A DNA stretch of 64,000 nucleotides from Chloracidobacterium thermophilum B (GTDB taxonomy: Bacteria > Acidobacteriota > Blastocatellia > Chloracidobacteriales > Chloracidobacteriaceae): NCBI RefSeq assembly GCF_000226295.1, contig NC_016024.1, positions 479,501-543,500 of the forward strand, in the 5' to 3' direction. How positions within the stretch are numbered: the first letter of the stretch is position 1; each line of letters starts with the position of its first letter. The translations under genes were made by a program, and so were the position numbers. Below are positions 1 through 64,000 of this stretch, in pieces. Under the pieces are notes generated by a model that did no database searches, was not told the origin of the DNA, and was given only the letters and a program-made list of their open reading frames with translations.

Positions 1-907
1 CGCCCACGATGAGCGCCCGCAGACTGGAAACATCGAAGCCATGCGCCTTGATAGCCTGATACATCCCAATCCAGAGCGTCGGGACGCCGGCTGCCACGGT
101 GACTTTTTCATCCTGGATGAGTTGCGCCAGGGTTTCCGGCTTGAGGTGCGGGCCCGGCAACACGAACTTGAAGCCAAGCGAAGCACTCAGATAAGGCAGC
201 GCCCAGGCGTTGGCGTGAAACATCGGGACAACCGCAATGACGGTGTCCGTCCCTCTGAGTGAGAGGGCGTCTCCGCCCCCAGCCGCAATCGTGTGGATGA
301 ACTGCGACCGGTGGCTGTAGAGAACGCCCTTTGGTTTCCCTGTCGTGCCGCTGGTGTAGCACAGCCCGGCCGCCGCCCGTTCGTCCAGCCGGGGAAAGTC
401 GAATGTGTCCGGCTCGCCCTCAAGCAGCTCTTCGTAGTGCCGGACGTTGGGCAGCTTGGTCGTAAAGTCCGGCGGGGCATTGATGATGACAAAGTGCTGG
501 ACGCTCGTCAGGTGCGGTTGAATGGCTTCCAGCAGCGGGACGAGGCTGGCATCCACGAAAATGATGCGGTCGGCCGCGTGATTGATGACGTAGGTCAGTT
601 GGTCGGGTGCCAGGCGCAGGTTGAGCGTGTGCATCACCGCCCCGTAGCAGGGAACGGCAAAGTACAGCTCAAGGTGCTGGTAGTGATTCCAGGCCAGGGA
701 GCCAATCCGGTCGCCCTGTTCGACGCCCAGCCTGGCCAGCGCATGCGCCAGACGGCAAACCCGCCGGTAGGCTTCGCCGTACGTGTAGCGGTGCAGTGAG
801 CCGTCGGGACGTTTGGTGACAATTTCAACATCGTGGTGATACCGCCGGGCACGTTCGAGAAAATGTGTCATGGTCAGGGGATAGTCCATCATCAAACCCT
901 GTAACAT
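1..907 (-). CDS. Acyl-CoA synthetase (AMP-forming), N-terminal part, truncated by window edge
   Basis: Activates a carboxylic (probably fatty) acid to its acyl-CoA through an acyl-adenylate. The frame reads inward from position 907, beginning MLQGLMMDYPLT, a start typical of this ligase family. The AMP-binding P-loop CYTSGTTGKPKGV is encoded around 320-360. ATG codons at 892 and 889 are alternative starts, but the MLQGLMMD start is conserved in relatives I know. The C-terminal half, with the acyl-CoA synthetase signature and catalytic Lys, lies beyond position 1, so the exact substrate class cannot be judged. It is divergent from the M48 protease gene. Confidence 0.9.
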   Translation of the reverse strand, partial: MLQGLMMDYPLTMTHFLERARRYHHDVEIVTKRPDGSLHRYTYGEAYRRVCRLAHALARLGVEQGDRIGSLAWNHYQHLELYFAVPCYGAVMHTLNLRLAPDQLTYVINHAADRIIFVDASLVPLLEAIQPHLTSVQHFVIINAPPDFTTKLPNVRHYEELLEGEPDTFDFPRLDERAAAGLCYTSGTTGKPKGVLYSHRSQFIHTIAAGGGDALSLRGTDTVIAVVPMFHANAWALPYLSASLGFKFVLPGPHLKPETLAQLIQDEKVTVAAGVPTLWIGMYQAIKAHGFDVSSLRALIVG

Positions 908-1126
908 AGGCAACCTTGCGCTCCTTGCGTGGAATGATTCGTTTTGTACAATCTTTGCCGCCGAAACCCTTCTGCACGAAGCCACGGTGGGATGAAATGC
1001 AGCGCCCTCCGTTTGTCATTCATCGAAAGGCTGGTCTGGCAACCTACAGCCGTCTTGTTAGTGATTCATGTATGTGGTGGTGTCTGGATGCTTGATGCCG
1101 CAGACCATCGGAAAGGGATGATACTC

Positions 1127-2554
1127 ATGTCAAGCCGGGATTTGAAGTCACAGCCGGAAGGTGTGGCCGCCGTGGGACAGCGCAGGAAACAGCCTCGACG
1201 CAGCCGGATGACGCGCAGCATGGCCATGCTCATGGTCGGTCTGGTGCTGATGAGCGCCTTGGGCGTGCCGGTCTGGGCCGACAACCGCAACCGTTCTGCC
1301 GGACCCAACCCGTACGACAAGTTCCGGCGGCTCGACGACCGGGCGCGCGCCCGTGGGGCCATGTCTCTCCGGGATGAGTTGGCGTTTGCGGAAATGGCCC
1401 ATCAGGAAATCTCGAAACAGTACCGTTTTGTGACTGACCCGGTTATCGTCAACTATGTCAACCAGGTCGGACGACGGGTGGCCGAGGTTTCCGGGCGACC
1501 AGACCTGCCCTACCAGTTCTATGTCGTGGAAAACGACCAGATTAACGCTTTCACACCCGGCGGCGGGCGCATTTACATCCACACAGGACTCATCAAACAG
1601 GCGACGACCGAAGGGCAACTGGCCGCCGTTCTGGCCCACGAAGTCGGCCACAACGTTGGCTATCACCTGAGCGCCACACTCCGCCGGACACAAACAACAG
1701 GTCTCATCATCGGCATTGCCGGAGTCCTGTTGGGCAACGGCGCGATCGGTCAGCTTGGGCAGTTGGCTGTGACCCTCATCGCTGGCGGCAAGCTGTTTCA
1801 GCGGTCACGCGATCAGGAGCGGGAAGCCGATTTTCTTGGGCTGTATGACATGTACCACGCCGGCTACAACACCGAAGAAATGAACAACATGTTCCGCCTG
1901 CTCGGTTCGCTGATGCAGCGTAGTCCCGGCCTGTTCGACAAAATCTTTGCTTCCCACCCGCCTCCGGCAGAGCGTCTCCAGAATACCCAGCGTGAAATCG
2001 CACAGTATCTGGCAGGATCAGATCGGCGCGGGGTACGGACAACCCGGGCTTTCATTGATGTCCAGCGCCGCCTGGGAGTGACAGGGCGGGCAGTACCGCC
2101 AACGCCGGAGGACGAGATGTGGCCGGCGTCACGGGACACGGGGGCAGACACGACAGCATCTGAGCCACTGCCACCCCGCAGCCGGGAAGTCACCTACGAA
2201 GACGCGGAAGAAATTTTCCACCGCGCCGATCTTCAGGGTGCCCATCCGCTGCGCGCCGTACGTGGAGACATGCTCGGCAGCGATGCCATCGGCAACGATA
2301 CCGTGATTGCTTACGAGCAGGATGGGCGCGTCGGCGCGCTGGTGGACGTGAGCGGACGGGTCTATCCACTGTTCATCGAAGACCGTGGGCAACGGACCAA
2401 CGTACTGCCGCTTGCGCCAAGAGAGGTCGCGGCCGTCGGCATCATCCCGGTCAGCAGCCGGCAGCGGGCGCAGGTTGTCATCGTCAGCCAGCGGGGACTT
2501 CGCTATGTTTGGGAGTGGACCGGCCGTGGCTTCCGCTACCTTGGCAGTCAGTGA
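1127..2554 (+). CDS. M48-family zinc metalloprotease, exported
   Basis: A secreted or envelope-bound zinc endopeptidase of the M48 (BepA/HtpX-like) family. The zinc motif HEVGH is at residues 171-175 and the third-ligand region reads EREADFLG. A hydrophobic signal segment (MAMLMVGLVLMSALGVPVWA) follows a basic stretch. I chose ATG 1127 because GGAAAGGG sits 9 bases upstream. ATG 1208 would give a shorter, more usual signal peptide and cannot be excluded; the open frame itself runs back to 944. The C-terminal 150 or so residues carry no motif I recognise. BepA-type enzymes work in outer-membrane protein quality control; that role here is inference. Confidence 0.92.
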   Translation: MSSRDLKSQPEGVAAVGQRRKQPRRSRMTRSMAMLMVGLVLMSALGVPVWADNRNRSAGPNPYDKFRRLDDRARARGAMSLRDELAFAEMAHQEISKQYRFVTDPVIVNYVNQVGRRVAEVSGRPDLPYQFYVVENDQINAFTPGGGRIYIHTGLIKQATTEGQLAAVLAHEVGHNVGYHLSATLRRTQTTGLIIGIAGVLLGNGAIGQLGQLAVTLIAGGKLFQRSRDQEREADFLGLYDMYHAGYNTEEMNNMFRLLGSLMQRSPGLFDKIFASHPPPAERLQNTQREIAQYLAGSDRRGVRTTRAFIDVQRRLGVTGRAVPPTPEDEMWPASRDTGADTTASEPLPPRSREVTYEDAEEIFHRADLQGAHPLRAVRGDMLGSDAIGNDTVIAYEQDGRVGALVDVSGRVYPLFIEDRGQRTNVLPLAPREVAAVGIIPVSSRQRAQVVIVSQRGLRYVWEWTGRGFRYLGSQ

Positions 2555-2617
2555 GTCCAGGTGGCTGTACCGTCAGCCCGGCGGTCAGGGTGAATTGTGT
2601 CAGAGGAAACGTAAGCC

Positions 2618-3178
2618 ATGCCGCAACATCTTGAGCAGCCGGAGAAAACACCATCGCCCCAGAGCCAGCCGGCCGACGATGCTTTTCACGAGGAGTTTGA
2701 GCTGTTTCACCGCCACCTGGTCAAGCATCGGCTCAAGCGGACGGCCCAGCGGGACCTCATCCTGCGGACGTTTCTGGAAACCGAGGCGCACCTGAGCGTC
2801 GAGGAACTCTACGACCTCGTCAAACAGCGCGACAAAACCGTTGGCTTCACGACGGTCTATCGAACCCTGCGCCTGCTTGTCGAAGCCAAACTGGCCCGTG
2901 AAGTCAACTTCAACGATGGGCGCGCACGCTACGAACACGAATACAAGCACGATCACCACGACCATCTGATCTGTACGGAGTGTGACGCGCTCATCGAGTT
3001 TTTCAGCCCGGAGATTGAACGCCTGCAAGAGGAAATCGCCAAGCAGTACGGCTTTGTCATTGCCGACCACAGTCATCGGGTGTTTGGGATGTGTGAGGCG
3101 TACTACAGCAACCGCGACGACTACCCCCCCTATTGCCGCAAGCGTCCGGGTGCAGTTCAGGAAGGGAAGATGCGTTAG
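2618..3178 (+). CDS. Fur-family metal-dependent transcriptional regulator
   Basis: A DNA-binding repressor of the Fur/Zur/PerR family, 186 aa with an N-terminal extension of about 25 residues. The winged helix is followed by a His-rich regulatory metal site (HDHHDH, residues 111-116) and one CxxC structural zinc pair (C119, C122). The usual second CxxC near the C-terminus is not present in normal form: there are single cysteines at 159 and 173 instead. Whether it senses Fe, Zn, Mn or peroxide cannot be read from sequence. The next gene, a deacetylase, follows after 39 bases and may be cotranscribed. Confidence 0.92.
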   Translation: MPQHLEQPEKTPSPQSQPADDAFHEEFELFHRHLVKHRLKRTAQRDLILRTFLETEAHLSVEELYDLVKQRDKTVGFTTVYRTLRLLVEAKLAREVNFNDGRARYEHEYKHDHHDHLICTECDALIEFFSPEIERLQEEIAKQYGFVIADHSHRVFGMCEAYYSNRDDYPPYCRKRPGAVQEGKMR

Positions 3179-3217
3179 GCCGGAGCTACCACACCGCCTG
3201 ACCACAGCCGACACCGC

Positions 3218-4117
3218 ATGTTTGTCTCTTATGCGCCGGGTTACTTTGTGGACATCGGTGATGCCCACGTGTTTCCGATGGTCAAGTTTCCGCGTGTCCA
3301 TGCCCAACTGATTGAAGAGGGCACGCTGTCGCCGGAAGATGTCGTTGCCCCGGCCCCCGCCCGCGAGGAAGACATTCTGCTGGCCCATACCCGTGATTAC
3401 TGGACGCGCCTGGCGGCCGGGCAGTTGACACCACGCGAACTGCGCCGTCTGGGGCTTCCCTGGTCGGAAGGACTGGTGATGCGCGCGCGGCTGGCGGCCC
3501 AGGGAACCCTCAATGCCGCCCGCCACGCCCTGGCAGAGGGCGTCGCCGGCAACCTTGCCGGGGGCACGCACCATGCCTTTCCCGATCATGGCGAGGGCTT
3601 CTGTGTCCTCAACGACATTGCGATTGCTGTCCGGGTGCTCCAGCGCGAGGGTGATGTCGGCCGGGTGGCGCTCATTGACTGCGATGTTCACCAGGGAAAT
3701 GCCAACGCCGTTATTTTTGCCGGCGAGTCGGATGTCTTCACCTTTTCGATGCACGGCCGGAACAACTATCCGCTGCGGAAACCGCCGGGTTCGCTTGACC
3801 TGGAGCTGCCGGATGGCATGACGGATGCGGCCTATCTGGAGATTCTGCGCGAGTATGTGCCGCGCATTCTGGCGGCGTTTCGCCCTGACCTGGTGTTTTA
3901 CCTGGCCGGGGTGGACCCCTATGTCCACGACCGTTTCGGTCGGCTGGCGCTGACACTGGAGGGTCTCAGGCGCCGGGACGAGTTTGTACTGCGCACCTGC
4001 CGGCAGGCCGGCATTCCAGTCACCATCACGCTTTCAGGCGGCTATGCCCGTGACCGCCAGGATACGGTCGAAGCCCACTGCAACACCTACCGCGCAGCCC
4101 GCGAGGTCTTCGGGTGA
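3218..4117 (+). CDS. Class I/II histone-deacetylase-like (AcuC-type) deacetylase
   Basis: A zinc amidohydrolase of the arginase/deacetylase fold, 299 aa, predicted cytoplasmic. The deacetylase core is clear: GGTHHAF (115-121) with the catalytic His pair, DCDVHQGN (154-161) giving zinc ligands D156 and H158, and GVDPYVHDRFG with the third ligand D233. Bacterial relatives remove acetyl groups from protein lysines (for example acetyl-CoA synthetase) or from small acetylated amines; the substrate here is unknown. It directly follows the Fur-type regulator. It converges with the permease gene, with 26 bases between the stop codons. Confidence 0.92.
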   Translation: MFVSYAPGYFVDIGDAHVFPMVKFPRVHAQLIEEGTLSPEDVVAPAPAREEDILLAHTRDYWTRLAAGQLTPRELRRLGLPWSEGLVMRARLAAQGTLNAARHALAEGVAGNLAGGTHHAFPDHGEGFCVLNDIAIAVRVLQREGDVGRVALIDCDVHQGNANAVIFAGESDVFTFSMHGRNNYPLRKPPGSLDLELPDGMTDAAYLEILREYVPRILAAFRPDLVFYLAGVDPYVHDRFGRLALTLEGLRRRDEFVLRTCRQAGIPVTITLSGGYARDRQDTVEAHCNTYRAAREVFG

Positions 4118-4143
4118 AGAAAACTGTTCAGTGAAGCCGGGCT

Positions 4144-5370
<1,227 letters not shown>

Positions 5371-5415
5371 AGTCCACCGACTCTAACAGAGCCGGGCCGC
5401 TGTCCGGTAGGGAAA

Positions 5416-5466
5416 CAGCCCCACGACAGCCATCTCGCGCCGGGCGGGACGGCTGTCATGGGGCTG
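5416..5466 (-). terminator. Long inverted repeat, probable terminator after the 5496-6794 gene
   Basis: Arms 5416-5431 and 5451-5466 pair over 16 bases with one mismatch. On the minus strand the hairpin is followed by TTTCCC. It lies between the stop of the upstream exported-protein gene and the ATG of the permease. The short T run makes it a modest terminator; it could instead be a processing or attenuation hairpin. Confidence 0.5.
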
Positions 5467-5495
5467 ACCCGGAAAACGGCGGTGACCGCCGACAG

Positions 5496-6794
5496 TCACT
5501 GCACGAAGGCCGGCGCCCGCAGCGACGGCTTGAGGTTGCACACGATGCCTTTGGGCCTGGTTGAAGCGCCGGTGTCCGACGGACGCGGCCGCCGGGGCGG
5601 CGGGTTCGTCGCCCGGGCTTTCCGGGGTTGCCCGTTTGGGGGGACAATCTCCACTTCGAGCGTGTTTTCGCCGTAGCTGACGACGGGTGCCTTGAATTTC
5701 ATCCCCCCGGCTTCAAAGGTCTGGTTGTTGAAGAAGTTGTAGAGATCGAGCAGCTCCAGCGTCGTTTCAACCGTCATGCGGTCGCCCACGCCGCCGACGC
5801 CGAGTGTCACGTAGGCATTCTGCGCCTGCAGGGCCTTGATGATGGCCTGCGTCTGCTGGGGCGAGGTTTTGCCATAGACGGTCAGGGCGATGTTGTTCCT
5901 GAGCTGCTTCTGATCGTAGATGACATCGCTATCTGCGAAAATGGACTGGTACAGTTGCCCGACAGCGCGCGTCATCAGGATGGGGGCTGCTTCGTCCAGG
6001 GCTTTGCCGAAGGCCACCATCGCGGAATTGGCGCTGCCACGGCTCGTAATCACGCCTTCGCCCAGAATGCGGTTGTCGTTGGGGCGCATGACCGTGTAGA
6101 TGAAGTTTGCGTCGCAGATATAACCGCCGATGCTGGCCGGGCGGTTGTCGGTTTCCGGGTCCACATAGATGAGGTAGTCCGCCCCATACTGAAGTGCCTG
6201 CTTGGCGAGCACCCGCAGCCCGTTGGGCGATTGCTTGATTTGCACCGAGGTAATCTCTGTCACCCCCTCGAACGCCACCGATTGCAGCCCCGCCTGGCGC
6301 ATCTGCTCATAGACGAGGGCGCGCAGCGTCTTGGCCGCTTTCGGGTCATCAAAGCGGCTGGAGGGCAGGAACATCACGCGCGGCGGGCGCTCGCCAAAGC
6401 TGAGCACCTTGTTTTGAACCAGAGCCGACACCATGGCCGGCAGGTTGACATCACCTTCAACGGTCAGAATGATCTTGGTCTCATCGTCGTTGAAGCGCGT
6501 GTTGGTAATTTTGAAATCGGTCAGGAACGCATCCGGTGGATCGAGGGCAATGTCAATTTCCTCGGCCAGGCTTTCGATAATGGCGCGGGAGAACTTGGCT
6601 TCAAGGAAGTCCGCCAGGAATTGTTTCCGGGCTTTTGACTTGGCGCGCGCTTCCGAAGCCGCACGAGTGGCCGGGTTGTAGTCAAAAGTGTAACGTTTTT
6701 TGAGCGTTTCGGCCTGAGCCGGGAGCGTTGCGGCAAGCAGCGCCACGCAGGCAGCCGTGAAGAGATGCAAACCGAATCGTCGTATGGGTTTCAC
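5496..6794 (-). CDS. Exported protein of unknown function
   Basis: 432 aa from a GTG start at 6794, chosen because AAGGAGG ends 5 bases upstream; an in-frame start at 6827 has no such site. An N-terminal signal peptide ends near LPAQA. The mature N-terminus is rich in Ala, Arg and Lys (residues about 35-65), followed by mixed alpha/beta sequence and a Pro/Arg-rich tail. I recognise no domain with confidence. The general pattern, and its place beside a CsgG-like gene on the same strand, resembles periplasmic proteins of the FlgT/CsgG/TolB-like group. That is only a suggestion. Confidence 0.8.
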   Translation of the reverse strand: MKPIRRFGLHLFTAACVALLAATLPAQAETLKKRYTFDYNPATRAASEARAKSKARKQFLADFLEAKFSRAIIESLAEEIDIALDPPDAFLTDFKITNTRFNDDETKIILTVEGDVNLPAMVSALVQNKVLSFGERPPRVMFLPSSRFDDPKAAKTLRALVYEQMRQAGLQSVAFEGVTEITSVQIKQSPNGLRVLAKQALQYGADYLIYVDPETDNRPASIGGYICDANFIYTVMRPNDNRILGEGVITSRGSANSAMVAFGKALDEAAPILMTRAVGQLYQSIFADSDVIYDQKQLRNNIALTVYGKTSPQQTQAIIKALQAQNAYVTLGVGGVGDRMTVETTLELLDLYNFFNNQTFEAGGMKFKAPVVSYGENTLEVEIVPPNGQPRKARATNPPPRRPRPSDTGASTRPKGIVCNLKPSLRAPAFVQ

Positions 6795-6876
6795 TGGGAC
6801 CTCCTTGAAGCCCGATATGTCCAGCACAACATCCCCGGTGGGTAGTCCCGGGCCGGGGGGATGACCAGACTATTGA

Positions 6877-7863
6877 CTACGGCTTGTTGCGGCGGGGTGG
6901 CGGGGCTGTCACCCGTGCGACCTGCCGTACGGTCATGTCGGTTTGGATGCGTCCGAGGTTGGGTGTCGGATCGGCCACCTTTGAATTCGGATCGAAGGTC
7001 TGAACCACATCGCAGTAGGTGACTTTCTCACTGACCTTCGCGGCGCGCAGCGTGGCCACGCGGTTCGTGATGCGTTCCAGAATGGTTCCGTCCGCGTCCC
7101 GGATGGGTTCCCCTTCGAGGATGACATCAAACTGAATCCCTTCCTGAACGCCATCGGCTGCTCCACTGCGGATGATGACCTGCCCATCCCGCACCATGGC
7201 CACTGTGGTTTCAAACGGCACTTCCAGGCTGACGACTTCGGCGAAGCGCTGCGCAAAGGTCTTCATCATCTTGGTGAAGGATTCCTGTCCGGGTGCATCG
7301 GCCGTATTGCCGCCAAAACTGCCCACCCGCGTCGAGGTGGTGGCATCGCTGGCGTCGTAGTTTTCTGACTTGATGACCGAGCCGGTCTCGGCATTGATAA
7401 GCTGTATGTTGACCTTGGTGGTCATCTTCTTTTCGCGGCGTCCAAAACCGCCGATACTGACGCCACCTTCCTTCACATCAATCGAAACGCACTTGGCGAC
7501 GATGATGTACTGCGCCGAGCCAAGTCGCCCAACTTTGATGGCGTTGTTGGGATCGGCCAGATCGGAGTTGGCGAGCTTTTGTTCTGCAATGATGGAGTTG
7601 AGGGAGTCGCGGGACAGGATGTCGAACCGGCCGCCAGCGAGCGCCGTCTCCAGTTCGGCCACCATGATGTCCTTGGTCCAGCCGCGCTGGTTGTCCTGCG
7701 GAATAATGGCCACCCTGATTTTGCCTTTCTTCGGCTGGTTGCTCCGCATGTCACTTGCCGGGGAGTCGCTGGTCTGGCGTTGCGCAAAGACCTGCGTCCC
7801 CCCAACGACGGCGAGCAGGCAGCCGCCGACGACGAATGCCAGGAAAAACTTGTGATACTTCAT
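6877..7863 (-). CDS. CsgG-like exported protein
   Basis: 328 aa from ATG 7863, beginning MKYHKFFLAF with a signal peptide ending near QVFAQ. Residues about 48-175 match the pattern of CsgG/curli-assembly-type domains: IRVAIIP at the start, a segment that assigns the protein to a time- or gene-named variable (FDILSRDSLNSIIAEQ), then GSAQYIIVAKCVSID and a beta region INAETGSVIKSENYD. A second domain with beta-rich sequence and a Pro/Arg tail follows. There is no obvious lipobox Cys at the signal cleavage site, unlike true CsgG, so it need not form a pore. It is transcribed just upstream of the 5496 gene and away from the chorismate mutase gene. Confidence 0.82.
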   Translation of the reverse strand: MKYHKFFLAFVVGGCLLAVVGGTQVFAQRQTSDSPASDMRSNQPKKGKIRVAIIPQDNQRGWTKDIMVAELETALAGGRFDILSRDSLNSIIAEQKLANSDLADPNNAIKVGRLGSAQYIIVAKCVSIDVKEGGVSIGGFGRREKKMTTKVNIQLINAETGSVIKSENYDASDATTSTRVGSFGGNTADAPGQESFTKMMKTFAQRFAEVVSLEVPFETTVAMVRDGQVIIRSGAADGVQEGIQFDVILEGEPIRDADGTILERITNRVATLRAAKVSEKVTYCDVVQTFDPNSKVADPTPNLGRIQTDMTVRQVARVTAPPPRRNKP

Positions 7864-7907
7864 AGTGGGTCGTGTCATCTCCAGTAAAAATGGCTGTGGC
7901 GTGTGTC

Positions 7908-7944
7908 TTCCAGATGAAGCTGGAAAGTAGCACAAAGCGTTGTG
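7908..7944. promoter_or_regulatory. Inverted repeats in the divergent CsgG-like / chorismate mutase promoter region
   Basis: Two short inverted repeats lie in the intergenic region: TTCCAG (7908-7913) with CTGGAA (7920-7925), and CACAA (7931-7935) with TTGTG (7940-7944). They could be operators for the divergently transcribed genes. No clear -35/-10 pair was found, so this is tentative. Confidence 0.25.
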
Positions 7945-8030
7945 TAATGTGAGAAAACCTACATCCGATGTTCTGGTTGCCAGGCGGGGGCTGCGCTGGC
8001 GGGTTCGGTCCTGTTTGGTTGGGTGCTTTC

Positions 8031-8336
8031 ATGACGTTGCATGAGTACCGGCGGTTGATTGATGAAACCGATGCCCAGTTGCTGGCATTGCTGAATCGGC
8101 GCGCCGAACTGGTCATTGCCATTGCGCACCTCAAACACGCGCAGGGGCTGCCGGTACACATCCCGGCGCGCGAAATGGAAGTGTTGACGCAGGTCATCGC
8201 CAGCAATACCGGGCCGCTTGATGACCAGGCGGTACGGCGGCTTTTTGAGTCCATCATTGCCGAGTCACGCCGGCTTGAACATCGGGTTCTGGGAACACCG
8301 GAAGACACGCCGGCGGCTTCTCACGAGGGCCGGTAG
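8031..8336 (+). CDS. Chorismate mutase, AroQ type
   Basis: Small (101 aa) all-helical enzyme that converts chorismate to prephenate, the branch step to Phe and Tyr. The sequence LHEYRRLIDETDAQLLALLNRR followed by a Lys in AHLKHAQG matches the AroQ fold, in which the conserved Arg and Lys bind chorismate. I chose ATG 8031 because upstream in-frame sequence back to 7968 is Gly/Trp-rich and unlike the family. No PheA or TyrA domain is fused, so it is a monofunctional mutase. A 15-bp tandem repeat begins 5 bases past its stop. Confidence 0.88.
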   Translation: MTLHEYRRLIDETDAQLLALLNRRAELVIAIAHLKHAQGLPVHIPAREMEVLTQVIASNTGPLDDQAVRRLFESIIAESRRLEHRVLGTPEDTPAASHEGR

Positions 8337-8340
8337 GCTT

Positions 8341-8385
8341 GAAAGCCAGCAGGCTGAAAGCCAGCAGGCTGAAAGCCAGCAGGCT
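8341..8385 (+). repeat. Three perfect tandem copies of a 15-bp unit
   Basis: The unit GAAAGCCAGCAGGCT is repeated three times without change, right after the chorismate mutase stop. Each unit contains AGCC and GGCT separated by four bases, so each can fold into a small hairpin. The rest of 8337-8583 has no gene that I can support; the open frames across it are low-complexity translations of the repeat. Confidence 0.9.
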
Positions 8386-8583
8386 GCCTGCGTCACCGCG
8401 TTGCGTACGCTCGGCAAGATGTCAGCCACTTTTCAGTCGTTGCCCGGCCGGTGCTGTGCTAAAAAGGAATGCTGCCTGCCGGTCAGCCGAAACAATGACC
8501 TGCCAACCGCACGGCAGCCTGGAAAGGCATGCGGGAAATGGCTGACAATGGCGCGGAACCCTAGTTGAGAGTGGACAACCTCG

Positions 8584-9408
8584 ATGACCGAAACCCCTCG
8601 GCGGTTGGCCAAACCTCCAAAGGCCTATCGCAATCACGAATTTCTCGAAAGCCGCGCGGCGCGCATCATTCGTATCCAGAGTGAATACCTCGAACCGGCC
8701 GTCCGGTTGCAGCAGCACCAGGTACGCGACACCATCGTGTTTTTCGGCTCGGCCCGCATTCACCCCCATCCTGAAGGCAAGTACCCACCGGAGTACGAAC
8801 CGGAGGAAACCAACGGAGAGCACGCGGACCCGGCGCTGTCCCATTTCTATGATGACGCGGTGGACCTGTCCCGGATGCCCACGACTTGGGCCATGAGTCT
8901 GCCAACGACGCAGCGCCGGTTTCTGGTCTGCTCCGGCGGCGGTCCGGGGATTATGGAAGCCGCCAATCGTGGCGCTGCCATTGCCGGCGGCAAGTCGGTC
9001 GGGTTCAACATCAGCCTTCCCTTCGAGCAGTATCCGAATCCCTACATTTCGCCTGAACTGTGCTTTGAGTTTCACTACTTCTTCATGAGGAAGTTCTGGC
9101 TGGTCTATCCGGCCAAGGCGCTGGTCATCTTTCCGGGTGGGTTCGGAACGCTCGATGAGTTGCTCGAAGTCCTGACGCTCCTTCAGACGCGCAAGCTCAA
9201 CCGCCGGATGCCGATTGTCATTTATGGCGAAGCTTACTGGCGTGAGGTGCTCAACTTTGAAGCGTTGGTCAGATGGGGCATGATTTCGTCTGCCGACCTG
9301 AATTTCTTTCGCTACGCCAACAGCCCGGAAGAGGCTTTTGTCTATCTACGGGACTGTCTGCTGGAGATTTACGGCCAGCCGGAAGACGGGCCGGCTTTCA
9401 GTGACTGA
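8584..9408 (+). CDS. LOG-family protein (TIGR00730-type nucleotide 5'-monophosphate phosphoribohydrolase)
   Basis: 274 aa Rossmann-fold protein with both LOG hallmarks: GGGPGIMEAANRGA (118-131) and PGGFGTLDEL (184-193). Family members cleave nucleotide 5'-monophosphates to base and ribose phosphate (PpnN in E. coli, LOG in plants, where it releases cytokinins); many were once annotated as lysine decarboxylases. An insert of about 40 residues between the first strand (IVFFGSARI, 51-59) and the GGGPG loop is longer than in minimal LOG proteins. livG starts 35 bases downstream. The cellular role here is unknown. Confidence 0.9.
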   Translation: MTETPRRLAKPPKAYRNHEFLESRAARIIRIQSEYLEPAVRLQQHQVRDTIVFFGSARIHPHPEGKYPPEYEPEETNGEHADPALSHFYDDAVDLSRMPTTWAMSLPTTQRRFLVCSGGGPGIMEAANRGAAIAGGKSVGFNISLPFEQYPNPYISPELCFEFHYFFMRKFWLVYPAKALVIFPGGFGTLDELLEVLTLLQTRKLNRRMPIVIYGEAYWREVLNFEALVRWGMISSADLNFFRYANSPEEAFVYLRDCLLEIYGQPEDGPAFSD

Positions 9409-9443
9409 ACTTCTGGGGATAAGCGAGGCAGAAACAGGCTTCC

Positions 9444-10217
9444 ATGTCGTCTGCGCCAGCACTTTTGGCCACCAAGTCCACGACCGTCCGTTTTGGTGGA
9501 CTGGTTGCTGTCAAAAACCTTGACCTGACGGTTGCACCCGGCCAGGTCTTTGGCCTCATCGGCCCGAACGGGGCCGGTAAAACGACGATTTTCAACGTCC
9601 TGACCGGCGTCTATCGGCCGACTTCAGGCGATGTACAGTTTGAAGGCCAGAGCATCGTCGGGTTGCCGCCCCACGCCATTGCGCGGCGCGGGCTGGCCCG
9701 GACGTTTCAGAACATCCGCCTTTTTGGTGAACTGTCGGTTCTGGAAAACGTCATGACCGCCTGCCACAACCAGAGTCGGTCGGGTGTGCTGGCCACCATC
9801 CTGCGTACGCGCCGCCAGCAGGCCGAAGAACGCGAACAACGCGAGTTCGCTCTGGAGCTTCTGGAGCGTTTTGGGCTGGCCGCCCAGCAGCATGCCCCGG
9901 CGAAAAGTCTTTCCTATGGCAACCAGCGGCGGCTCGAAATTGCCCGCGCCCTGGCCACCCGCCCCAAGGCCCTGCTGCTGGATGAGCCGGCAGCCGGTAT
10001 GAACCCCCAGGAATCCCTCGCCCTGATGCGTCAGATTCGTCAACTCCGCGAGGATTTCAAGCTGACGGTCGTTCTGGTTGAGCACAACATGCGGGTGGTG
10101 ATGGGGGCTTGTGAGCGGATTCACGTCGTCGAGCAGGGGCAGACCATTGCGGTGGGCACGCCGGATGAGATCAAACAGGACGCCCGGGTGATTGCTGCTT
10201 ACCTTGGCCGGGCCTGA
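9444..10217 (+). CDS. livG: Branched-chain amino acid ABC transporter ATP-binding protein LivG
   Basis: 257 aa ATPase of a high-affinity amino acid importer. Walker A is GPNGAGKT (40-47), the ABC signature region reads LSYGNQRRLEIARAL, Walker B is LLLDEPAAGMNP, and the switch His lies in VLVEHNMR. The LSYGxQRR form and the MNPQE segment after Walker B are typical of LivG rather than LivF. The permease genes (livH, livM) and the binding protein are not in this window, so transport substrate is inferred from family only. The stop is 4 bases before the start of the methyltransferase that separates it from livF. Confidence 0.93.
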   Translation: MSSAPALLATKSTTVRFGGLVAVKNLDLTVAPGQVFGLIGPNGAGKTTIFNVLTGVYRPTSGDVQFEGQSIVGLPPHAIARRGLARTFQNIRLFGELSVLENVMTACHNQSRSGVLATILRTRRQQAEEREQREFALELLERFGLAAQQHAPAKSLSYGNQRRLEIARALATRPKALLLDEPAAGMNPQESLALMRQIRQLREDFKLTVVLVEHNMRVVMGACERIHVVEQGQTIAVGTPDEIKQDARVIAAYLGRA

Positions 10218-10221
10218 GGCA

Positions 10222-11322
10222 ATGATGTTTGTTACAGGTGATACCTACGGGCAGGAGCCGGGCGGGCAGGAGCTGGGAGCATCCGTTGGGGAACAAGGAG
10301 GGGCTGAAGCTTTACAACTGCCACGGAACCAGATTCTGTGTGGGGACAGTCTGGTTTTGCTGTCATCGCTGCCGTCCGGCACAGTGGATTTGGTGTTGAC
10401 CTCGCCGCCTTACTTTCGCCAGCGGGATTACGGCGGCGGCATTGGCAACGAAACCAGCCTGAAGGACTATCTGGAAGTCCTGCTGAACATTTTTGGGCAC
10501 TGTGTGCGTCTGCTCAAGCCAACAGGCAGCCTTGTCATCAACATCGGTGACAAGTACGCCCACCGTGGGCTGATGCTGATTCCATATCGCTTTGCCGTGG
10601 CTGCGATGGAGCGTTTTCCGGTACGCCTCGTGAATGCCATCACCTGGGTCAAGCGTAATCCCACACCACGTCATTTTCGGCGGCGGCTTGTCTCCAGCAC
10701 CGAACCGTTTTTTCACTTTGTCATTTCGGATGACTACCAGTATTTCCCGGAGAGTTTTCTGTGCCAGACAAAGCCACCCGACGCCACCCGCCGGGGAAAG
10801 CGGATCGGACAGCGGTATTTTCGCCTCATCGAGGCCTCGACGCTGACTCCTGACCAGAAAGCACAGGCGTGCCTGGCGCTGGAAAATGCGATTGCCGAGG
10901 TGCAGCGCGGCGAGATTCAGGACTTCCGCATGAAAATCCGTGGCATCCATTCCGTGCCTTTTGGGGGGCGGGAAGGGGGGCGAAACATTCATCTGGAACG
11001 CGATGGCTTCACCGTCATTCGCATGCATGGTGCGCGACTCAAACGCGATGTCATTGAAACGCCGGTCGAATCGCTCAAGGGTTGTCCCCACCGGGCTGTC
11101 TTTCCAGAGGCGGTCGTAACGGAGTTCATCCGGCTGTTGACGCGCCCCGGGGATGTCGTCCTCGATCCCTTCCTTGGTTCGGGAACGACAGCGGTTGCCG
11201 CCAAGAAGCTGAGCCGCCACTACCTGGGAGTGGACATCAATCCTGACTACTGTGAGTATGCACTTCGGCGGGTAGCCGGCGTGGCCCTGCAGACCCCGCT
11301 GCTCGATGTGACCTTGCCGTAG
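10222..11322 (+). CDS. Beta-class DNA methyltransferase, probably N4-cytosine or N6-adenine
   Basis: 366 aa. Catalytic motif IV TSPPY is at 60-64 and the SAM-binding motif I DPFLGSG at 315-321, so the motif order is IV then I, the beta-class (permuted) arrangement. The SPPY form is most common in N4-cytosine enzymes; DPPY would favour adenine. GDKYAHRGL and a target-recognition stretch of about 150 residues lie between. No endonuclease or specificity gene is nearby, so it looks like an orphan modification enzyme. It begins 4 bases after livG and is followed 48 bases later by livF, so it is likely cotranscribed with transporter genes. ATG 10222 and 10225 are both possible starts. Confidence 0.92.
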   Translation: MMFVTGDTYGQEPGGQELGASVGEQGGAEALQLPRNQILCGDSLVLLSSLPSGTVDLVLTSPPYFRQRDYGGGIGNETSLKDYLEVLLNIFGHCVRLLKPTGSLVINIGDKYAHRGLMLIPYRFAVAAMERFPVRLVNAITWVKRNPTPRHFRRRLVSSTEPFFHFVISDDYQYFPESFLCQTKPPDATRRGKRIGQRYFRLIEASTLTPDQKAQACLALENAIAEVQRGEIQDFRMKIRGIHSVPFGGREGGRNIHLERDGFTVIRMHGARLKRDVIETPVESLKGCPHRAVFPEAVVTEFIRLLTRPGDVVLDPFLGSGTTAVAAKKLSRHYLGVDINPDYCEYALRRVAGVALQTPLLDVTLP

Positions 11323-11370
11323 CGCCCATCAAAGCGCCCCACAGAAGCCCTGTTTTGGAAAGAGGCAACG

Positions 11371-12120
11371 ATGTCGGTTGCGCCCAATCACCACCCGCCG
11401 GCTGATGGAACGTCGCTGCTGACCGTGGAAAACCTCGGTGTGGCTTATGGGTCCATCGAGGCGCTGCACGATGTGTCGCTGACGGTCGGCAGGGGGGAAA
11501 TCGTGACCCTCATCGGCGCCAACGGGGCCGGCAAAACGACGACGCTGAAAACCATCGTCGGACTGCTCAAGCCGAAGCGGGGCCGGGTTGTGTTCAATGG
11601 CGAAAGCATCACGGCACGTCCCACGCACGAGATTGTTGCACGCGGCATTGCCCTCGCCCCCGAAGGGCGGGGCATTTTCCCCGACCTGACGGTGCTCGAA
11701 AATCTCGAACTCGGCGCTTACCGCCAGCCGGACCGGAAGCAGTTTCGCCGCGACCTCGACCACGTGTGTACGCTGTTTCCGCGCGTCAGAGAGCGGCTCC
11801 GGCAGCGGGCCGGAACGCTTTCCGGGGGCGAGCAGCAGATGGTGGCCATTGGAAGGGCGCTGATGAGCCGTCCGACGCTGCTGCTTCTGGATGAGCCGTC
11901 GCTGGGGCTGGCGCCACTCGTCACACAGGCGATTTTTGACGCGCTTGGGGAACTCAACCGCGAGGGGTTGACGATTCTGCTCGTCGAACAGAACGCACAC
12001 CTGGCGCTGAGCTGTTCCAGTCGCGGGTATGTGCTGGAAACCGGGCGTGTCCTGCTGACCGGCAGCGCCGCCGAACTTCTGCAGGACGCCCGTGTACGGG
12101 AGGCCTATTTGGGGCAATGA
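11371..12120 (+). CDS. livF: Branched-chain amino acid ABC transporter ATP-binding protein LivF
   Basis: 249 aa ATPase, partner of LivG in the same importer. Walker A GANGAGKT is at 49-56; the signature LSGGEQQMVAIGRAL and Walker B LLLDEPSLGLAP are typical of LivF. The LAPEGRGIFPDLTV segment is also a LivF feature. Its stop overlaps the start of the FkbM-type methyltransferase (ATGA at 12117-12120), which suggests translational coupling to a gene unrelated to amino acid uptake. Confidence 0.93.
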   Translation: MSVAPNHHPPADGTSLLTVENLGVAYGSIEALHDVSLTVGRGEIVTLIGANGAGKTTTLKTIVGLLKPKRGRVVFNGESITARPTHEIVARGIALAPEGRGIFPDLTVLENLELGAYRQPDRKQFRRDLDHVCTLFPRVRERLRQRAGTLSGGEQQMVAIGRALMSRPTLLLLDEPSLGLAPLVTQAIFDALGELNREGLTILLVEQNAHLALSCSSRGYVLETGRVLLTGSAAELLQDARVREAYLGQ

Positions 12121-12851
12121 AAAAGTTCATCCGACAGCTTATCGAGAAGGCCGGATACACGGTTTTCAAGACCGCTTATGCGCCCAAGCAAATGGATGTC
12201 ATCCTCGACATCCGGCGGCTTGTCCCGCTGTCATCGGTACAGGTCATTTTTGATGTCGGGGCCAATGTCGGCGAAACCGTTTGCTGGCTTCGGGGGGCGT
12301 TTCCACACGCTCACATCGTGGCCTTTGAGCCGGTCAAGGCTACCTTCAATGAGCTTGAGCGTCGGGTTGGCCACCTTCCGAACGTGACACTTTTGAATGT
12401 TGCTTTGGGGGAGCAGCCCAAAGTTGAAGTCATGCACCTGCAAAGGTATTCAGGGCATAACTCACTCAATCCAGCACTCAACCAGCCTTCACCAACTGGT
12501 CAATCTGAGGAAGTTCAGGTTGAGACAGCACAAAACATCGCCAAGAAGCTAGCTCTTCCGCGAATTGATTTCTTCAAGATTGATACCCAAAACTATGAGA
12601 TTCCGGTTCTGGCCGGAGCGGTGGATTATCTGCCGACGACGACGTTTATTTATGCTGAAATGGGCTTTGAGAAAGCTGGAGAAGCTACTAACTTTTTTGC
12701 CTTGCATGAGTTTCTAAGCCGTCATGGTTTCGCCTTCTTTGGCCTTTACGAACTGTCTCATCATGAAGATGGACGGCTGTATTATGCCAACGCCCTGTTC
12801 ATCAACCCTGCCCGACTTCGCGCGCCGGTGCGTGGTGCGGCGACGGCCTGA
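12117..12851 (+). CDS. FkbM-family SAM-dependent methyltransferase
   Basis: 244 aa. SAM-binding motif FDVGANVGET is at 45-54, then VAFEPVKATFNELE and an acidic catalytic-region segment IDFFKIDTQNYEIPVLAG, the arrangement of FkbM proteins, which O-methylate sugars, lipids or secondary metabolites. Usually FkbM reads IKIDVEG at the third motif; here it is FKIDTQN. From about 12420 the gene is visibly richer in A/T than its neighbours, a hint of foreign origin. It overlaps livF by 4 bases. The acceptor is unknown; glycan or lipid modification is the usual guess. Confidence 0.88.
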   Translation: MKKFIRQLIEKAGYTVFKTAYAPKQMDVILDIRRLVPLSSVQVIFDVGANVGETVCWLRGAFPHAHIVAFEPVKATFNELERRVGHLPNVTLLNVALGEQPKVEVMHLQRYSGHNSLNPALNQPSPTGQSEEVQVETAQNIAKKLALPRIDFFKIDTQNYEIPVLAGAVDYLPTTTFIYAEMGFEKAGEATNFFALHEFLSRHGFAFFGLYELSHHEDGRLYYANALFINPARLRAPVRGAATA

Positions 12852-12942
12852 GTCCGATGTTTGTCGCTTGCGGGGGGGGGCACGTATGGCATCCTCTGCA
12901 ACAGTCCATTTGCGTCAACTGATGTGGTGCATTCTGTTTCCG

Positions 12943-12958
12943 TGCACGCTTGCGTGCA
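12943..12958. promoter_or_regulatory. 16-bp palindrome, candidate operator (copy A)
   Basis: TGCACGC-TT-GCGTGCA: two 7-base arms with a TT centre, 21 bases upstream of the ATG at 12980. A second palindrome of the same form lies at 62612-62627. The bases that differ between the two change in matching pairs, as expected for a site bound by a dimeric regulator. Confidence 0.4.
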
Positions 12959-12979
12959 TCCTGAACCCTGGAGGTAACG

Positions 12980-13612
12980 ATGCGAAACAACGTCCGACTG
13001 GCGTCCGTTTGGGGGCTGGCGCTGCTTGCCAGTCTGATCCTCTGGCTTCCATCCACCGGTTTGGCGCAGGCAGGTACGCCAAATGAGCCGACACTGGTGG
13101 TCTATGGTGGTCTCAACCCACCAGCGCATATTGCGCAAATCACCTACACCCATCCGCAAACCAAAGTTTCCAGCACATTCGACATCCCGCTGCTGACGAC
13201 ACGTGAGCACCACCGCCACGAGATCAGGCTTTCAGCCGACAGGGATTGGCTGCGTCACCTCACCGTGCACCTTCAATGGATTGAAGGCCCCCAGATGGTC
13301 GAGCGTCTGGATGTGGCGTTGCTGCTGGACATACAGGGCCGGCAGGTCAAGATTCCGCTCAAGTCTGACGATGGATTTCAGACGTTCCATGTGGATGAGC
13401 GGCATTACAATGGTATGAGCAGCCCCGGACTGATGGGCGGCCGCCTGTCTTCGCCGGCAACGGCCCGGGTCGCCATTATGTCCGTCGCTTTCCAGGATGG
13501 ACGGCAATGGGCGCCTACGTTGGGCTACTACCAAGTGCGGCAACAGCCGGATGGCAAATGCGCCATCGAGGTTGATGATAAACAAGGGGGGGCAGAATCC
13601 CCTGAGCGATGA
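12980..13612 (+). CDS. Exported protein of unknown function
   Basis: 210 aa with a clear signal peptide (WGLALLASLILWLPSTGLAQA) and a GGAGG ribosome site 6 bases before ATG 12980. The mature part is beta-rich (PTLVVYGGLNPP, ITYTHPQTKV, HLTVHLQWIEGP) with no motif I recognise; it may be a small beta-sandwich. It is flanked by a 16-bp palindrome upstream and a strong terminator downstream, so it is probably monocistronic and separately regulated. Confidence 0.82.
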   Translation: MRNNVRLASVWGLALLASLILWLPSTGLAQAGTPNEPTLVVYGGLNPPAHIAQITYTHPQTKVSSTFDIPLLTTREHHRHEIRLSADRDWLRHLTVHLQWIEGPQMVERLDVALLLDIQGRQVKIPLKSDDGFQTFHVDERHYNGMSSPGLMGGRLSSPATARVAIMSVAFQDGRQWAPTLGYYQVRQQPDGKCAIEVDDKQGGAESPER

Positions 13613-13683
13613 ATTTTGCGGCTGTGCCAGGCTGTTGGAAAGCTGGCGTGAGGGCTGTCTGGGCGTAAACGACTGAACTGGAA

Positions 13684-13715
13684 CCGGGCGGTGGCTCAAC
13701 CGCCCGGCTTGTTTT
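13684..13715 (+). terminator. Rho-independent terminator of the 12980 gene
   Basis: CCGGGCGGT (13684-13692) pairs with ACCGCCCGG (13699-13707) around a 6-base loop, followed by CTTGTTTT. The loop contains the stop codon of the convergent Uma2 gene, so the two transcription units end within the same hairpin. Confidence 0.75.
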
Positions 13716-14736
13716 CTGGCTGGTTTTGGAGCAGGCGTCGCAGCCGCTCAATCTCGGCAGCCAGAGCTGCTGCCTGTGCTTCGGCCGCTTCAGCACGTTT
13801 TCGTTCAGATTCCGCCTGAGCCTGAGCAGCTTCAGCACGGGTTCTTGCAGTCTCAGCTTCCGCCTGGGCGGCTTCAGCGCGTTTTCGTTCGGCTTCGGCC
13901 TCAGCTTGGGCGGCTTCAGCACGTTTTCGTTCGGCCTCCGCTTCTGCTTGGGCACGTTCCGCCTCAGCTTGAGCGCGTTCGGCTTCCGCTTGAGCGCGTT
14001 CGGCTTCCGCCTGGGCGCGTTCGGCTTCCGCCTGGGCGCGTTCGGCTTCCGCCTGGGCGCGTGCCGCTTCCGCCTGCGCCGCTTCCGCTGCCGTCGGAAT
14101 CAACCGTCCCTCGGCATCGTACAGCCGCAACCACCGACTCCGCGCCCCGTGATACTCGCCTTCCCACTCCCCCACCCACGCCCCAAACACCCGACTCCAC
14201 AACCACCCACGCTCATCCGCCACCAGCGCCTCGTACCCATCACGCCCCAGCACCCACCCCAGCAACTCCGGCTCTCCACCCTGCGTCGGGTCCGGCCCGT
14301 AACAAAAATACTCCCGCGTCCGAAACACCCGCTCGTACAACGCCTTCTTCGCCCCCAAGTCCACACTCCGCGTCGAGGGCGACAGCAACTCCACAATCAC
14401 GTCCGGCAACCGCCCGCCCTCCCGCCACGCCACCCAGCACGGTCGCACGTACGACCCGTCCACGTCCTTCACCACGAAAAAGTCCGGCCCCTTGTAGTCC
14501 TGCCGCTGTACCTGCTGAAGGCTGTAATAGACAAACATATTGCCACCAGCATAAAAGTCCGTCCGCCCACGCCAAAGCTGGTGAACACAGTCGTCAAGCA
14601 GGTTGATTTGCAGCCGATGCCAGAGATTCTCCAAGGGTATTCCGTCCTCACAGGGCAACTCCTGCGTGAAGTCTTCCGTGAAGTCCAACGCCTGCCCCAC
14701 GGCTTCCACAGGTCCAGCTTCCACAGGTGATGTCAT
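13696..14736 (-). CDS. Uma2-family (DUF820) putative endonuclease with long C-terminal coiled coil
   Basis: 346 aa. Residues about 30-200 form a PD-(D/E)xK nuclease-like domain: candidate active-site residues are D85 (GPDFF), D112 and E116 in PDVIVELLSPST, and K130. Residues about 215-335 are almost pure heptads of Ala, Glu, Arg and Gln (AEAERAQ), a predicted long coiled coil encoded by 21-bp tandem DNA repeats. Uma2 proteins are expanded in cyanobacteria, Chloroflexi and some Acidobacteriota, and their biological role is unknown; nuclease activity is inferred from fold. It is convergent with the 12980 gene. Confidence 0.88.
   Translation of the reverse strand: MTSPVEAGPVEAVGQALDFTEDFTQELPCEDGIPLENLWHRLQINLLDDCVHQLWRGRTDFYAGGNMFVYYSLQQVQRQDYKGPDFFVVKDVDGSYVRPCWVAWREGGRLPDVIVELLSPSTRSVDLGAKKALYERVFRTREYFCYGPDPTQGGEPELLGWVLGRDGYEALVADERGWLWSRVFGAWVGEWEGEYHGARSRWLRLYDAEGRLIPTAAEAAQAEAARAQAEAERAQAEAERAQAEAERAQAEAERAQAEAERAQAEAEAERKRAEAAQAEAEAERKRAEAAQAEAETARTRAEAAQAQAESERKRAEAAEAQAAALAAEIERLRRLLQNQPENKPGG
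13948..14073 (-). repeat. 21-bp tandem repeat encoding coiled-coil heptads
   Basis: Six consecutive 21-base units start at 13948, 13969, 13990, 14011, 14032 and 14053, each encoding one AEAERAQ-type heptad on the minus strand. The second and third units are identical, as are the fourth and fifth, so recent slippage or unequal crossing-over within the gene is likely. Confidence 0.85.
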
Positions 14737-14851
14737 AACCTACCCTCCGCCACGGCAACCCGGTCCGGCCGGGCAGAACCAAGTTGCCATGTGATCCGTC
14801 AGAAACCGCCGGTGGCTGTGAGTGCGCGGCTGCGGCAATTACAAGCGGGGC

Positions 14852-15880
14852 TTACAATCGTCCCTGAGCTGCGGCAATAAACGTCTGGGCGTTTTCCACC
14901 GGCGTTGGCGGCAGGATACCATGCCCCAGGTTCATGATATGACCCGGCGCATCCTTGGCTTTGGCACGGATGTCTTCGACGCCACGCAGGATACCCTCGC
15001 GCGGCCCAAGCAGGCGGCAGGGATCGAGATTCCCCTGCAGCGCGACCCGTCCCTGAGTACGCCGTACCGCCTCGGCCAGGTCAGTTCGCCAGTCAATGCT
15101 GAGCACCTCGGCGCCTGAAGCGGCCATGCCTTCGAGCAGGTGGGCGCTGCCGTTGACATAGAGGATGCGCGGCACAGCCGACCCAACCTGCTCAAAGACC
15201 CGCCGAATGTAGGGCAGGGCAAAGGTGGCAAAATCTTCCGGTGACAGTTCGCCCGCCCACGAGTCAAAGAGTTGCAGGGCGTCAATTCCAGCTTCAATCT
15301 GGGCTTTCAGATAGAGTGCCTGCGTGTCGGCCAGCTTTTCCATAAGCCGGTGAAAGACCGCCGGCTCGCTGTACATCAGGCTCTTGATAATGTGGTAGTT
15401 CTTCGAGCTGCCCCCCTCGATCATGTAGGCCGCCAGCGTCCAGGGCGCGCCAGCAAACCCAAGCAGCGGAACGGCATCGGCAATCTCGCGCTTGAGCGTC
15501 CGAATGATGTCATAGACAAACGGCATTGTTTCGACCGGGTCAGGGACGCGCAGGGCTTCCACGTCAGCGGCCGAGCGCACCGGGTGCGGCATTTTGGGCC
15601 CAGTTTTTTCCGTCAAATGCACTTCCAGCCCCATTGCCTCAACCGGAATGAGGATGTCGGAAAACATGATGACGGCATCCACTCCCAGAATGCGGAGCGG
15701 TTGCAGGGAAACTTCGACGGCCAGATCAACGGTCTTGCACAGGGTCAGAAACGGCAGGTCCTTGCGTACGGCGCGGTACTCCGGCAGGTAGCGTCCGGCC
15801 TGGCGCATCATCCAGACAGGCGTACGTTCAACGGGCTGGCAGCGCGCAGCGCGAACCAACAGGTCATTTTTGAGAGGCAT
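14852..15880 (-). CDS. hemE: Uroporphyrinogen decarboxylase
   Basis: 342 aa cytoplasmic enzyme that removes four carboxyl groups from uroporphyrinogen III to give coproporphyrinogen III, the branch toward heme and chlorophyll. The N-terminal signature RQAGRYLPEYR is at 26-36 and the catalytic Asp lies in MFSDIL (D75). GFAGAPWTLAAYMIEGG is the second conserved block. I chose ATG 15880 over a TTG further out because the family begins a few residues before the LVRAARCQPVERTPVW segment. hemC is on the same strand at 44669 but not in the same operon. Confidence 0.97.
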   Translation of the reverse strand: MPLKNDLLVRAARCQPVERTPVWMMRQAGRYLPEYRAVRKDLPFLTLCKTVDLAVEVSLQPLRILGVDAVIMFSDILIPVEAMGLEVHLTEKTGPKMPHPVRSAADVEALRVPDPVETMPFVYDIIRTLKREIADAVPLLGFAGAPWTLAAYMIEGGSSKNYHIIKSLMYSEPAVFHRLMEKLADTQALYLKAQIEAGIDALQLFDSWAGELSPEDFATFALPYIRRVFEQVGSAVPRILYVNGSAHLLEGMAASGAEVLSIDWRTDLAEAVRRTQGRVALQGNLDPCRLLGPREGILRGVEDIRAKAKDAPGHIMNLGHGILPPTPVENAQTFIAAAQGRL

Positions 15881-16066
15881 GGGCGTGAGACTCGCAGGTG
15901 GCAAAAGAGTTGTCGCCGCGCAGGGACGACCTTGAAGGCAATCTACATTGCCCGTCCGATGAAAGTCATTGTCGAATTGGCCTGCCCAGGCATGCTACGA
16001 ATGGCTCACTGCGCCCGAAACCGGCCGTGCTGCCGACGGAAGCCACCCCAAAGGATACCCAACACC

Positions 16067-16510
16067 ATGCCTGCGGTTGACACCAACCACACCAAAACCA
16101 TTGAGCTGGTCTATCAACTCCTGTGCGACGACGTGCGGCTCGAAGTCGGCAACAAACTGAGCTTCATGGGAGTGTTCCAGGAAATTCACGTGCCGGAAGT
16201 GCCCTTTGGTCTCCCACGCATGGCCGTCTGCAATCACTGGCGTGGCACCGGGGATTATCTGGCCGAAGTGCGCATCATCTATCCGGGACGCCGCCAGGCG
16301 CTGGCCGCTTCGACGCCCTCCCGGTTGTCTCTTCCGGTAACTGGTGGGTTCAACACCAACATCACCTTTTTCTTCAATCTGCACTTTACGCAACCCGGCG
16401 ATTACATCGTGCAGACCCTGCTTGACTCCAACCTCTTCTGTGAAACCATCCTGCCGGTGAGTTGCGCGAAGTCGCCAGACGATGGTTACGCCAATCCACT
16501 GCTCAACTAA
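16067..16510 (+). CDS. DUF6941-type conserved protein
   Basis: 147 aa. The pattern ELVYQLLCDDVRLEVGNKLSFMGVF followed by a beta-rich remainder resembles short bacterial proteins of the DUF6941 type (CD-x-VR-x-E-x-GxKLSxxGVF). No signal peptide or catalytic motif is visible; the fold is probably a beta-sandwich. ATG 16067 was chosen because in-frame sequence before it is the antisense of hemE. It is divergent from hemE. Function unknown. Confidence 0.8.
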   Translation: MPAVDTNHTKTIELVYQLLCDDVRLEVGNKLSFMGVFQEIHVPEVPFGLPRMAVCNHWRGTGDYLAEVRIIYPGRRQALAASTPSRLSLPVTGGFNTNITFFFNLHFTQPGDYIVQTLLDSNLFCETILPVSCAKSPDDGYANPLLN

Positions 16511-16643
16511 GCCACCCGCGCCTGTCTTTGACGCCACGCTCCGGCGCGAGGTCCGTGTCGCCAGCGTCCCGTTTGCACAGAGGAGTGGGCTGTGCTACAG
16601 ACCGGGACGTACCTTGTAACGCCTTATTTGTCAGGGAACACCT

Positions 16644-17210
16644 GTGATCCGATCAGTCAGCGCCTACTTCCCGACACGCCCCCGGATTCGCAGTACAACC
16701 GTGCTGGCCGTCCGACGCGATGGAAAGGTCGTCATGGCGGCCGATGGGCAGGTGACCATGGGAGCCAACGTGGTCAAAGGCAACGCCCGCAAGATTCGTC
16801 GGCTGTACAATGACAAGATTCTGGCCGGATTTGCCGGTGCCACGGCCGATGCGTTTTCACTCTTTACGCGCTTCGAGGCCAAACTTGACCAGTACCACGG
16901 CCAGCTCCAGCGGGCGGCCGTCGAGCTGGCCAAGGACTGGCGCACCGACCGCATGCTGCGCCACCTGGAAGCCCTGCTCCTGGTGGCCGATGAGAAAGCC
17001 ACCCTGCTGCTTTCCGGCACCGGCGACATCATCGAGCCGGATACCGACTGCATGGCCATTGGTTCGGGGGGGCCGTACGCGGAAGCGGCAGCGCGCGCCC
17101 TGCTGCAGCACACGGATTTTCCGGCCCGGCGGGTGGCTGAAGAAGCCATGCAGATTGCCGCCCGGATATGTATCTACACCAACGACACAATCGTGTATGA
17201 AGAACTGTAA
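16644..17210 (+). CDS. hslV: ATP-dependent protease peptidase subunit HslV
   Basis: 188 aa, proteasome beta-like Thr peptidase that forms a double hexamer with the HslU ATPase. The sequence from [23 protein letters not shown] onward aligns well with E. coli HslV, including [36 protein letters not shown] and [17 protein letters not shown]. The catalytic Thr is T18, so the GTG start at 16644 gives a 17-residue leader that would need removal; most HslV proteins have only Met there. No hslU gene is adjacent in this window. Confidence 0.95.
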
Positions 17211-17242
17211 CCCGACGGCTTCAGCACGCTGACGGGACGAGC

Positions 17243-18211
17243 ATGGCCCGCGAGCACGATTTCATCGAGCGCCGGCGCGCAAGCTGGCAACGGCTGGAAA
17301 GTCTCCTCTCCACAGTGCAGAAGGGCGGTCTGCATCGCCTGCAACGGGAGGAAGTCCGGGAGTTCGGGCGGCTTTACCAGCGGGCGGCGGCCGATCTGGC
17401 CATTGCCCGGCAGGAAGTTCGTGATGCCCAGCTCGTCAACTATCTCAATCACCTGGCCGTCCGGGCGCACGGAGCGATCTACCGCACCGAAAGCGGAAGC
17501 TGGCGCAAGCTCTGGCACTTTTACCGCTATGACGCGCCGGCGCTCTTCCGCGCCCACCGGGGCTACGTACTGGCGGCCTTTCTGGTCTTTGCCGGCTTTG
17601 CCCTCGGCGGCGGTCTGTTTGTGTGCTACGACGAAGCCTTTGCGTCCGTGATCGGGCTGTCCGGCGCGCTGGAGCAAATCAAACGCGGGCAGGACTGGAC
17701 GGCGGGTATCAACGGCGAAAACCAGCTTGTGGCTTCGCTCATTATGACCAACAACCTGCAGGTGGCCCTGGGCTCGTTTGCTTTTGGCATCTTTGCCGGA
17801 CTGGGCACGTTCTACATTCTGGCGTTCAACGGTCTCCACATCGGCGGCATTCTGGCGCTGTCCGTGAAATACAGCTTTACGCCACTGCTGGTCTTCGTCT
17901 GCGCCCATGGCGTTTTCGAGCTGATGGCCATTTTCATTGCCGGGGGGGCCGGCTTTCTGATGGGAGGGGCGCTGATTGCACCCGGCGACCGGACGCGCGG
18001 CGAGGCGCTGCTGGAGCGCGGCATCGCCGCAATCAAGCTGCTTTCCCTGTGCTTTCCGCTGCTCGTTGTGGCCGGTCTCATCGAGGGCTTTCTCTCGCCG
18101 GCCAATGTGCCCGGCATCTTCAAATTCTCGGTAGCCCTGCTTTGCGCGGCTTTCCTGGTCATCTATCTTGCTGTACCGGCATCGCGCCCGCTGCCCCCGG
18201 ACGTGGCGTAA
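17243..18211 (+). CDS. SpoIIM-family (stage II sporulation protein M-like) membrane protein
   Basis: 322 aa integral membrane protein. An N-terminal charged helical region (1-100) precedes about five hydrophobic helices, including YVLAAFLVFAGFALGGGLFV and the conserved block around FAFGIFAGLGTFYILAFNGLHIGG and CAHGVFEL, which is the family signature. SpoIIM acts with SpoIID and SpoIIP in peptidoglycan remodelling in sporulating Firmicutes, but this family is widespread in non-sporulating bacteria with unknown function. It starts 32 bases after hslV. Confidence 0.88.
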   Translation: MAREHDFIERRRASWQRLESLLSTVQKGGLHRLQREEVREFGRLYQRAAADLAIARQEVRDAQLVNYLNHLAVRAHGAIYRTESGSWRKLWHFYRYDAPALFRAHRGYVLAAFLVFAGFALGGGLFVCYDEAFASVIGLSGALEQIKRGQDWTAGINGENQLVASLIMTNNLQVALGSFAFGIFAGLGTFYILAFNGLHIGGILALSVKYSFTPLLVFVCAHGVFELMAIFIAGGAGFLMGGALIAPGDRTRGEALLERGIAAIKLLSLCFPLLVVAGLIEGFLSPANVPGIFKFSVALLCAAFLVIYLAVPASRPLPPDVA

Positions 18212-18267
18212 GTGGCTCCCCCAAGTCGCGTGGGCTGGATTGAATTATCCTGTGCAGGTTGAAAGCT

Positions 18268-18717
18268 ATGAAACCCATTCTCGAAGACATTGATGTTGAG
18301 CAGACGACGGCGCTGCTTTCTGAAATCATGGAGTGCGAACTGGCCGGCGTCGTGTGCTACACCCACTTTGCCCTCATGGTGACCGGGCCCAACCGGATTC
18401 CCATCGTAAACTTCTTCAAGCAGCAGGCGACAGAATCGCTGGCTCACGCCCAGCAGGTGGGTGAAATCCTGACCGGCCTGGACGGGCATCCCAGCCTGCG
18501 GATTGCCGCCATCGAGGAAACCCACCGCCACAGCGTCCGCGACATTCTCGAAGAAAGCCTGGCGCACGAACGCCGCGCGCTCGACCTGTACAAAAAGCTC
18601 CTGGCGCTGGTGGCTGACCGGAGTGTGTACATTGAGGAATTTGCCCGGACAATGATTGGGCAGGAAGAACTGCACTGCATCGAACTCAAGAAGATGCTGC
18701 GCGATTATGGTCAGTGA
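18268..18717 (+). CDS. Bacterioferritin-like / ferritin-like diiron protein
   Basis: 149 aa, predominantly helical. It carries the ferritin-type pattern of paired Glu and His helices: [51 protein letters not shown] and [19 protein letters not shown]. These give candidate diiron ligands (E in ECELAG, E-xx-H in ESLAH and EELH). Bacterioferritins store iron and detoxify Fe(II) and peroxide. ATG 18268 is preferred over the TTG at 18259. The gene overlaps the next one by 11 bases. Whether it forms a 24-mer or binds heme is not visible. Confidence 0.85.
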
Positions 18718-19267
18718 CGGTGATGGTGGCCAACCCTTCCGTTGTCTGACGGCGGCCGTGGAAAGCCTGCACCACAAGTGCTACGACCTGTCTGACCTCG
18801 TGGCCCGGCGGGCTGAGTGGCGGCGGCGCGGGCAACGTGTTGTCTTCACGAATGGCTGCTTTGATCTGCTGCACCCCGGCCATGTGACCTACCTGCATCA
18901 GGCGCGCGCGCTGGGCGACGTTCTCATCGTTGCCCTCAACAGCGACCGCTCCGTCCGGGAACTCAAAGGTCCCGCGCGTCCCATTCTGACGGCTGCCGAA
19001 CGCTGTCAGGTCATGGCGGCGCTCGCCGCCGTGGACGCGGTGACGGTGTTTGACGCCCCAACCCCGCTCCCGGTCATCGAACAACTCATACCGGATGTGC
19101 TTGTCAAGGGCGGCGACTGGCCCATCGAGCAGATCGTCGGCCGGGAAATCGTCGAAGCCCACGGAGGCGCTGTGTACTCCCTGCCGTTCGTCCCCGGCGT
19201 TTCCACGACGGACATCATTGACCGTATTCTTTCGCGTCAGGGCGTTCTCGTCAGGCCCCGACCGTAG
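18707..19267 (+). CDS. rfaE2: D-glycero-beta-D-manno-heptose 1-phosphate adenylyltransferase
   Basis: Cytidylyltransferase-fold enzyme making ADP-heptose for lipopolysaccharide core. Nucleotide-binding motif [17 protein letters not shown] contains the HxGH signature, and [17 protein letters not shown] and VKGGDW are typical of the RfaE C-terminal domain. The separate kinase domain (RfaE1/HldE-N) is not here. ATG 18707 overlaps the ferritin-like gene; a GTG at 18761 is a possible alternative start that keeps all motifs. The protein indicates an outer membrane with heptose-containing LPS or related glycans. Confidence 0.9.
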
Positions 19268-19279
19268 TCAACCGCTGCT

Positions 19280-22200
19280 GTGTTCACCGCGACGCCCCAA
19301 CTCGCTTTACCTGCACCGTTCAGCGACCTGGCACTTACCCCCGAAGGCAGCGAACTCCTGCGTCAGCTTCGCCAGACGCAACCGGTCAGTGTCGTCTCCG
19401 GTGTGACGGGAAGCGCCCGCGCGCTCATCCCGGCGCTGCTCCATGCCGTGACCGGACAGCCGGTGGTGTTTGTCGTCCCGACGCCCCAGGATGTTGAGCT
19501 GCTCGAAGCCGATGTGCGCTACTTCGTCCGCCTCACGCAACGGCTGACCGCCGGGTCCCCAGACGGAGTGCAGGTGTTTCCGGTGGTGGAAGGCGGACCC
19601 TACTGCGCCACGTCGCCGCATCCCGATGTCCTTGAAGCCCGCGCCCTGTGTCTGAACCGGCTGCTGCAGGGCGAAAGCCGGGTCACGCTCGTTCCGGCGC
19701 GGGCGCTGGCGGAACGACTCGCGCCGCCACGGGCGTTGACGGTGGGGCGGGTGACGCTCGAAGTCGGTGAAGAATATCCCCTCGATGACCTGCTCAAGCT
19801 GTTGAGCGGAACCGGGTATGTACGCCGTGAGCCGGTAATGGCGCTGGGTGAGTTCAGCCTGCGGGGCGGCATTCTGGACATTTACTCGCCGGCCCAGGAC
19901 AACCCCGTACGGCTGGAGTTCTGGGGCGACACGCTGGAGTCCATCCGCGAGTTTGACATCGAAAGCCAGCGTTCCATTGCCCGCCGGACGAGTTGCCAGG
20001 TGCTTCCCCTGCGCGAGTTTGCGACCCTGCCGGAGGGGTTGCGCGCCTGGGCCGCCCGCGCCCGTGAACACTGGGCCGAGGCACGCTTTGCCGACGAACT
20101 GCGCCCACGGCTGGCACTGGCCGAGCGTGGGGAACTGTTCGATGGCTGGGAGTCGCTCCTGCCGCTGGCGCATCCGCTGACCGGCAGCCTGTTTGACTAC
20201 CTTGGCGCGGCGCGGTTCGTCATCGAAGAACCGGTGGCTGTTGAGCAGTCCCTGGAAAAGTATGCCCGGCAACTCCACGACCAGTTCACGGCGGCCAACG
20301 ACGCCGGTGAACTGGTGCTGGCGCCCGATTATTTCCTGCTCAGTGCAGAGGCGCTGCGGACGGCACTGGCCAGGTATCCCCGGTGCGAACTGCGCGCGCT
20401 GGGCATCACGGCCGACCGCGTGGACGCCGGTTTCATAGGTGAGCTGACACCCCGTGAATCTTCGGACAACAGCGCGGCGGCCGGTGCGCCGTGGTTTCTG
20501 TTCCCGCCGCCGGAAGACGCTGCTGAACTGACGCTCGCCACGCCGCCGATGCGCCGTTTCCACGGCCGGATGTCACAACTCGTCACCGAACTGCGCGAAC
20601 TGCGCCAGCGCGGAGTCACGACCCTGTTTGTCATGCCTTCGTCCGGGGTGGCCGAGCGGGTCCGCGACATGCTGCGCGAATACGACATTGCCGTTGGCTG
20701 TTATCCCGACCTGCCGACGCTGTGCCAGGCATTGACGGAAACCCAGCGCGCAAGCTGCTTTGTCACGGTGGGAAGCCTGCTCAACGGCTTCCGTTTTCCG
20801 GCCGCGCAACTGGCCTTTGTCGTCGAGCGGGAGCTGTTTGATGAAGCGCCGTCAGTTGAGGAAGTCCGGCTGACGCCGGCCGGCAGCTCCAAGCGCAAGG
20901 TTTCGGTGAGCAGTTTCCTCTCCGATTTCCGCGACCTCAAGGTGGGGGATTTCGTCGTTCACGTCAACCACGGCATCGGACGTTTTCTGGGCTTGCAGCA
21001 GGTGCAGGTGGACCATCGGACGCCGCCCTGCGAAGTCATGGTGCTCGAATACGCCGACCAGCAGCGGCTTTCCGTTCCGGTTGAGCGGCTCGATCTGGTG
21101 CAGAAGTTTTCCAGCGCGGAAACCAGTACGCCCCGGCTCGACAAGCTGGGCGGCAGTGCGTGGGCCAAGACCAAGGCGCGGGCCAAACGCGCCATGCGCG
21201 ATATGACCGAGGAGTTGCTCCGGCTCTACGCCGAGCGGCAACTCGTGCAGGGCGTGCCCTGTGCTCCCGATACACCGTGGCAGCAGGAGTTCGAGGATGC
21301 CTTTCCCTACGAACTCACCCGTGACCAAGCTACTGCCCTGGCCGACATCAAGCGCGACCTCGAATCGCCCGTGCCCATGGACCGTCTGCTCTGTGGCGAT
21401 GTGGGCTTCGGCAAAACCGAAGTCGCCATGCGGGCGGCTTTCAAGGTCGTGATGGAAAACCGGCAGGTGGCCGTCCTGTCGCCAACGACTGTCCTGGCCT
21501 TTCAGCACACCAAAACCTTCCGTGAGCGGTTTGCGTCTTTTCCGGTCACGATTGAAATGGTGTCGCGTTTTCGGACGGCCAAAGAGATTGCCGATGTGCT
21601 GGCGCGCACGGCGCGCGGTGAGGTGGACATCCTCATCGGCACGCACCGGCTGCTCTCAAAGGATGTGACGTTCAAACACCTGGGGCTGGTCATCATTGAC
21701 GAAGAACAGCGGTTTGGCGTGGCGCACAAGGAAAAGCTCAAGCAGTTGCGGCGGAAGGTGGACGTGTTGACGCTTTCGGCTACGCCCATCCCGCGCACGC
21801 TCAATCTGGCCCTTGCCGGGCTGCGCGATATGTCCGTCATCGAAACACCTCCCCGCGACCGCCTGCCGATTCATACCGTCGTGGCGCAGTTTTCCGAAAA
21901 TGTCATCCGCAGCGCCATCGAGACCGAACTGGCGCGCGGCGGACAGGTGTTTTTTGTCCACAACCGGGTCGAGAGCATTTTCACCATCGCCGAGCTGATT
22001 CAGCGTCTGGCGCCAGCGGCGCGGATTGGCGTCGGACACGGGCAGATGGGTGAAAAGGAACTCGAAGCCGTCATGATGCGCTTCGTCAATCACGAACTGG
22101 ATGTGCTGGTTTCGACGACCATCATCGAAAACGGCATTGACATCCCGCTGGCCAACACGATTGTCATCAACCACGCCGACCAGTATGGCCTGGCGCAACT

Positions 22201-22945
22201 CTATCAGTTGCGCGGCCGGGTCGGACGCTCCAACCGCCGGGCCTTTGCCTACCTGCTCATTCCGCCGGAGACAGAACTTTCCAGTGTCGCCCGCCAGCGG
22301 CTGGCGGCCATCCGGGAGTTTTCCGACCTTGGCTCAGGCTTCCGCATTGCCGCCCTCGATTTGGAGCTGCGCGGCGCAGGGAATCTGCTCGGTGGGCAGC
22401 AGTCGGGCCACCTCGACAGCATTGGGTTCGATCTCTATTGCCGGTTGCTGGACGAAACCGTGCGCGAACTCCGTGGGATGCCCATCGAGGAAGACATCCA
22501 GACCGCTATCAACCTGCGGATGGACATTCGGATACCGGAGACCTACATCGCCGATGTCGGACAGCGGTTGCGCACCTACAAACGGATTTCCTCGGCGGCG
22601 GATGATGCGGCGCTGGAGGCGCTGGGGCAGGAACTCGATGACCGCTACGGCCCGCGCCCGCCGCAGGTTATCGCCCTGTTCGAGTACGCACGGCTGCGGC
22701 ATCGCGCTTCGGCGCTGGGTATCTTGTCGCTGGACTGGGATGGCAGTACGCTCAGTGTCAGGTTCGCCGACAAGCCACACATTGACGTTGCCGCTCTGAC
22801 CCGGCTGGTGGCGGAAGTTCCCGGAGCACGGCTGACGGGCGGGCAGATGCTCCGGTTGCCGTTGACCGCCTCTGAACCTGCGGACGTGTTTGCGGTCATC
22901 CACGGGTGGCTGGAACAGCTCACACCGGAAGCGGCACAAGGTTAG
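19280..22945 (+). CDS. mfd: Transcription-repair coupling factor Mfd
   Basis: 1221 aa from a GTG start. Mfd removes RNA polymerase stalled at DNA lesions and recruits UvrA. The N-terminal UvrB-like region is followed by the RNA polymerase-interaction domain (VGDFVVHVNHGIGRFLGL, near residue 560), the SF2 translocase with Walker A GDVGFGKTE (about 706-714) and Walker B IIDEEQRFGV (about 804), LSATPIPRTL, helicase motif VI LYQLRGRVGRS, and a C-terminal TRCF domain. Length is slightly above the usual 1150. It is 12 bases after rfaE2. Confidence 0.97.
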   Translation: MFTATPQLALPAPFSDLALTPEGSELLRQLRQTQPVSVVSGVTGSARALIPALLHAVTGQPVVFVVPTPQDVELLEADVRYFVRLTQRLTAGSPDGVQVFPVVEGGPYCATSPHPDVLEARALCLNRLLQGESRVTLVPARALAERLAPPRALTVGRVTLEVGEEYPLDDLLKLLSGTGYVRREPVMALGEFSLRGGILDIYSPAQDNPVRLEFWGDTLESIREFDIESQRSIARRTSCQVLPLREFATLPEGLRAWAARAREHWAEARFADELRPRLALAERGELFDGWESLLPLAHPLTGSLFDYLGAARFVIEEPVAVEQSLEKYARQLHDQFTAANDAGELVLAPDYFLLSAEALRTALARYPRCELRALGITADRVDAGFIGELTPRESSDNSAAAGAPWFLFPPPEDAAELTLATPPMRRFHGRMSQLVTELRELRQRGVTTLFVMPSSGVAERVRDMLREYDIAVGCYPDLPTLCQALTETQRASCFVTVGSLLNGFRFPAAQLAFVVERELFDEAPSVEEVRLTPAGSSKRKVSVSSFLSDFRDLKVGDFVVHVNHGIGRFLGLQQVQVDHRTPPCEVMVLEYADQQRLSVPVERLDLVQKFSSAETSTPRLDKLGGSAWAKTKARAKRAMRDMTEELLRLYAERQLVQGVPCAPDTPWQQEFEDAFPYELTRDQATALADIKRDLESPVPMDRLLCGDVGFGKTEVAMRAAFKVVMENRQVAVLSPTTVLAFQHTKTFRERFASFPVTIEMVSRFRTAKEIADVLARTARGEVDILIGTHRLLSKDVTFKHLGLVIIDEEQRFGVAHKEKLKQLRRKVDVLTLSATPIPRTLNLALAGLRDMSVIETPPRDRLPIHTVVAQFSENVIRSAIETELARGGQVFFVHNRVESIFTIAELIQRLAPAARIGVGHGQMGEKELEAVMMRFVNHELDVLVSTTIIENGIDIPLANTIVINHADQYGLAQLYQLRGRVGRSNRRAFAYLLIPPETELSSVARQRLAAIREFSDLGSGFRIAALDLELRGAGNLLGGQQSGHLDSIGFDLYCRLLDETVRELRGMPIEEDIQTAINLRMDIRIPETYIADVGQRLRTYKRISSAADDAALEALGQELDDRYGPRPPQVIALFEYARLRHRASALGILSLDWDGSTLSVRFADKPHIDVAALTRLVAEVPGARLTGGQMLRLPLTASEPADVFAVIHGWLEQLTPEAAQG

Positions 22946-23050
22946 CCGGATGGACGAGGGGACAGGGAAGACAGCCAAGGCCGGCAGATGGAATTTCGAC
23001 GCCAGCCCGACCGCTCATGGTGAAAGGCATCGCTTCGTGACGAGACGTGT

Positions 23051-24334
23051 ATGAAAGTTCTGGTGCTTGGCGGCGGCGGACGCGAATCCGCCATGGTGTG
23101 GAAAATCCTCCAGGCGGCGCGGGTGGAGAAAGTCTATTGCGTGCCGGGCAATGCCGGCATCGCCCGCATGGCTGAATGTCTTGACCTCGACCTGAAGAAG
23201 CCCGACAAGCTGGCCGCGGTGGCCAAAGACCTGGGTATTCATCTGACCGTCTGCGGGCCGGAACAGCCGTTGGTGATGGGCGTCGCCGATGCCTTCACGC
23301 GCCTGGGACTGCGGTTTGTCGGCCCGTCGCGCGCCGCCGCCTGCCTGGAAGGGAGCAAGGTTTTTGCCAAGGAGTTCATGTCCCGCCACCACATCCCGAC
23401 GGCCACCTTTGCCGTCTGTGAGACGGTGGAAGAGGCCGAGGACATTTTCGATTCCAACCTGCTCGATGGTTTTCCGGTCGTGGTCAAGGCGGATGGGCTG
23501 GCGGCTGGCAAAGGCGTTTTCATCGCACCTGACCGGGAGCAGGCACTGGAGGTTATCCGGGGGCTGCTGGTTGAGCGCAGGCTGGGCGAGGCTGGACGGC
23601 GCATCGTTCTCGAAGAATGCCTGTCCGGGGTGGAAACGTCTTTCCTCGTGTTTACAGATGGCAAAGCCATGGTGCCGCTTGTGCCAGCGCGCGATTACAA
23701 GCGCCTTGGCGACGGCGACACTGGCCCCAACACCGGCGGGATGGGCGCTTATTCCAGCCCGGATATGCTGGAGCCGGGCCTGCAACGGAAAATCCTGCGC
23801 CACATCGTGCAGCCCACCCTGACGGGGCTACAGTCGGAGGGAACGACCTTCAAGGGGGTTCTCTACGTCGGGTTGATGCTGACCGAACAGGGACCCAAGG
23901 TGCTCGAATACAACGTGCGGTTGGGCGACCCGGAAGCCCAGGTCATCCTGCCGCGTCTGAAGACCCCGTTCATTGACGTGCTGACCGCCATTGCCGATGG
24001 CACCCTCGAAGGTCTCGAACTCAACTGGTCCGATGAATCGGCAGTCTGTGTCGTGTTGGCTGCGGACGGCTACCCGGAAGCGCCGGTTTCCGGGCATCCG
24101 ATCACAGGTCTCGAAAAAGCTGAACTCCACCCCGGCGTGCTGCTCTTTCATGCCGGAACCAAACGCGATGAAGCGGGGCAGCTTGTCACCAGCGGTGGAC
24201 GGGTGATTGGCGTCACGGCCCTTGGCGACACGCTGGCGCAGGCCCGGCAGCGCGCCTACGCTGCCGCCGCCGAGATTGAGTTTGCCGGCAAGCAGTACCG
24301 AAAGGACATTGCCAGCCCCCTGCCAACACCCTGA
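23051..24334 (+). CDS. purD: Phosphoribosylamine-glycine ligase
   Basis: 427 aa ATP-grasp ligase that joins phosphoribosylamine and glycine to GAR in purine synthesis. Start MKVLVLGGGGRESAMVWKI is the conserved PurD N-terminus; VVKADGLAAGKGVF and the LEECLSGVETSFLVFTDG region form the ATP-grasp site; YNVRLGDPEAQ is the C-terminal metal-binding segment. It is not clustered with other pur genes. It converges with the alpha/beta hydrolase, 21 bases apart. Confidence 0.97.
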   Translation: MKVLVLGGGGRESAMVWKILQAARVEKVYCVPGNAGIARMAECLDLDLKKPDKLAAVAKDLGIHLTVCGPEQPLVMGVADAFTRLGLRFVGPSRAAACLEGSKVFAKEFMSRHHIPTATFAVCETVEEAEDIFDSNLLDGFPVVVKADGLAAGKGVFIAPDREQALEVIRGLLVERRLGEAGRRIVLEECLSGVETSFLVFTDGKAMVPLVPARDYKRLGDGDTGPNTGGMGAYSSPDMLEPGLQRKILRHIVQPTLTGLQSEGTTFKGVLYVGLMLTEQGPKVLEYNVRLGDPEAQVILPRLKTPFIDVLTAIADGTLEGLELNWSDESAVCVVLAADGYPEAPVSGHPITGLEKAELHPGVLLFHAGTKRDEAGQLVTSGGRVIGVTALGDTLAQARQRAYAAAAEIEFAGKQYRKDIASPLPTP

Positions 24335-24355
24335 AACGCCTGCCTGGGGGTGAAA

Positions 24356-25363
24356 CTAGCGCCCCAGGTGGCGGCGGAAGAAGTCCGGCAGCCGCACCTG
24401 GTGTTCCTCCACGGCGGCGCGGTAACAGCGTCCGTGCGTGGCCCCTTCCACAAGCCAGAGGTCTTTTTCCTTGGCATTGACCAGCGCCTCGAAAATGGCC
24501 TGCGAGTGATGGGGACGCACGAAGTCGTCGGCCAGTCCGTGCACAAGCTGCACCGGACAGGTGATCTTGCCGGCGATGGCCAGCGGATTGACATCCGAGA
24601 CCGAAAAGTTGCCCCGGTAGTTGGCGATGAGTTCAGCCACCCAGGTGGTGGGCACTACTGCCGTGGAGGGCATGCGCAGCACGTCGGCGACATACTCGCG
24701 TGAAATTTTTTGCAGCGATGAAAACGGGCTTTCGGCCCAGACAGCGGCAATGCGCGGGTCCCGCGCCGCCGTCTGAAGGGCAATGGCAGCGCCCATGGAA
24801 ATCCCGACCAGTCCGAAGTGCTGGTCCCGCAGGCGGAACTTTTTGGAAATGTGGTCGAGCGCCGCGCTGACATCGCGCACCTCGTGGTAGCCATAGGTGA
24901 CAAAGCGCCCGCCGCTGTGTCCGTGGGCGCGGCCGTCGAATAGGAACACGTTGAAACCGGCGTCGTAGAGGATGACACCAAACCGGATGAGGCTCGTCCG
25001 GTTGCCGGTCACGCCGTGCAGACCGACCACGGTGGGCCGCCACCAACCACGGTCGAGAAACCAGCCGGTGAGTTTCGTGCCATCGTAGGACGTAAACTGC
25101 GTTTCGCGGTAGGGAATCCGCCGTGCCCAGAGATAATCGCGCAGCCGCATGCTTTCCAGGTGGCGGCGGCGTTTGGGGCGCGGGGAAACCAGCAGGATGG
25201 AAAGCGGAATGGCAATGACCACGGAAGCGGCAAGATAGCCAGCCGTGACCCCGGCCGCAACCAGTCCAAGCCGCTTCAGCCAGTGTCCCCAGGAAGAGGT
25301 GGCCGCGCGCGACGTTGCCAGTGATGTTGGTGAGGAAGAAGCAACGGGATGCGTTGACGCCAT
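24356..25363 (-). CDS. Membrane-anchored alpha/beta hydrolase
   Basis: 335 aa. One N-terminal transmembrane segment (about 31-58, GLVAAGVTAGYLAASVVIAI) then an alpha/beta hydrolase domain with oxyanion-hole region GLHGVTGNR, nucleophile elbow GISMG (S189), and likely acid and base D280 (HGLADDF) and H310 (GATHG). This looks like the bacterial relatives of BEM46/ABHD13-type hydrolases. The substrate is unknown. It is divergent from the secretion operon that starts at 25629. Confidence 0.9.
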   Translation of the reverse strand: MASTHPVASSSPTSLATSRAATSSWGHWLKRLGLVAAGVTAGYLAASVVIAIPLSILLVSPRPKRRRHLESMRLRDYLWARRIPYRETQFTSYDGTKLTGWFLDRGWWRPTVVGLHGVTGNRTSLIRFGVILYDAGFNVFLFDGRAHGHSGGRFVTYGYHEVRDVSAALDHISKKFRLRDQHFGLVGISMGAAIALQTAARDPRIAAVWAESPFSSLQKISREYVADVLRMPSTAVVPTTWVAELIANYRGNFSVSDVNPLAIAGKITCPVQLVHGLADDFVRPHHSQAIFEALVNAKEKDLWLVEGATHGRCYRAAVEEHQVRLPDFFRRHLGR

Positions 25364-25571
25364 CTGCGACAGTCGTCAGGGCCCGTGGAACTTGCCGTCG
25401 GGGCCCGGGAAGAAATGGGAGCCGGGCCGCGCACGGCCTGTCTTTGTATTGTGGAGGCCGGATGGGATAGAAAACAAGCCGTCGGCTGCGGAAGCCCGGC
25501 AGAGGCGTCCAGACCGGACAGGCCTTTGTGCCTCCTTCACGAAAACTTCGGAACTTTCCTTCCGGGGGGCG

Positions 25572-25580
25572 TGCTATAGT
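25572..25580 (+). promoter_or_regulatory. Possible extended -10 promoter of the secretion operon
   Basis: TG-C-TATAGT reads as an extended -10 element, about 50 bases before the ATG at 25629. No convincing -35 was found. Its place at the head of six co-directional genes supports the call. Confidence 0.4.
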
Positions 25581-25628
25581 GGTGAACCTAACTCGGTTGG
25601 ATTGTCGTTGCTGACGATTGGAAAGTGC

Positions 25629-26846
25629 ATGCCTGAGTTTACCTGCCGCTTGGGGACGCCCAGCGGCGACATTGTGACCCGGATCGTTGAAGCCAACGGG
25701 ATTGAAGAACTGCGAACCCGCCTGCAAAACGAGGGTTTTCGCATCTTCGCCATCGAGCGTCCGGTCCGGCGGGCGCTGTCCCGGTCCCTCTTTGGTGGTG
25801 TCAAGGTCAAGTCCCAGGAATTTCTCCTCTACAACCAGCAGTTGGCCACGCTGCTCCGCGCCGGACTACCGCTGCTTCAGGTACTGAACATTCTGATTCG
25901 CCGTCAACCGCCGGGCGCATTTCGTACGGTGCTGGAGGATGTCGAGCGGCGCATTACCCGTGGTGCCCTGCTTTCGGAGGCGTACGGTGAGCATCCCGAC
26001 GTGTTTCCCCGTCTGCTGACGGCTTCGGTGCTTGCCGGGGAACGTTCCGGGGAGCTGGACGCGGTGCTGGAGCGGTACGTGACGTATGCCAAGGCGACCG
26101 CCGAAGTACGGCGCAAGCTCATCAAGACGCTGACCTACCCGGCCGTGCTCACCGTGGCTTCCGTGGCTCTGGTGGCCCTGCTGACCACCTATGTCATTCC
26201 CAAGTTTGCTACGTTGTATGAGTCGTCCCAGAGCCAGTTGCCGCTGGTGACGGTCTATGTTGTGGCGGTGTCGAAGGCGGTTGAAAACAACCTGTCGTGG
26301 GTCGGGCCGTTGCTTCTGACGGTGGCGCTGGGTTTTTTCTTCTGGCGACGTACAGACCACGGACGTGAGGTGCTGGATGGTCTGCTGCTCAGGTTGCCCA
26401 TCATCGGTGACATCATCCGACAGTCCACGACCGTCCGGTTCTGCCGCAGCGCCGCCACGCTGCTCAACGGCGGATTGCCGCTGCTCGAATCGCTTGACAT
26501 TGCTTCCGAGGTGATTGGCAACCGGCGCATTGCCAGGACGATGCCGGATGTCGTACGTGGGATTCAGGAAGGGAAGACCCTCGTCGAGGTGCTGGAGCAG
26601 GCGGGATGGCTCCCCCCGCTGGCCACGGACATGATTGGCGTAGGCGAACAATCCGGCGCACTTGTGACGATGCTCGATGAAGTGGCCCAGTTTTATGAAG
26701 CCGAACTCGATGTGAAAATCGCTTCGCTCACGGCGCTCGTCGAGCCGGTAGTGCTGACCTTTATGGGTGCCATTGTGCTCATCGTCGTCATGGCGCTTTA
26801 CCTGCCTATCCTGAATTTTGCAACGGGAGGTGCGGTGGCGCGCTGA
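25629..26846 (+). CDS. Type II secretion / type IV pilus inner-membrane platform protein (GspF/PilC family)
   Basis: 405 aa polytopic membrane protein that anchors the assembly ATPase. A short N-terminal domain (MPEFTCRLGTPSGDIVTRIVEA, typical of PilC/GspF) precedes two GspF repeats: FLLYNQQLATLLRAGLPLLQVL in the first and FCRSAATLLNGGLPLLESL in the second, each with paired transmembrane helices; the last helix ends near LNFATGGAVAR. ATG 25629 was chosen over a longer frame from 25245. First gene of the operon, 26 bases before the ATPase gene. Confidence 0.93.
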   Translation: MPEFTCRLGTPSGDIVTRIVEANGIEELRTRLQNEGFRIFAIERPVRRALSRSLFGGVKVKSQEFLLYNQQLATLLRAGLPLLQVLNILIRRQPPGAFRTVLEDVERRITRGALLSEAYGEHPDVFPRLLTASVLAGERSGELDAVLERYVTYAKATAEVRRKLIKTLTYPAVLTVASVALVALLTTYVIPKFATLYESSQSQLPLVTVYVVAVSKAVENNLSWVGPLLLTVALGFFFWRRTDHGREVLDGLLLRLPIIGDIIRQSTTVRFCRSAATLLNGGLPLLESLDIASEVIGNRRIARTMPDVVRGIQEGKTLVEVLEQAGWLPPLATDMIGVGEQSGALVTMLDEVAQFYEAELDVKIASLTALVEPVVLTFMGAIVLIVVMALYLPILNFATGGAVAR

Positions 26847-26872
26847 CGGCAGTTACCGACACCTGAACGGAC

Positions 26873-28507
26873 ATGTCTTTGGATTCCACTCCCGATCTGC
26901 CCTCGATGCTTCCCTCGGCGGAAGAAGCCGACCGTGAACTGGCGGCGGCGCGTGAACTGGCGCGGCGCTACCGGCTCGAATTCGTGGATTTGACTACGGC
27001 CGAACTGGATTACGACCTCATCCACAGCCATCCGGTGGAGTTGATGACCCGGTACAAGTTCGTCCCCCTGCGCCGGGAAAACGGACGGCTGCTGGCGGCC
27101 ATGGCTGATCCGACCAACCTCGATGCCTTGGATGAGCTGTCGGCCCAGTTGAAGGTGCGTATCAAACCGGCCGTCGCCACCCGGTCGGCCATTGAAACCG
27201 CCCTGCGCCGTGGGGATTCCGCCCAGCGCGTCCTGCAGGACGCCACGGAGTCATTCCGCATCAAGCTGGTCAAGGAAACCGACCAGGGCGAGCAGGACCT
27301 CGATCTCGACCGCCTGGCGGATGAAACCGCCCCCGTCATCAAGCTCGTGGACACCATCGTGCTGACGGCACTCGAACGGCGGGTTTCCGACATCCACATC
27401 GAGGCCTACGAGTCAGAAGTGCACGTCAAGTACCGCATTGACGGGGCACTCTATCCGGCGATGAATCCGATTGATGCGAGTTATCACCAGATGCTCATCT
27501 CACGCATCAAGGTCATGTCGGACCTTGACATTGCCGAGCGCCGGACACCCCAGGACGGACGCTTCCGGGTGCGCGTCAAGGGGCGGACGATTGACTTTCG
27601 CGTCTCCATCATTCCGGCTGCCTTTGGTGAAAACTGCGTCATCCGTATTCTGGACAAACAGCAGATCAACGAAGCCTTCCGCGAACTGACACTCAACGTG
27701 GTGGGATTTGACCCCCACGACCTGGCGCGCTTCCGGCGGTTCATCAAGGAACCCTACGGTATGGTGCTTGTCACCGGGCCGACGGGTTCCGGGAAAACGA
27801 CGACGCTTTACGCCGCGCTCAACGAAATTGCCAATCCCGAAGACAAGATCATCACCATCGAGGATCCGATTGAGTACCAACTGCGCGGCATCATGCAGAT
27901 TCCGGTCAACGAGAAAAAGGGCCTCACCTTTGCCCGTGGTCTGCGCGCCATCCTGCGGCATGACCCGGACAAGGTCATGGTTGGCGAAATCCGTGACACC
28001 GAAACCGCCCAGATTGCCATCAACGCCGCGCTGACCGGCCACCTGGTTTTCACCACGGTTCACGCCAACAATGTCATTGACGTTATTGGCCGATTCGTCA
28101 ACATGGGGGTCGAAGTCTATAACTTCGTCAGTTCCCTCAACTGCGTTCTGGCGCAGCGTCTGATCCGGCAGCTTTGCCCCTATTGCAAGCGGCAATACCA
28201 GCCGACGGACCAGGAACTCGAAGAAGCGGGCCTCAATCCAAGCAAGTTTCGGGATCAGGTTTTTTACGAGGCCGTGGGCTGCTCGGAATGCAACGGAACC
28301 GGCTACCGGGGACGCACGGCCATTCACGAAATGCTGGACTTGACCGATCGCATCCGCGAACTCATCCTCGACCGGCGCCCCGGCTCGGAGATTCGCCGCG
28401 CCGCGCGGGAAGAAGGGCTGGGTTCGCTGCGTGAATCGGCACTGAAAAAGGTATTTGCCGGAATTTCGACGTTGCGCGAAATCAACCGCGTGACGTTCGT
28501 CGAATAA
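26873..28507 (+). CDS. Type II secretion / type IV pilus assembly ATPase (GspE/PilB family)
   Basis: 544 aa cytoplasmic ATPase that drives pseudopilus or pilus extension. An N-terminal GspE/MshEN-type domain precedes the core: Walker A GPTGSGKTT near residue 302, Asp box IEDPIEYQLRG, Walker B-type VGEIRDTETAQIA, and His box TTVHANN. A tetracysteine zinc site is seen (CPYCKRQY near 435 and CSECNGTGYRGR near 468), as in GspE and PilB but not PilT retraction ATPases. Situated between the platform and secretin genes. Confidence 0.95.
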   Translation: MSLDSTPDLPSMLPSAEEADRELAAARELARRYRLEFVDLTTAELDYDLIHSHPVELMTRYKFVPLRRENGRLLAAMADPTNLDALDELSAQLKVRIKPAVATRSAIETALRRGDSAQRVLQDATESFRIKLVKETDQGEQDLDLDRLADETAPVIKLVDTIVLTALERRVSDIHIEAYESEVHVKYRIDGALYPAMNPIDASYHQMLISRIKVMSDLDIAERRTPQDGRFRVRVKGRTIDFRVSIIPAAFGENCVIRILDKQQINEAFRELTLNVVGFDPHDLARFRRFIKEPYGMVLVTGPTGSGKTTTLYAALNEIANPEDKIITIEDPIEYQLRGIMQIPVNEKKGLTFARGLRAILRHDPDKVMVGEIRDTETAQIAINAALTGHLVFTTVHANNVIDVIGRFVNMGVEVYNFVSSLNCVLAQRLIRQLCPYCKRQYQPTDQELEEAGLNPSKFRDQVFYEAVGCSECNGTGYRGRTAIHEMLDLTDRIRELILDRRPGSEIRRAAREEGLGSLRESALKKVFAGISTLREINRVTFVE

Positions 28508-28556
28508 AGCTGGTCTTCGCTTGATGTTTCCGCCTCGTACCGATTAGGGGGTGCTT

Positions 28557-31250
28557 ATGTTTCAACTACGGCTGACATTTCGTTTCGCATCCGGCTGGCG
28601 TCGGGTGATGGCACTGGGACTGTCAACGGCGTTGGTCATCGTCACGCTGTCACCGGTTGCCTGGGCCGGCAACGGCCGGAAGTACTTCAAGGAAGGTCTC
28701 AAGTACGAGGCGGTCAAGCAGTGGGACAAAGCCGCTGAACTCTTTGCCCAGGCGCTCCAGGAAGACCCACGCAACATCGAATACCAGCTTCACCTGCAAC
28801 GGGCCCTGTTCAACGCCTCAATGTTGTGCGCCATCCGCGCCCGGCAAATGGAAGAGCAGGGGGATTACGAAGGTGCGTATCACGCCTACCGTGAGGCCTA
28901 CCGCTACGACCAGACCAACGAAGTCGCCCTCGCCAAGATGAAGGAAATGCTCAAGAAACAGGGCATCGAGGCGACCTCGCAGGGCGAGCCTTCGCCCTAC
29001 CAGCGCACGGCGGCCGAAGCCAATGAAGCCGAAGTGCGCAGGGCCGCTGAAACGGTGGCGCGCCAACGCTATGTGGGACGCTGGCAGGGCTTCATCAACC
29101 AGCCGATTGAAACCATCATCCGCACGCTGTGCGACAAAATGCGCCTCAACGTCGTGTTTGAAAGCACGACCCTCCAGCAACTGGCCAACACGCGCTATAC
29201 GCTTGACATTAAGCAGGACATGACGGCCGGCAAGGCGCTGGAACTCGTCCTCGATGCCAACGGCTTTCAGTACTTTCGGGTGGACACCCGGACGATCCTC
29301 ATCGTCAAGCGGGGGCTGGGGCAGTTCCAGAACGGCGGCTCGCTGGCGCAGAAGTACGAGGATTCGCTCATCAAGCCGTTCTACATCAAAAACGCCAAGC
29401 TCGAAGACGTCAAGCAGATGCTGACGCTGCTCGGCCCGGCCATGGCGCAGCAGGTGGTAAGCGTTCCGCAATCGAACATGCTGCTGGTCCGCTCATCGGG
29501 CGAGAACCTGAAAATCATCGAGCGGATGATCAACACCGTGGACCGCCCCCAGGCGGAAGTCGTCATGGATGTCAACATCTATGAAGTGACTCACCAGGAA
29601 GCGCTCCAGTTGGGGAACCAGTTCGCCACAACGCCGCCAGCGATCACGACGTCCGACGGTGGCACAACCCTGGCCCTGACGCCACCCAGCGCCACCAACC
29701 TGGGCGGCATCGGGCAGGGGCCGCTGCTGCGTCCTGCCTCGCCGGCCGGAATCTTCTCCAATACGCTGGGTTTCGGGCTGGGGCTGCCGCCTTCGACCAT
29801 CACCGCGCTGCAAAGTCGTGGGCTGGGGCGGCTCATCTCACAGGTTCAGGTGCGGGCTTTCGAGGACAAGGAAGGCAAGGTCAACATCGGCCAGTCCATC
29901 CCGATTCAAATCGGCAATCCCTTCCCCACCGTTCCGGGCAACGGACAGCCGCCGGGACAAATCTTCTTCCCCGGCTTCAACCAAGTGCAGTACCGCGATG
30001 TCGGTTTGAACATTGCGGTCAAACCGCACATTACCGACGACATCGTGCAGATGGACATCTCCATCGAGACCTCCACGGCTCCGCCCAACACCGGGCCGCA
30101 GAATCTCACCCCGACGATTTCCCAGCGGAAGGTCAGTGGTGTGGCGCGTGTCCGGGACGGCTACACGGCTTTGGCCGCGAGTGTGATGCGCGAGGATGAC
30201 ACTGACAGCCGGACGGGGCTGCCCATCGTCAGCTTTATTCCGGTCATCGGGCGTCTGTTTTCCACACCCTCACGAAACAAGCAGGCCACTCACATTGTCA
30301 TCACGATCACGCCACACATCGTACGCGGAGGCGCGGTTACGGAAGAAGAACTCAAAACCGCCTTCGGTCCGCTCGATGTCTCCGTTGGCGTTGGCGGTCT
30401 GAGCTATGGCCGGTATCTCACCATTGACGAGATCGTGGCTGAGGCCGACCGCGAGGAGATGCGTGAAGCCAACCAGCTTCGGGAAACGCCGGTTACGGTG
30501 CAACCAACGGACAAGCCCGTGGGTACCCCGGCCGCTGCGCCGCCGGTAAGCAGCAGTGGTGAAAACGGACGCTTTACCATCACCACGGCGAGTACGACGG
30601 CACCACCTCCGACTATGCCAGCCGCACCGGTGGTGATCGATCCCATTCCGATGACGGCCACGAAGGGCGGAGGCCTTGGGGCGACCATCCAGCCCTTGCC
30701 CGTAACTGAGCCGTCGGCAGCCGGGGGCATGGCACCCAACGGCATGGCAACCAATGCGGCCTTCAATCCAAGCGATCCGAACACTCAGACGCCAACCCGG
30801 CCGACTCCAGGACCTGCCACGCCGGTGCGCGCCATGCTGATGGTGTCGCCCAGTCTGCGCCCGGCTGTGGGGCAGGTGGTTTCCGTGGCGGTCATTCTCA
30901 ACAGCGACGGCACGAACATCTCCGCAGCGTCCGTCTTCCTGCACTACAACCAGACGGTACTCAAGCTCGTCGGTATCCGGGATGGCGGGTTGCTGTCACC
31001 CGGCAGCTTCCAGACTGGGGACAACGGCGGGCAGGCTTTTGCCACGGCGCTGGTTTCAGCGGGCGTCAACACAGGCCGCCCAGCCATGGGGGCAGTAGCC
31101 ATTTTCGACTTCCAGGTGATTGCGCCGGGCAACGCTGATGTCCGCCTCGACGTGCTTGACCTGCGCGGCCTGACCAACGAACTCATCCCGGCCATTCCCA
31201 GCCCGGCACCGCCGGTCATTGCCGGTGGTATGCCGAACGGCAAGCAGTGA
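28557..31250 (+). CDS. Secretin (GspD/PilQ family) fused to a C-terminal cohesin-type domain
   Basis: 897 aa outer-membrane channel subunit. Order: signal segment ending near AWAGNG; a TPR-like helical region (about 40-140); STN/N0-like and N1 domains (about 180-330); the secretin core with VGLNIAVKPHITDDIVQMDISI and the C-terminal block GLPIVSFIPVIGRLFSTPS...HIVITITPHIVR; a Pro/Thr-rich linker (about 645-750); and a cohesin-like beta-sandwich (about 755-890: LMVSPSLRPAVGQVVSVAVIL, FLHYNQTVLKLVGI, GAVAIFDFQVIAPG). ATG 28557 has AGGGGG 5 bases upstream. The cohesin-like end may bind a partner or face outward; its role is inference. Confidence 0.92.
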   Translation: MFQLRLTFRFASGWRRVMALGLSTALVIVTLSPVAWAGNGRKYFKEGLKYEAVKQWDKAAELFAQALQEDPRNIEYQLHLQRALFNASMLCAIRARQMEEQGDYEGAYHAYREAYRYDQTNEVALAKMKEMLKKQGIEATSQGEPSPYQRTAAEANEAEVRRAAETVARQRYVGRWQGFINQPIETIIRTLCDKMRLNVVFESTTLQQLANTRYTLDIKQDMTAGKALELVLDANGFQYFRVDTRTILIVKRGLGQFQNGGSLAQKYEDSLIKPFYIKNAKLEDVKQMLTLLGPAMAQQVVSVPQSNMLLVRSSGENLKIIERMINTVDRPQAEVVMDVNIYEVTHQEALQLGNQFATTPPAITTSDGGTTLALTPPSATNLGGIGQGPLLRPASPAGIFSNTLGFGLGLPPSTITALQSRGLGRLISQVQVRAFEDKEGKVNIGQSIPIQIGNPFPTVPGNGQPPGQIFFPGFNQVQYRDVGLNIAVKPHITDDIVQMDISIETSTAPPNTGPQNLTPTISQRKVSGVARVRDGYTALAASVMREDDTDSRTGLPIVSFIPVIGRLFSTPSRNKQATHIVITITPHIVRGGAVTEEELKTAFGPLDVSVGVGGLSYGRYLTIDEIVAEADREEMREANQLRETPVTVQPTDKPVGTPAAAPPVSSSGENGRFTITTASTTAPPPTMPAAPVVIDPIPMTATKGGGLGATIQPLPVTEPSAAGGMAPNGMATNAAFNPSDPNTQTPTRPTPGPATPVRAMLMVSPSLRPAVGQVVSVAVILNSDGTNISAASVFLHYNQTVLKLVGIRDGGLLSPGSFQTGDNGGQAFATALVSAGVNTGRPAMGAVAIFDFQVIAPGNADVRLDVLDLRGLTNELIPAIPSPAPPVIAGGMPNGKQ

Positions 31251-31274
31251 GATGTCGCCAGGAAGGTGAAACCG

Positions 31275-31865
31275 GTGAAGAACGGATGGATTTCTCTCCA
31301 CGTGAAGGATGGGCAGCCGCCGGGATGGCCTTGCACCCACCAGATTGCCGCTTTCTGGCCAGCTCCGTCGATAAGGCCCTGGATGGGGAGCGGCCGCACG
31401 GCGCAGCGTGGCTCATCCCTGCTGGAGATGATCATTACCCTGGCGATTCTAGCCATCCTGACCAGCGCCGCCCTGCCTCTGGCGCGCACGGCTGCCCGAA
31501 GCCGGCAGGAGACCGAACTGCGGCGAGCGCTCCGTGAAATCCGCTTCGCCATTGACCGCTACAAGGAGTTCAATGACCAGACCGGTGGGCAACGTATTCC
31601 GGTCGAGCTGCGTACGCCGAGCGGCTACCCCAAAAACCTGGAAGTGCTCTATGAAGGGTTCGTCCCGGTCGGCAACGTGGATGGCAGGAAAATCTTTTTC
31701 CTGCGGCGGCTTCCGATTGATCCGATGACAGGCAAAGCCGACTGGCAAACCCGCAGTTCACAGGATGACCCGGATTTTGCACTTTCCTTGGGGGATGATG
31801 TGTTTGATGTCCGGTCGCGTTCGACGGCTACGGCCCTGGATGGAACACGCTATGACGAGTGGTAA
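31275..31865 (+). CDS. Type II secretion pseudopilin-like prepilin (GspG-type), first copy
   Basis: 196 aa from GTG 31275, preceded by AGGAAGG 9 bases upstream. The class III prepilin signal is RG/SSLLEMIITLAILAILTSAALP, with Glu at +5 after the cleavage Gly; the leader would then be 46 residues, unusually long. ATG 31383 would give a normal 10-residue leader (MGSGRTAQRG) but has weaker spacing to a ribosome site. The C-terminal end, ALDGTRYDEW, resembles the GspG loop. It is probably cleaved and methylated by a prepilin peptidase encoded elsewhere. Confidence 0.88.
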   Translation: MKNGWISLHVKDGQPPGWPCTHQIAAFWPAPSIRPWMGSGRTAQRGSSLLEMIITLAILAILTSAALPLARTAARSRQETELRRALREIRFAIDRYKEFNDQTGGQRIPVELRTPSGYPKNLEVLYEGFVPVGNVDGRKIFFLRRLPIDPMTGKADWQTRSSQDDPDFALSLGDDVFDVRSRSTATALDGTRYDEW

Positions 31866-31878
31866 GGAGGAAGCTGGT

Positions 31879-32307
31879 TTGAAAGGAACCTGTACAGAGG
31901 GTGCTTCGGGACACCTGTGGGCAAGACGTGACCGGGGTTTCACCATACTGGAACTGGTCATCGTCATGACCATCATGTCCATCCTGCTGACGGTGAGCAT
32001 TCCCATCTACCGCACTCTTCTGGTACGGGCGCGGGAGACGGTTCTGCGCGAAAATCTTTTCAAGATGCGCGATGCCATCAACCGCTACACCTACGACAAA
32101 AACCGCGCGCCGCAAACCCTGAGCGATCTCGCAAGTGCCAAGTATCTGCGCGAAATCCCGATTGACCCCATCACCCAGAGCCGTGATACCTGGGTGGTGC
32201 GTCTGGAAGATGAGCCGGTCGTCCCTTCAGCGCCACGGGGCATTGTGGATGTCTTCAGCGGCGCAGAGGGCATTGGCACGGATGGCGTCCCTTACAACGA
32301 ATGGTGA
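31879..32307 (+). CDS. Type II secretion pseudopilin-like prepilin (GspG-type), second copy
   Basis: 142 aa. I chose TTG 31879 because AAGGAGG (31864-31870) lies 8 bases upstream, partly inside the previous stop; an ATG at 31852 has no such site and overlaps the previous gene. This gives leader MKGTCTEGASGHLWARRDRG, then the type III cleavage site RG/FTILELVIVMTIMSILLTVS with Glu at +5. The sequence ends GTDGVPYNEW, similar to the first prepilin, and both carry LPIDPMT or IPIDPIT, so they are paralogs. Confidence 0.9.
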   Translation: MKGTCTEGASGHLWARRDRGFTILELVIVMTIMSILLTVSIPIYRTLLVRARETVLRENLFKMRDAINRYTYDKNRAPQTLSDLASAKYLREIPIDPITQSRDTWVVRLEDEPVVPSAPRGIVDVFSGAEGIGTDGVPYNEW

Positions 32308-32368
32308 AGCCGCGCGTCGTCGGGCGCGTGTGTTCCGGCTACTTTCCCAACCTCCCTGGAATAACTCC

Positions 32369-33307
32369 ATGAGTATCTTTGAACGCTTCTGGCGGCGGCT
32401 TGTGTTTCCGTCTCCCTCACGCGCCCTGTGTGCACTGACCGCCGAAGGCGTCGTCATGTTTGACCGGCGCACCCGGCAGTCACACTTTCAGCCCTGGGTG
32501 GACCAGGCTTTCCAACCGGCCTTTGATACGGAAAACGTCCGCCAGGCCAGGGCGTTTGCCTCCACGTTGATTCAGGGGACGCACGCGCTGGGGTTGGCTG
32601 GGGAGCGCCGGTGGTCGGTGCTGCTGCCGGGAGCCACCGCCCGTGCCTATGTCGTAACTATCGAGACGACCATTCCTCCGCAGGATGTACCGGATGTCCT
32701 CGTGTGGAAAGCTGAGCGGTTGACCGGGCTGCCACAGGAAGACATCTGGATGGCCACGGCCGAATTGGGACCGGGTGTGACCGCAAGTGGCGCTGCCGGG
32801 AGGCGGTTTTTGCTGGCGGCCATGAGCCGGCGCGTGGCGCTTGGCCTACAGTCCGCTCTGGAACAGTTGAACTGGCAGCCCGGTCTGCTACTGCCCCGGC
32901 TCGTCGGGGAAGCGCTGTGGGTGCAGCATGTTGCGGTGCAGCCTGATCAGATGCTCATCAGCGTGGAGGATGATACTTTGGCCGTTATGCTGCTTCAGCG
33001 GGGCGTCCCGCTGTCCATCCGCACGTTGCCGCTGGCCGGCGAGTTGCCCGCCGAGCAGTTGCTCCGGGTGCTGCTATTCTTCCGTGAACACGCCGTTGAG
33101 TCCGGGCTTGGCTCGGCCGAACAGGAAATCCGGTTTGAGGTTTTGCCGGTCAACGTCCCGCTCGAAAGCGCTGAAATCAGTCAGTGCATCCGTGAGACCT
33201 TTGGTGAGCCACTACGAGTCATTGCACCACAGCAGCTTGGGTTTGATTCTTCGGCAGAGTTTTCCCGGCTGGCCGGCGTCACCGGTCTGGCTTTGGCCAC
33301 GGCTTGA
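32369..33307 (+). CDS. PilM/GspL-like assembly protein
   Basis: 312 aa. No transmembrane segment. It has an actin-like pattern seen in PilM-type proteins: repeated short hydrophobic strands (LCALTAEGVVMFDR, WSVLLPGATARAYVV), VPDVLVWKAERLTGLP, and FLLAAMSRRVALGLQSALEQL. PilM normally recruits PilN and PilO; neither gene follows here. Identity rests on pattern and on location after two prepilins, so it is provisional. Confidence 0.7.
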   Translation: MSIFERFWRRLVFPSPSRALCALTAEGVVMFDRRTRQSHFQPWVDQAFQPAFDTENVRQARAFASTLIQGTHALGLAGERRWSVLLPGATARAYVVTIETTIPPQDVPDVLVWKAERLTGLPQEDIWMATAELGPGVTASGAAGRRFLLAAMSRRVALGLQSALEQLNWQPGLLLPRLVGEALWVQHVAVQPDQMLISVEDDTLAVMLLQRGVPLSIRTLPLAGELPAEQLLRVLLFFREHAVESGLGSAEQEIRFEVLPVNVPLESAEISQCIRETFGEPLRVIAPQQLGFDSSAEFSRLAGVTGLALATA

Positions 33308-33331
33308 GGTTGTTGTCTGTGGAGGTGCGCC

Positions 33332-34618
33332 ATGGCTGTGACCCTTGCCGGGACCACACCGGAAACCGTTGTTGAGGCGCTGGCCGGGACGCCGCTGCTG
33401 CGGCGTTTGACGGCGTATCTGACAACGACGGCTGATGCCATCACCCGCGAGCACCTGGCCATCACAGAAATTCCTGCCCCACCTTTTCACGAAGCGGCCC
33501 GGGCAGCTTTTGTCGCCGACCGCCTGCGCGACAGCGGACTGTCTTCCGTCTGGCAGGATACCGAAGGCAATGTCTATGGCTGGCTGCCGGGGGCAGAAAA
33601 GACGCTGGCCCGCGCGCCCATCGTGCTTGCCGCCCATCTTGACACGGTGTTTCCGCCCGGAACGAATGTGAACGTCCGGGTGCAGGGAACGCGCCTCTGT
33701 GCGCCGGGCATTGCCGACAATGCCTGTGGTGTGGCCGGACTGCTTGCGCTGGCGCGTGCCTTTGTCACCCAGTCCATCCCGTTCTCCGGCCCGGTGTGTT
33801 TCATAGGCACCGTCGGGGAGGAAGGCAATGGCAATCTGCGTGGCGCGCGCGCCGTCGTGGAGCAGTTTCCCCACATGCGAAGTTTCATCGCCCTGGACGG
33901 GCCCGGACTGGAGCACATCACCTGCCGCGCCATTGGCTCGCGGCGGTTCTGTGTGACCTTTCATGGCCCGGGTGGTCACTCATGGGCCGATTTTGGCACG
34001 GTGAATCCGGTTCACGCGCTGGGCGAGTTCATCAGCCGGGTGCGGCGGTTGCCCCTTCGCCGGGGCGTAGCCTGTACGGTGGCCATTGCCGGCGGCGGCA
34101 GCGCCATCAATGCCATTCCGACCATGGCCCAGGGGGAAGTGGACTGCCGGGCGCACCGGATGGCTGACCTGGATGCGCTCGAACATGCGCTCCGGTTGGC
34201 GGCTGTTGAAGCTCAGCAGTCCGAAATACAGCAGGCAACCCGGCAGCGTCGCCTGTCAGTGGCGGTGCAGCGTCTGGGCGAGCGTCCGGCGGGAGAAACC
34301 CCTTCCACCTCGCCACTGGTGCGGTGCGCCATCGCTGCCACCCGTGCCTGTGGCCGGCGTCCGGTTCTGGAGAGTGGCTCGACGGATGCCAATGTGCCCA
34401 TGGCTCTGGGAATTCCTGCGATTGCTATTGGAGCCGGTGGTGAGTATGGCGGCTGTCATACCCTGGAGGAATGGTATGACCCGGTTGGGCGTCCGCAGGC
34501 GTTGGTGCGGGCCGCTCTGCTGGTGTTGGCCCTGGATCAGTTGGTGGCAGCATCGCCGGAGGTCGCCCGGCCGCTGGCGGCATCACACGCTGTTTCGTCC
34601 CTGCCCGAGCCCGAATGA
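33332..34618 (+). CDS. M20-family dinuclear zinc peptidase (aminoacyl or dipeptide hydrolase)
   Basis: 428 aa cytoplasmic hydrolase. Metal-site pattern: HLDTVF (H102, D104), ADNACG (D129), IGTVGEEGNGN (E163, E164), and GGCHTLEEWYDP near the C-terminus; ESGSTDANVPMALGIPAI is also typical of M20. A dimerisation lid domain lies between. The closest relatives I know are tripeptidase-like M20 enzymes. No relation to the secretion genes upstream is evident. Its stop is one base before the next ATG. Confidence 0.9.
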   Translation: MAVTLAGTTPETVVEALAGTPLLRRLTAYLTTTADAITREHLAITEIPAPPFHEAARAAFVADRLRDSGLSSVWQDTEGNVYGWLPGAEKTLARAPIVLAAHLDTVFPPGTNVNVRVQGTRLCAPGIADNACGVAGLLALARAFVTQSIPFSGPVCFIGTVGEEGNGNLRGARAVVEQFPHMRSFIALDGPGLEHITCRAIGSRRFCVTFHGPGGHSWADFGTVNPVHALGEFISRVRRLPLRRGVACTVAIAGGGSAINAIPTMAQGEVDCRAHRMADLDALEHALRLAAVEAQQSEIQQATRQRRLSVAVQRLGERPAGETPSTSPLVRCAIAATRACGRRPVLESGSTDANVPMALGIPAIAIGAGGEYGGCHTLEEWYDPVGRPQALVRAALLVLALDQLVAASPEVARPLAASHAVSSLPEPE

Positions 34619-34619
34619 T

Positions 34620-35102
34620 ATGTCACGTTACTGGCTGCTCAAATCGGAACCGGGTGTCTTTTCGATTGACGACCTGCAGGCGGCACCGAATCAGACGACA
34701 AGCTGGGAAGGGGTACGCAACTACCAGGCCCGGAACTTCCTGCGCGATGGGATGCAGGTTGGCGACCGGGCTTTTTTCTATCACAGCAATGCCACCCCGC
34801 CGGGCATTGTCGGTGTTGTCGAAATCGTACGGGCCGGGTATCCCGACCACACAGCTTTTGACCCGGCGAGCCGTTACTACGACCCGAAAAGTGACCCGGC
34901 ACACCCTACGTGGTTTATGGTGGATGTCCGGCTGGTGCAAAAATTTCCCCGCATCATCTCCCTTGATGAACTCAAACGCACACCCGGTCTGGAGAACATG
35001 CTTGTCATTCGGCGCGGGATGCGGCTTTCCGTGCAGCCGGTGACAGAAACCGAATGGCAGATTGTGCTTGGCTTGGTTGGAAGCGCTGACCGTCCGGTGT
35101 GA
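34620..35102 (+). CDS. EVE-domain protein
   Basis: 160 aa. The start MSRYWLLKSEPGVFSIDDL, the TSWEGVRNYQARNFLRDGMQVGDRAFFYHSN segment, and GIVGVVEIV are hallmarks of EVE domains, which bind modified bases in DNA or RNA and are PUA-like. EVE proteins often occur beside restriction or RNA-modification genes; none is adjacent here. It is 1 base after the M20 gene and likely translationally coupled. Confidence 0.92.
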   Translation: MSRYWLLKSEPGVFSIDDLQAAPNQTTSWEGVRNYQARNFLRDGMQVGDRAFFYHSNATPPGIVGVVEIVRAGYPDHTAFDPASRYYDPKSDPAHPTWFMVDVRLVQKFPRIISLDELKRTPGLENMLVIRRGMRLSVQPVTETEWQIVLGLVGSADRPV

Positions 35103-35211
35103 AGTTGGCTGTGTTCAGCAAGCCCGACCAATCCGGTCTTGTCGCCTGAGCGTCGGCTTTCCATAATCCGCCCTGGCTGGAAACACTCTCACTGAAGGAG
35201 CCTGACCTGCC

Positions 35212-35589
35212 GTGCCTGTCGTTGAATCTGCTGCTGCCTGTCGTTTTGGCGGTGAACATGCCCAAACCCTTGAGCAGCTCTACAAACTCATTGAACGCCT
35301 GTGGAAGGAACACCGGACTTCGCCCACCCGCGCCGGAGATGAACTGGTCTATGCGTTTGGAAATCTCGACTGTGTGGTGGTGATCAACCAGGATGTACTC
35401 GGCGCCCTGGTTGAAGTGAAGACAAAGCTGGGCAATGTGGACTGCCAAGCCAACGACCAAGGGGAAATTGTCGCCACGCTCAACACCGATCCCAAGGAAG
35501 GCGGCCGGGAAGATGGCGACGTTGCCAAAATTCTGAGCTTTGCCGTGCGGGCGCTGGATGACTACTACTACAAGCGCCGCGTGGCGTGA
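35212..35589 (+). CDS. Small conserved protein of unknown function
   Basis: 125 aa from GTG 35212, with AAGGAG 11 bases upstream. No signal or membrane segment. It has alternating short helices and strands (LYKLIERLWKEH, DELVYAFGNLDCVVVINQ, VLGALVEVKTKLGNVD). I do not recognise the family. It overlaps lspA by 4 bases (GTGA at 35586-35589), which suggests coupling to it. Confidence 0.7.
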   Translation: MPVVESAAACRFGGEHAQTLEQLYKLIERLWKEHRTSPTRAGDELVYAFGNLDCVVVINQDVLGALVEVKTKLGNVDCQANDQGEIVATLNTDPKEGGREDGDVAKILSFAVRALDDYYYKRRVA

Positions 35590-36119
35590 CGCCCGTCGCC
35601 GTGGGCGCTTCGGACGCGGGCCATCGGGAGCCGCCCTACCGCCACTTTCTTGTTGCTGGCGGACTGGTAGTGCTGGACCAGTTCAGCAAGCTGTGGGTGT
35701 ACTGGGCGCTGCGTCCAACGGATGCCGTCATCCGCGTTGTACCTGGGTTTTTCCACCTGCGTTATGCCGAAAACCCCGGCATTGCGTTCAGCCTGCTGGA
35801 CAGTGGTACGCCGGCCATGCGGCTGACGCTGCTTGTGATTGCTGCCTGTGCAGGCGTGGGCGTCGGGCTGTACCTCTGGTGGACGCCAGCCGACCGCCGG
35901 CTGCTGCGCTGGACGCTGACCTGCCTGCTGGGCGGCATTCTGGGCAATGCCCTGGACCGCATCGTGCATGGTGCGGTCATTGATTTTCTCGATTTCCACT
36001 GGGGAGCGTGGCACTTTCCCACCTTCAACCTGGCGGATAGCTGCATCACCGTCGGGGCCGTCATGCTGGCGCTGGACACCTTCAGTGAACTGTGGCGTCC
36101 GGCGCGGACCGAGACCTGA
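35586..36119 (+). CDS. lspA: Lipoprotein signal peptidase (signal peptidase II)
   Basis: 177 aa inner-membrane aspartic protease that cleaves prolipoprotein signal peptides. The conserved blocks are VVLDQFSKLW, RYAENPGIAFSLL, GNALDRIVHGAVIDFLDF and FPTFNLADS, the last two carrying the catalytic Asp pair. Four transmembrane helices are evident. A GTG start overlaps the previous stop. Its presence indicates acylated lipoproteins in the envelope. Confidence 0.96.
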   Translation: MTPVAVGASDAGHREPPYRHFLVAGGLVVLDQFSKLWVYWALRPTDAVIRVVPGFFHLRYAENPGIAFSLLDSGTPAMRLTLLVIAACAGVGVGLYLWWTPADRRLLRWTLTCLLGGILGNALDRIVHGAVIDFLDFHWGAWHFPTFNLADSCITVGAVMLALDTFSELWRPARTET

Positions 36120-36126
36120 CGAATCC

Positions 36127-37395
36127 ATGCCAACCTGCGAGGCGGACATCGTTATTGTTGGCGCGGGTGCTGCCGGATTGATGGCCGGCATCTGGGCAGG
36201 CCGGACGGCTGGGCCGCGGGCGCGCATCGTGGCGCTGGATGGTGCGCCACGCCTGGGGGCAAAAATACTCGTTTCCGGTGGCGGGCGCTGCAACGTGACC
36301 CACGAACAGGTGACGGCTGACGATTTTGCCGGCTCCGGGCCGACCTTCATTCACCCTGTGCTGCGGCAGTTTGATGTACCTGCCACAGTTGCGTTCTTCA
36401 ATGAACTGGGCGTCGTGCTCAAGCGGGAAGCCACCGGCAAGCTCTTTCCCGTCACTGACCGCGCACGGACGGTCCTCGATGCCCTGCTCGCGGCAGCCGC
36501 AGCGGCCGGGGTTGAGTGTCGCCATCCCTGCCGGGTTGAAGTCGTGCAACCGACCGCACAGGGGTTTCTGGTTGGCGGCCCTTGGGGGACAGTGGCGGCC
36601 CGGCAGGTCATTCTCGCCACGGGCGGCAGGAGTCTGCCCAAGTCGGGTTCGGATGGCTCCGGCTATCACCTGGCAACGGCACTGGGGCACACCATCACGC
36701 CGACGTTTCCGGCGCTCGTCCCACTGTTGCTTCCGCCGAACCATCCCCTGTGTGACCGGCGTGGCATCAGTACGCCGGCCACCCTGTCCGTCAAAGTGGG
36801 CCGCAAGACGCTGGCAGCCGTCACGGGGTCGCTGCTGTGTACGCATTTTGGGCTGTCCGGCCCGGCGACGCTTGACATCAGTCGGCATTGGCTGGCGGCG
36901 CGGCAGAAAGGGCTGGCGGCGCAGCTTGTCATCAACTGGTTGCCGGAACTCCCACCGGGCAGGTTTGAACAGCAGTTGCTGTCGCTGGGGCGGACGACCC
37001 TCCTGCGGTTTTTGAGTGAGTATCTGCCGGAGCGTTTGGCGCAGCTTCTGCTCGAACTGGCTGCCGTTCCCCTCACCCGTACCGGAGCACAACTGACCCG
37101 TACCGAACGGCAGGCGCTGATCACCACCGTTCTGCAGTGGGCGGCACCGGTCACTGGCGACCGGGGATTTACTTATGCGGAAACGACGGCTGGCGGCGTG
37201 CCACTTCGGGAACTCGATGTCAGCCGCATGGCCTCGCGGCGCTGTCCGGGGCTGTACTGTTGCGGGGAAATCTGCGACGTGGACGGCCGCATCGGGGGCT
37301 TCAACTTTCAGTGGGCGTGGTCAAGCGGCTACGTGGCCGGCGTTGCGGCAGCCCGCGCCCTTCGCACTGCGTCGGACAGCTTGCGCCAGGCTTAG
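36127..37395 (+). CDS. HI0933-family (YhiN-like) flavoprotein
   Basis: 422 aa. FAD-binding Rossmann motif VGAGAAGLMAGIWAG at the N-terminus, SGGGRCNVTH near residue 50, the central ATGGRSLPKSGSDGSGYHLA, and the C-terminal FAD-contact block YCCGEICDVDGRIGGFNFQWAWSSGYVAG define the HI0933 family of NAD(P)/FAD oxidoreductases. The physiological substrate is not known. ATG 36127 chosen; the open frame extends back into lspA. It converges with obgE, 5 bases apart. Confidence 0.93.
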   Translation: MPTCEADIVIVGAGAAGLMAGIWAGRTAGPRARIVALDGAPRLGAKILVSGGGRCNVTHEQVTADDFAGSGPTFIHPVLRQFDVPATVAFFNELGVVLKREATGKLFPVTDRARTVLDALLAAAAAAGVECRHPCRVEVVQPTAQGFLVGGPWGTVAARQVILATGGRSLPKSGSDGSGYHLATALGHTITPTFPALVPLLLPPNHPLCDRRGISTPATLSVKVGRKTLAAVTGSLLCTHFGLSGPATLDISRHWLAARQKGLAAQLVINWLPELPPGRFEQQLLSLGRTTLLRFLSEYLPERLAQLLLELAAVPLTRTGAQLTRTERQALITTVLQWAAPVTGDRGFTYAETTAGGVPLRELDVSRMASRRCPGLYCCGEICDVDGRIGGFNFQWAWSSGYVAGVAAARALRTASDSLRQA

Positions 37396-37400
37396 GAAGG

Positions 37401-38393
37401 TCAGGAAAAAAGCCGGCGTGCCACCTGCTGAATGAGCGGCGGGATGCCTTCGCCGGTCACGGCTGAGACCGGAAAGCAGGGAATGCCAAGCTGTTGGCAG
37501 TGCTGTTGGAGCGCGGCTGTCCGGGCTGGATCGGCAATGTCCTGTTTGGTGGCGACGACCAGGCGCGGCCGGGCGGCGAGTTCCGGGTCATAGCGCACCA
37601 GCTCGTTTTCGATGGCGTTGTAGGCCGTCACCGGGTCCTGGGCCGCCATTGGCGACACATCCACAAGGTGCAGCAGCAGCCGCGTCCGCTCGATGTGCCG
37701 GAGAAATTGCAGGCCGAGTCCACGCCCTGCGTGGGCCCCTTCGATGATGCCGGGAATGTCGGCAATGACAAAGCTCCGGTAATCTTCCAGTCCGACGACA
37801 CCCAGGTTGGGCACGAGGGTGGTGAACGGGTAGTCGGCAATTTTTGGCCGCGCCGCCGAAACCGCTGCAATGAAGGTGGACTTGCCGGCGTTGGGGTAGC
37901 CCACCAGTCCCACGTCGGCCAGCAGCTTGAGTTCGAGCCGCAGGGTGCGGCGTTCACCCGGTTGGCCCGGTTCGTGCTGCCGTGGGGCGCGGTTGACCGA
38001 ACTGGCAAAGCGGGCATTGCCGCGTCCGCCGCGTCCGCCCCGGGCCACGGCCACCATCTGACCGTCCGTGGTCAAATCGGCCAGGCATTCTCCGGTGTCG
38101 GCGTCATAGACCAGTGTGCCTACCGGGACATCCACGATGCAGTCGGCGCCGTTCCGCCCGTGACGGTTGCTGCCCTCACCGTGGCCGCCGCGTTCGGCGG
38201 CATAGCGCGGGTTGTAGCGAAAGGCGAGCAGCGTGTTGGTGTGGTGGCTGGCCCGCAGATAGACCGTGCCACCGTCGCCGCCATCACCGCCGGAAGGCCC
38301 ACCACGTGGCACGAACTTCTCACGGCGAAAGGCCATACAGCCATTACCGCCGTTGCCGCCAGCGACATAGATGATGGCTTCGTCAACAAACAT
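37401..38393 (-). CDS. obgE: Obg-family GTPase
   Basis: 330 aa GTPase associated with the large ribosomal subunit and growth control. The N-terminal Gly-rich Obg domain (about 1-158: [25 protein letters not shown]) is followed by a G domain with G1 GYPNAGKST (165-173), [12 protein letters not shown] and TKQD. It ends right after the G domain, so it lacks the extra C-terminal OCT domain found in some Obg proteins. Third gene of a rplU-rpmA-obgE operon, a very common bacterial arrangement. Confidence 0.97.
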
Positions 38394-38406
38394 GGAACAA
38401 AGCACA

Positions 38407-38437
38407 AAGCCCAAGGCTGGTCAGAAACCTTGGGCTT
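38407..38437 (-). promoter_or_regulatory. Hairpin between rpmA and obgE
   Basis: AAGCCCAAGG (38407-38416) pairs with CCTTGGGCTT (38428-38437) around an 11-base loop in the 118-base rpmA-obgE spacer. On the minus strand it is not followed by a T run, so it may be an attenuator or a processing site that lowers obgE relative to ribosomal protein genes. Confidence 0.4.
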
Positions 38438-38511
38438 GCCGTTGGGTGCTGTTGCCGGGAGCATCACCGACGCCAACACTTCTGGGCGCCGGCGTTGGGA
38501 GTCAGTCCTTC

Positions 38512-38805
38512 TCAGGCCGTGGTGGGTGTTTCGGTCGTGGCCGGTGGTGTTTCCAGCGGAATGACCTCGATGTAGCGCCCAAGCTGTCCGCGGTCGCGGA
38601 AACGCAGGTGTCCGGCCGTCAGCGCAAAGAGCGTGTGGTCACGCCCCAGACCGACATTGCGCCCCGGCTTGAAGCGGGTGCCGCGCTGCCGAACCAGAAT
38701 TTCACCGGCCTTGACGAACTGATTGCCAAAACGCTTGACGCCGAGGCGCTTCGCGTGCGAGTCGCGCCCGTTGCGGGAACTTCCAACGCCTTTTTTATGA
38801 GCCAT
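38512..38805 (-). CDS. rpmA: 50S ribosomal protein L27
   Basis: 97 aa. The N-terminus [20 protein letters not shown] and the block [15 protein letters not shown] are the L27 signature; the N-terminal tail reaches the peptidyl-transferase centre. No Firmicutes-type cleaved leader is present. A GAGG ribosome site precedes ATG 38805. The C-terminal tail is slightly longer than usual, with [12 protein letters not shown]. Confidence 0.98.
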
Positions 38806-38857
38806 AGCTGGTATGACCTCGTAGATGAAATGGGATCGGACAGGAGGCAGAAACGAA

Positions 38858-39175
38858 CTACGCGGCGGCTTCGATTTTCTGTACCAGCAGCGCCGTAAAG
38901 TTCTGGCGATGCCCACGCTTGCGCCGGTACTGCTTCCGACGTTTGAACTTGAAGACAATGATTTTCCGGGCGCGCCCATGCCCGATGACCGAAGCCGTGA
39001 CACGGGCACCGGGCAGGTGTGGCGTCCCGACCTTGAATTCCGAACCGGTGTGCAGTGCAAGCACATCGAGTTGCACCGTCTGCCCCGGCTCGGCTTTCAG
39101 GCTCGGCACCTGAATGACATCCCCTTCGGCAACCCGAAACTGTTTTCCACCTGTGGCAATGATGGCATAAGACAT
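38858..39175 (-). CDS. rplU: 50S ribosomal protein L21
   Basis: 105 aa. [21 protein letters not shown] at the start and [19 protein letters not shown] at the end are diagnostic of L21. AGGAG lies 7 bases before ATG 39175. First gene of the rplU-rpmA-obgE operon, with a recognisable promoter upstream. Confidence 0.98.
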
Positions 39176-39246
39176 GGCGTATCTCCTACTTCCCCGTGAC
39201 AATCGCCGGCTGACGCCGATAGGCGGCACTTAAGGGCAAAGCCGGA

Positions 39247-39276
39247 AGTCTAGTGACCGGCGGCTGAATCTGTCAA
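39247..39276 (-). promoter_or_regulatory. Sigma-70-type promoter of rplU-rpmA-obgE
   Basis: On the minus strand a perfect -35 TTGACA (39271-39276) is followed after 18 bases by TAGACT (39247-39252). Transcription would start near 39240, leaving a leader of about 65 bases that contains a GC-rich hairpin (GCCGCCTATCGGCG). Confidence 0.7.
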
Positions 39277-39426
39277 GTTTCTGGTTTGCCAGGTCAATGC
39301 TGCGGCCGTCTGCGGGGCAAAAGGTCATTGTGGAAGGTCTTGTTAGGTTGGGACGGGATTGCTTATGCTGCGGCCCACCCTGTTGCCCATACATTGCCAT
39401 TCAAAGTCCAACCTTCAGAGAGACTT

Positions 39427-42400
39427 ATGTACTGGAAGCCACATCGCTTGTCCTTTGTCCTGCGGGTCGGCATCTTTTCCCTTCTGGGACTGGTTGCTGT
39501 CTCCGGTCTGCCTTCGGCGTTCCTGTCTGACACGAAATGGGGAAGTCCGGTTGCCGCCAAAGCGAACCAGGACCCGCTCCGGGAGACCCTTGATTTCGTT
39601 GCCCAGGCTACGCGCCGGGAGACACAGGGACTTCCCTGCCGCCAGCTCAAAAACGGTGCCCTGATGATGGAACTTGGCGACGGCTTCCAGCACGTCGCCC
39701 TGGCGCGTACCGAAGCCGACGGTCGGATTTCCGTGCGCTGTGTGGGCAGCGTCACCGAAGCGGAAGCCTTCCTGCGTGGCGGCGATGAAGCTGCTGGCGG
39801 GCAGGATGATCAGCACACTGGCCAGAACGACCACCCTGCCGGGCGTGACCTCGTGCTGCCGCCGCTCCGTAAGCCGGCTGGCGTGGTGACGAGTCTGGCA
39901 ACCCGGTCTGAAGTCCGCATCGAGAACCCACAGGGTTCGACCATCATCATTCGGAACGTGAATGAACCTGGCGTCGGCTTCAACGATCCGACGCCCGCCA
40001 CTCCGGTCGGCGGCAACCCGGGGACGACCCTTGGCCAGCAGCGCCTGAACGTCTTTCAGCGCGCGGCTGAAATCTGGGGCGCGACGCTGCGCAGCAACGT
40101 GCCGATTGTTGTTGAAGGCCGGTTCACGTCGTTGGGCAGCGGGGTGCTTGGCTCGGCTGGAACGACATCCATCTTCCGTGGCTTCCCGAATGCGCCGTTT
40201 GGGGATACGTGGTACCACTACGCCCTGGCCAACGCGCTGGCCGGGAATGACCTGTCACCGCAGAACCCGCCGCGCGCGCAAATCAACACCAACTTCAGCA
40301 CAAACTTCAACTTTTACCTTGGACTGGACAACAACGCGCCGCCCGACCAGGTTGACCTGCTCACGGTCGTCCTGCACGAATTCGCCCACGGTTTGGGCTT
40401 CAGCACCTTTGTCAATACTGCCAACGGACGCAATGCCGGCGCGGATGATACCAACCCGGATGGCGGCTTCACCGATTGCTATGCCCGCCTTCTCCGGGAT
40501 GAAAATCTCAACCTCAACTGGAACCAGATGACGGCCGCACAGCGGCAGGCATCGGCCACCAACACCGGAAACCTGACCTGGACTGGCCCCACGACCCAGA
40601 GCGTGCTGCCAGTTGCGCTAGAGCCATCGCCGGTGCTGCGGATCGAGCGTGAGCCGCCAGTGTTCATTGCCGTCAACCAGGCCACGTTTGGCGGCCCTAT
40701 CACTCTGGGCGGATTGACGCGCCCACTCGTGGCGGCCCAGCCGCCGCTGGCCTGTGGGCCGCTGTCGAATCCGGGCACGGTCAACACCAACTTTGCTCTG
40801 GTGGACCGGGGCGAGTGTCCCTTTGTGGACAAGGCCGCCAACGCTCAGCAGGCCGGGGCGCAGGGGCTGATCATTGCCAACAACACGACGGGGGGCTTCA
40901 TCCCCGGCGGAACCGCCCCAGACATCACTATCCCGGTTGTCGGAATTTCGCAGGCAGACGGCACAACCCTGCGCAACTTCCTGTCCAGCGGGAGTGTCAC
41001 GGCCACACTGCGCCTTGACCCCACCCGCCCTGCCGGAACGACCAACGGACGGATTCGCATGTTTGCTCCCAATCCACGGCAGGCGGGTTCTTCGGTGTCG
41101 CACTGGGACAACACTGTACGCCCACGGCTGCTGATGGAGCCAGCGATTAACCCGCGCCTGCCGCGTACCCAGGACCTGACGCTCAACCTCTTCCGCGACT
41201 TGGGTTGGACGGTCAACCCCATCTTTTCCACATCGGGACTCCAGGTGCCGTCTGACGGTGCAACGCCACAAGTTGCCATCAATGCCGTCGGGCCGTGGAG
41301 CGTAGCGGGTTTGCCCAGTTGGATCACAGGCTTTCCCACGGCTGGCAACCTGTTGACCAACATCAGTTTCCAGGTCGCACCAAATCCCGGCTCACAACGC
41401 ACGGCGACGCTGACTCTCGATCCCGGTGGGAATGCCTTGACGATTGTGCAGAACGGCGCTGCCGATACCGCACCGGGTTTTACCAGTCCCAACACCGTGA
41501 CGTTCACCTTGGGGCAGGCGTCAAGTTTCCTCATCACCGCGAGCGGCAGCCCGGCTCCCACCATTACCCTTGTGAGCGGAAACCTGCCGGCCGGAGTGCG
41601 GTTCATTGGCGGCGTTGGTGTCGCCACACTGGTGGGTACGCCGGGAGCCGGCACCGCAGGCACCTACACCCTCGTGGTTCGGGCTGCCAACAGTCTGGGT
41701 GCTGTCACCCAAGGTCTGCTCCTGACCGTTGGCCAGGGACTGTGTACCTTTACAGTCTCACCAACCGTACTCAGCGTCGGTGGGGAAGCTGTTGACAATG
41801 TGACGCTGACGGTAACGACGGGCCCAAGCTGTGCCTGGGAAGCGCGGGTGCGCAGCACGGATGCACCGTGGATCAAGCTTATTTCAGCGCAGCTCGCCAA
41901 TGGGACTGTTGTGACACCCCGTATGGTGGATGAACTGGGACAGGTGGATCGGCGGCTGGTGATTTCCGGTATCGGCAACGCTACGTTGACCATTGGTGTC
42001 GGGCGCAATCCACGCTCCACGCCCCGTACGGGAACGTTTTTCGTGGCCGGGCAGGTGGTGACGGTGACGCAGGCTGGCGGCACTGGTGGCGCACCGTTGG
42101 GCGCAGCGATGGCGATGTTCCGTCCGTCGAACGGATACGTGTACCTGAAGAACCGGCTGATTTCGGACTTTGCTGACCAGGACTTTTTCTACGGGACGGC
42201 CGGGGATGTACCGATTGCCGGGGATTGGGACGGCGATGGCATTGACACGCCGGGTATTTACCGGAATGTCAACGGGGTGATGACATTTTTCCTCATCAAC
42301 AACAACACGGGCGGATTTGCGGACGTGTCGTTTGCGTTCGGGCAGCCGGGGGACATTCCGATTGCGGGGGACTGGGATGGCAACGGGACGGTGACGTGCG

Positions 42401-42858
42401 GGGTGTACCGTCCGGGGAATCAGACGTTCTTCCTGCGGAATACAAATGCGGCCGGGAATCCCGATCTGACGGTGGTGATCACGGGGGCGCAGGCGACGGA
42501 CCGGCCGGTGGCCGGGCGCTGGACGCTCGGAAGTGCAGTGACAGGGCTGGGACTGTACCGACCAAGCAATGGGCAGTTTTTGTTGAAAAATGCGAACACG
42601 AGCGGCCCACCGGATGCCGTCTTCCAAGTGACGACAACCGGAACATTGGTTGCACCAGTAGCCGGGGACTGGCTTCGGCAGGGGTTTGCCACGGTGGGCG
42701 TGGTGGTGAACCTTGGGGGGACCATCCAGTTCCAGTTGCGGACGGCAAACACGGGCGGGACGCCGGAGTTGCGGGTGAACTACGGCGCACCGGGGGACGT
42801 GCCGCTCATCGGTAACTGGGACGGGCAGCCCAAGCTGCCGCCGGTCTCTGTCCCGTAG
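39427..42858 (+). CDS. Large secreted PA-domain metalloprotease-like protein with FG-GAP-type repeats
   Basis: 1143 aa. Signal peptide in the first 35 residues (RVGIFSLLGLVAVSGLPSA). A zinc-protease-like motif HEFAHGLGFS is at 317-326. A protease-associated (PA) insert follows at about 420-530 (FALVDRGECPFVDKAANAQQAGAQGLIIANN). Then come beta-sandwich regions, including an Ig-like segment (PAPTITLVSGNLPAGV) and a BACON-like segment (APWIKL...GTFFVAGQVVTVTQAGG). Residues about 893-1140 hold repeats with GDWDGDG or GDWDGNG calcium-type loops. Probably an extracellular protein; catalysis is inferred from the single motif. A bidirectional terminator follows. Confidence 0.88.
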   Translation: MYWKPHRLSFVLRVGIFSLLGLVAVSGLPSAFLSDTKWGSPVAAKANQDPLRETLDFVAQATRRETQGLPCRQLKNGALMMELGDGFQHVALARTEADGRISVRCVGSVTEAEAFLRGGDEAAGGQDDQHTGQNDHPAGRDLVLPPLRKPAGVVTSLATRSEVRIENPQGSTIIIRNVNEPGVGFNDPTPATPVGGNPGTTLGQQRLNVFQRAAEIWGATLRSNVPIVVEGRFTSLGSGVLGSAGTTSIFRGFPNAPFGDTWYHYALANALAGNDLSPQNPPRAQINTNFSTNFNFYLGLDNNAPPDQVDLLTVVLHEFAHGLGFSTFVNTANGRNAGADDTNPDGGFTDCYARLLRDENLNLNWNQMTAAQRQASATNTGNLTWTGPTTQSVLPVALEPSPVLRIEREPPVFIAVNQATFGGPITLGGLTRPLVAAQPPLACGPLSNPGTVNTNFALVDRGECPFVDKAANAQQAGAQGLIIANNTTGGFIPGGTAPDITIPVVGISQADGTTLRNFLSSGSVTATLRLDPTRPAGTTNGRIRMFAPNPRQAGSSVSHWDNTVRPRLLMEPAINPRLPRTQDLTLNLFRDLGWTVNPIFSTSGLQVPSDGATPQVAINAVGPWSVAGLPSWITGFPTAGNLLTNISFQVAPNPGSQRTATLTLDPGGNALTIVQNGAADTAPGFTSPNTVTFTLGQASSFLITASGSPAPTITLVSGNLPAGVRFIGGVGVATLVGTPGAGTAGTYTLVVRAANSLGAVTQGLLLTVGQGLCTFTVSPTVLSVGGEAVDNVTLTVTTGPSCAWEARVRSTDAPWIKLISAQLANGTVVTPRMVDELGQVDRRLVISGIGNATLTIGVGRNPRSTPRTGTFFVAGQVVTVTQAGGTGGAPLGAAMAMFRPSNGYVYLKNRLISDFADQDFFYGTAGDVPIAGDWDGDGIDTPGIYRNVNGVMTFFLINNNTGGFADVSFAFGQPGDIPIAGDWDGNGTVTCGVYRPGNQTFFLRNTNAAGNPDLTVVITGAQATDRPVAGRWTLGSAVTGLGLYRPSNGQFLLKNANTSGPPDAVFQVTTTGTLVAPVAGDWLRQGFATVGVVVNLGGTIQFQLRTANTGGTPELRVNYGAPGDVPLIGNWDGQPKLPPVSVP

Positions 42859-42884
42859 TCGGGAAACCGAAGCCTAAAAATGGA

Positions 42885-42916
42885 GGCGGGGTACACCGTG
42901 TGTACCCCGCCTTTTT
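42885..42916. terminator. Bidirectional Rho-independent terminator
   Basis: A perfect 12-bp stem (42885-42896 with 42900-42911; loop CGT) is followed on the plus strand by TTTTT. On the minus strand the same stem is followed, after 4 bases, by TTTTT (the A tract at 42876-42880). It lies between the two convergent genes ending at 42858 and 42942 and can serve both. Confidence 0.9.
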
Positions 42917-42941
42917 GTCTGCTGGAGAATGTCAGGTCAGG

Positions 42942-43661
42942 TTACGGCTTACGACCAAAGGGAAGGCTTCTCGGTCCTGGCCCGGGCATCGAAATGGGCT
43001 GACGGGAGGGTGGACTGGCAACCGGCAAAGACGGGGAAGACAGATCAATGCCGAAGTCCCCGCTGTGGTGGAGAGTATTGTAGAGGGCTTCGATTTGTTC
43101 ACGAAGGTTGTTCAGATCCTGCTCTGACGGTTGTGGTGTTGTCGGCTGCGGTCTTGCCTGGCCGAATGTCATGTCCGGTCTGATCGGCGGCTGCATGGGG
43201 GACTGGAGATACTGCGTCGCCTGTGGCCTGTTGGCAGGCACAGGCACCATCGCCGGTGTCACCACAGGCTGATATGGACTGGTCACCGTGTACATACCGC
43301 CTGAAACCTCTGACCGGCTCGGCGCGGTGGGTACACCTGATGGCAGGGTATAGGCTGCTCCTGCCGGTGGCACGGCCGCCGGTCTGGGGGTTGGGGCTGC
43401 ATAAGGCAGTGGCGGGGCGGGCTGTCCTTCGCGTGTGGCCCGCCGGACGAGTTCCTGATAACGCTTGGCATCTTCCATACCCTGCAGGACGCCAATCGGC
43501 AGGTCAGCAGGGTTGTTAGTGGTCTGGGGGGCAGGGGAAGCACTGCGGGTGGAAGCTTTCTGACGTACCTGTGGCTTTGGGTTCTGGGCCAGCGCGGTGT
43601 CAGGTGCAAGGGCAACGAGGAGACCAAACGCCAGGCCGGCGGTCGTGTACTTCGGGTTCAT
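42942..43661 (-). CDS. Exported Pro-rich protein with NPADLPIGV motif
   Basis: 239 aa with signal peptide (AGLAFGLLVALAPDTALAQ) and a strong GGAAGG site 6 bases before ATG 43661. The mature protein is rich in Pro, Gln and Thr. Its motif NPADLPIGVLQGMEDAKRYQELVRR recurs in altered form in the protein encoded just upstream (NPADLPLGVQDNLAEARRLQEQYRR), so the two are diverged paralogs. No known domain; likely periplasmic or surface. A 25-bp tandem duplication lies in its upstream region. Confidence 0.8.
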   Translation of the reverse strand: MNPKYTTAGLAFGLLVALAPDTALAQNPKPQVRQKASTRSASPAPQTTNNPADLPIGVLQGMEDAKRYQELVRRATREGQPAPPLPYAAPTPRPAAVPPAGAAYTLPSGVPTAPSRSEVSGGMYTVTSPYQPVVTPAMVPVPANRPQATQYLQSPMQPPIRPDMTFGQARPQPTTPQPSEQDLNNLREQIEALYNTLHHSGDFGIDLSSPSLPVASPPSRQPISMPGPGPRSLPFGRKP

Positions 43662-43708
43662 GGCGGTCCTTCCTTTCATCTCAGCCTTTGTCTCGGGGAT
43701 TTATCCAA

Positions 43709-43758
43709 TCAGGTGTGGGAGCGACTACTCAACTCAGGTGTGGGAGCGACTACTCAAC
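43709..43758 (-). repeat. Perfect tandem duplication of a 25-bp unit
   Basis: Copies at 43709-43733 and 43734-43758 are identical and directly adjacent, starting TCAGGTGTGGGAGCGACTAC on the plus strand. They lie 48-97 bases upstream of the ATG at 43661 and could be paired regulator sites or a recent slippage duplication. Confidence 0.9.
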
Positions 43759-43868
43759 GGTACGCGCCGGGCGTTTCGGCGATGTTTCAAGGTTTGTTTC
43801 AGGTCCTGAAAATGGAGTCCGCCCCGCCCGCCGGGTGGCTTTGGTTGTGTTGGTTTGGATGGTGCCGG

Positions 43869-44468
43869 CTATTGCGGTGGGCTGGGTTTGGTTGTCTTTC
43901 TGACTTGCGGCCAGGTGCGGATGATGGTTTTTCCTCCAGCCGGTAGCGCCGGTGGTGCCGGCTTGGCGTCTTGCGCGCCGTTCCCACTTTGGCTTTCAGG
44001 CTGTGGTGTTGTCATCTGCTGTTCCACCGGTGGGGTGGTGGGTGGCGGTGGGGTTTCTTCTTCAGGTGGTGGCGCCGGTTGGGAAACCGTTTGGGGGGCT
44101 ATGGACGGTGATGGTGTGGCAGGTTGTTCCGGGCTGGTTTCTTCCGGCGGCGGCCACGGGAGTCCCTTCTTGCGGGCCTCAGCTTCTGCGCGTCGGCGCG
44201 CGGCTTCCTCACGCCGGTATTGTTCCTGAAGCCGTCTGGCTTCGGCCAGATTGTCCTGCACGCCCAGCGGAAGGTCAGCCGGGTTGGTTACAGGAGATGT
44301 GTTTTCCTCAGTCGTTGGTTTGGCTTTGACGCGCTTTTTGGCGGCTTTGGGCGTCGCCGGTTTGGGAGAAGTGGCCCCTTCCTGTGCCGGCACAAGCAGG
44401 GGTGAACAAACAAGGCAGGCAATGAACAAACTGCCTGTCCAGAAGCGTTGGCGGTATGGTGCAGACAT
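43869..44468 (-). CDS. Exported Pro-rich protein with NPADLPLGV motif (paralog)
   Basis: 199 aa. Signal peptide in residues 10-28 (WTGSLFIACLVCSPLLVPAQ). A Lys-rich stretch and the NPADLPLGVQ motif are followed by a Glu/Arg-rich helical segment (EARRLQEQYRREEAARRRAEAEARKK) and a Pro/Glu-rich low-complexity tail. It shares the motif with the protein encoded downstream. Function unknown; probably an envelope-linked structural protein. Confidence 0.78.
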   Translation of the reverse strand: MSAPYRQRFWTGSLFIACLVCSPLLVPAQEGATSPKPATPKAAKKRVKAKPTTEENTSPVTNPADLPLGVQDNLAEARRLQEQYRREEAARRRAEAEARKKGLPWPPPEETSPEQPATPSPSIAPQTVSQPAPPPEEETPPPPTTPPVEQQMTTPQPESQSGNGAQDAKPAPPALPAGGKTIIRTWPQVRKTTKPSPPQ

Positions 44469-44668
44469 GAAAAGCCGGAACTCCTTCCATCAGGCCGTCA
44501 GGCAGGGTGGATACTCTTGTGGGTCAGCAGGGCATCCGCCCGGCCGGATCGGTATCGTGCGGAAGGTCGTTCGGCTTCGTCAAGTGATGCACGGTTAAGT
44601 CGTGCCCCTTGTCCTACCTGTCCGGGAACTTTGAAAAGCGCCGCGTCCCGCTGTTTTTTGGCTTCAGG

Positions 44669-45625
44669 TCAGGTATGGAGTTCGGCCAGCAATTCGGCGG
44701 CACCTTGCGCCAGTACCCGTTCGGCCAGTTCCCGGCCGATGTCTTCCGCAAAGCGGGCGTCGCCGGTGAGTTCATCCTGAACCAGGCGCGTCCCATCCAC
44801 GCGGGCCACAAGACCACGCAGGCGGAGCCGGCCTTCGTCGTCCACGACGGCGTGGGCGGCGATGGGCACCTGGCAGCCACCCCCCAGCCCATGCAGAAAA
44901 GCCCGTTCAGCTTCACAGGCGTGCCAGGTGCGATGATGGGCCAGAACCTCAATGGCTGCCTGGGTCGTGCTATCACCTTCCCGAATCTCAATGCCCAGTG
45001 CCCCCTGGCCGACGGCCGGCAGCATGATGTCGGTTGGAATCCGCTGGGCAATGCGCGCCTCGAAGCCCAGTCGGCTCAAGCCGGCTGCGGCCAGGATGAT
45101 GGCGTCGTAGCGCCCCTCGTCAACTCGCTGCAAGCGGGTGCCGACGTTGCCACGGAGGTCAGCCAGTTGCAGATCGGGACGCCGGGCCAGAAGCTGTGCC
45201 TGGCGGCGGAGACTGCTCGTGCCGATGATCGCCCGGGGCGGCAGTTCATCGAGTGACCGGATGCCATCCCGCGCGACGAGGGCATCCCGTACATCCTCCC
45301 GCTGGGTCACACAGCCCAGCTTGAGTCCGTCCGGCAGGCGCGTCGGCAGGTCCTTCAGGCTGTGAACGGCCAGGTCCACAACCCCGGCCAGCAGGGCTTC
45401 CTCGATCTCTTTCGTAAAGACACCTTTGCCGCCAATCTTCGAGAGCGGCGCGTCAAGGATGGCATCCCCCGTCGTTTTGATGATTTGAATGGCTACACGA
45501 CGGGTCGGAACCGCCCGTTCGAGCTGCGCTTTGACCCACTCGGCTTGCCAGAGTGCCAGGGCACTGCCGCGTGAACCAATGACAAGGTCGGCATCGGGGC
45601 GGGCGGTAGGAACAGAGAGCGTCAT
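44669..45625 (-). CDS. hemC: Porphobilinogen deaminase (hydroxymethylbilane synthase)
   Basis: 318 aa. Polymerises four porphobilinogens to hydroxymethylbilane. Conserved blocks are IGSRGSALALWQA, VDLAVHSLKDLPT with the catalytic Asp (D84), GTSSLRRQAQLL, LRGNVGTRLQ, and the dipyrromethane-cofactor Cys C251 in GLGGGCQVPIAAHA. ATG 45625 chosen; an in-frame TTG upstream is less likely. Confidence 0.97.
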   Translation of the reverse strand: MTLSVPTARPDADLVIGSRGSALALWQAEWVKAQLERAVPTRRVAIQIIKTTGDAILDAPLSKIGGKGVFTKEIEEALLAGVVDLAVHSLKDLPTRLPDGLKLGCVTQREDVRDALVARDGIRSLDELPPRAIIGTSSLRRQAQLLARRPDLQLADLRGNVGTRLQRVDEGRYDAIILAAAGLSRLGFEARIAQRIPTDIMLPAVGQGALGIEIREGDSTTQAAIEVLAHHRTWHACEAERAFLHGLGGGCQVPIAAHAVVDDEGRLRLRGLVARVDGTRLVQDELTGDARFAEDIGRELAERVLAQGAAELLAELHT

Positions 45626-45725
45626 AGTCAGGTCTGGACAGTAAGGTGACAAAACTACTCTACCGCCAGCCTATATCGTCCGACGGCGTTTCACGACGAA
45701 AAAATGGTTTCGCTGCCGGCTGTAT

Positions 45726-46271
45726 TCAGCTTTTGCGAAAGGCGAAGAAGTTGTTGAGACCCAACTGGAAGCGCCGGTGTGTGATGAGTTCAAAGCCGGC
45801 CTGCCGAAAAATGTCTGGCGTTTGCGATACATCGAAGCCGTAGTGTGCTTCGGTCTCCATGCCATCCAGGAGTCGCAGGGCGATCATGGCGTCCAGGATG
45901 CGGTCAACGAGCGGGTGGGGCACGGTGATGAGCAGCTTGCCGTTTGGACGCAGGGCGTTGGCGCAGGCGGTGGCAAAGTCCACGAGCTTATCGTTGGGGA
46001 TGTGTTCGAGTACCGCCAGCAGGGTGATGGCATCGAAGGGTTCGCCCGGCGGCAGGTCGTCCGGGAAATAGCCGCGCACCAGTTGGATGCGGTCTGTGGC
46101 CAGACGTGGATCGGCTTCCGGGTCAATGCCGACGTACTGCCGGAAGCCCGTGACCTGCCGGGCGAGTGCGCCATCAAAGGCCCCAATGTCCAGAATGCGA
46201 TCCGTAGGCGCAAGATAGGGGCGCACAACGGCAATACGCCACCGTTGGAGGTAACGGTCAAGCGGCTTCAT
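45726..46271 (-). CDS. Class I SAM-dependent methyltransferase
   Basis: 181 aa. Motif I ILDIGAFDGALARQV (26-40), YVGIDPEAD, and the post-I region LLAVLEHIPNDKLVDF are typical of small-molecule methyltransferases. It overlaps the preceding glycosyltransferase gene by 14 bases, so the pair probably acts on the same lipid or glycan. The acceptor is unknown. Confidence 0.88.
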   Translation of the reverse strand: MKPLDRYLQRWRIAVVRPYLAPTDRILDIGAFDGALARQVTGFRQYVGIDPEADPRLATDRIQLVRGYFPDDLPPGEPFDAITLLAVLEHIPNDKLVDFATACANALRPNGKLLITVPHPLVDRILDAMIALRLLDGMETEAHYGFDVSQTPDIFRQAGFELITHRRFQLGLNNFFAFRKS

Positions 46272-47478
46272 GCTCTGGAAGTCCCGTCGTGGTTATCGCT
46301 GGCGCCATCCGCCGGATGCGCAGCCCCAGAATGCTCAGGAAGAGGCTGGCCAGAATGGTTTCGCAGCCGAGCATCAGGCAGAGCACCGAAGGAATGACCA
46401 TCCGCAGCGTCCGGCTGGCATCGAGTGGGCCGTAGGCCGCTTCGTTCCAGGAAACAACCGCGGCAATGGAGCCGGCCAGTCCGCCAACGACGAGCAGGCT
46501 GCCGATGATGAGGCCGGTTTCGAGGGTGATGTACTGGAACAGTCTGGTCAGCCGTGGGTCTTCGGGGAGAAGTCCCTCGTTGATGGCAAAGACCTTGGCC
46601 AGCAGGGCAAAGGTGATGCACTGAAAACCAATCAGCACCGCCAGCGCAGCGTAGAGCAGCGTGTGCACGTCCAGAACGACACCGGCCAGGCGCTGCGGCC
46701 CCGGCAGAAGCCAGGTTCCCACACCCAGCCCGACCAGCATCAGGAACAGTCCCGGATAGAGAAAAAGCCAGCGTGGGCTGTACAGCAGCATGAAGCGCAG
46801 ATGCCGCCAGCCGTCCCGCCACGGACGCAGATGCGGCGGACGCGACCGCCCATCGGGCGAAAGCGTGGTGGGCACTTCGGCAATCCGCAGTCCCAGGAGC
46901 GTGGCCTTGATGACCATTTCCGAGGCAAACTCCATGCCCGTGGTGCGCAAGTCCATACGCTTGAAGGCCGCCATGGAATAGCCCCGCAGGCCGCAGTGAA
47001 AATCACCCGCCGGGCACCGGAACAGCAGCCGGCCGATGCCGGTCAGGACAGGGTTGCCGATGTAGCGGTTTTTCCACGGCATGGCTCCGGGCTGAATGCC
47101 GCCGCGAAAGCGATTGCCCATCACCAGGTCGTAGCCCTCGCGGAGTTTTTCGAGAAAGGGCATCAGGTTCGAGAAGTCGTAACTGTCGTCGGAGTCGCCC
47201 ATGATGACGTAGCGCCCACGGGCGGCCAGCGTGGCGCCGTACAGCGCTGCACCGTAGCCCCGCGTAGGGACCTGAACCACCCGCGCGCCAAGGCGGTGGG
47301 CAATGGCTTGCGAACCATCGGTCGAACCGTTGTCGCCAATGACGACCTCACCGGTAACGCCATGGCGGTTGAGAAAGTCAAAGGCTTTGCGAATGCAGGT
47401 TTCCAGGGTTTCAGCCTCATTGAGGCAGGGCATGACGATGGTCAGCTCAATGGAAGCTTCAGAAGAAGCAGCAGACAT
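46258..47478 (-). CDS. Family 2 glycosyltransferase with C-terminal membrane domain
   Basis: 406 aa. An N-terminal GT-A domain has the family start ELTIVMPCLNEAETLETCIRKA, the NGSTDGS segment and the metal-binding MGDSDDSYDF. The C-terminal part has about four hydrophobic helices (PRWLFLYPGLFLMLVGLGVGTWLL, VLIGFQCITFALLAKVFA, LIIGSLLVVGGLAGSIAAVV). Resembles dolichol/polyprenyl-phosphate mannosyl- or glucosyltransferases. Coupled to the methyltransferase gene. Confidence 0.9.
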   Translation of the reverse strand: MSAASSEASIELTIVMPCLNEAETLETCIRKAFDFLNRHGVTGEVVIGDNGSTDGSQAIAHRLGARVVQVPTRGYGAALYGATLAARGRYVIMGDSDDSYDFSNLMPFLEKLREGYDLVMGNRFRGGIQPGAMPWKNRYIGNPVLTGIGRLLFRCPAGDFHCGLRGYSMAAFKRMDLRTTGMEFASEMVIKATLLGLRIAEVPTTLSPDGRSRPPHLRPWRDGWRHLRFMLLYSPRWLFLYPGLFLMLVGLGVGTWLLPGPQRLAGVVLDVHTLLYAALAVLIGFQCITFALLAKVFAINEGLLPEDPRLTRLFQYITLETGLIIGSLLVVGGLAGSIAAVVSWNEAAYGPLDASRTLRMVIPSVLCLMLGCETILASLFLSILGLRIRRMAPAITTTGLPEHEAA

Positions 47479-47505
47479 GCAACATCAGCCAGAGGAAGTG
47501 CGGAA

Positions 47506-48915
47506 TCACTGGGAAGGTGGTGCTGTGACGTGGGTCTGTTCGCGCGGCGGGTCAGTGCCGTCCGGGCGCACACCGACCTTGCCACGATTGATGAACGTCC
47601 AGATGAGCGCCACCAACGAGAGCACCACGAGCACCCCTGTAGCCACAAAGCGATACATCTGGAGTCCATCTTCGGAAGCCGGGTTATTGGCCGCCTTGGT
47701 CTCCAGGTGTGAGCTGTCCGGCAGGTGCGCCACACCATTGGGACTGGAAGCTGCCGCCGGGGCTTCGGCCGGGGTTGGTGTGACAGCCGTGAGTTGGCGT
47801 GTCAGTCCCAGTCCACTCGTAATAGACAGTTCAGCCGGCGTCGGTTCCTGCACGGAACCACCTTCCGAGGTCAGCTCCATGGTCGGCGCAGTGTCCAGCT
47901 CATCCTCGGTCGGTTCGTCACCCAACCCCAAGCTTTCTTCGGTTGGGTAAGGCAGGTTGTGATCACGGTCAATCGGGGTGATGATGTCATCCCCGGCAAC
48001 CTCGCCGCGCCGTGGAAAACCTTCACCTGTGAAACGCAGAAGCATGACGGTGATGTTGTCTTCGCCGCCGCGTTCGTTGGCCAGATTCACCATGTGCTGG
48101 CAGGCCAGACGCAGGTCGCCGTTGGTGGCACTCAGGATGTGCTGCATGTCTTCGCCGTTGATCTTGCCGGAGAGACCGTCGCTGCACAGCAGCAGCACAT
48201 CGTCGCGGCAGACCCGGATGCTATCTACCGTCACTGCGACGCTGGGCGTGGCCCCCAGCGCCTGGAGAATGACGTTTTTGTAGGGGTGGGTTTCCGCTTC
48301 TTCAGGGGTGATATGCCCGGACTGGATGAGTTGTTCGACGAGGGATTGATCCGTCGTCACCTGCTTGACGAGTCCGTGCCGAAACAGGTAGGCGCGTGAG
48401 TCGCCGACTTGCGCCAGGTAGAGCACGGTACCATCCAGTCCCGCCCCGGTGAAGGTCGCTCCCATCCCGGCATATTCCGGGCTGCGCTGGCTCTGGTGGT
48501 TGATGAACAGATTGGCGCGCTCAATGGCAAACCGGAGACGCTCGTGAAACTTGAAGTGACTGAATTCGGGGGCTTTCTGAAGCCGCATCATGCTGTCGCA
48601 GACCTGCGTCACAGCCAGGTGACTGGCCACTTCGCCTGCCAGCGCCCCGCCCATACCATCGGAAACGGCAAGCAGCACGCCCTGGTCAGCAGGGTGCAGC
48701 TCGATGAGCAATGGATGGTCCGGGAGTTGGTTTTCAGCCGTCCAGCTCTGCCCGTTGCTGAGGTTGACAATCAGGAAGTTGTCTTCATTGTGCGGGCGGA
48801 CCACGCCAACGTCAGTCAGCGCATACACTTCAATTTTTCTCACACCGTTGACGGTTGTCGCAGTGGTCATAGCATCGTGATGTGGTGAGGATTGGTCGTT
48901 CCCATGGTGGGCCAT
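47506..48915 (-). CDS. PP2C-type Ser/Thr protein phosphatase with C-terminal membrane anchor
   Basis: 469 aa. The PP2C core is complete: ALTDVGVVRPHNEDNFL, VSDGMGGALAGEVAS, VGDSRAYLFR, CSDGLSG and RGGEDNITVMLL, with the metal-binding Asp residues. A low-complexity acidic linker leads to one transmembrane helix (about 430-450, FVATGVLVVLSLVALIWTF) and a short tail. ATG 48870 (MTTATT) is an equally plausible start. Such phosphatases oppose Hanks-type kinases; no kinase gene is seen nearby. Confidence 0.93.
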   Translation of the reverse strand: MAHHGNDQSSPHHDAMTTATTVNGVRKIEVYALTDVGVVRPHNEDNFLIVNLSNGQSWTAENQLPDHPLLIELHPADQGVLLAVSDGMGGALAGEVASHLAVTQVCDSMMRLQKAPEFSHFKFHERLRFAIERANLFINHQSQRSPEYAGMGATFTGAGLDGTVLYLAQVGDSRAYLFRHGLVKQVTTDQSLVEQLIQSGHITPEEAETHPYKNVILQALGATPSVAVTVDSIRVCRDDVLLLCSDGLSGKINGEDMQHILSATNGDLRLACQHMVNLANERGGEDNITVMLLRFTGEGFPRRGEVAGDDIITPIDRDHNLPYPTEESLGLGDEPTEDELDTAPTMELTSEGGSVQEPTPAELSITSGLGLTRQLTAVTPTPAEAPAAASSPNGVAHLPDSSHLETKAANNPASEDGLQMYRFVATGVLVVLSLVALIWTFINRGKVGVRPDGTDPPREQTHVTAPPSQ

Positions 48916-49216
48916 TGCTGTCAGGAATTCATATCAGGCCATAACGCCGTGGTGATGATCGTTTCTGATGATAACCCCTTGTGCGTATGGTGCTGCGAGA
49001 ATACGGTGCCGCCAACACGAGGGCAACGCTGCAAACAACGTATGACCGCGTGGGATACGGACCATTCAAGGAGTCCATCACCCGCGCGCGTCGCCGACAA
49101 CCGCAATCTGTCAGTCCTTGGCTGTGTTCATCACAAGAATAGATGCGTCAGTATAAGTCAACCCAGGCAGGGCGACTAGGGGGTAAATCTACCTTGTGAC
49201 AGAGACCGGCGCTACC
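48916..49216. other. Intergenic region with no recognised feature
   Basis: 301 bases between the PP2C gene start and the end of the PLP-enzyme gene. Short frames here match nothing I know. I see no tRNA, strong hairpin or clear promoter. It should contain the promoter of the phosphatase gene. Confidence 0.6.
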
Positions 49217-50368
49217 TCACAGCGAGGCCAGCGCCTGATCCAGATCGGCGAGCAAATCCGCGATGTCTTCGATGCCAACCGAAAGCCGGACAAGTCCTTC
49301 CGTGATGCCCAACCGCTGCCGCTCCGCTGGCGGTACGCTGGCATGGGTCATCGTCGCCGGATGGCAGGCCAGGCTTTCGACGCCGCCAAGCGATTCCGCC
49401 AGCGCAAACACCTTCAGGCTTTCCAGCACCCGCCGGGCAGCCTCCAGGTCTCCAACATCAAAGGCCAGCATCCCACCGAAACCTGTCATCTGCCGCGCGG
49501 CCAGCGCATGCTGGGGGTGTTCCGGCAGTCCGGGGTAATACACCCGCGCCACACGCGGATGTTCGCGCAGAAACCGGGCAACGGCGCGTCCATTGGCGTC
49601 ATGGGCCTGCATGCGTACGACCAGCGTCTTGATGCCGCGCATCGTCAGCCACGCATCCATCGGGGAAAGAATCGCTCCGGCGGCATTCTGGACAAACGCC
49701 AGGCGCGCGGCCACTTCCGGTTCCGTGACGATGACCACTCCGCCCACGCTGTCGCTGTGGCCGTTGAGGTACTTCGTCGTTGAGTGCACGACGATATTGG
49801 CCCCCAGCGTCAGCGGCCGCTGGAAGTAGGGCGACATAAACGTGTTGTCCACGACGACGTGAATCCCCTGCGGCCGTACCGCCTGCGCAATGGCAGCAAT
49901 GTCACACAGGCGCATGACGGGATTGGTCGGCGTTTCCAGAAACACCATCCGCGTCGTCGGGCGCAGCGCCGCCACCACCTGCTCTGTATCGCTGGCATCC
50001 ACGTAATCAAACGCCAGCCCGAAGTCCGTCAGCACCCGCTCAAACAGGCGGTACGTCCCGCCGTAGGTGTTGTCGGACACCACGACGTGATCGCCGGCCT
50101 TGAGGCAGGCCGTCATGACGGCGTGAATGGCCGCCATCCCCGAAGCAAAGGCAAAGCCCGCCACGCCGCCTTCCAGCACAGCCACGTTGGCTTCCAGCGC
50201 CGCGCGGGTCGGATTGTGCGTGCGGGCGTACTCATATCCTTTGTGCCGCCCCAGCCCTTCCTGGACGTAGGTCGAAGTCTGATAGATCGGCACGGCAACA
50301 GCGCCGGTTGCCGGTTCCGGCGGTTGACCGGCATGGATGACGTCAGTCGCAAATCCCATGGGGTGCAT
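49217..50368 (-). CDS. Cys/Met metabolism PLP enzyme (cystathionine gamma-synthase/lyase family)
   Basis: 383 aa. Family pattern YEYARTHNPTRAALEANVAVLEGG, with the PLP-binding Lys K199 in HSTTKYLNGHSD. It could be cystathionine gamma-synthase, gamma-lyase or a related enzyme; sequence inspection alone does not decide. Both ATG 50368 and ATG 50359 are possible starts. Not clustered with other Met or Cys genes here. Confidence 0.93.
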   Translation of the reverse strand: MHPMGFATDVIHAGQPPEPATGAVAVPIYQTSTYVQEGLGRHKGYEYARTHNPTRAALEANVAVLEGGVAGFAFASGMAAIHAVMTACLKAGDHVVVSDNTYGGTYRLFERVLTDFGLAFDYVDASDTEQVVAALRPTTRMVFLETPTNPVMRLCDIAAIAQAVRPQGIHVVVDNTFMSPYFQRPLTLGANIVVHSTTKYLNGHSDSVGGVVIVTEPEVAARLAFVQNAAGAILSPMDAWLTMRGIKTLVVRMQAHDANGRAVARFLREHPRVARVYYPGLPEHPQHALAARQMTGFGGMLAFDVGDLEAARRVLESLKVFALAESLGGVESLACHPATMTHASVPPAERQRLGITEGLVRLSVGIEDIADLLADLDQALASL

Positions 50369-50514
50369 TCTCCCGCCGCCGCGCCCGGCCGGCCGACGGC
50401 TGCTGTGAGTGCAGAAAGTTCTACCGCAGTTTACGCCGGTTCGCTACCGGCTGGTCACACCGTCCCTGCCCGGCAGTAGCTTCACGTTTCGCGTTTTTCT
50501 GCCGGGCCGCCGGT

Positions 50515-50727
50515 TCATGACCCTTCCAGAGAGGATTCCGAAGGTTGTCGGGCCTTTTCAAGCAGCATCTGGGGAATACCGTCTTCAATGGGGTACACCC
50601 GGTGACAGCGTGGACACTGGACGCCCGTCCGGTCAGCCAGCAGCACCACCTGAACCCGGCACACCACGCAGCAAATCAACTCAATGGCGGGCAGGGCGGC
50701 GTCGGTGTGACCGGTAGCAGTTTCCAT
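50515..50727 (-). CDS. Trm112-like zinc protein
   Basis: 70 aa. Two Cys pairs (CVVC and CPRC) and the segment YPIEDGIPQMLLEKAR match the short Trm112/UPF0434 family, which activates partner methyltransferases in eukaryotes and archaea. The partner in bacteria is mostly unknown. It is 10 bases downstream of the SprT-like gene. Confidence 0.85.
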   Translation of the reverse strand: METATGHTDAALPAIELICCVVCRVQVVLLADRTGVQCPRCHRVYPIEDGIPQMLLEKARQPSESSLEGS

Positions 50728-50737
50728 GACAGGACTT

Positions 50738-51490
50738 TCAGCGGCGGCGCGTCCGGCTCAGGGTTTCGGCCAACCGGCAAAGCCAGGCCGAAGCCTCATC
50801 ATACCCGGCAAACCGGCGCTCATCTTCCTGAAATGCCGGTGTGTGAACGCACCGGCGGCCATTGACGTGCGTGACGCCATGCCTGATGTGCAGCATTTCG
50901 TGGTAGAGCACATACTCGACGACAAACTGCGGCACGCGCGCGTCATCCAGCGTCCGGCTGATGACGATGGTGTGGTGGGCCGCGTCGTAGTGGCCAAAGG
51001 TCCGGCGCGTCCGCCGCTGGCTCCACGTCAGCGCCGGACGCCGAAGCTGGCCGTCGAAATACTGCTGGTTGAGCCGGTGAAACAGCTTTTCGAGATCGTA
51101 GTGCTTCCCGCGCGCGCCGGAAATCAGCTTGAACCCGCGCTCGCGCCGCCGCTGCTCGGCCAGCCGCGTCACCGGCTTCGAGCGCACGTACTCCCGGAAC
51201 ACCTCCGTGCAGCGGCCAGGAACGGGCTTCCGATACAGGCGCGCCAGCAGAATGCCGGCCACGGCTTCGATGACAGCCTTTGGCGCGTGGATGAGGATGT
51301 CCGACAGCCGGACGTACATCACACCCTCCCGCAGGCGAATGGTGTTGTTGATGCCCACGTAGGGGTAAAACGTCACCTGAATGGCGCGCGGCTGTCTGGC
51401 CCGGGGCGCAATGAATTGCTGCCAGCGGGCAAATATCTGGATGAGTTCGGCTTCTGAAAGTGTGCGGAGTGGTTGTGCCGGATGAGCCAT
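50738..51490 (-). CDS. SprT-like zinc metalloprotease-like protein
   Basis: 250 aa. Zinc motif HEMLH at 197-201 within VEYVLYHEMLHIRHG, preceded by a long basic helical region and followed by H-rich sequence, as in SprT-type domain proteins (protease-like, often linked to DNA-protein repair in relatives). Eukaryotic homolog Spartan is the best-studied member; function here is inference. Confidence 0.88.
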   Translation of the reverse strand: MAHPAQPLRTLSEAELIQIFARWQQFIAPRARQPRAIQVTFYPYVGINNTIRLREGVMYVRLSDILIHAPKAVIEAVAGILLARLYRKPVPGRCTEVFREYVRSKPVTRLAEQRRRERGFKLISGARGKHYDLEKLFHRLNQQYFDGQLRRPALTWSQRRTRRTFGHYDAAHHTIVISRTLDDARVPQFVVEYVLYHEMLHIRHGVTHVNGRRCVHTPAFQEDERRFAGYDEASAWLCRLAETLSRTRRR

Positions 51491-51700
51491 AGGACCAGGT
51501 GTAAACCCCGACGATAGTCTGCCCGGGTTGTCAGCGTCAACGTACCCACTTTGATCTGCAAACCAACCCGGGCCGGTGCGCGGGGGCCGGCATCAGACAC
51601 GCGAAAGGCAGAAAAAAACAGAAAACACCGTTTTGACTCCAGCCACCCCTTCCGGCAAAATGCCTGAAGGCCGTAACATCGCCTGTTGCCTTGGATTGAC

Positions 51701-52246
51701 ATGATGACCCACTCCGAGCCTGACCTGCCGCTGCCTTCCGGCGAGAGCCTTCCCGCTCCCGTTCCTTCAGGGCCTTCCGCGCCGCCGGACACCGGCTTTC
51801 CGCTCAGGTCGCTGCTGCTGGCCGTCGGTGGCGTCCTGATGCTGGTGATGGTCGTTTTCGGGGGCTTGCTCTACTATGCCTTCCAACCCCAAAGCATCAC
51901 GATGACGGTGGTTGGGCTGGAGTGGGAGCGGACAATTCAGCTCGAACAGCGGCAGCCGCCAGCCCCCGGAGAAACAGACGAGCGGTGGGTGGCAGTCCGT
52001 GAGCTGACCGAAGCCGACGCCACGCCCAACCCACGCTGGCCGGCGTTGCCGCCGGGTCCCGATTACCGCGCTGGCAAGCGCACGGAACGGTATCTTGTGC
52101 GTGTCCGGTCATCCAAAAGCCCGAAGGTGTATGAACATCCCGTGCCGGCGGAACTCTTTACCCGGTTTCGCGTGGGCGCTCCATGTGAAGTCATCATCCG
52201 GCGCGGCATCGTCGAAGCCGTGACCCCGCTGCCACCGTCCCCCTGA
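51701..52246 (+). CDS. Predicted membrane-anchored protein of unknown function
   Basis: 181 aa from ATG 51701. A Pro/Ser-rich N-terminus, one transmembrane helix (about 38-60, LLLAVGGVLMLVMVVFGGLLYYAF), then a beta-rich domain with the strands ITMTVVGLEWERTIQLEQ, RYLVRVRSSK and CEVIIRRGIVEAVTPL. I do not recognise it. ATG 51704 is an alternative start. The next gene begins 9 bases later and may be in the same operon. Confidence 0.75.
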   Translation: MMTHSEPDLPLPSGESLPAPVPSGPSAPPDTGFPLRSLLLAVGGVLMLVMVVFGGLLYYAFQPQSITMTVVGLEWERTIQLEQRQPPAPGETDERWVAVRELTEADATPNPRWPALPPGPDYRAGKRTERYLVRVRSSKSPKVYEHPVPAELFTRFRVGAPCEVIIRRGIVEAVTPLPPSP

Positions 52247-52254
52247 GTGACAGG

Positions 52255-52812
52255 ATGCCCTCTGTTGCTACGTCAACTCCGACGCCCAGAATGCGCCGGT
52301 TGTTTTTCAGACTTGTGGAAGTTTGGGGCCATCCAAACCGCATGGCGGCGCTGGGATCGCTTCACGTCGCTGTCTGGGAAGACCCCGACGGACTGGCCAC
52401 GGCTTTCAACACGCTGGGACTGTCTGACCAGGCGCAGACTCCAGATGGCACACCCTTTGAGCTGCACTGGATGATCAAGCGTCCACTCCCGCCTGCCGGA
52501 CAAACTGAGGCCGCGGCCTTTCTGGCGCAGTTGGCAACTGCGGCCAGCCAGCCACAGACGGCCTTCGACTGGCAGACGCGCGTGGACGTTCCGGCCGGCG
52601 TTCCCGGCTTCACGCACTGCCGGGAAGTCTGGCTGCACCCGGCCCTGACCGACGATGATCCTGACACCCTCGATGACCCCCAGGGGCCCGTCAAGGTGCT
52701 CTACGTCATTCCCCTTACCGAATACGAAAGTTTTGTTTTGCGGCGGGAAGGCCCTTTGGCCCTGCGCGAATACGCCAGCGCCAACGGCATTGACCTGCTT
52801 GAACCGCGCTGA
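52255..52812 (+). CDS. Suppressor-of-fused-like (SUFU) domain protein, tentative
   Basis: 185 aa. No signal peptide. The order of blocks, FELHWMIKRPLPP, FLAQLATAAS, VLYVIPLTEYESFVLRREGPLALREYASANG, resembles bacterial SUFU-domain proteins, whose function is unknown and which are often linked to polymorphic toxin immunity. Evidence is by pattern only. Confidence 0.65.
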   Translation: MPSVATSTPTPRMRRLFFRLVEVWGHPNRMAALGSLHVAVWEDPDGLATAFNTLGLSDQAQTPDGTPFELHWMIKRPLPPAGQTEAAAFLAQLATAASQPQTAFDWQTRVDVPAGVPGFTHCREVWLHPALTDDDPDTLDDPQGPVKVLYVIPLTEYESFVLRREGPLALREYASANGIDLLEPR

Positions 52813-52873
52813 AAGAAGCAAAAGCACCGATATGCGCTGGTCTTGCTCACCTACCACCCACTGAGGTTTCCCT

Positions 52874-55084
52874 ATGTCGAACCTACCCCCCACCTCATCG
52901 GAATTCGCTTATGAAACAGCTTATGCTGAGGCTCTGGAAGCCGCACTCGCCGGTCAGCCAGCGCTGCCGTCCTTTTTTGAGTCTTGGGAAGCTGACGCCT
53001 GGCCGCCGGCGGCTGACCTCATCCGCCTCCACACCCGGCTTCTTCAGGGGCGGGATGATGTGGCCCAGGAGCGCGCCGCATCGTTTCTGGCCGAGGTTCT
53101 GGCGCAGTACGACGCGCGGTATGCCGCCCTCCGGGAAGACTTTGCCTCCCTGGAGCGGCTGACCAGCGTCGGAACATGGAAGTACGATGTCCAGCGTCAA
53201 TACCTGTCATGGTCAGACCGGGCGCTGGCCGAACTGGAGATGTCGCGGGAAGAGACTGTGACAGACATAAACCTGGGTATCGCACACTTCGTTCACCCGG
53301 ATGACCGGGAACGGGTTGCTGCTGCTTATGCCCGTACCGTGGCGGAAGGGGCGGAACTCTTCCAGGAGTTCCGCTTGCTGCATCCCACGCAGGGGGTGCG
53401 CCATCGGCAGTGCCGTGGCGAAGCGCGTCGCGATGCCGCCGGGCAGGTGACGCAGGTGTTCATGGTTTCACGGGATGTGACCGAGGATGTGGCCTACCGG
53501 GAACACATCCGGTTGCTTGAAGCCGTTCTGGACAACATCCACGATGCCGTGCTTGTGACCGAAGCCGAGCCGATTGATCCGCCCGGGCCGCGGATTCTCT
53601 ACGTCAACCGGGCGTTTGAGCAGATGACGGGCTACACGGCGCTCGAAGCCATTGGGCAGACGCCACGCATGCTCCAGGGGCCGGAAACCTCGGCGGAAGC
53701 CCGCGCCCGGATTCGGCAGGCGCTGCAAAACTGGCAGCCCATCACGATTGAACTCATCAACTACCGCAAGGATGGCCACCCGTTCTGGTCCGAGCTGGCG
53801 ATTGTGCCGATTGCCGATGAGACCGGCTACTACACCCACTGGGTGGCCGTCCAGCGCGATGTGACCGAGCGCCGCCGCATCGAAGCCCAGCAGCGCCAAC
53901 GCTCCCGGCTCGAATCCGTGGGGCAGTTGTCGGCCGGGATTGCCCATAACTTCAACAATCTGCTCGCCATCATCCAGGGGTACGGCGAAATGATCCGCCG
54001 GGATGTCGCTCATTCCCCGCAACTTCTGCGCCGCCTGGAAAGCATCCTGCGCGCCGTCAGGCGCGGAAGCGAACTCGTTCAGGAACTCATGGTGTTTTCA
54101 CGCCAGCGCGACGGGCAGCCCCAGATACTCGACGTATGCCGCGCCGCCCAGGAAGTGCTCGATATGGCCCGTCGCCTGCTTCCCGCCGAAATCGAGGTGG
54201 ATGATCTGTCTCTGGCGTCGCTGACCGGCGAAAGTCTCCTGGCCCATCTCGACGCCAGCCGCTTCTCGCAGGCGCTGCTCAATCTCATCCTCAATGCGCG
54301 CGACGCCATGCCGACCGGTGGGCACCTGACCGTCACCGTCGGGCAGCAGACCGTCACCAACGCACTCACGCAGTTGACGGCGCGTGTCGTCTATGCCCAC
54401 CCGCCGGAGCCGGGCGACTATGTGTTCGTGAAGGTGAGCGATACAGGTGTGGGGATGGATGCCGAGACCCAGCAGCGCATCTTCGAGCCGTTTTTCACGA
54501 CGAAAGAGGTGGGTCGGGGCACCGGCCTGGGGCTGGCAACCGTCTATGGCTTTGTGGGTGAAAGCCGCGGCTTCATCACGGTGGATTCAGCTCCCCGGGA
54601 GGGCACGACCATCGGGCTGTTCTTTCCACTCGTGCAAGGCACGCCGGCGGCTGAAGAAGCTTCGGGTGAGGTGAAGCTGCTCTCGGCTCTGCTCCCCGCA
54701 GATGCCACGGCGCTGATCGTTGAGGATGAAGCCGAACTGGGTGCGTTCCTGTCCGAAACGCTCTCGGACATGGGCTTCAAAACGGTTCACCACGTGCAGG
54801 ACGGCGCGGAAGCCATTCCACTGACCAAACGCCTGGGTTCACCGCTGGCGCTGGTTGTCACTGACCGGTCGCTGCCGCACGTGACAGGGCCACAGATCAT
54901 AGCGGAGTTGGCAAACCGTGGCCTGTGTGAACGGTTCCTGCTCATCAGCGGGCTGCCGGGGCAGGAAGACCTGCCGGAACTGCCGCCCGGCGTACGGCTT
55001 GAGCGGCTTCAGAAGCCCTTTTCCGTGAAGCAGCTCTATCGGGCGGTGCAGGGGTTGTTCCGGCCGACAGGTGCGCCTTCCTAA
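52874..55084 (+). CDS. Hybrid sensor histidine kinase with two PAS domains and receiver
   Basis: 736 aa, no transmembrane segment, so a cytoplasmic sensor. Order: helical N-terminus (1-95), PAS1 (about 97-200), PAS2 (about 215-335) with FEQMTGYTALEAIGQTPRMLQGPET and FWSELAIVPIADETGYYTHWVAVQRDVTER typical of LOV-like or PAC folds, H-box H358 (AHNFNNLLAII), HATPase (about 440-600) with DTGVGMD and GTGLGLATV, and a C-terminal receiver with phosphoacceptor D664. The PAS2 core lacks the photoactive Cys I would expect in a LOV domain (NCR/GRNCRFLQ), so light sensing is not supported. No response-regulator gene is adjacent. Confidence 0.94.
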   Translation: MSNLPPTSSEFAYETAYAEALEAALAGQPALPSFFESWEADAWPPAADLIRLHTRLLQGRDDVAQERAASFLAEVLAQYDARYAALREDFASLERLTSVGTWKYDVQRQYLSWSDRALAELEMSREETVTDINLGIAHFVHPDDRERVAAAYARTVAEGAELFQEFRLLHPTQGVRHRQCRGEARRDAAGQVTQVFMVSRDVTEDVAYREHIRLLEAVLDNIHDAVLVTEAEPIDPPGPRILYVNRAFEQMTGYTALEAIGQTPRMLQGPETSAEARARIRQALQNWQPITIELINYRKDGHPFWSELAIVPIADETGYYTHWVAVQRDVTERRRIEAQQRQRSRLESVGQLSAGIAHNFNNLLAIIQGYGEMIRRDVAHSPQLLRRLESILRAVRRGSELVQELMVFSRQRDGQPQILDVCRAAQEVLDMARRLLPAEIEVDDLSLASLTGESLLAHLDASRFSQALLNLILNARDAMPTGGHLTVTVGQQTVTNALTQLTARVVYAHPPEPGDYVFVKVSDTGVGMDAETQQRIFEPFFTTKEVGRGTGLGLATVYGFVGESRGFITVDSAPREGTTIGLFFPLVQGTPAAEEASGEVKLLSALLPADATALIVEDEAELGAFLSETLSDMGFKTVHHVQDGAEAIPLTKRLGSPLALVVTDRSLPHVTGPQIIAELANRGLCERFLLISGLPGQEDLPELPPGVRLERLQKPFSVKQLYRAVQGLFRPTGAPS

Positions 55085-55833
55085 ACCACAAGCCGCAGAC
55101 CGTCATAGGCCAGCCGGACACCCGGCGGCAGACGGGCGTCCAGTTCGGCGTGGCGGATGTCGTGCGCCATGTGCGTGAGGTAGGCGCGTTTGGGTTGCAG
55201 CCGGGCAATGTAGGCCAGCGCCGCATCGAGGTGCAGATGGGTGGGGTGCGGCTTGTAGCGTACGCAGTCGAGCACCAGCACTTCCAGCCCCAGCAGTTGT
55301 TCACAGGCGGCATCGGGAAGGGCGTTGCAGTCGGTGATGTAAGCGAAGTTTTCGAGGCGGAAGCCGAGCGTCGTCATGTCGCCGTGAGGCAGTGCCACTG
55401 GTGTGACATGCAGACCGCAGAGGGTGAAATTGCCGCCGATGATGTGAGGCACCAGCCGCGGACGGCTCGAAGGCCCAGCCGGGCCAAAGGCGTAGCTGAA
55501 CATGCGGTACAGGTTGTGCCACGTTTCGGCGCTGGCAAAGCATGGGATAGCGCCCTGGCGGTAGTTGAGGGCGCGCAGGTCGTCCATCCCGAACACGTGG
55601 TCGGCATGGGCGTGGGTGATGAGGACGGCATCGAGCGACTTCAACCCGGCGCGCAGCGCCTGCTGGCGGAAATCAATCGAAGGGTCAATGAGTATCTGCG
55701 CTCCCTGATGGCGGACAAGTAGTGAGACGCGCAACCGGCGGTCGCGTGGATCGTCCGAGGTGCAGGTGGGGCAGTCGCAGCCAATCATCGGGATGCCGAC
55801 GGACGTGCCAGTGCCAAGAAATTCGATTTCCAT
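55081..55833 (-). CDS. MBL-fold metallo-hydrolase, PhnP-like
   Basis: 250 aa. GTGTSVGIPMIGCDCPTC at the start and HAHADH (74-79) followed by GMDDLR are the signature of PhnP-type phosphodiesterases (cyclic ribose-phosphate cleavage) and related MBL enzymes. Cys residues in the N-terminal block (C19, C21, C24) could bind zinc as in PhnP. No phn genes are nearby. Its stop overlaps the kinase stop by 4 bases. Confidence 0.92.
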   Translation of the reverse strand: MEIEFLGTGTSVGIPMIGCDCPTCTSDDPRDRRLRVSLLVRHQGAQILIDPSIDFRQQALRAGLKSLDAVLITHAHADHVFGMDDLRALNYRQGAIPCFASAETWHNLYRMFSYAFGPAGPSSRPRLVPHIIGGNFTLCGLHVTPVALPHGDMTTLGFRLENFAYITDCNALPDAACEQLLGLEVLVLDCVRYKPHPTHLHLDAALAYIARLQPKRAYLTHMAHDIRHAELDARLPPGVRLAYDGLRLVV

Positions 55834-55926
55834 CGTTTTGCGGATACTTCAGTGTGTGCATCGGATGGGGGCGCGCCGGTCAACAATACTCTCCGGAAGG
55901 GACGGAAAAAACTGGTTGAAAAGAAA

Positions 55927-55960
55927 CTGGCGGCCGGAAAACCGGCCGCCAGCGGTTTTT
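55927..55960. terminator. Rho-independent terminator after the FecR-domain gene
   Basis: Arms CTGGCGGCCGG (55927-55937) and CCGGCCGCCAG (55942-55952) with a 4-base loop. On the minus strand it is followed by TTTCTTTT, so it ends the gene stopping at 55977. On the plus strand CGGTTTTT follows, so it may work both ways. Confidence 0.85.
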
Positions 55961-55976
55961 GGTGGGTCCGGCGTCG

Positions 55977-57467
55977 TTACTCGACAACCGGGCTTTGGGT
56001 GCGGGTCTGGCCGTCGCCGCCGGAGCGTACCGGGGCGGCCGGGCGCAGTCCGCCGCCGGGCGCGGGACTGATCCCCGGTCCGGCATCGCCGCCGTAGCCC
56101 CCACGCAGGATTGAGCCGCCGTAGTCAGGCGTCATGCCACCGCGCATCATCCCACCGCGCATGGGGAGGTCGTAGCCGGGCTTGCCGAAGCCGCCGTCAT
56201 CGAAGGTGGGACGCGCCACCGGCGAGGGCAGTTCCCGGCGCGGCAGGGCCGGCAGGTAGTCATCATCCCCCAAGTTGGCTGCCGGTTGCAGTGACGGTGT
56301 AAGCGGTGGACGCGGTGTTGGCGTAAGCGGTGGACGCGGTGTTGGCGTAAGTGGGGGGCGCGGTGTTGGCGTAAGTGGTGGGCGCGGTGTTGGTGAGGAT
56401 GTCTCCCCCAGAGAACCATCACCGGGTGCCGTTGGCTCGATAGGTGTCTCGCCCGGTGCGGCCGGCTTTCCAGCCAGCTGTCCGGCAACCGTACCGGGAC
56501 CATTCATCGGCGCAGTGGGCGGCGCTGGATTGAAGAGTGTGGGGCGGTACATATCCCACGGCAGCCCCCAGTTCGTGCCGTAGGCAAAGCCGTAGGGTGA
56601 GTTCCAGTAACCGTAAAACGGAAAGAACGTGTAGCCACCCAGCCGGGCATCAAAGAGCCAGAGACCGAAGAAGGGCGCAAAACCGAAGCCATACGCGCCA
56701 TTCTGCCGCCAGCCGTTGAACGCCGCCAGTACGTCCCGGTCGCGCAGGCGGGCGTTGGCATCCCGCAGGGTCTTGGCGCGGTTGCGGCTCCATTCATCGA
56801 AGGCATCACGGTCTTTTTTGTCGAGCTTGGCCGTTGTCACCGCCGTGGCATCGAGGGTGACAAGCTGCTTGTCCTTGACCGGCAGCGAGCGTCCGGCCTG
56901 CTCGACGGTAATCCGTCCCTTGGTCACGGCCACCATCGGTGCGCCTTCCCGTGGGACGGTCACGCGGTACAAACCGTTCCGCACGACATTCACCGTGCCA
57001 TTCGGCGTGATGATACGCAGCAGAAGTTCCGTGCCATCGGTCCCGGTGACTTCAAACAAGGCACTCCCGGAGATGACTTCCACTGCCAGCGCGTCGAGGT
57101 TGGGGTTGGTCATGACGATTTCCCCGTCATAATCCAGGCGCAGGTAGGAGCCGGGATTGAGCAGGATTTCAGCCCGCCCATCAGAACTTGTGCGTAGCCG
57201 ATCACCCGTCTTAAGACGGTCGCCGAGACTGACGCCGCGCCAGGTGTCCGGGGTTTTGGCCCGGCTGCTTGTGACCGTACCTTCGATGAAGTTGATCGTG
57301 CCGGCCTTAGCCGAAACGATGAACTGTTCCGGCAGGCTCACCGTGTTGGCGCCGCGGATGGGGACTTCCGTCGTTGGCGCCTGGGGGGTCGTTTGGGCGC
57401 TGACGGCGGTTGCGCTGAACGTCCAGGCACCAGCCAATAACGTCAGTGTGAGAATAGATCGCTGCAT
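55977..57467 (-). CDS. Exported FecR-domain protein
   Basis: 496 aa. Signal peptide ends near AVSAQ; GGAGG lies 10 bases before ATG 57467. A FecR-like beta domain (about 40-220) follows, with GVSLGDRLKTGDRLRTSSDGRAEILLNPGSYLRL as its core; FecR domains in such proteins often sit in periplasmic or anti-sigma-related contexts. A helical middle and a Tyr/Phe/Gly-rich segment (FAPFFGLWLFDARLGGYTFFPFYGYW) follow. The last third is low-complexity Pro/Gly, with a 24-bp repeat encoding TPTPRPPL. No sigma factor gene is adjacent. Confidence 0.85.
   Translation of the reverse strand: MQRSILTLTLLAGAWTFSATAVSAQTTPQAPTTEVPIRGANTVSLPEQFIVSAKAGTINFIEGTVTSSRAKTPDTWRGVSLGDRLKTGDRLRTSSDGRAEILLNPGSYLRLDYDGEIVMTNPNLDALAVEVISGSALFEVTGTDGTELLLRIITPNGTVNVVRNGLYRVTVPREGAPMVAVTKGRITVEQAGRSLPVKDKQLVTLDATAVTTAKLDKKDRDAFDEWSRNRAKTLRDANARLRDRDVLAAFNGWRQNGAYGFGFAPFFGLWLFDARLGGYTFFPFYGYWNSPYGFAYGTNWGLPWDMYRPTLFNPAPPTAPMNGPGTVAGQLAGKPAAPGETPIEPTAPGDGSLGETSSPTPRPPLTPTPRPPLTPTPRPPLTPTPRPPLTPSLQPAANLGDDDYLPALPRRELPSPVARPTFDDGGFGKPGYDLPMRGGMMRGGMTPDYGGSILRGGYGGDAGPGISPAPGGGLRPAAPVRSGGDGQTRTQSPVVE
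56299..56394 (-). repeat. 24-bp tandem repeat, four copies, in the FecR-domain gene
   Basis: Units begin at 56299, 56323, 56347 and 56371. They encode TPTPRPPL on the minus strand. Copies 1 and 2 are identical; 3 and 4 differ at a few bases. The repeat number could vary between strains. Confidence 0.9.
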
Positions 57468-57615
57468 ACCCAGAAACCTCCGTGGGGTGGATGGTTGCGT
57501 CTTCCGGAAACGATGGCGTTTTCCAGCGTAGGCGTTGTAAGCGATATTCCGACGCGGTTGCGGAACATTGGATGCGGTGTTACACACTGTGGCACAAGAA
57601 GCCGGACACATTCAA

Positions 57616-57646
57616 GCCGGGCCGGCCGGAATGGCTTCCGCCCGGC
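57616..57646 (-). terminator. Possible weak terminator after the SDR gene
   Basis: GCCGGGC (57616-57622) and GCCCGGC (57640-57646) can pair over 7 bases around a 17-base loop. On the minus strand only TTGAATG follows, so termination would be weak. Confidence 0.3.
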
Positions 57647-57666
57647 GCGCTGCTCTCTCTTCCCAG

Positions 57667-58434
57667 CTATCGGGCAAGCAGTCCGCCGTCCACGACGAGA
57701 TTGATGCCTGTCACCCAGCCGGCCTCTCCGGAGGCCAGATACAGAGCGGCGTAGGCAACATCTTCCGGGCGGCCCAGGCGGCCCAGGGGATAGCCGGCTT
57801 CAAACTCGCGCCGGCGGGCAGCCGGGTCGGGCGCGTCATCAATAAGCTGCCGGTTGCCTTCGGTCGGGACGAAGCCGGGTGAGATGCAGTTGACGCGGAT
57901 GCCGTCGCGCCCGTAGCGCACGGCGAGGGATTTCGTCAGCGTCACCAGCGCGCCTTTCGAGGCGGCAAAGGCCGGCGAGGCGCCCGCCCCGCCCTTGACG
58001 CCCAACAGGCCGGCAATGTTGATGATGCAGCCCTGCCGCTGCGCCTGGAAGTGCGGTATGGCGTGCCGGGCATAGAGAAAAGCGCCCCGGACGTTGACAT
58101 CGAAGGTCATCTGCCAGTCGTCATCCGTGGTGGCTTCGAGGCTGACCCGGCGGTTGACGCCGGCGTTGTTGACGACCACATCCAGCCGCCCGTAGCGGTC
58201 GAGCGTTGCTTCCAGACTGCGCCTGACATCGGCTTCCTGGGTGACATCCGCCTGGATGTGAATCGCCTGCCCGCCCATCAGCGTCAGGTGGGCAACGGCT
58301 TCCTGCCCGGCCGACAGTCGCCGCGACACAATCGCCACGCGCGCGCCGACTTCGGCAAACAGTTCGGCGATGGCACGTCCGATGCCACTGGAACCGCCGG
58401 TGATGAGGGCTACCTTGCCGTCGAGCCGGAACAT
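57667..58434 (-). CDS. SDR-fold protein lacking the catalytic Tyr and Ser
   Basis: 255 aa. Rossmann nucleotide motif TGGSSGIG (12-19) and NNAG (89-92) show a classical short-chain dehydrogenase fold. In the active site the usual YxxxK reads FAASK: F156 replaces Tyr while K160 remains. The Ser expected near 142 is Gly (NIAGLLG). The codon for F156 is TTT, so it is not a reading ambiguity. The protein may bind NAD(P)(H) without the normal catalysis or use other residues. It starts 3 bases after thiG in the thiS-thiG operon. Confidence 0.9.
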   Translation of the reverse strand: MFRLDGKVALITGGSSGIGRAIAELFAEVGARVAIVSRRLSAGQEAVAHLTLMGGQAIHIQADVTQEADVRRSLEATLDRYGRLDVVVNNAGVNRRVSLEATTDDDWQMTFDVNVRGAFLYARHAIPHFQAQRQGCIINIAGLLGVKGGAGASPAFAASKGALVTLTKSLAVRYGRDGIRVNCISPGFVPTEGNRQLIDDAPDPAARRREFEAGYPLGRLGRPEDVAYAALYLASGEAGWVTGINLVVDGGLLAR

Positions 58435-58437
58435 GGG

Positions 58438-59223
58438 CTACGGACGCGAACCGATCAGCCCGTCGAGGGGACTGCTGGCGCTGGCGTAGAGGCGGCGCGG
58501 CATCCGTCCGGCCAGATAGGCCATGCGCCCGGCTTCAATGGCGTGTTTCATGGCAGCAGCCATCAGCGGCGGATTCTGGGCCGTGGCAACGGCGGTATTC
58601 AGCAGTACGCCGTCCATGCCCATTTCCATGGCAATGGCCACGTCGGAAGCCGTACCGACGCCGGCATCCACGATAATCGGCACGTCGGTGATCATTTCGC
58701 GCAGGATGCGCAGCGTCGTGAAGTTCTGAATGCCGAGGCCCGAACCAATCGGGGCCGCCAACGGCATAATGGCGGCGGCGCCGGCGTCTATGAGTCGCCG
58801 TGCTGCCACGAGGTCATCGTTGAAGTAGGGCAGTACGATGAAGCCTTCCTTCGCCAGGACGCGGGTGGCTTCGATCAGTCCGGCATTGTCGGGAAAGAGG
58901 GTTTTTTCGTCCCCGATGACTTCCAGCTTGATCCACGGGGTGTCCAGGATTTCACGGGCAAGCCGGGCCGTGCGGATGGCTTCCTCGGCGGTGTAGCATG
59001 CGGCCGTGTTCGGCAGGATGAGCATGCGGTCGAGGTCGAGGTAGTCCATCAGCGAGCCGGCCGAACGGTCGGCCAGGTTGACGCGCCGGACAGCCACCGT
59101 GACAACTTCCGCCCCCGACGCGCGGTGTGCGGCGCGCATGGTCTCCAAATCAGGATACTTGCCGGTGCCGATCATGAGCCGTGAACGAAAGGTACGGCCG
59201 GCAATCACCAGGTTGTCTGTCAT
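58438..59223 (-). CDS. thiG: Thiazole synthase
   Basis: 261 aa TIM-barrel enzyme that makes the thiazole phosphate of thiamine from deoxyxylulose phosphate, dehydroglycine and ThiS thiocarboxylate. Conserved blocks are [11 protein letters not shown], the Schiff-base Lys K99 in [21 protein letters not shown] and [11 protein letters not shown] 59223 was chosen because the open frame before it runs through the repeat region. It follows thiS after 139 bases that hold REP-like repeats. Confidence 0.97.
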
Positions 59224-59269
59224 AGGGTTTGTTCCCAAGTGTGGGCAGGGTGGGGTACCAAAAGCTCCC

Positions 59270-59342
59270 GCGGGCGGGACGCCCGCGCTCCCAGGTAACG
59301 CGCTCCCAAGTAAGCGGGCAGGATGCCCGCACTCCCAAGTAA
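59270..59342. repeat. REP-like repeats in the thiS-thiG spacer
   Basis: Two 29-bp copies, 59270-59298 and 59314-59342, match at 25 of 29 bases; all differences are transitions. Each contains GCGGGC...GCCCGC, able to form a hairpin, then a CTCCCARGTAA tail. Partial copies flank them (59300-59313 and 59343-59358). They may be members of a dispersed repeat family in this genome. Confidence 0.8.
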
Positions 59343-59362
59343 GAATGCCCGCGCTCCCGGGG

Positions 59363-59566
59363 TTATCCGCCTCCGACGAAGTGGACAATCTCAATCCGGT
59401 CGCCCTCTTCCACCGGAATGTCCGCCCACCTGGGCCGCGGTGCTAGTTCACCGTTGCGTTCAATGGCAATCCGCCGGGCATCCGTGAAACCAAGCCGGGC
59501 GACCAATTCGGCCAGGGTCGCCGGTTCCGAAAGCGTTTGATATTCTCCGTTGATGGTGACGGTCAT
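59363..59566 (-). CDS. thiS: Sulfur carrier protein ThiS
   Basis: 67 aa ubiquitin-like protein that carries sulfur as a C-terminal thiocarboxylate to ThiG. It begins [12 protein letters not shown] and ends VHFVGGG, so the essential C-terminal Gly-Gly is present. ATG 59566 was chosen on family length. A ThiF-type adenylylating enzyme is not in this window. Confidence 0.95.
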
Positions 59567-59591
59567 GGGTGCAAAGAGCAGCAAAGAAAAA

Positions 59592-59626
59592 CGGTTTCGG
59601 CGACACCAAACATTACGCCGAAACCG
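59592..59626 (-). terminator. Rho-independent terminator after the peptidoglycan-binding gene
   Basis: CGGTTTCGGCG (59592-59602) and CGCCGAAACCG (59616-59626) form a perfect 11-bp stem; on the minus strand TTTTTCTTT follows. It separates the 59682 gene from thiS. No thiamine-riboswitch sequence is apparent in this interval. Confidence 0.88.
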
Positions 59627-59681
59627 CTGTGGTTTTCAAACCGGTCACATCACCCAACCACCCAGGTGACGATGGCTTGGG

Positions 59682-60065
59682 CTATGACTGTGGCCCCGTC
59701 GGGTTGCCTTCCTCTTTCTTTTTGACTGGCGGCTTGCGCTTGGGAAGTCCCATTTTCTCGCGGGTTTCATTGTTGAGCGTGCCGGTCACTTTGAGACCGT
59801 TCTGCTCCTGATACTTGCGCAGCGCCTCGGTGGTTTCGGGGTTCTTGTAGCCGGTGATCTCGCCCTGGTACAGGCCAGCGTCCTTGAGCATCTGCTGGGC
59901 CTTGCCGTAATCAGTGTTGGGATTGTTGGCGCGGGGTTTTTTCTTCTTTGGCTTGGCGCTTTCTTCAGCCGCCGGGGCTTCCTGGGCCGCGGTGAAGGTC
60001 GGGCTGCCAAAGCCGGTCAGGATGAAGGCGGTCAACAGAGCCAGAAGCAGGGATTTGCGTAACAT
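59682..60065 (-). CDS. Small exported peptidoglycan-binding-domain protein
   Basis: 127 aa. AAGGAGG lies 8 bases before ATG 60065. Signal peptide to about residue 27, a Lys-rich linker (KPKKKKPR), then a peptidoglycan-binding-1 domain: DYGKAQQMLKDAGLYQGEITGYKNPETTEALRKYQEQNGLKVTGTL. A Lys-rich tail follows. No catalytic domain is attached, so it probably serves as a wall-binding or adaptor protein. Confidence 0.88.
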   Translation of the reverse strand: MLRKSLLLALLTAFILTGFGSPTFTAAQEAPAAEESAKPKKKKPRANNPNTDYGKAQQMLKDAGLYQGEITGYKNPETTEALRKYQEQNGLKVTGTLNNETREKMGLPKRKPPVKKKEEGNPTGPQS

Positions 60066-60123
60066 CGAAGAATCCTCCTTGGGGTGTAGAAATCCAGATG
60101 AAGTGTCCTGACAGTTGAAACCG

Positions 60124-60669
60124 TCAGGGGTTGAAAGGTTGATAGGCTGATTCAGGTGGCGGGTCCACACTCGGCAACGCCACGAGAATCATTCCGGTCT
60201 GCCGGCGCGTCACCGTCGCGCGCAGGCGGTAGCGAAAGCGCCGACAGCGGCGCGCCTGGCTTGGGAGCGGGTCGGCGTCGAGCGTAAAGCCCGCCGCATT
60301 GGCTTCAAAACGCAGGCTGTAGCCGTACCAGCCATCGCCAATGACCTCACTGGCGGCAACCCCGTCCAACCGACGCTCAAAACCATCCAGCAGACCCAGG
60401 TGGTCAATAAGCTGTTCCCATGTGCCGAACCGCCCGTGCATGGCATGGTGCGCCGTTTGGGCCGTGACCATCGTCTGGATGTTTTTGACCGCCCGCTGTT
60501 CAGCCACGACCACCACTACCCACCGGTAGGCCAGAACGGACAGCGCCAGCAGGATGCCAAGGATGGCCACAGCCACGAGCAGTTCAACGGCACTGGCCCC
60601 ACGCGCCCGAACCCGGCCGCGGGCACCACCAAGTCCCGTGCAAAAAATACGGCGCTGCCCACGCTGCAC
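60124..60669 (-). CDS. Type IV pilin-like / pseudopilin-like protein, isolated
   Basis: Class III prepilin signal RG/ASAVELLVAVAILGILLALSVLAY, with Glu at +5, followed by a long helix and a mixed C-terminal domain. I chose GTG 60669, which has AGGTGG 6 bases upstream; the open frame reaches TTG 60744, so the start is uncertain. The prepilin operon at 25629-33307 is far away; this protein could be a minor pseudopilin of the same system or of another. Function unknown. Confidence 0.75.
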   Translation of the reverse strand: MQRGQRRIFCTGLGGARGRVRARGASAVELLVAVAILGILLALSVLAYRWVVVVVAEQRAVKNIQTMVTAQTAHHAMHGRFGTWEQLIDHLGLLDGFERRLDGVAASEVIGDGWYGYSLRFEANAAGFTLDADPLPSQARRCRRFRYRLRATVTRRQTGMILVALPSVDPPPESAYQPFNP

Positions 60670-60800
60670 CGGCACCCACCTGAAACCCTGGATGGAAATG
60701 TTTGTTGGGGCGCAATGGTAACGAAGGGGAAATACCGGAAACAAGCCTGAATCCTGCTGGTGAGAGGTACTTTCGGGCTGTGGCGCAGCCGCCGGTCTTT

Positions 60801-61730
60801 TCAGTCCCGCCCAACCAATGGGGGCAGCGGCGGAAGGAAGAAGATGAGGCGGCGCTGGCGCAGGTCGAAGGCAATACGGAAGGGGCGCAGGGCGTCACGC
60901 CCAAGGAGAAGGGGCGTTGCAGGGTCTGTGCCGTGCAGCAGGTCGGTTGGGATGCGTTCCAGGTACAATGGCTCCAGCCGGACACTCACCGGTGACACCC
61001 GCGTGACTTGGAGTGTGCGACCTGTGATGTCCCGCAGGCGGCGCGCGGCGACCGGAATCTCGGGCTGGATGCCAAAGGCCGCCGCTTTGGAAGCCGGAAT
61101 AGCCAGCCCAAAACCCGAACCCGTGTCAATCAGGGCCGGTTCCCGGCCGTTGAGCGCCACGAAAGGACGCTTTCCGCCCGCTTCGGGCAACCAGCGCACG
61201 ATCGTTCCTCCCAGGGTCCGCTGGGGTATTAGTGGGGCCAGCGTCCGGTTGGGAAAGTCAAGTTCGTAGCCAGTGTCTCCAAAAACTTCGGTTGGATCGA
61301 GAATGCCATCCACATCGGGCGGCAGCGTCTCCACAACGACCAGGCGCCCGACGCAGGGCAGCCGGTTGTTGCGCTGTCCAAGCGCCAGCGTTTGGGCCGT
61401 CACCAGACGGTGGATGTGCCCTGCACCCGCGCCGGTGCCTTGGAGACGCAACGTGCGGCCGGTTTCGCGTACGCCAGCGCGTGCCGCCGTACGGGGCGAC
61501 AGCAGGGTAAGTCCGGCACCGGTGTCCAGCACAAACGTAAACGGCCCGGCGTCGTTGACCCAGGCCGTCACACACAGGCCGCGCCGGTCTTCCTGCCAGA
61601 TGACCGGCGCGGGCCGATACGTGGTATTTCGTTTTGGTATGGCTGCCAGGGGCAGACTTGCCTGGGTCAGGATGACTAACCAGGCGCACCACAGAGGCTG
61701 TAAACGGATGAAGAACGTCAGCCGTGACAT
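60801..61730 (-). CDS. Exported two-DTG aspartic protease-like protein
   Basis: 309 aa with signal segment (residues about 10-30) and GAGG 6 bases before ATG 61730. Two retropepsin-type motifs are present in one chain: FVLDTGAGLTLLS (D69) and LIDTGSGFGLAIP (D202), about 133 residues apart, each followed by hydrophobic strands and LLGRDAL near the end. This matches aspartyl-protease-family lobes paired in a single chain, a pepsin-like arrangement. Activity is inferred from the motifs only. Confidence 0.87.
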   Translation of the reverse strand: MSRLTFFIRLQPLWCAWLVILTQASLPLAAIPKRNTTYRPAPVIWQEDRRGLCVTAWVNDAGPFTFVLDTGAGLTLLSPRTAARAGVRETGRTLRLQGTGAGAGHIHRLVTAQTLALGQRNNRLPCVGRLVVVETLPPDVDGILDPTEVFGDTGYELDFPNRTLAPLIPQRTLGGTIVRWLPEAGGKRPFVALNGREPALIDTGSGFGLAIPASKAAAFGIQPEIPVAARRLRDITGRTLQVTRVSPVSVRLEPLYLERIPTDLLHGTDPATPLLLGRDALRPFRIAFDLRQRRLIFFLPPLPPLVGRD

Positions 61731-61791
61731 TCTTTACCTCCCGTTGGCTGGTTTTCATCCACGTCGTATCCTGCCCGTCCCCGGCCATGTA

Positions 61792-62370
61792 TCAGTTGCG
61801 GGGACGAAGACCGTAGATGTACAGCGCTGTGCCGCCGCCCCCGGCCAGAGCCCCGGCGGCAGCGCCGCGCTTGCCCCCGGCTATCGCGCCCACTCCGGCA
61901 CCGAGACCGGTACCGCCGGCAATCGTCACGACATCCCGCCCGTTGCGCTGCCACCAGGACGGCTGCCGCCGGGCCGCCGGGGCGTTGTCATAGTTGTAAT
62001 AGGCGCGCTGGCTGTTGACCGGCGCACGCCCCGTCCGTCGGTTGCCATTCTGGCGTACCTGTCTGACCGGTGGGTTGTCCTCCACGGCCGTCGGGGCCGG
62101 TTGCGCTGGTGTCGCGGCTGGCGCTTCCTCTGGAACGAGGCGATAGGTCTGCCCCTGAATCTGCACCCTACCTTCGGCTGGCAGTAACGGCTGGGCAACC
62201 GGTGTCTGCACCGGGAGGACCAGCGGCGCGGATGCCGGCGCTGGTCCAGAAACGGGCGGAAAGCCGGAACGGGTCAACAGCGCACCCGCGCCGCCGCCTG
62301 CCAGAAACATAGCCAAAGCCCCGGCCGTGAGCTTGAGTGTATGGGGATGTTTCAGCCAATTGAAGTCCAT
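61792..62370 (-). CDS. Exported or membrane-associated glycine-zipper protein
   Basis: 192 aa; GGAGG lies 7 bases before ATG 62370. An N-terminal hydrophobic segment (TLKLTAGALAMFLAGGGAGALL) may act as anchor or signal. Pro-rich middle; the C-terminal Gly-zipper (GTGLGAGVGAIAGGKRGAAAGALAGGGG) resembles glycine-zipper proteins that insert in or associate with membranes. No enzymatic motif. The palindrome at 62612-62627 lies about 240 bases upstream. Confidence 0.78.
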   Translation of the reverse strand: MDFNWLKHPHTLKLTAGALAMFLAGGGAGALLTRSGFPPVSGPAPASAPLVLPVQTPVAQPLLPAEGRVQIQGQTYRLVPEEAPAATPAQPAPTAVEDNPPVRQVRQNGNRRTGRAPVNSQRAYYNYDNAPAARRQPSWWQRNGRDVVTIAGGTGLGAGVGAIAGGKRGAAAGALAGGGGTALYIYGLRPRN

Positions 62371-62696
62371 GGAGAGTCCTCCGTCGTCGGTCAAAAGATG
62401 CTTGGGGCGTCAACCTCGACAACTGGAAGGACAAACACCGTGCCACGCCAGCACGTCAGACCGGAAGCAAGGCACCGGGAAGCTGTGAAAACCGGGCTGG
62501 AAAATACTTTGTTCCGTCGTTTTTCCGGTTTTTTCAGTCTTGCCCGTTTGTTGCCTGCCTTCAGCCTGTCCACAGCAGGGATTGCGGGGCCCGTGTCTGG
62601 CCGTGGTGAGGTACACGATTTCGTGTATGACACCGAGGCACGTACTCCAGTTGGTGCAGATGAACAAGGGCAGGGAAAGACTCCGGTCGGGGGACT
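62371..62696. other. Long intergenic region with a palindrome, no gene supported
   Basis: 326 bases between the glycine-zipper gene and rapZ, both on the minus strand. The only structured element I see is the 16-bp palindrome at 62612-62627. T-rich runs (near 62517-62540) are present. Any frame in this interval is short and without known motif. Confidence 0.65.
62612..62627. promoter_or_regulatory. 16-bp palindrome, candidate operator (copy B)
   Basis: TACACGA-TT-TCGTGTA: 7-base arms and a TT centre, matching the form of the palindrome at 12943-12958 (shared consensus T-R-CACG-M-TT-K-CGTG-Y-A). It is upstream of the glycine-zipper gene on the minus strand, past the rapZ stop. Confidence 0.4.
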
Positions 62697-63596
62697 TCAC
62701 TTGGCAATGTCGCGGTGCCGGACGCGCACGGGAAAACGCAGCTTGCGGACTTCTTTCGCCAGTGCCTCGGCCATCATCACCGACCGGTGTTTGCCACCCG
62801 TGCAGCCAATGGCAATCGTGAGGTAACTGCGTCCGTCGCGCGCATAGCGCGGGACGACAAAGGCAAGCAGTTCCGCAAAGCGGTTGCGGGTTTCAACCAC
62901 TTCTTCGTCAGCGAGCAGGAAATCGGTAACGGGCGCGTCCCTGCCGGTCAGGGGGCGCAGTTCGGGAACGTAGTGGGGGTTTTTGAGAAAGCGTACATCG
63001 AGCACCAGATCGGCTTCCGTCGGGATGCCGTGTTTGAAACCAAAGCTCAGCAGCAGGACGCGCATGCGGGCCGTCTGCCCGGCACCGAGGGCTTCTCCGA
63101 GCTGGCGGCGGAGGTCGTAAATGGTCAACCCGGAGGTGTCAATGATGCGGTCGGCGAGTTCGCGGACCGGCGCCAGCAGCGTCCGTTCGGCCTGGATGGC
63201 GGCGCGGAGTCCGCGCGTGTGGCGGTTCGCCGTATCCAGCGGATGCGGGCGGCGGGTTTCGCTGTAGCGGCGCATGAGCACGTCGTCAGTGGCTTCAAAA
63301 AACAGCAGCCGGACGTGGCTGACGAGTTCACGCAGCCGCGTGTAGGCCGCCGGAAAGGCGGCGACAAAAGCCGGTTCCCGCGCATCCACCACGACGGCCG
63401 CGCGGGACAGTCCGCCTTCCGAACGGCGGCACAGTTCGGCAAAGGTCGGCAGCAGCGCCACCGGCAGGTTGTCCACACCAAAGTAGCCCAGGTCTTCCAA
63501 GGCATTGAGCGCCGACTGTTTGCCGGAACCGCTTAGTCCGGTGATGACCACAAAGTTTGGCGGCGCAGGCGGGGGAGACTTGGGGCGACGCGGCAT
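62697..63596 (-). CDS. rapZ: RapZ-family (YvcJ/UPF0042) nucleotide-binding protein
   Basis: 299 aa. P-loop GLSGSGKQSALNALEDLGYFG at 20-40 and the C-terminal block GCTGGKHRSVMMAEAL identify the family, which in E. coli binds GlmZ RNA and controls glucosamine-6-phosphate synthase; in Bacillus it is a nucleotidase-like GTPase. I start at ATG 63596: an earlier ATG at 63716 lies inside the terminator hairpin of the upstream gene and cannot be a real start. Function in this species is inferred from family. Confidence 0.92.
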   Translation of the reverse strand: MPRRPKSPPPAPPNFVVITGLSGSGKQSALNALEDLGYFGVDNLPVALLPTFAELCRRSEGGLSRAAVVVDAREPAFVAAFPAAYTRLRELVSHVRLLFFEATDDVLMRRYSETRRPHPLDTANRHTRGLRAAIQAERTLLAPVRELADRIIDTSGLTIYDLRRQLGEALGAGQTARMRVLLLSFGFKHGIPTEADLVLDVRFLKNPHYVPELRPLTGRDAPVTDFLLADEEVVETRNRFAELLAFVVPRYARDGRSYLTIAIGCTGGKHRSVMMAEALAKEVRKLRFPVRVRHRDIAK

Positions 63597-63691
63597 CACG
63601 AATCCAAAATGGCCGGCCGGGCGGGGAATCAGCGTGCTGGCCACATCCTGTGTCGTGCCAGCCACATTGGGCAAGGTGCCGCCAACAAAAA

Positions 63692-63724
63692 CGTTCGGGA
63701 TGCCTCTGAAAGGCATCCCGAACG
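63692..63724 (-). terminator. Rho-independent terminator after the NuoI-like gene
   Basis: CGTTCGGGATGCC (63692-63704) pairs with GGCATCCCGAACG (63712-63724) over 13 bases with a 7-base loop; on the minus strand it is followed by TTTTTGTT. It separates the NuoI-like gene from rapZ. Confidence 0.93.
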
Positions 63725-63751
63725 GCGTGACTGGCAGTGTTACGTTGGGTT

Positions 63752-64000
63752 TCAGTTCAGTTGGCGTCCGTAGCGGACGATTTCCCGTCCCTTTTCGAGC
63801 TGTTCGCGGTCCCAGACCATGCCGGCCCGGTTGTAGCTGGCCAGCTCAAACTCCTGAGTCAGCTCGATGCAGTCGGTCGGGCAGGCTTCCACGCACAGGT
63901 CGCAGAACATGCAGCGCGACGTGTCATAGACATAGGTGGCGAGAACTTTCTTCTTCTTCGGCTTGCCGTCTTCCATGACCACGCGGTTGACAGCGCCGAC
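63752..64000 (-). CDS. NADH-quinone oxidoreductase subunit I-like 4Fe-4S protein, C-terminal part
   Basis: The frame runs off the window's right edge; only the last 82 residues are seen. It has the cluster motif CMFCDLCVEACPTDCIE and the end LATYVYDTSRCMFC-type context of the second 4Fe-4S site in NuoI. NuoI carries two clusters that relay electrons in complex I, but the first cluster lies outside the window. A strong terminator follows. Confidence 0.85.
   Translation of the reverse strand, partial: VGAVNRVVMEDGKPKKKKVLATYVYDTSRCMFCDLCVEACPTDCIELTQEFELASYNRAGMVWDREQLEKGREIVRYGRQLN

Follow-up and report, generated by a model that had tools for sequence, protein, structure and literature searches.

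A secretin with a C-terminal cohesin domain in a type II secretion-like operon of Chloracidobacterium thermophilum and its relatives in Acidobacteriota

Gene organization of the locus

The window, a stretch of 64,000 nucleotides from Chloracidobacterium thermophilum B (NC_016024.1, positions 479,501 to 543,500), was found to contain an intact reading frame that begins with ATG and encodes a TPR-secretin-cohesin protein (Table 1). The gene order around it was PilC-PilB-secretin-two pseudopilins-PilM-like, and related genomes from many lineages were found to contain the order PilC-PilB-PilM-PilN-PilO-(PilP-like)-secretin-two pseudopilins. The PilM-like protein of the window did not show any Pfam match of its own. 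The ATPase, platform protein, pseudopilin and secretin genes were present in one cluster, the combination by which a T2SS-like machine of the type IV filament superfamily is recognized. A lone pseudopilin candidate with the prepilin-like N-terminal motif GASAVELLVAVAILGILLALSV was also observed outside the operon, on the minus strand (60124-60744).

Table 1. Genes of the operon and domains of the secretin (positions in the window; residues of the 897-aa protein)
Feature	Position	Strand	Evidence and remarks
PilC/GspF inner-membrane platform protein	25245..26846	+	T2SSF 184 bits; start probably further downstream; same operon
PilB/GspE assembly ATPase with MshEN domain	26873..28507	+	T2SSE 439 bits, MshEN 77.5 bits; same operon
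TPR-secretin-cohesin protein, 897 aa	28557..31250	+	Possible upstream GTG at 28551
TPR domain, N-terminal, residues ~38-141	28668..28979	+	Pfam TPR_2 30.2 bits, over cut-off; helices pLDDT mostly >90; TPR_2 in 19/20 relatives
N0/STN-like domain, residues 179-251	29091..29309	+	STN and FecR_C sub-threshold; alpha/beta fold in model
N1 domain (Secretin_N), residues 275-333	29379..29555	+	Pfam 32.4 bits, over cut-off, E 1.1e-7
Secretin core, residues 417-590	29805..30326	+	PF00263 100.8 bits, over cut-off, E 8e-29
Lone helix, residues 623-642, where S-domain helix would be	30423..30482	+	Full-length model; position only
Disordered linker, residues ~643-752, Pro/Thr/Ala/Gly-rich	30483..30812	+	pLDDT mostly <40; composition; fast-evolving
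Cohesin domain, residues ~756-885	30822..31211	+	Pfam, PDB profile matches, AlphaFold2/Foldseek, dN/dS
Pseudopilin 1	31266..31865	+	N_methyl over cut-off; prepilin motif residues 45-70; true start probably downstream; syntenic homologues
Pseudopilin 2, GspG-like	31765..32307	+	N_methyl 31.6 bits, over cut-off; prepilin motif residues 54-77; syntenic homologues
PilM-like assembly protein	32135..33307	+	Real start near 32360; aligned by hhalign with PilM from related operons (probability 99.7%, E 2.2e-25)

The genome was found to contain only one other secretin, a PilQ of 925 aa without TPR or cohesin (locus L176, C1:1836000-1855000). It lies 1.3 Mb away in a pilMNOPQ-type operon, in which the names pilM, pilN, pilO and pilP were given from gene order, size and N-terminal sequence and not from a family search. 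Because that operon has a separate PilQ, the cohesin was assigned to a second, type II secretion-like machine. The window secretin may thus be the outer-membrane channel of a T2SS-like machine apart from the type IV pilus, a reading held at roughly even confidence jointly with the periplasmic docking proposed below.

Domain architecture of the secretin

The protein had been described preliminarily as an ordinary secretin with STN, N1 and core. The secretin core and the N1 domain stood, both over the Pfam cut-off, but the description was incomplete because the N-terminal TPR domain had been missed. STN was found at 15.1 bits against a cut-off of 28.4, and was present in 5 of 20 relatives; the N0 fold was seen in the model. 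The full-length model was found to contain a signal region followed by TPR (38-141), N0 (179-251), N1 (271-328), core (334-590), a helix (623-642) and cohesin (757-881), and the Pro/Thr-rich linker that had been noted before the cohesin was disordered in it, at about 110 residues. The overall pTM was 0.36, a low value that is expected with flexibly linked domains, so the domains are trustworthy and not their arrangement.

The window protein shares with GspD of the T2SS (TIGR02517) the N1 domain, a probable N0, the secretin core and the neighbours GspE, GspF and pseudopilins, but it scored 132.8 against the cut-off of 351.35, carries TPR and cohesin in addition, and belongs to a machine with PilM/N/O-like assembly proteins. 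With PilQ of the type IV pilus (TIGR02515) it shares the secretin core, and PilM/N/O-like neighbours occur in the operons related to that of the window; the score, however, was 103.7 against a cut-off of 284.35, and the pilMNOPQ secretin is another gene. The RcpA-TadD pair of the Tad system (PMC10499894) is similar in having a TPR protein that works with a secretin, but the TPR pilotin of that system is a lipoprotein of its own, which binds the secretin C-terminus, whereas the TPR of the window protein is fused at the N-terminus.

Identity of the cohesin domain and selection on it

The C-terminal domain was found to be a true cohesin. In the whole-protein Pfam scan, PF00963 matched residues 770-838 with 21.2 bits against a cut-off of 24.1 (E 3.6e-4), and in the genome-level search (two contigs, 3,695,372 bases in all) the same cohesin reached 24.7 bits, above the cut-off; matches of relatives went up to E 6.2e-14. 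The domain alone gave weak matches in the PDB by single-sequence phmmer, the best of which was a cohesin (E 0.73). A profile was then built from 26 C-terminal domains, one from the window and 25 from homologous secretins, the latter 14-24% identical to the window copy, and all 28 of its PDB matches at E <0.1 were cohesins (best E 1.4e-10).

AlphaFold2 predicted the C-terminal domain as a beta-sandwich (pLDDT 87, pTM 0.81), and cohesins occupied ranks 1-25 of the Foldseek search against PDB, with TM 0.62-0.78. The cohesin-like beta-sandwich of about 135 residues that had been read from the sequence was therefore borne out by both profile and fold. A secretin S-domain in place of the cohesin was ruled out by the same fold matches. 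The best matches included 2xdh, a non-cellulosomal cohesin of Archaeoglobus fulgidus (sequence E 6.1e-10, fold TM 0.76) which, unlike the window cohesin, is no part of a secretin.

Among congeners, the cohesin was found to have a dN/dS of about 0.07-0.11, compared with 0.04-0.08 for the pore and 0.15-0.40 for the linker. The more distant congeners were 79-87% identical in the cohesin vs 46-57% in the linker, and the closer congener (L054) was 96% and 89% identical, respectively. Purifying selection acts strongly on the cohesin, about as it does on the pore, and the linker drifts. From the profile, fold and dN/dS results together, the domain is therefore a maintained cohesin and not a chance likeness.

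Distribution in Acidobacteriota and Burkholderiales

The preliminary description had guessed at similar fusions in the secretins of other Acidobacteriota, and searches of 247 sampled genomes agreed with this. The whole-protein profile at E 1e-20 found a homologue in 241/247 genomes, with most of the alignments listed reaching the end of the cohesin, and PF00963 at E 0.001 was found in 141/247, many times in ORFs of secretin size. The 20 operon secretins scanned, which were chosen by their cohesin matches so that the count is not unbiased, all contained Secretin (PF00263), Secretin_N and Cohesin (PF00963), and TPR was present in 19 of them; the single one without TPR is probably the one truncated by a contig end.

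A scan of named genomes with a 7-row subset of a 20-row alignment gave 80 loci, and almost all of them carried an Acidobacteriota, Aminicenantes or related MAG label. One record (L144) was titled Bifidobacterium breve MAG; its secretin was of acidobacterial type and the label is probably wrong. The TPR-secretins at these loci were found with cohesin in 38 cases and without it in 34. In a quick tree, 31 cohesin-less secretins formed one clade (support 100) and the presence or absence of cohesin needed five changes overall, the losses outside that clade being isolated. The genes of the cohesin-less clade have other neighbours, and the pilus-type operon is absent around them. A large clade of TPR-secretins of about 600 aa without cohesin was seen at L111-L173 (e.g. 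L124, L131, L148), with no PilC/PilB nearby and with neighbouring genes of about 560-660 aa and about 230 aa to which no role was assigned. Operon secretins without cohesin were few (L100, L141, L180); the domain is therefore not strictly essential.

The same architecture and the same kind of operon were found on Burkholderiales plasmids, with the cohesin over the Pfam cut-off in three of four. WP_301260250.1 (Eleftheria terrae) and WP_176386355.1 (Janthinobacterium lividum) contained TPR, STN/N1, secretin and cohesin in one protein, encoded in the cluster GspF-GspE-(M/N/O-like)-secretin-pseudopilin. They come from a different phylum, and their secretin parts are about 23-27% identical to that of the window protein.

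These distributions bear on whether the domain could be a beta-sandwich with a passive role, serving the channel as a surrounding spacer or steric element and having no specific partner. The divergence of the cohesin across the phylum (15-24% identity to the window copy) and its loss in single members would suit such an element, but within the genus the purifying selection is as strong as on the pore, and the domain has been long retained across the phylum and in Burkholderiales; a passive role is thus considered improbable.

Dockerins and the position of the cohesin

It had been suggested that the cohesin might hold a surface partner or tether secreted substrates in the manner of a cellulosome, the cellulose-degrading complex from which cohesins are known as docking modules, with a search of the genome for dockerin-bearing proteins as the check. 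Dockerin_1 (PF00404) was not found in the genome at E 0.001, the best match having 13 bits and E 0.48, though a dockerin that has diverged too far could escape PF00404. Across the sampled phylum no association of cohesin with dockerin was found (odds ratio 1.24, p 0.43), in a count that includes cohesins of non-secretin proteins. Solved secretin structures place the S-domain, which follows the core, in the periplasm, where lipoprotein pilotins bind it (PMC6532946, PMC10499894); a surface position of the cohesin is therefore unlikely.

A cellulosome-like tether would have the cohesin hold dockerin-bearing proteins, either secreted enzymes or surface proteins, on the outside of the cell. Such a tether would agree with the true cohesin fold and sequence of the domain and with the dockerins encoded by some Acidobacteriota (92 of 244 genomes). 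It is opposed by the lack of PF00404 matches in the genome and of an association in the phylum, by the expected periplasmic location, and by family f13, where about 25 genomes contain cohesin and only one of them (G155) contains a dockerin. The suggestion was accordingly set aside as very improbable. Another acidobacterial genome (L048, G062:C204) has several clustered cohesin proteins, one or more of them with a dockerin as well (875 aa), and this cluster was noted as a candidate non-cellulosomal cohesin-dockerin system.

Proposed role of the cohesin domain

Each subunit is predicted to contain TPR at the N-terminus followed by one cohesin at the C-terminus after a long flexible linker. With one tethered cohesin per subunit, the assembled ring would therefore carry roughly a dozen of them or more on the outside of the channel. 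These would surround the channel base on the periplasmic side of the outer membrane, and the cohesin ring may capture a partner protein by a cohesin-type protein-protein contact. Both the ring stoichiometry and the membrane side on which the cohesins lie are carried over from other secretins by analogy. The partner would be something other than a Dockerin_1 protein: a substrate that is secreted, a factor needed for assembly, or an anchor formed by the cell wall or a lipoprotein. Cohesin folds occur also as plain adhesive or spacer beta-sandwiches, so that docking is a putative role. Periplasmic capture of a partner by the cohesins, taken as a whole, is put forward with the balance about even. 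The narrower proposal, in which the periplasmic ring uses a new, non-dockerin class of cohesin partner to select substrates for a secretion machine found throughout the phylum, is considered unlikely.

The cohesin could instead replace the S-domain, binding the cell wall or a lipoprotein of the outer membrane so as to pilot or anchor the secretin rather than to recruit substrates. It is located where S-domains are found, after the lone helix, and pilotins bind the C-termini of secretins (PMC6532946, PMC10499894). A pilotin may be needed by the window member, since that protein has no lipobox. Nevertheless, a lipobox-like motif was found near the N-terminus in 31 of 53 cohesin-bearing relatives by a crude regular expression, and this motif together with the fused TPR, which is like the TPR pilotins TadD and PilF, suggests self-piloting without the C-terminus. 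Short relatives without cohesin also exist. Replacement of the S-domain is regarded as possible but rather doubtful, and periplasmic docking is retained as the preferred reading.

No paper on a cohesin-secretin fusion, or on cohesin in Acidobacteriota, was found in the incomplete, open-access set of papers that was searched, and a 2019 survey of type IV filaments made no mention of cohesin. Two of the Burkholderiales proteins are named 'cohesin domain-containing protein' at NCBI; the combination of domains can thus be seen in public annotation and does not count as undiscovered at the sequence level. Substrate recognition by type II secretion machines is a long-standing open question. The channel described here has a conserved docking-type domain of its own in almost all sampled Acidobacteriota genomes, and this domain is a concrete candidate, open to test, for the site of recognition or anchoring; the finding also moves cohesins from the cellulosome into the cell envelope.

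Some neighbouring genes were noted separately. On the Janthinobacterium lividum plasmid (L178, 1-5423), the cohesin-secretin operon was flanked by FG-GAP and RHS repeat proteins, which are possible substrates. In Aminicenantes and related MAGs (L110, L126, L130, L137, L138), a giant ORF was present directly downstream of the cohesin secretin; it contained at least 2000-2300 aa, was cut by the end of the locus in all five, and could be a secreted substrate.

Follow-up and report, generated by a model that had tools for sequence, protein, structure and literature searches.

The window, as we call the whole stretch of 64,000 nucleotides analysed here from Chloracidobacterium thermophilum B (genome of 3,695,372 bases in two contigs), carries a gene for a short-chain dehydrogenase (SDR) behind the genes thiS and thiG, on the same strand (Table 1). 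The SDR gene is an intact ORF with an ATG start and no internal stops, and it begins 3 bases past the stop codon of thiG, so that the close spacing reported in the initial annotation is confirmed by the coordinates. A FecR-like gene lies on its other flank. Between the aligned portions of thiS and thiG lie about 150 bases in the window versus about 55-85 bases in the six congeners. A search of positions 54000-64000 for Rfam elements gave no match at gathering score, and promoter and terminator scans of positions 57400-60200 gave nothing above shuffles.

Table 1. Features of the thiS-thiG-SDR locus, in window coordinates
Feature	Position	Strand	Basis or remark
Tyr-less, Ser-less classical SDR (255 aa)	57667..58434	-	ORF, Pfam, NCBIfam, AlphaFold2
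K160 codon (aaa), catalytic Lys, retained	57955..57957	-	alignment
F156 codon (ttt), at the catalytic Tyr column	57967..57969	-	alignment
G142 codon (ggc), at the catalytic Ser column	58009..58011	-	alignment
N114 codon, catalytic-tetrad Asn, retained	58093..58095	-	alignment
TGGSSGIG glycine-rich cofactor loop, residues 12-19, intact	58378..58401	-	alignment
thiG	58438..59223	-	PF05690, 8.2e-109; probable start ATG at 59223, inferred (Pfam match begins at residue 64 of a longer ORF)
GC-rich repeat between thiS and thiG	59274..59293		20-base pattern, 41 times in the genome (at most 1 mismatch), 0 in a reversed control
thiS	59363..59569	-	TIGR01683, 78.4 bits (cut-off 37.45); start inferred as an ATG inside a longer TTG ORF

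By Pfam the protein is a classical SDR (adh_short_C2, 1.5e-63), and by score it is a member of the NCBIfam glucose 1-dehydrogenase subfamily NF005559 (265 bits, curated cut-off 215), yet Gly and Phe stand where the catalytic Ser and Tyr should be. The other hallmarks of a classical SDR are present, namely a predicted Rossmann fold of ~250 residues, adh_short/adh_short_C2, the TGxxxGxG and NNAG motifs and the tetrad Asn, and the departure is confined to the catalytic Ser and the YxxxK motif, of which only the Lys is retained. The glucose/gluconate dehydrogenase-type SDRs (NF005559; PDB 7djs, 1vl8 and 1gee) resemble it in length, fold, cofactor loop, NNAG, Asn and Lys, at 37-40% identity and a TM of about 0.93, but they have both the Ser and the Tyr. 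Since this pair is absent, the NCBIfam name 'glucose 1-dehydrogenase' is probably wrong for the SDR of the window. An AlphaFold2 model built from 40 aligned sequences was confident (mean pLDDT 95.7, pTM 0.94), and the best PDB matches of the predicted structure were dehydrogenases and reductases with a TM of about 0.9.

The reading of F156 for Tyr and G142 for Ser, with the Lys and the cofactor loop intact, had been proposed in the initial annotation and is borne out by the ORF and by an alignment of 54 rows. The motif register is clear, because Ser, Tyr and Lys occupy columns 142, 156 and 160 in all 40 comparison rows, i.e. the 54 rows minus the orthologs of the query and a Tyr-less KduD-like clade; the rows were chosen by hand, and 12 of the 19 paralog loci of the genome itself, some of them deviating at catalytic columns, were excluded. 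In all, 45 columns are conserved in 85% or more of these 40 chosen other SDRs, ten of them being invariant, and 142 and 156 are the only invariant columns at which the genus deviates. Among the other 35, the genus deviates uniformly at 11 (Ile, also in the sister genera) and 129 (Phe), with five further columns deviating in some members. When 18 paralogs from the same genome were read by tblastn (a further one, L017, gave no alignment at the cut-off used), Tyr was found in 15, and Phe (KduD-like), Val and Met in one each, while 12 had Ser. In the tblastn counts one non-genus locus, L058, was scored as Gly142 through gap placement where MAFFT gives Ser, and for this reason the Ser column was read from MAFFT.

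The genus, taken here as the genomes with the same genus label (7, including that of the window) and identified as Chloracidobacterium by named matches, has G142, F156 and K160 in all seven members. At E <= 1e-60 an ortholog was present in 9 of the 10 family genomes and absent from the tenth, G007, and orthologs with 89-91% protein identity were found in two Chloracidobacterium MAGs and one uncultured Blastocatellia MAG. The two sister-genus orthologs are 58% identical and carry A142 and Y156. A class-wide search of 162 genomes added one genome at 1e-55, G022, whose protein is 45% identical and has Ser, Tyr and Lys; of the 80 loci kept from a scan of genome contigs, 3 belong to the genus and have Phe, while all the other 77 have Tyr and Lys. 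The initial annotation had named orthologs with Tyr and Ser at these positions as the observation that would speak against it, and half of this was found, in that the sister-genus orthologs do have Tyr156 but their residue 142 is Ala, not Ser.

A sequencing error, a misaligned motif or a decaying pseudogene could in principle produce the same picture, but nothing in favour of any of these was found. With identical residues in seven genomes, the clear register, no internal stops and low Nei-Gojobori dN/dS values against the six congeners (0.034-0.083; ThiG, 0.017-0.053), an artefact of this kind has a practically negligible chance of being the answer. A dN/dS of 0.03-0.08 speaks against both sequencing error and gene decay, and since the sister orthologs have the Tyr and lie away from thiG, the genus seems to have undergone a derived loss.

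The order thiS-thiG-SDR is found in 7/7 genus genomes with 2-3 bases between thiG and the SDR, whereas the FecR-like gene on the other side was found in only four of the seven stretches, that of the window included; in G005 and G006 it is 63-67% identical. We examined 36 thiG loci, consisting of 10 from the family and 26 more among the best 30 loci of the class (149 of 158 class genomes matched), and the seven with an adjoining SDR are all from the genus; no SDR match stood beside thiG at the 29 non-genus loci, within ~1.5 kb of flank per side (718 and 755 bases downstream in two of them). Likewise the thiS-thiG pairs of G007, G008 and G009 have no adjoining SDR. Conservation in other genomes, which the initial annotation had asked about, therefore holds for both the substitutions and the linkage inside the genus, while the linkage was not seen at the 29 loci examined beyond it. 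Because the sister orthologs keep Tyr156 and do not adjoin thiG, both the loss of Tyr and the linkage to thiG appear specific to the genus. A pilin-like gene, a gene with a peptidoglycan-binding domain, thiS and thiG follow one another both in the window (59363-60744) and in G007 (L145, genes named from translations), and as G007 shares this order with no SDR behind thiG, the arrangement upstream seems to predate the linkage of the SDR to thiG.

These comparisons bear on one account of the linkage, in which an SDR with a function outside thiamine metabolism was placed next to thiG in an ancestor of the genus and does no more than share a transcript with it. The orthologs of the two sister genera are found at other sites (L116:6479-7246 and L117:6405-7172), near psd, pssA and genes for a PLP aminotransferase and an acyl-CoA carboxylase-like protein (names from translations), and thiS-thiG do without an SDR in both sister genera and in G007. 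The thiazole route moreover already has ThiO. Against this account is the spacing of 2-3 bases, kept in all seven genomes although the FecR-like gene on the other side was found in only four. On balance we give it an even chance. It should be noted that this account is about the pathway to which the SDR belongs and leaves its catalysis aside, and it is compatible with an SDR that has become a pseudoenzyme.

The thiazole precursor is usually supplied by ThiO, which was above cut-off in 10/10 family genomes and ThiH in none of the ten, so there is no missing thiazole step that would call for an SDR, and the idea that the SDR replaces ThiO or ThiH was discarded. In the part of PMC4376005 available to us, C. 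thermophilum showed no obvious effect on growth over four serial transfers lacking a mix of 13 vitamins that included thiamine, with the proviso that peptone may have been present. From the presence of ThiO and this growth, the thiazole route looks able to run with no SDR step. The initial annotation had also raised a new redox step in thiazole synthesis, for which little support was found, given ThiO throughout the family, 29 of 29 non-genus thiG loci with no SDR match, and no need for thiamine seen in C. thermophilum. Its other suggestion, a cofactor-binding regulator, may be right, the cofactor motifs being intact. It is gene order alone that suggests a role of the SDR in thiamine synthesis. 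Our search of open-access papers, as far as their text was available, found none linking thiG, an SDR and the thiazole, and no paper on Chloracidobacterium and a short-chain dehydrogenase turned up in the open-access literature.

What the protein may do depends on how the missing side chains are read. In standard SDRs the Lys holds the nicotinamide ribose. As described in the accessible portion of PMC4988501, the part of acid/base falls to the Tyr, while the Ser assists in holding the substrate. With Phe and Gly at these places, the SDR of the window is unlikely to carry out ordinary alcohol/ketone chemistry. It could nevertheless be an active NADP(H) enzyme with a reaction independent of Tyr and Ser, such as an ene-reduction, or a substrate-assisted reaction in which a substrate hydroxyl or Lys160 transfers the proton. 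The cofactor loop is intact, Lys160 and Asn114 are in place, and SDRs that naturally have no Tyr are on record: isopiperitenone reductase is an ene-reductase with Glu in its place (PMC4988501, in part), and eugenol synthase has no Tyr but keeps the Lys, the hydroxyl of a bound inhibitor taking up roughly the position that a Tyr hydroxyl would otherwise occupy (PMC1991597, from the sections available). These precedents, however, rely on an acidic side chain or on a phenol in the substrate, whereas the SDR of the window has Phe and Gly, and its sequence, the sole basis of this judgement, shows no evident acid replacing Tyr156. Two residues of the loop, K147 and S153, were considered as alternative catalytic residues and set aside; both sister orthologs, which have the Tyr, share K147 and have Thr at position 153. 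According to the part of PMC6003104 seen, vitrosamine synthase, an SDR believed to act as an iminium reductase, no longer gave its main product when the Tyr was replaced by Ala. Nor is the active-site core specially conserved in the genus. We thus consider a still-active enzyme rather unlikely.

The conservation of the core was compared through the positions that vary within the genus. For the SDR of the window, 17 of 72 positions vary in the catalytic and cofactor core and 41 of 183 in the rest. Extra conservation of the active site, as a sign of ligand binding, had not been found with a first choice of core that included residues 184-216 either (23/105 vs 35/150, p 0.88), these residues being dropped from the definition once control paralogs were added. 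The Tyr-containing paralog L009 has the usual pattern (core 14/71, rest 68/168, p 0.002), and the comparison is suggestive of a constraint that no longer centres on the active site in the SDR of the window. This argument is weak, because L003, a Tyr-containing paralog compared in 5 genomes (17/68 vs 54/169, p 0.35), and the KduD-like SDR (9/70 vs 34/179, p 0.27) are likewise without significant conservation of the core.

The interpretation towards which we lean, as a somewhat probable one drawn from sequence and predicted structure, is that the SDR is a pseudoenzyme with respect to carbonyl/alcohol redox, which would bind NADP(H) and act through binding. Gly stands for the catalytic Ser in the genus, where the sister genera have Ala, and Phe stands for the Tyr, with the Rossmann core, the glycine-rich loop, the ribose-holding Lys and the SDR C-terminus retained, and the protein most likely still folds like an ordinary SDR. 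Arg38 and Arg39 after beta-strand 2 suggest NADP as the nucleotide, and the protein would then be a nucleotide-responsive or structural partner, not a catalyst; we infer its loss of activity and its co-transcription with thiS-thiG, as we do any effect on ThiG or on thiamine synthesis. In favour of the pseudoenzyme are the disappearance of both catalytic side chains from all genus genomes under a dN/dS that is low and near that of ThiG, the restriction of change to two of the ten invariant columns with a confidently predicted fold, and a protein identity to the five more distant congeners of 88-92%, above the 79-83% of the Tyr-containing L009 in the same five. The spacing to thiG, constant though the FecR-like gene is not, points the same way, as does a core no more conserved than the rest, which is what would be expected if constraint had left the active site. 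Against it, a pure scaffold would have no need of Lys160, Asn114 or the cofactor loop, yet all three are retained; against a partnership with ThiG stand the non-genus thiG loci, all 29 of which lack an SDR match.

A pseudoenzyme of this fold has precedent. In the heterotetrameric dehydrogenase BbsCD, the BbsC subunit is an inactive pseudoenzyme, and its active partner subunit is encoded beside it. It resembles the SDR of the window as an SDR-fold protein retained with no working active site, but differs in that its active SDR partner adjoins, whereas the neighbours here are thiG and the FecR-like gene. MAT2B, NmrA and HSCARG are SDR proteins proposed, in the part of PMC3793261 available, to regulate by sensing NAD(P), and the likeness would be in a Rossmann fold that senses NADP and tunes another enzyme or factor; MAT2B, however, carries an extra sugar-type domain and still has the Ser, the Tyr and the Lys, whereas the SDR of the window, a classical one, is without the first two. 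MAT2B has been speculated to act in such a manner on SAM synthetase, and by analogy the SDR might serve ThiG as a regulatory subunit that binds NADP(H) and reports the pyridine-nucleotide state to thiazole synthesis, having dropped its own chemistry. We regard this more specific proposal as improbable.

The genome holds other SDRs that lack the Tyr. The KduD-like SDR (L002, G000:C2:137814-138560; L175:17803-18564) scores 321.4 bits against a KduD cut-off of 338.85 and has Phe for Tyr in 7/7 genus genomes and Leu in the partial sequence from the sister genome G007, with Tyr in 23/23 other class loci examined (among the best 30 loci; 71 of 158 genomes had a match). In the five Tyr-less rows of the alignment, one Gly of its cofactor loop is replaced by Glu. 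A common Tyr-less origin for this SDR and that of the window was ruled out, as they fall into separate supported clades that require a minimum of two state changes (in the 54-row tree of chosen rows, with 12 of the 19 own-genome paralog loci excluded), and with the two losses independent, the SDR Tyr would have been lost at least twice in this lineage. Another SDR-like match, L006 (G000:C2:127764-128495), has neither Tyr nor Lys at the usual columns and is possibly of the dienoyl-CoA reductase type, in which the Tyr is placed elsewhere.

SDRs that are naturally without the catalytic Tyr are rare; one published alignment of more than 500 SDRs contained only four further Tyr substitutions, as far as PMC4988501 was available. 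The genus and its sister genera offer a natural series, from Ser/Tyr in other SDRs through Ala/Tyr in the sister genera to Gly/Phe in the genus, in which the loss of catalysis and its replacement by another function can be tested. If the link to thiG is functional, it would represent a novel way of controlling thiamine synthesis.
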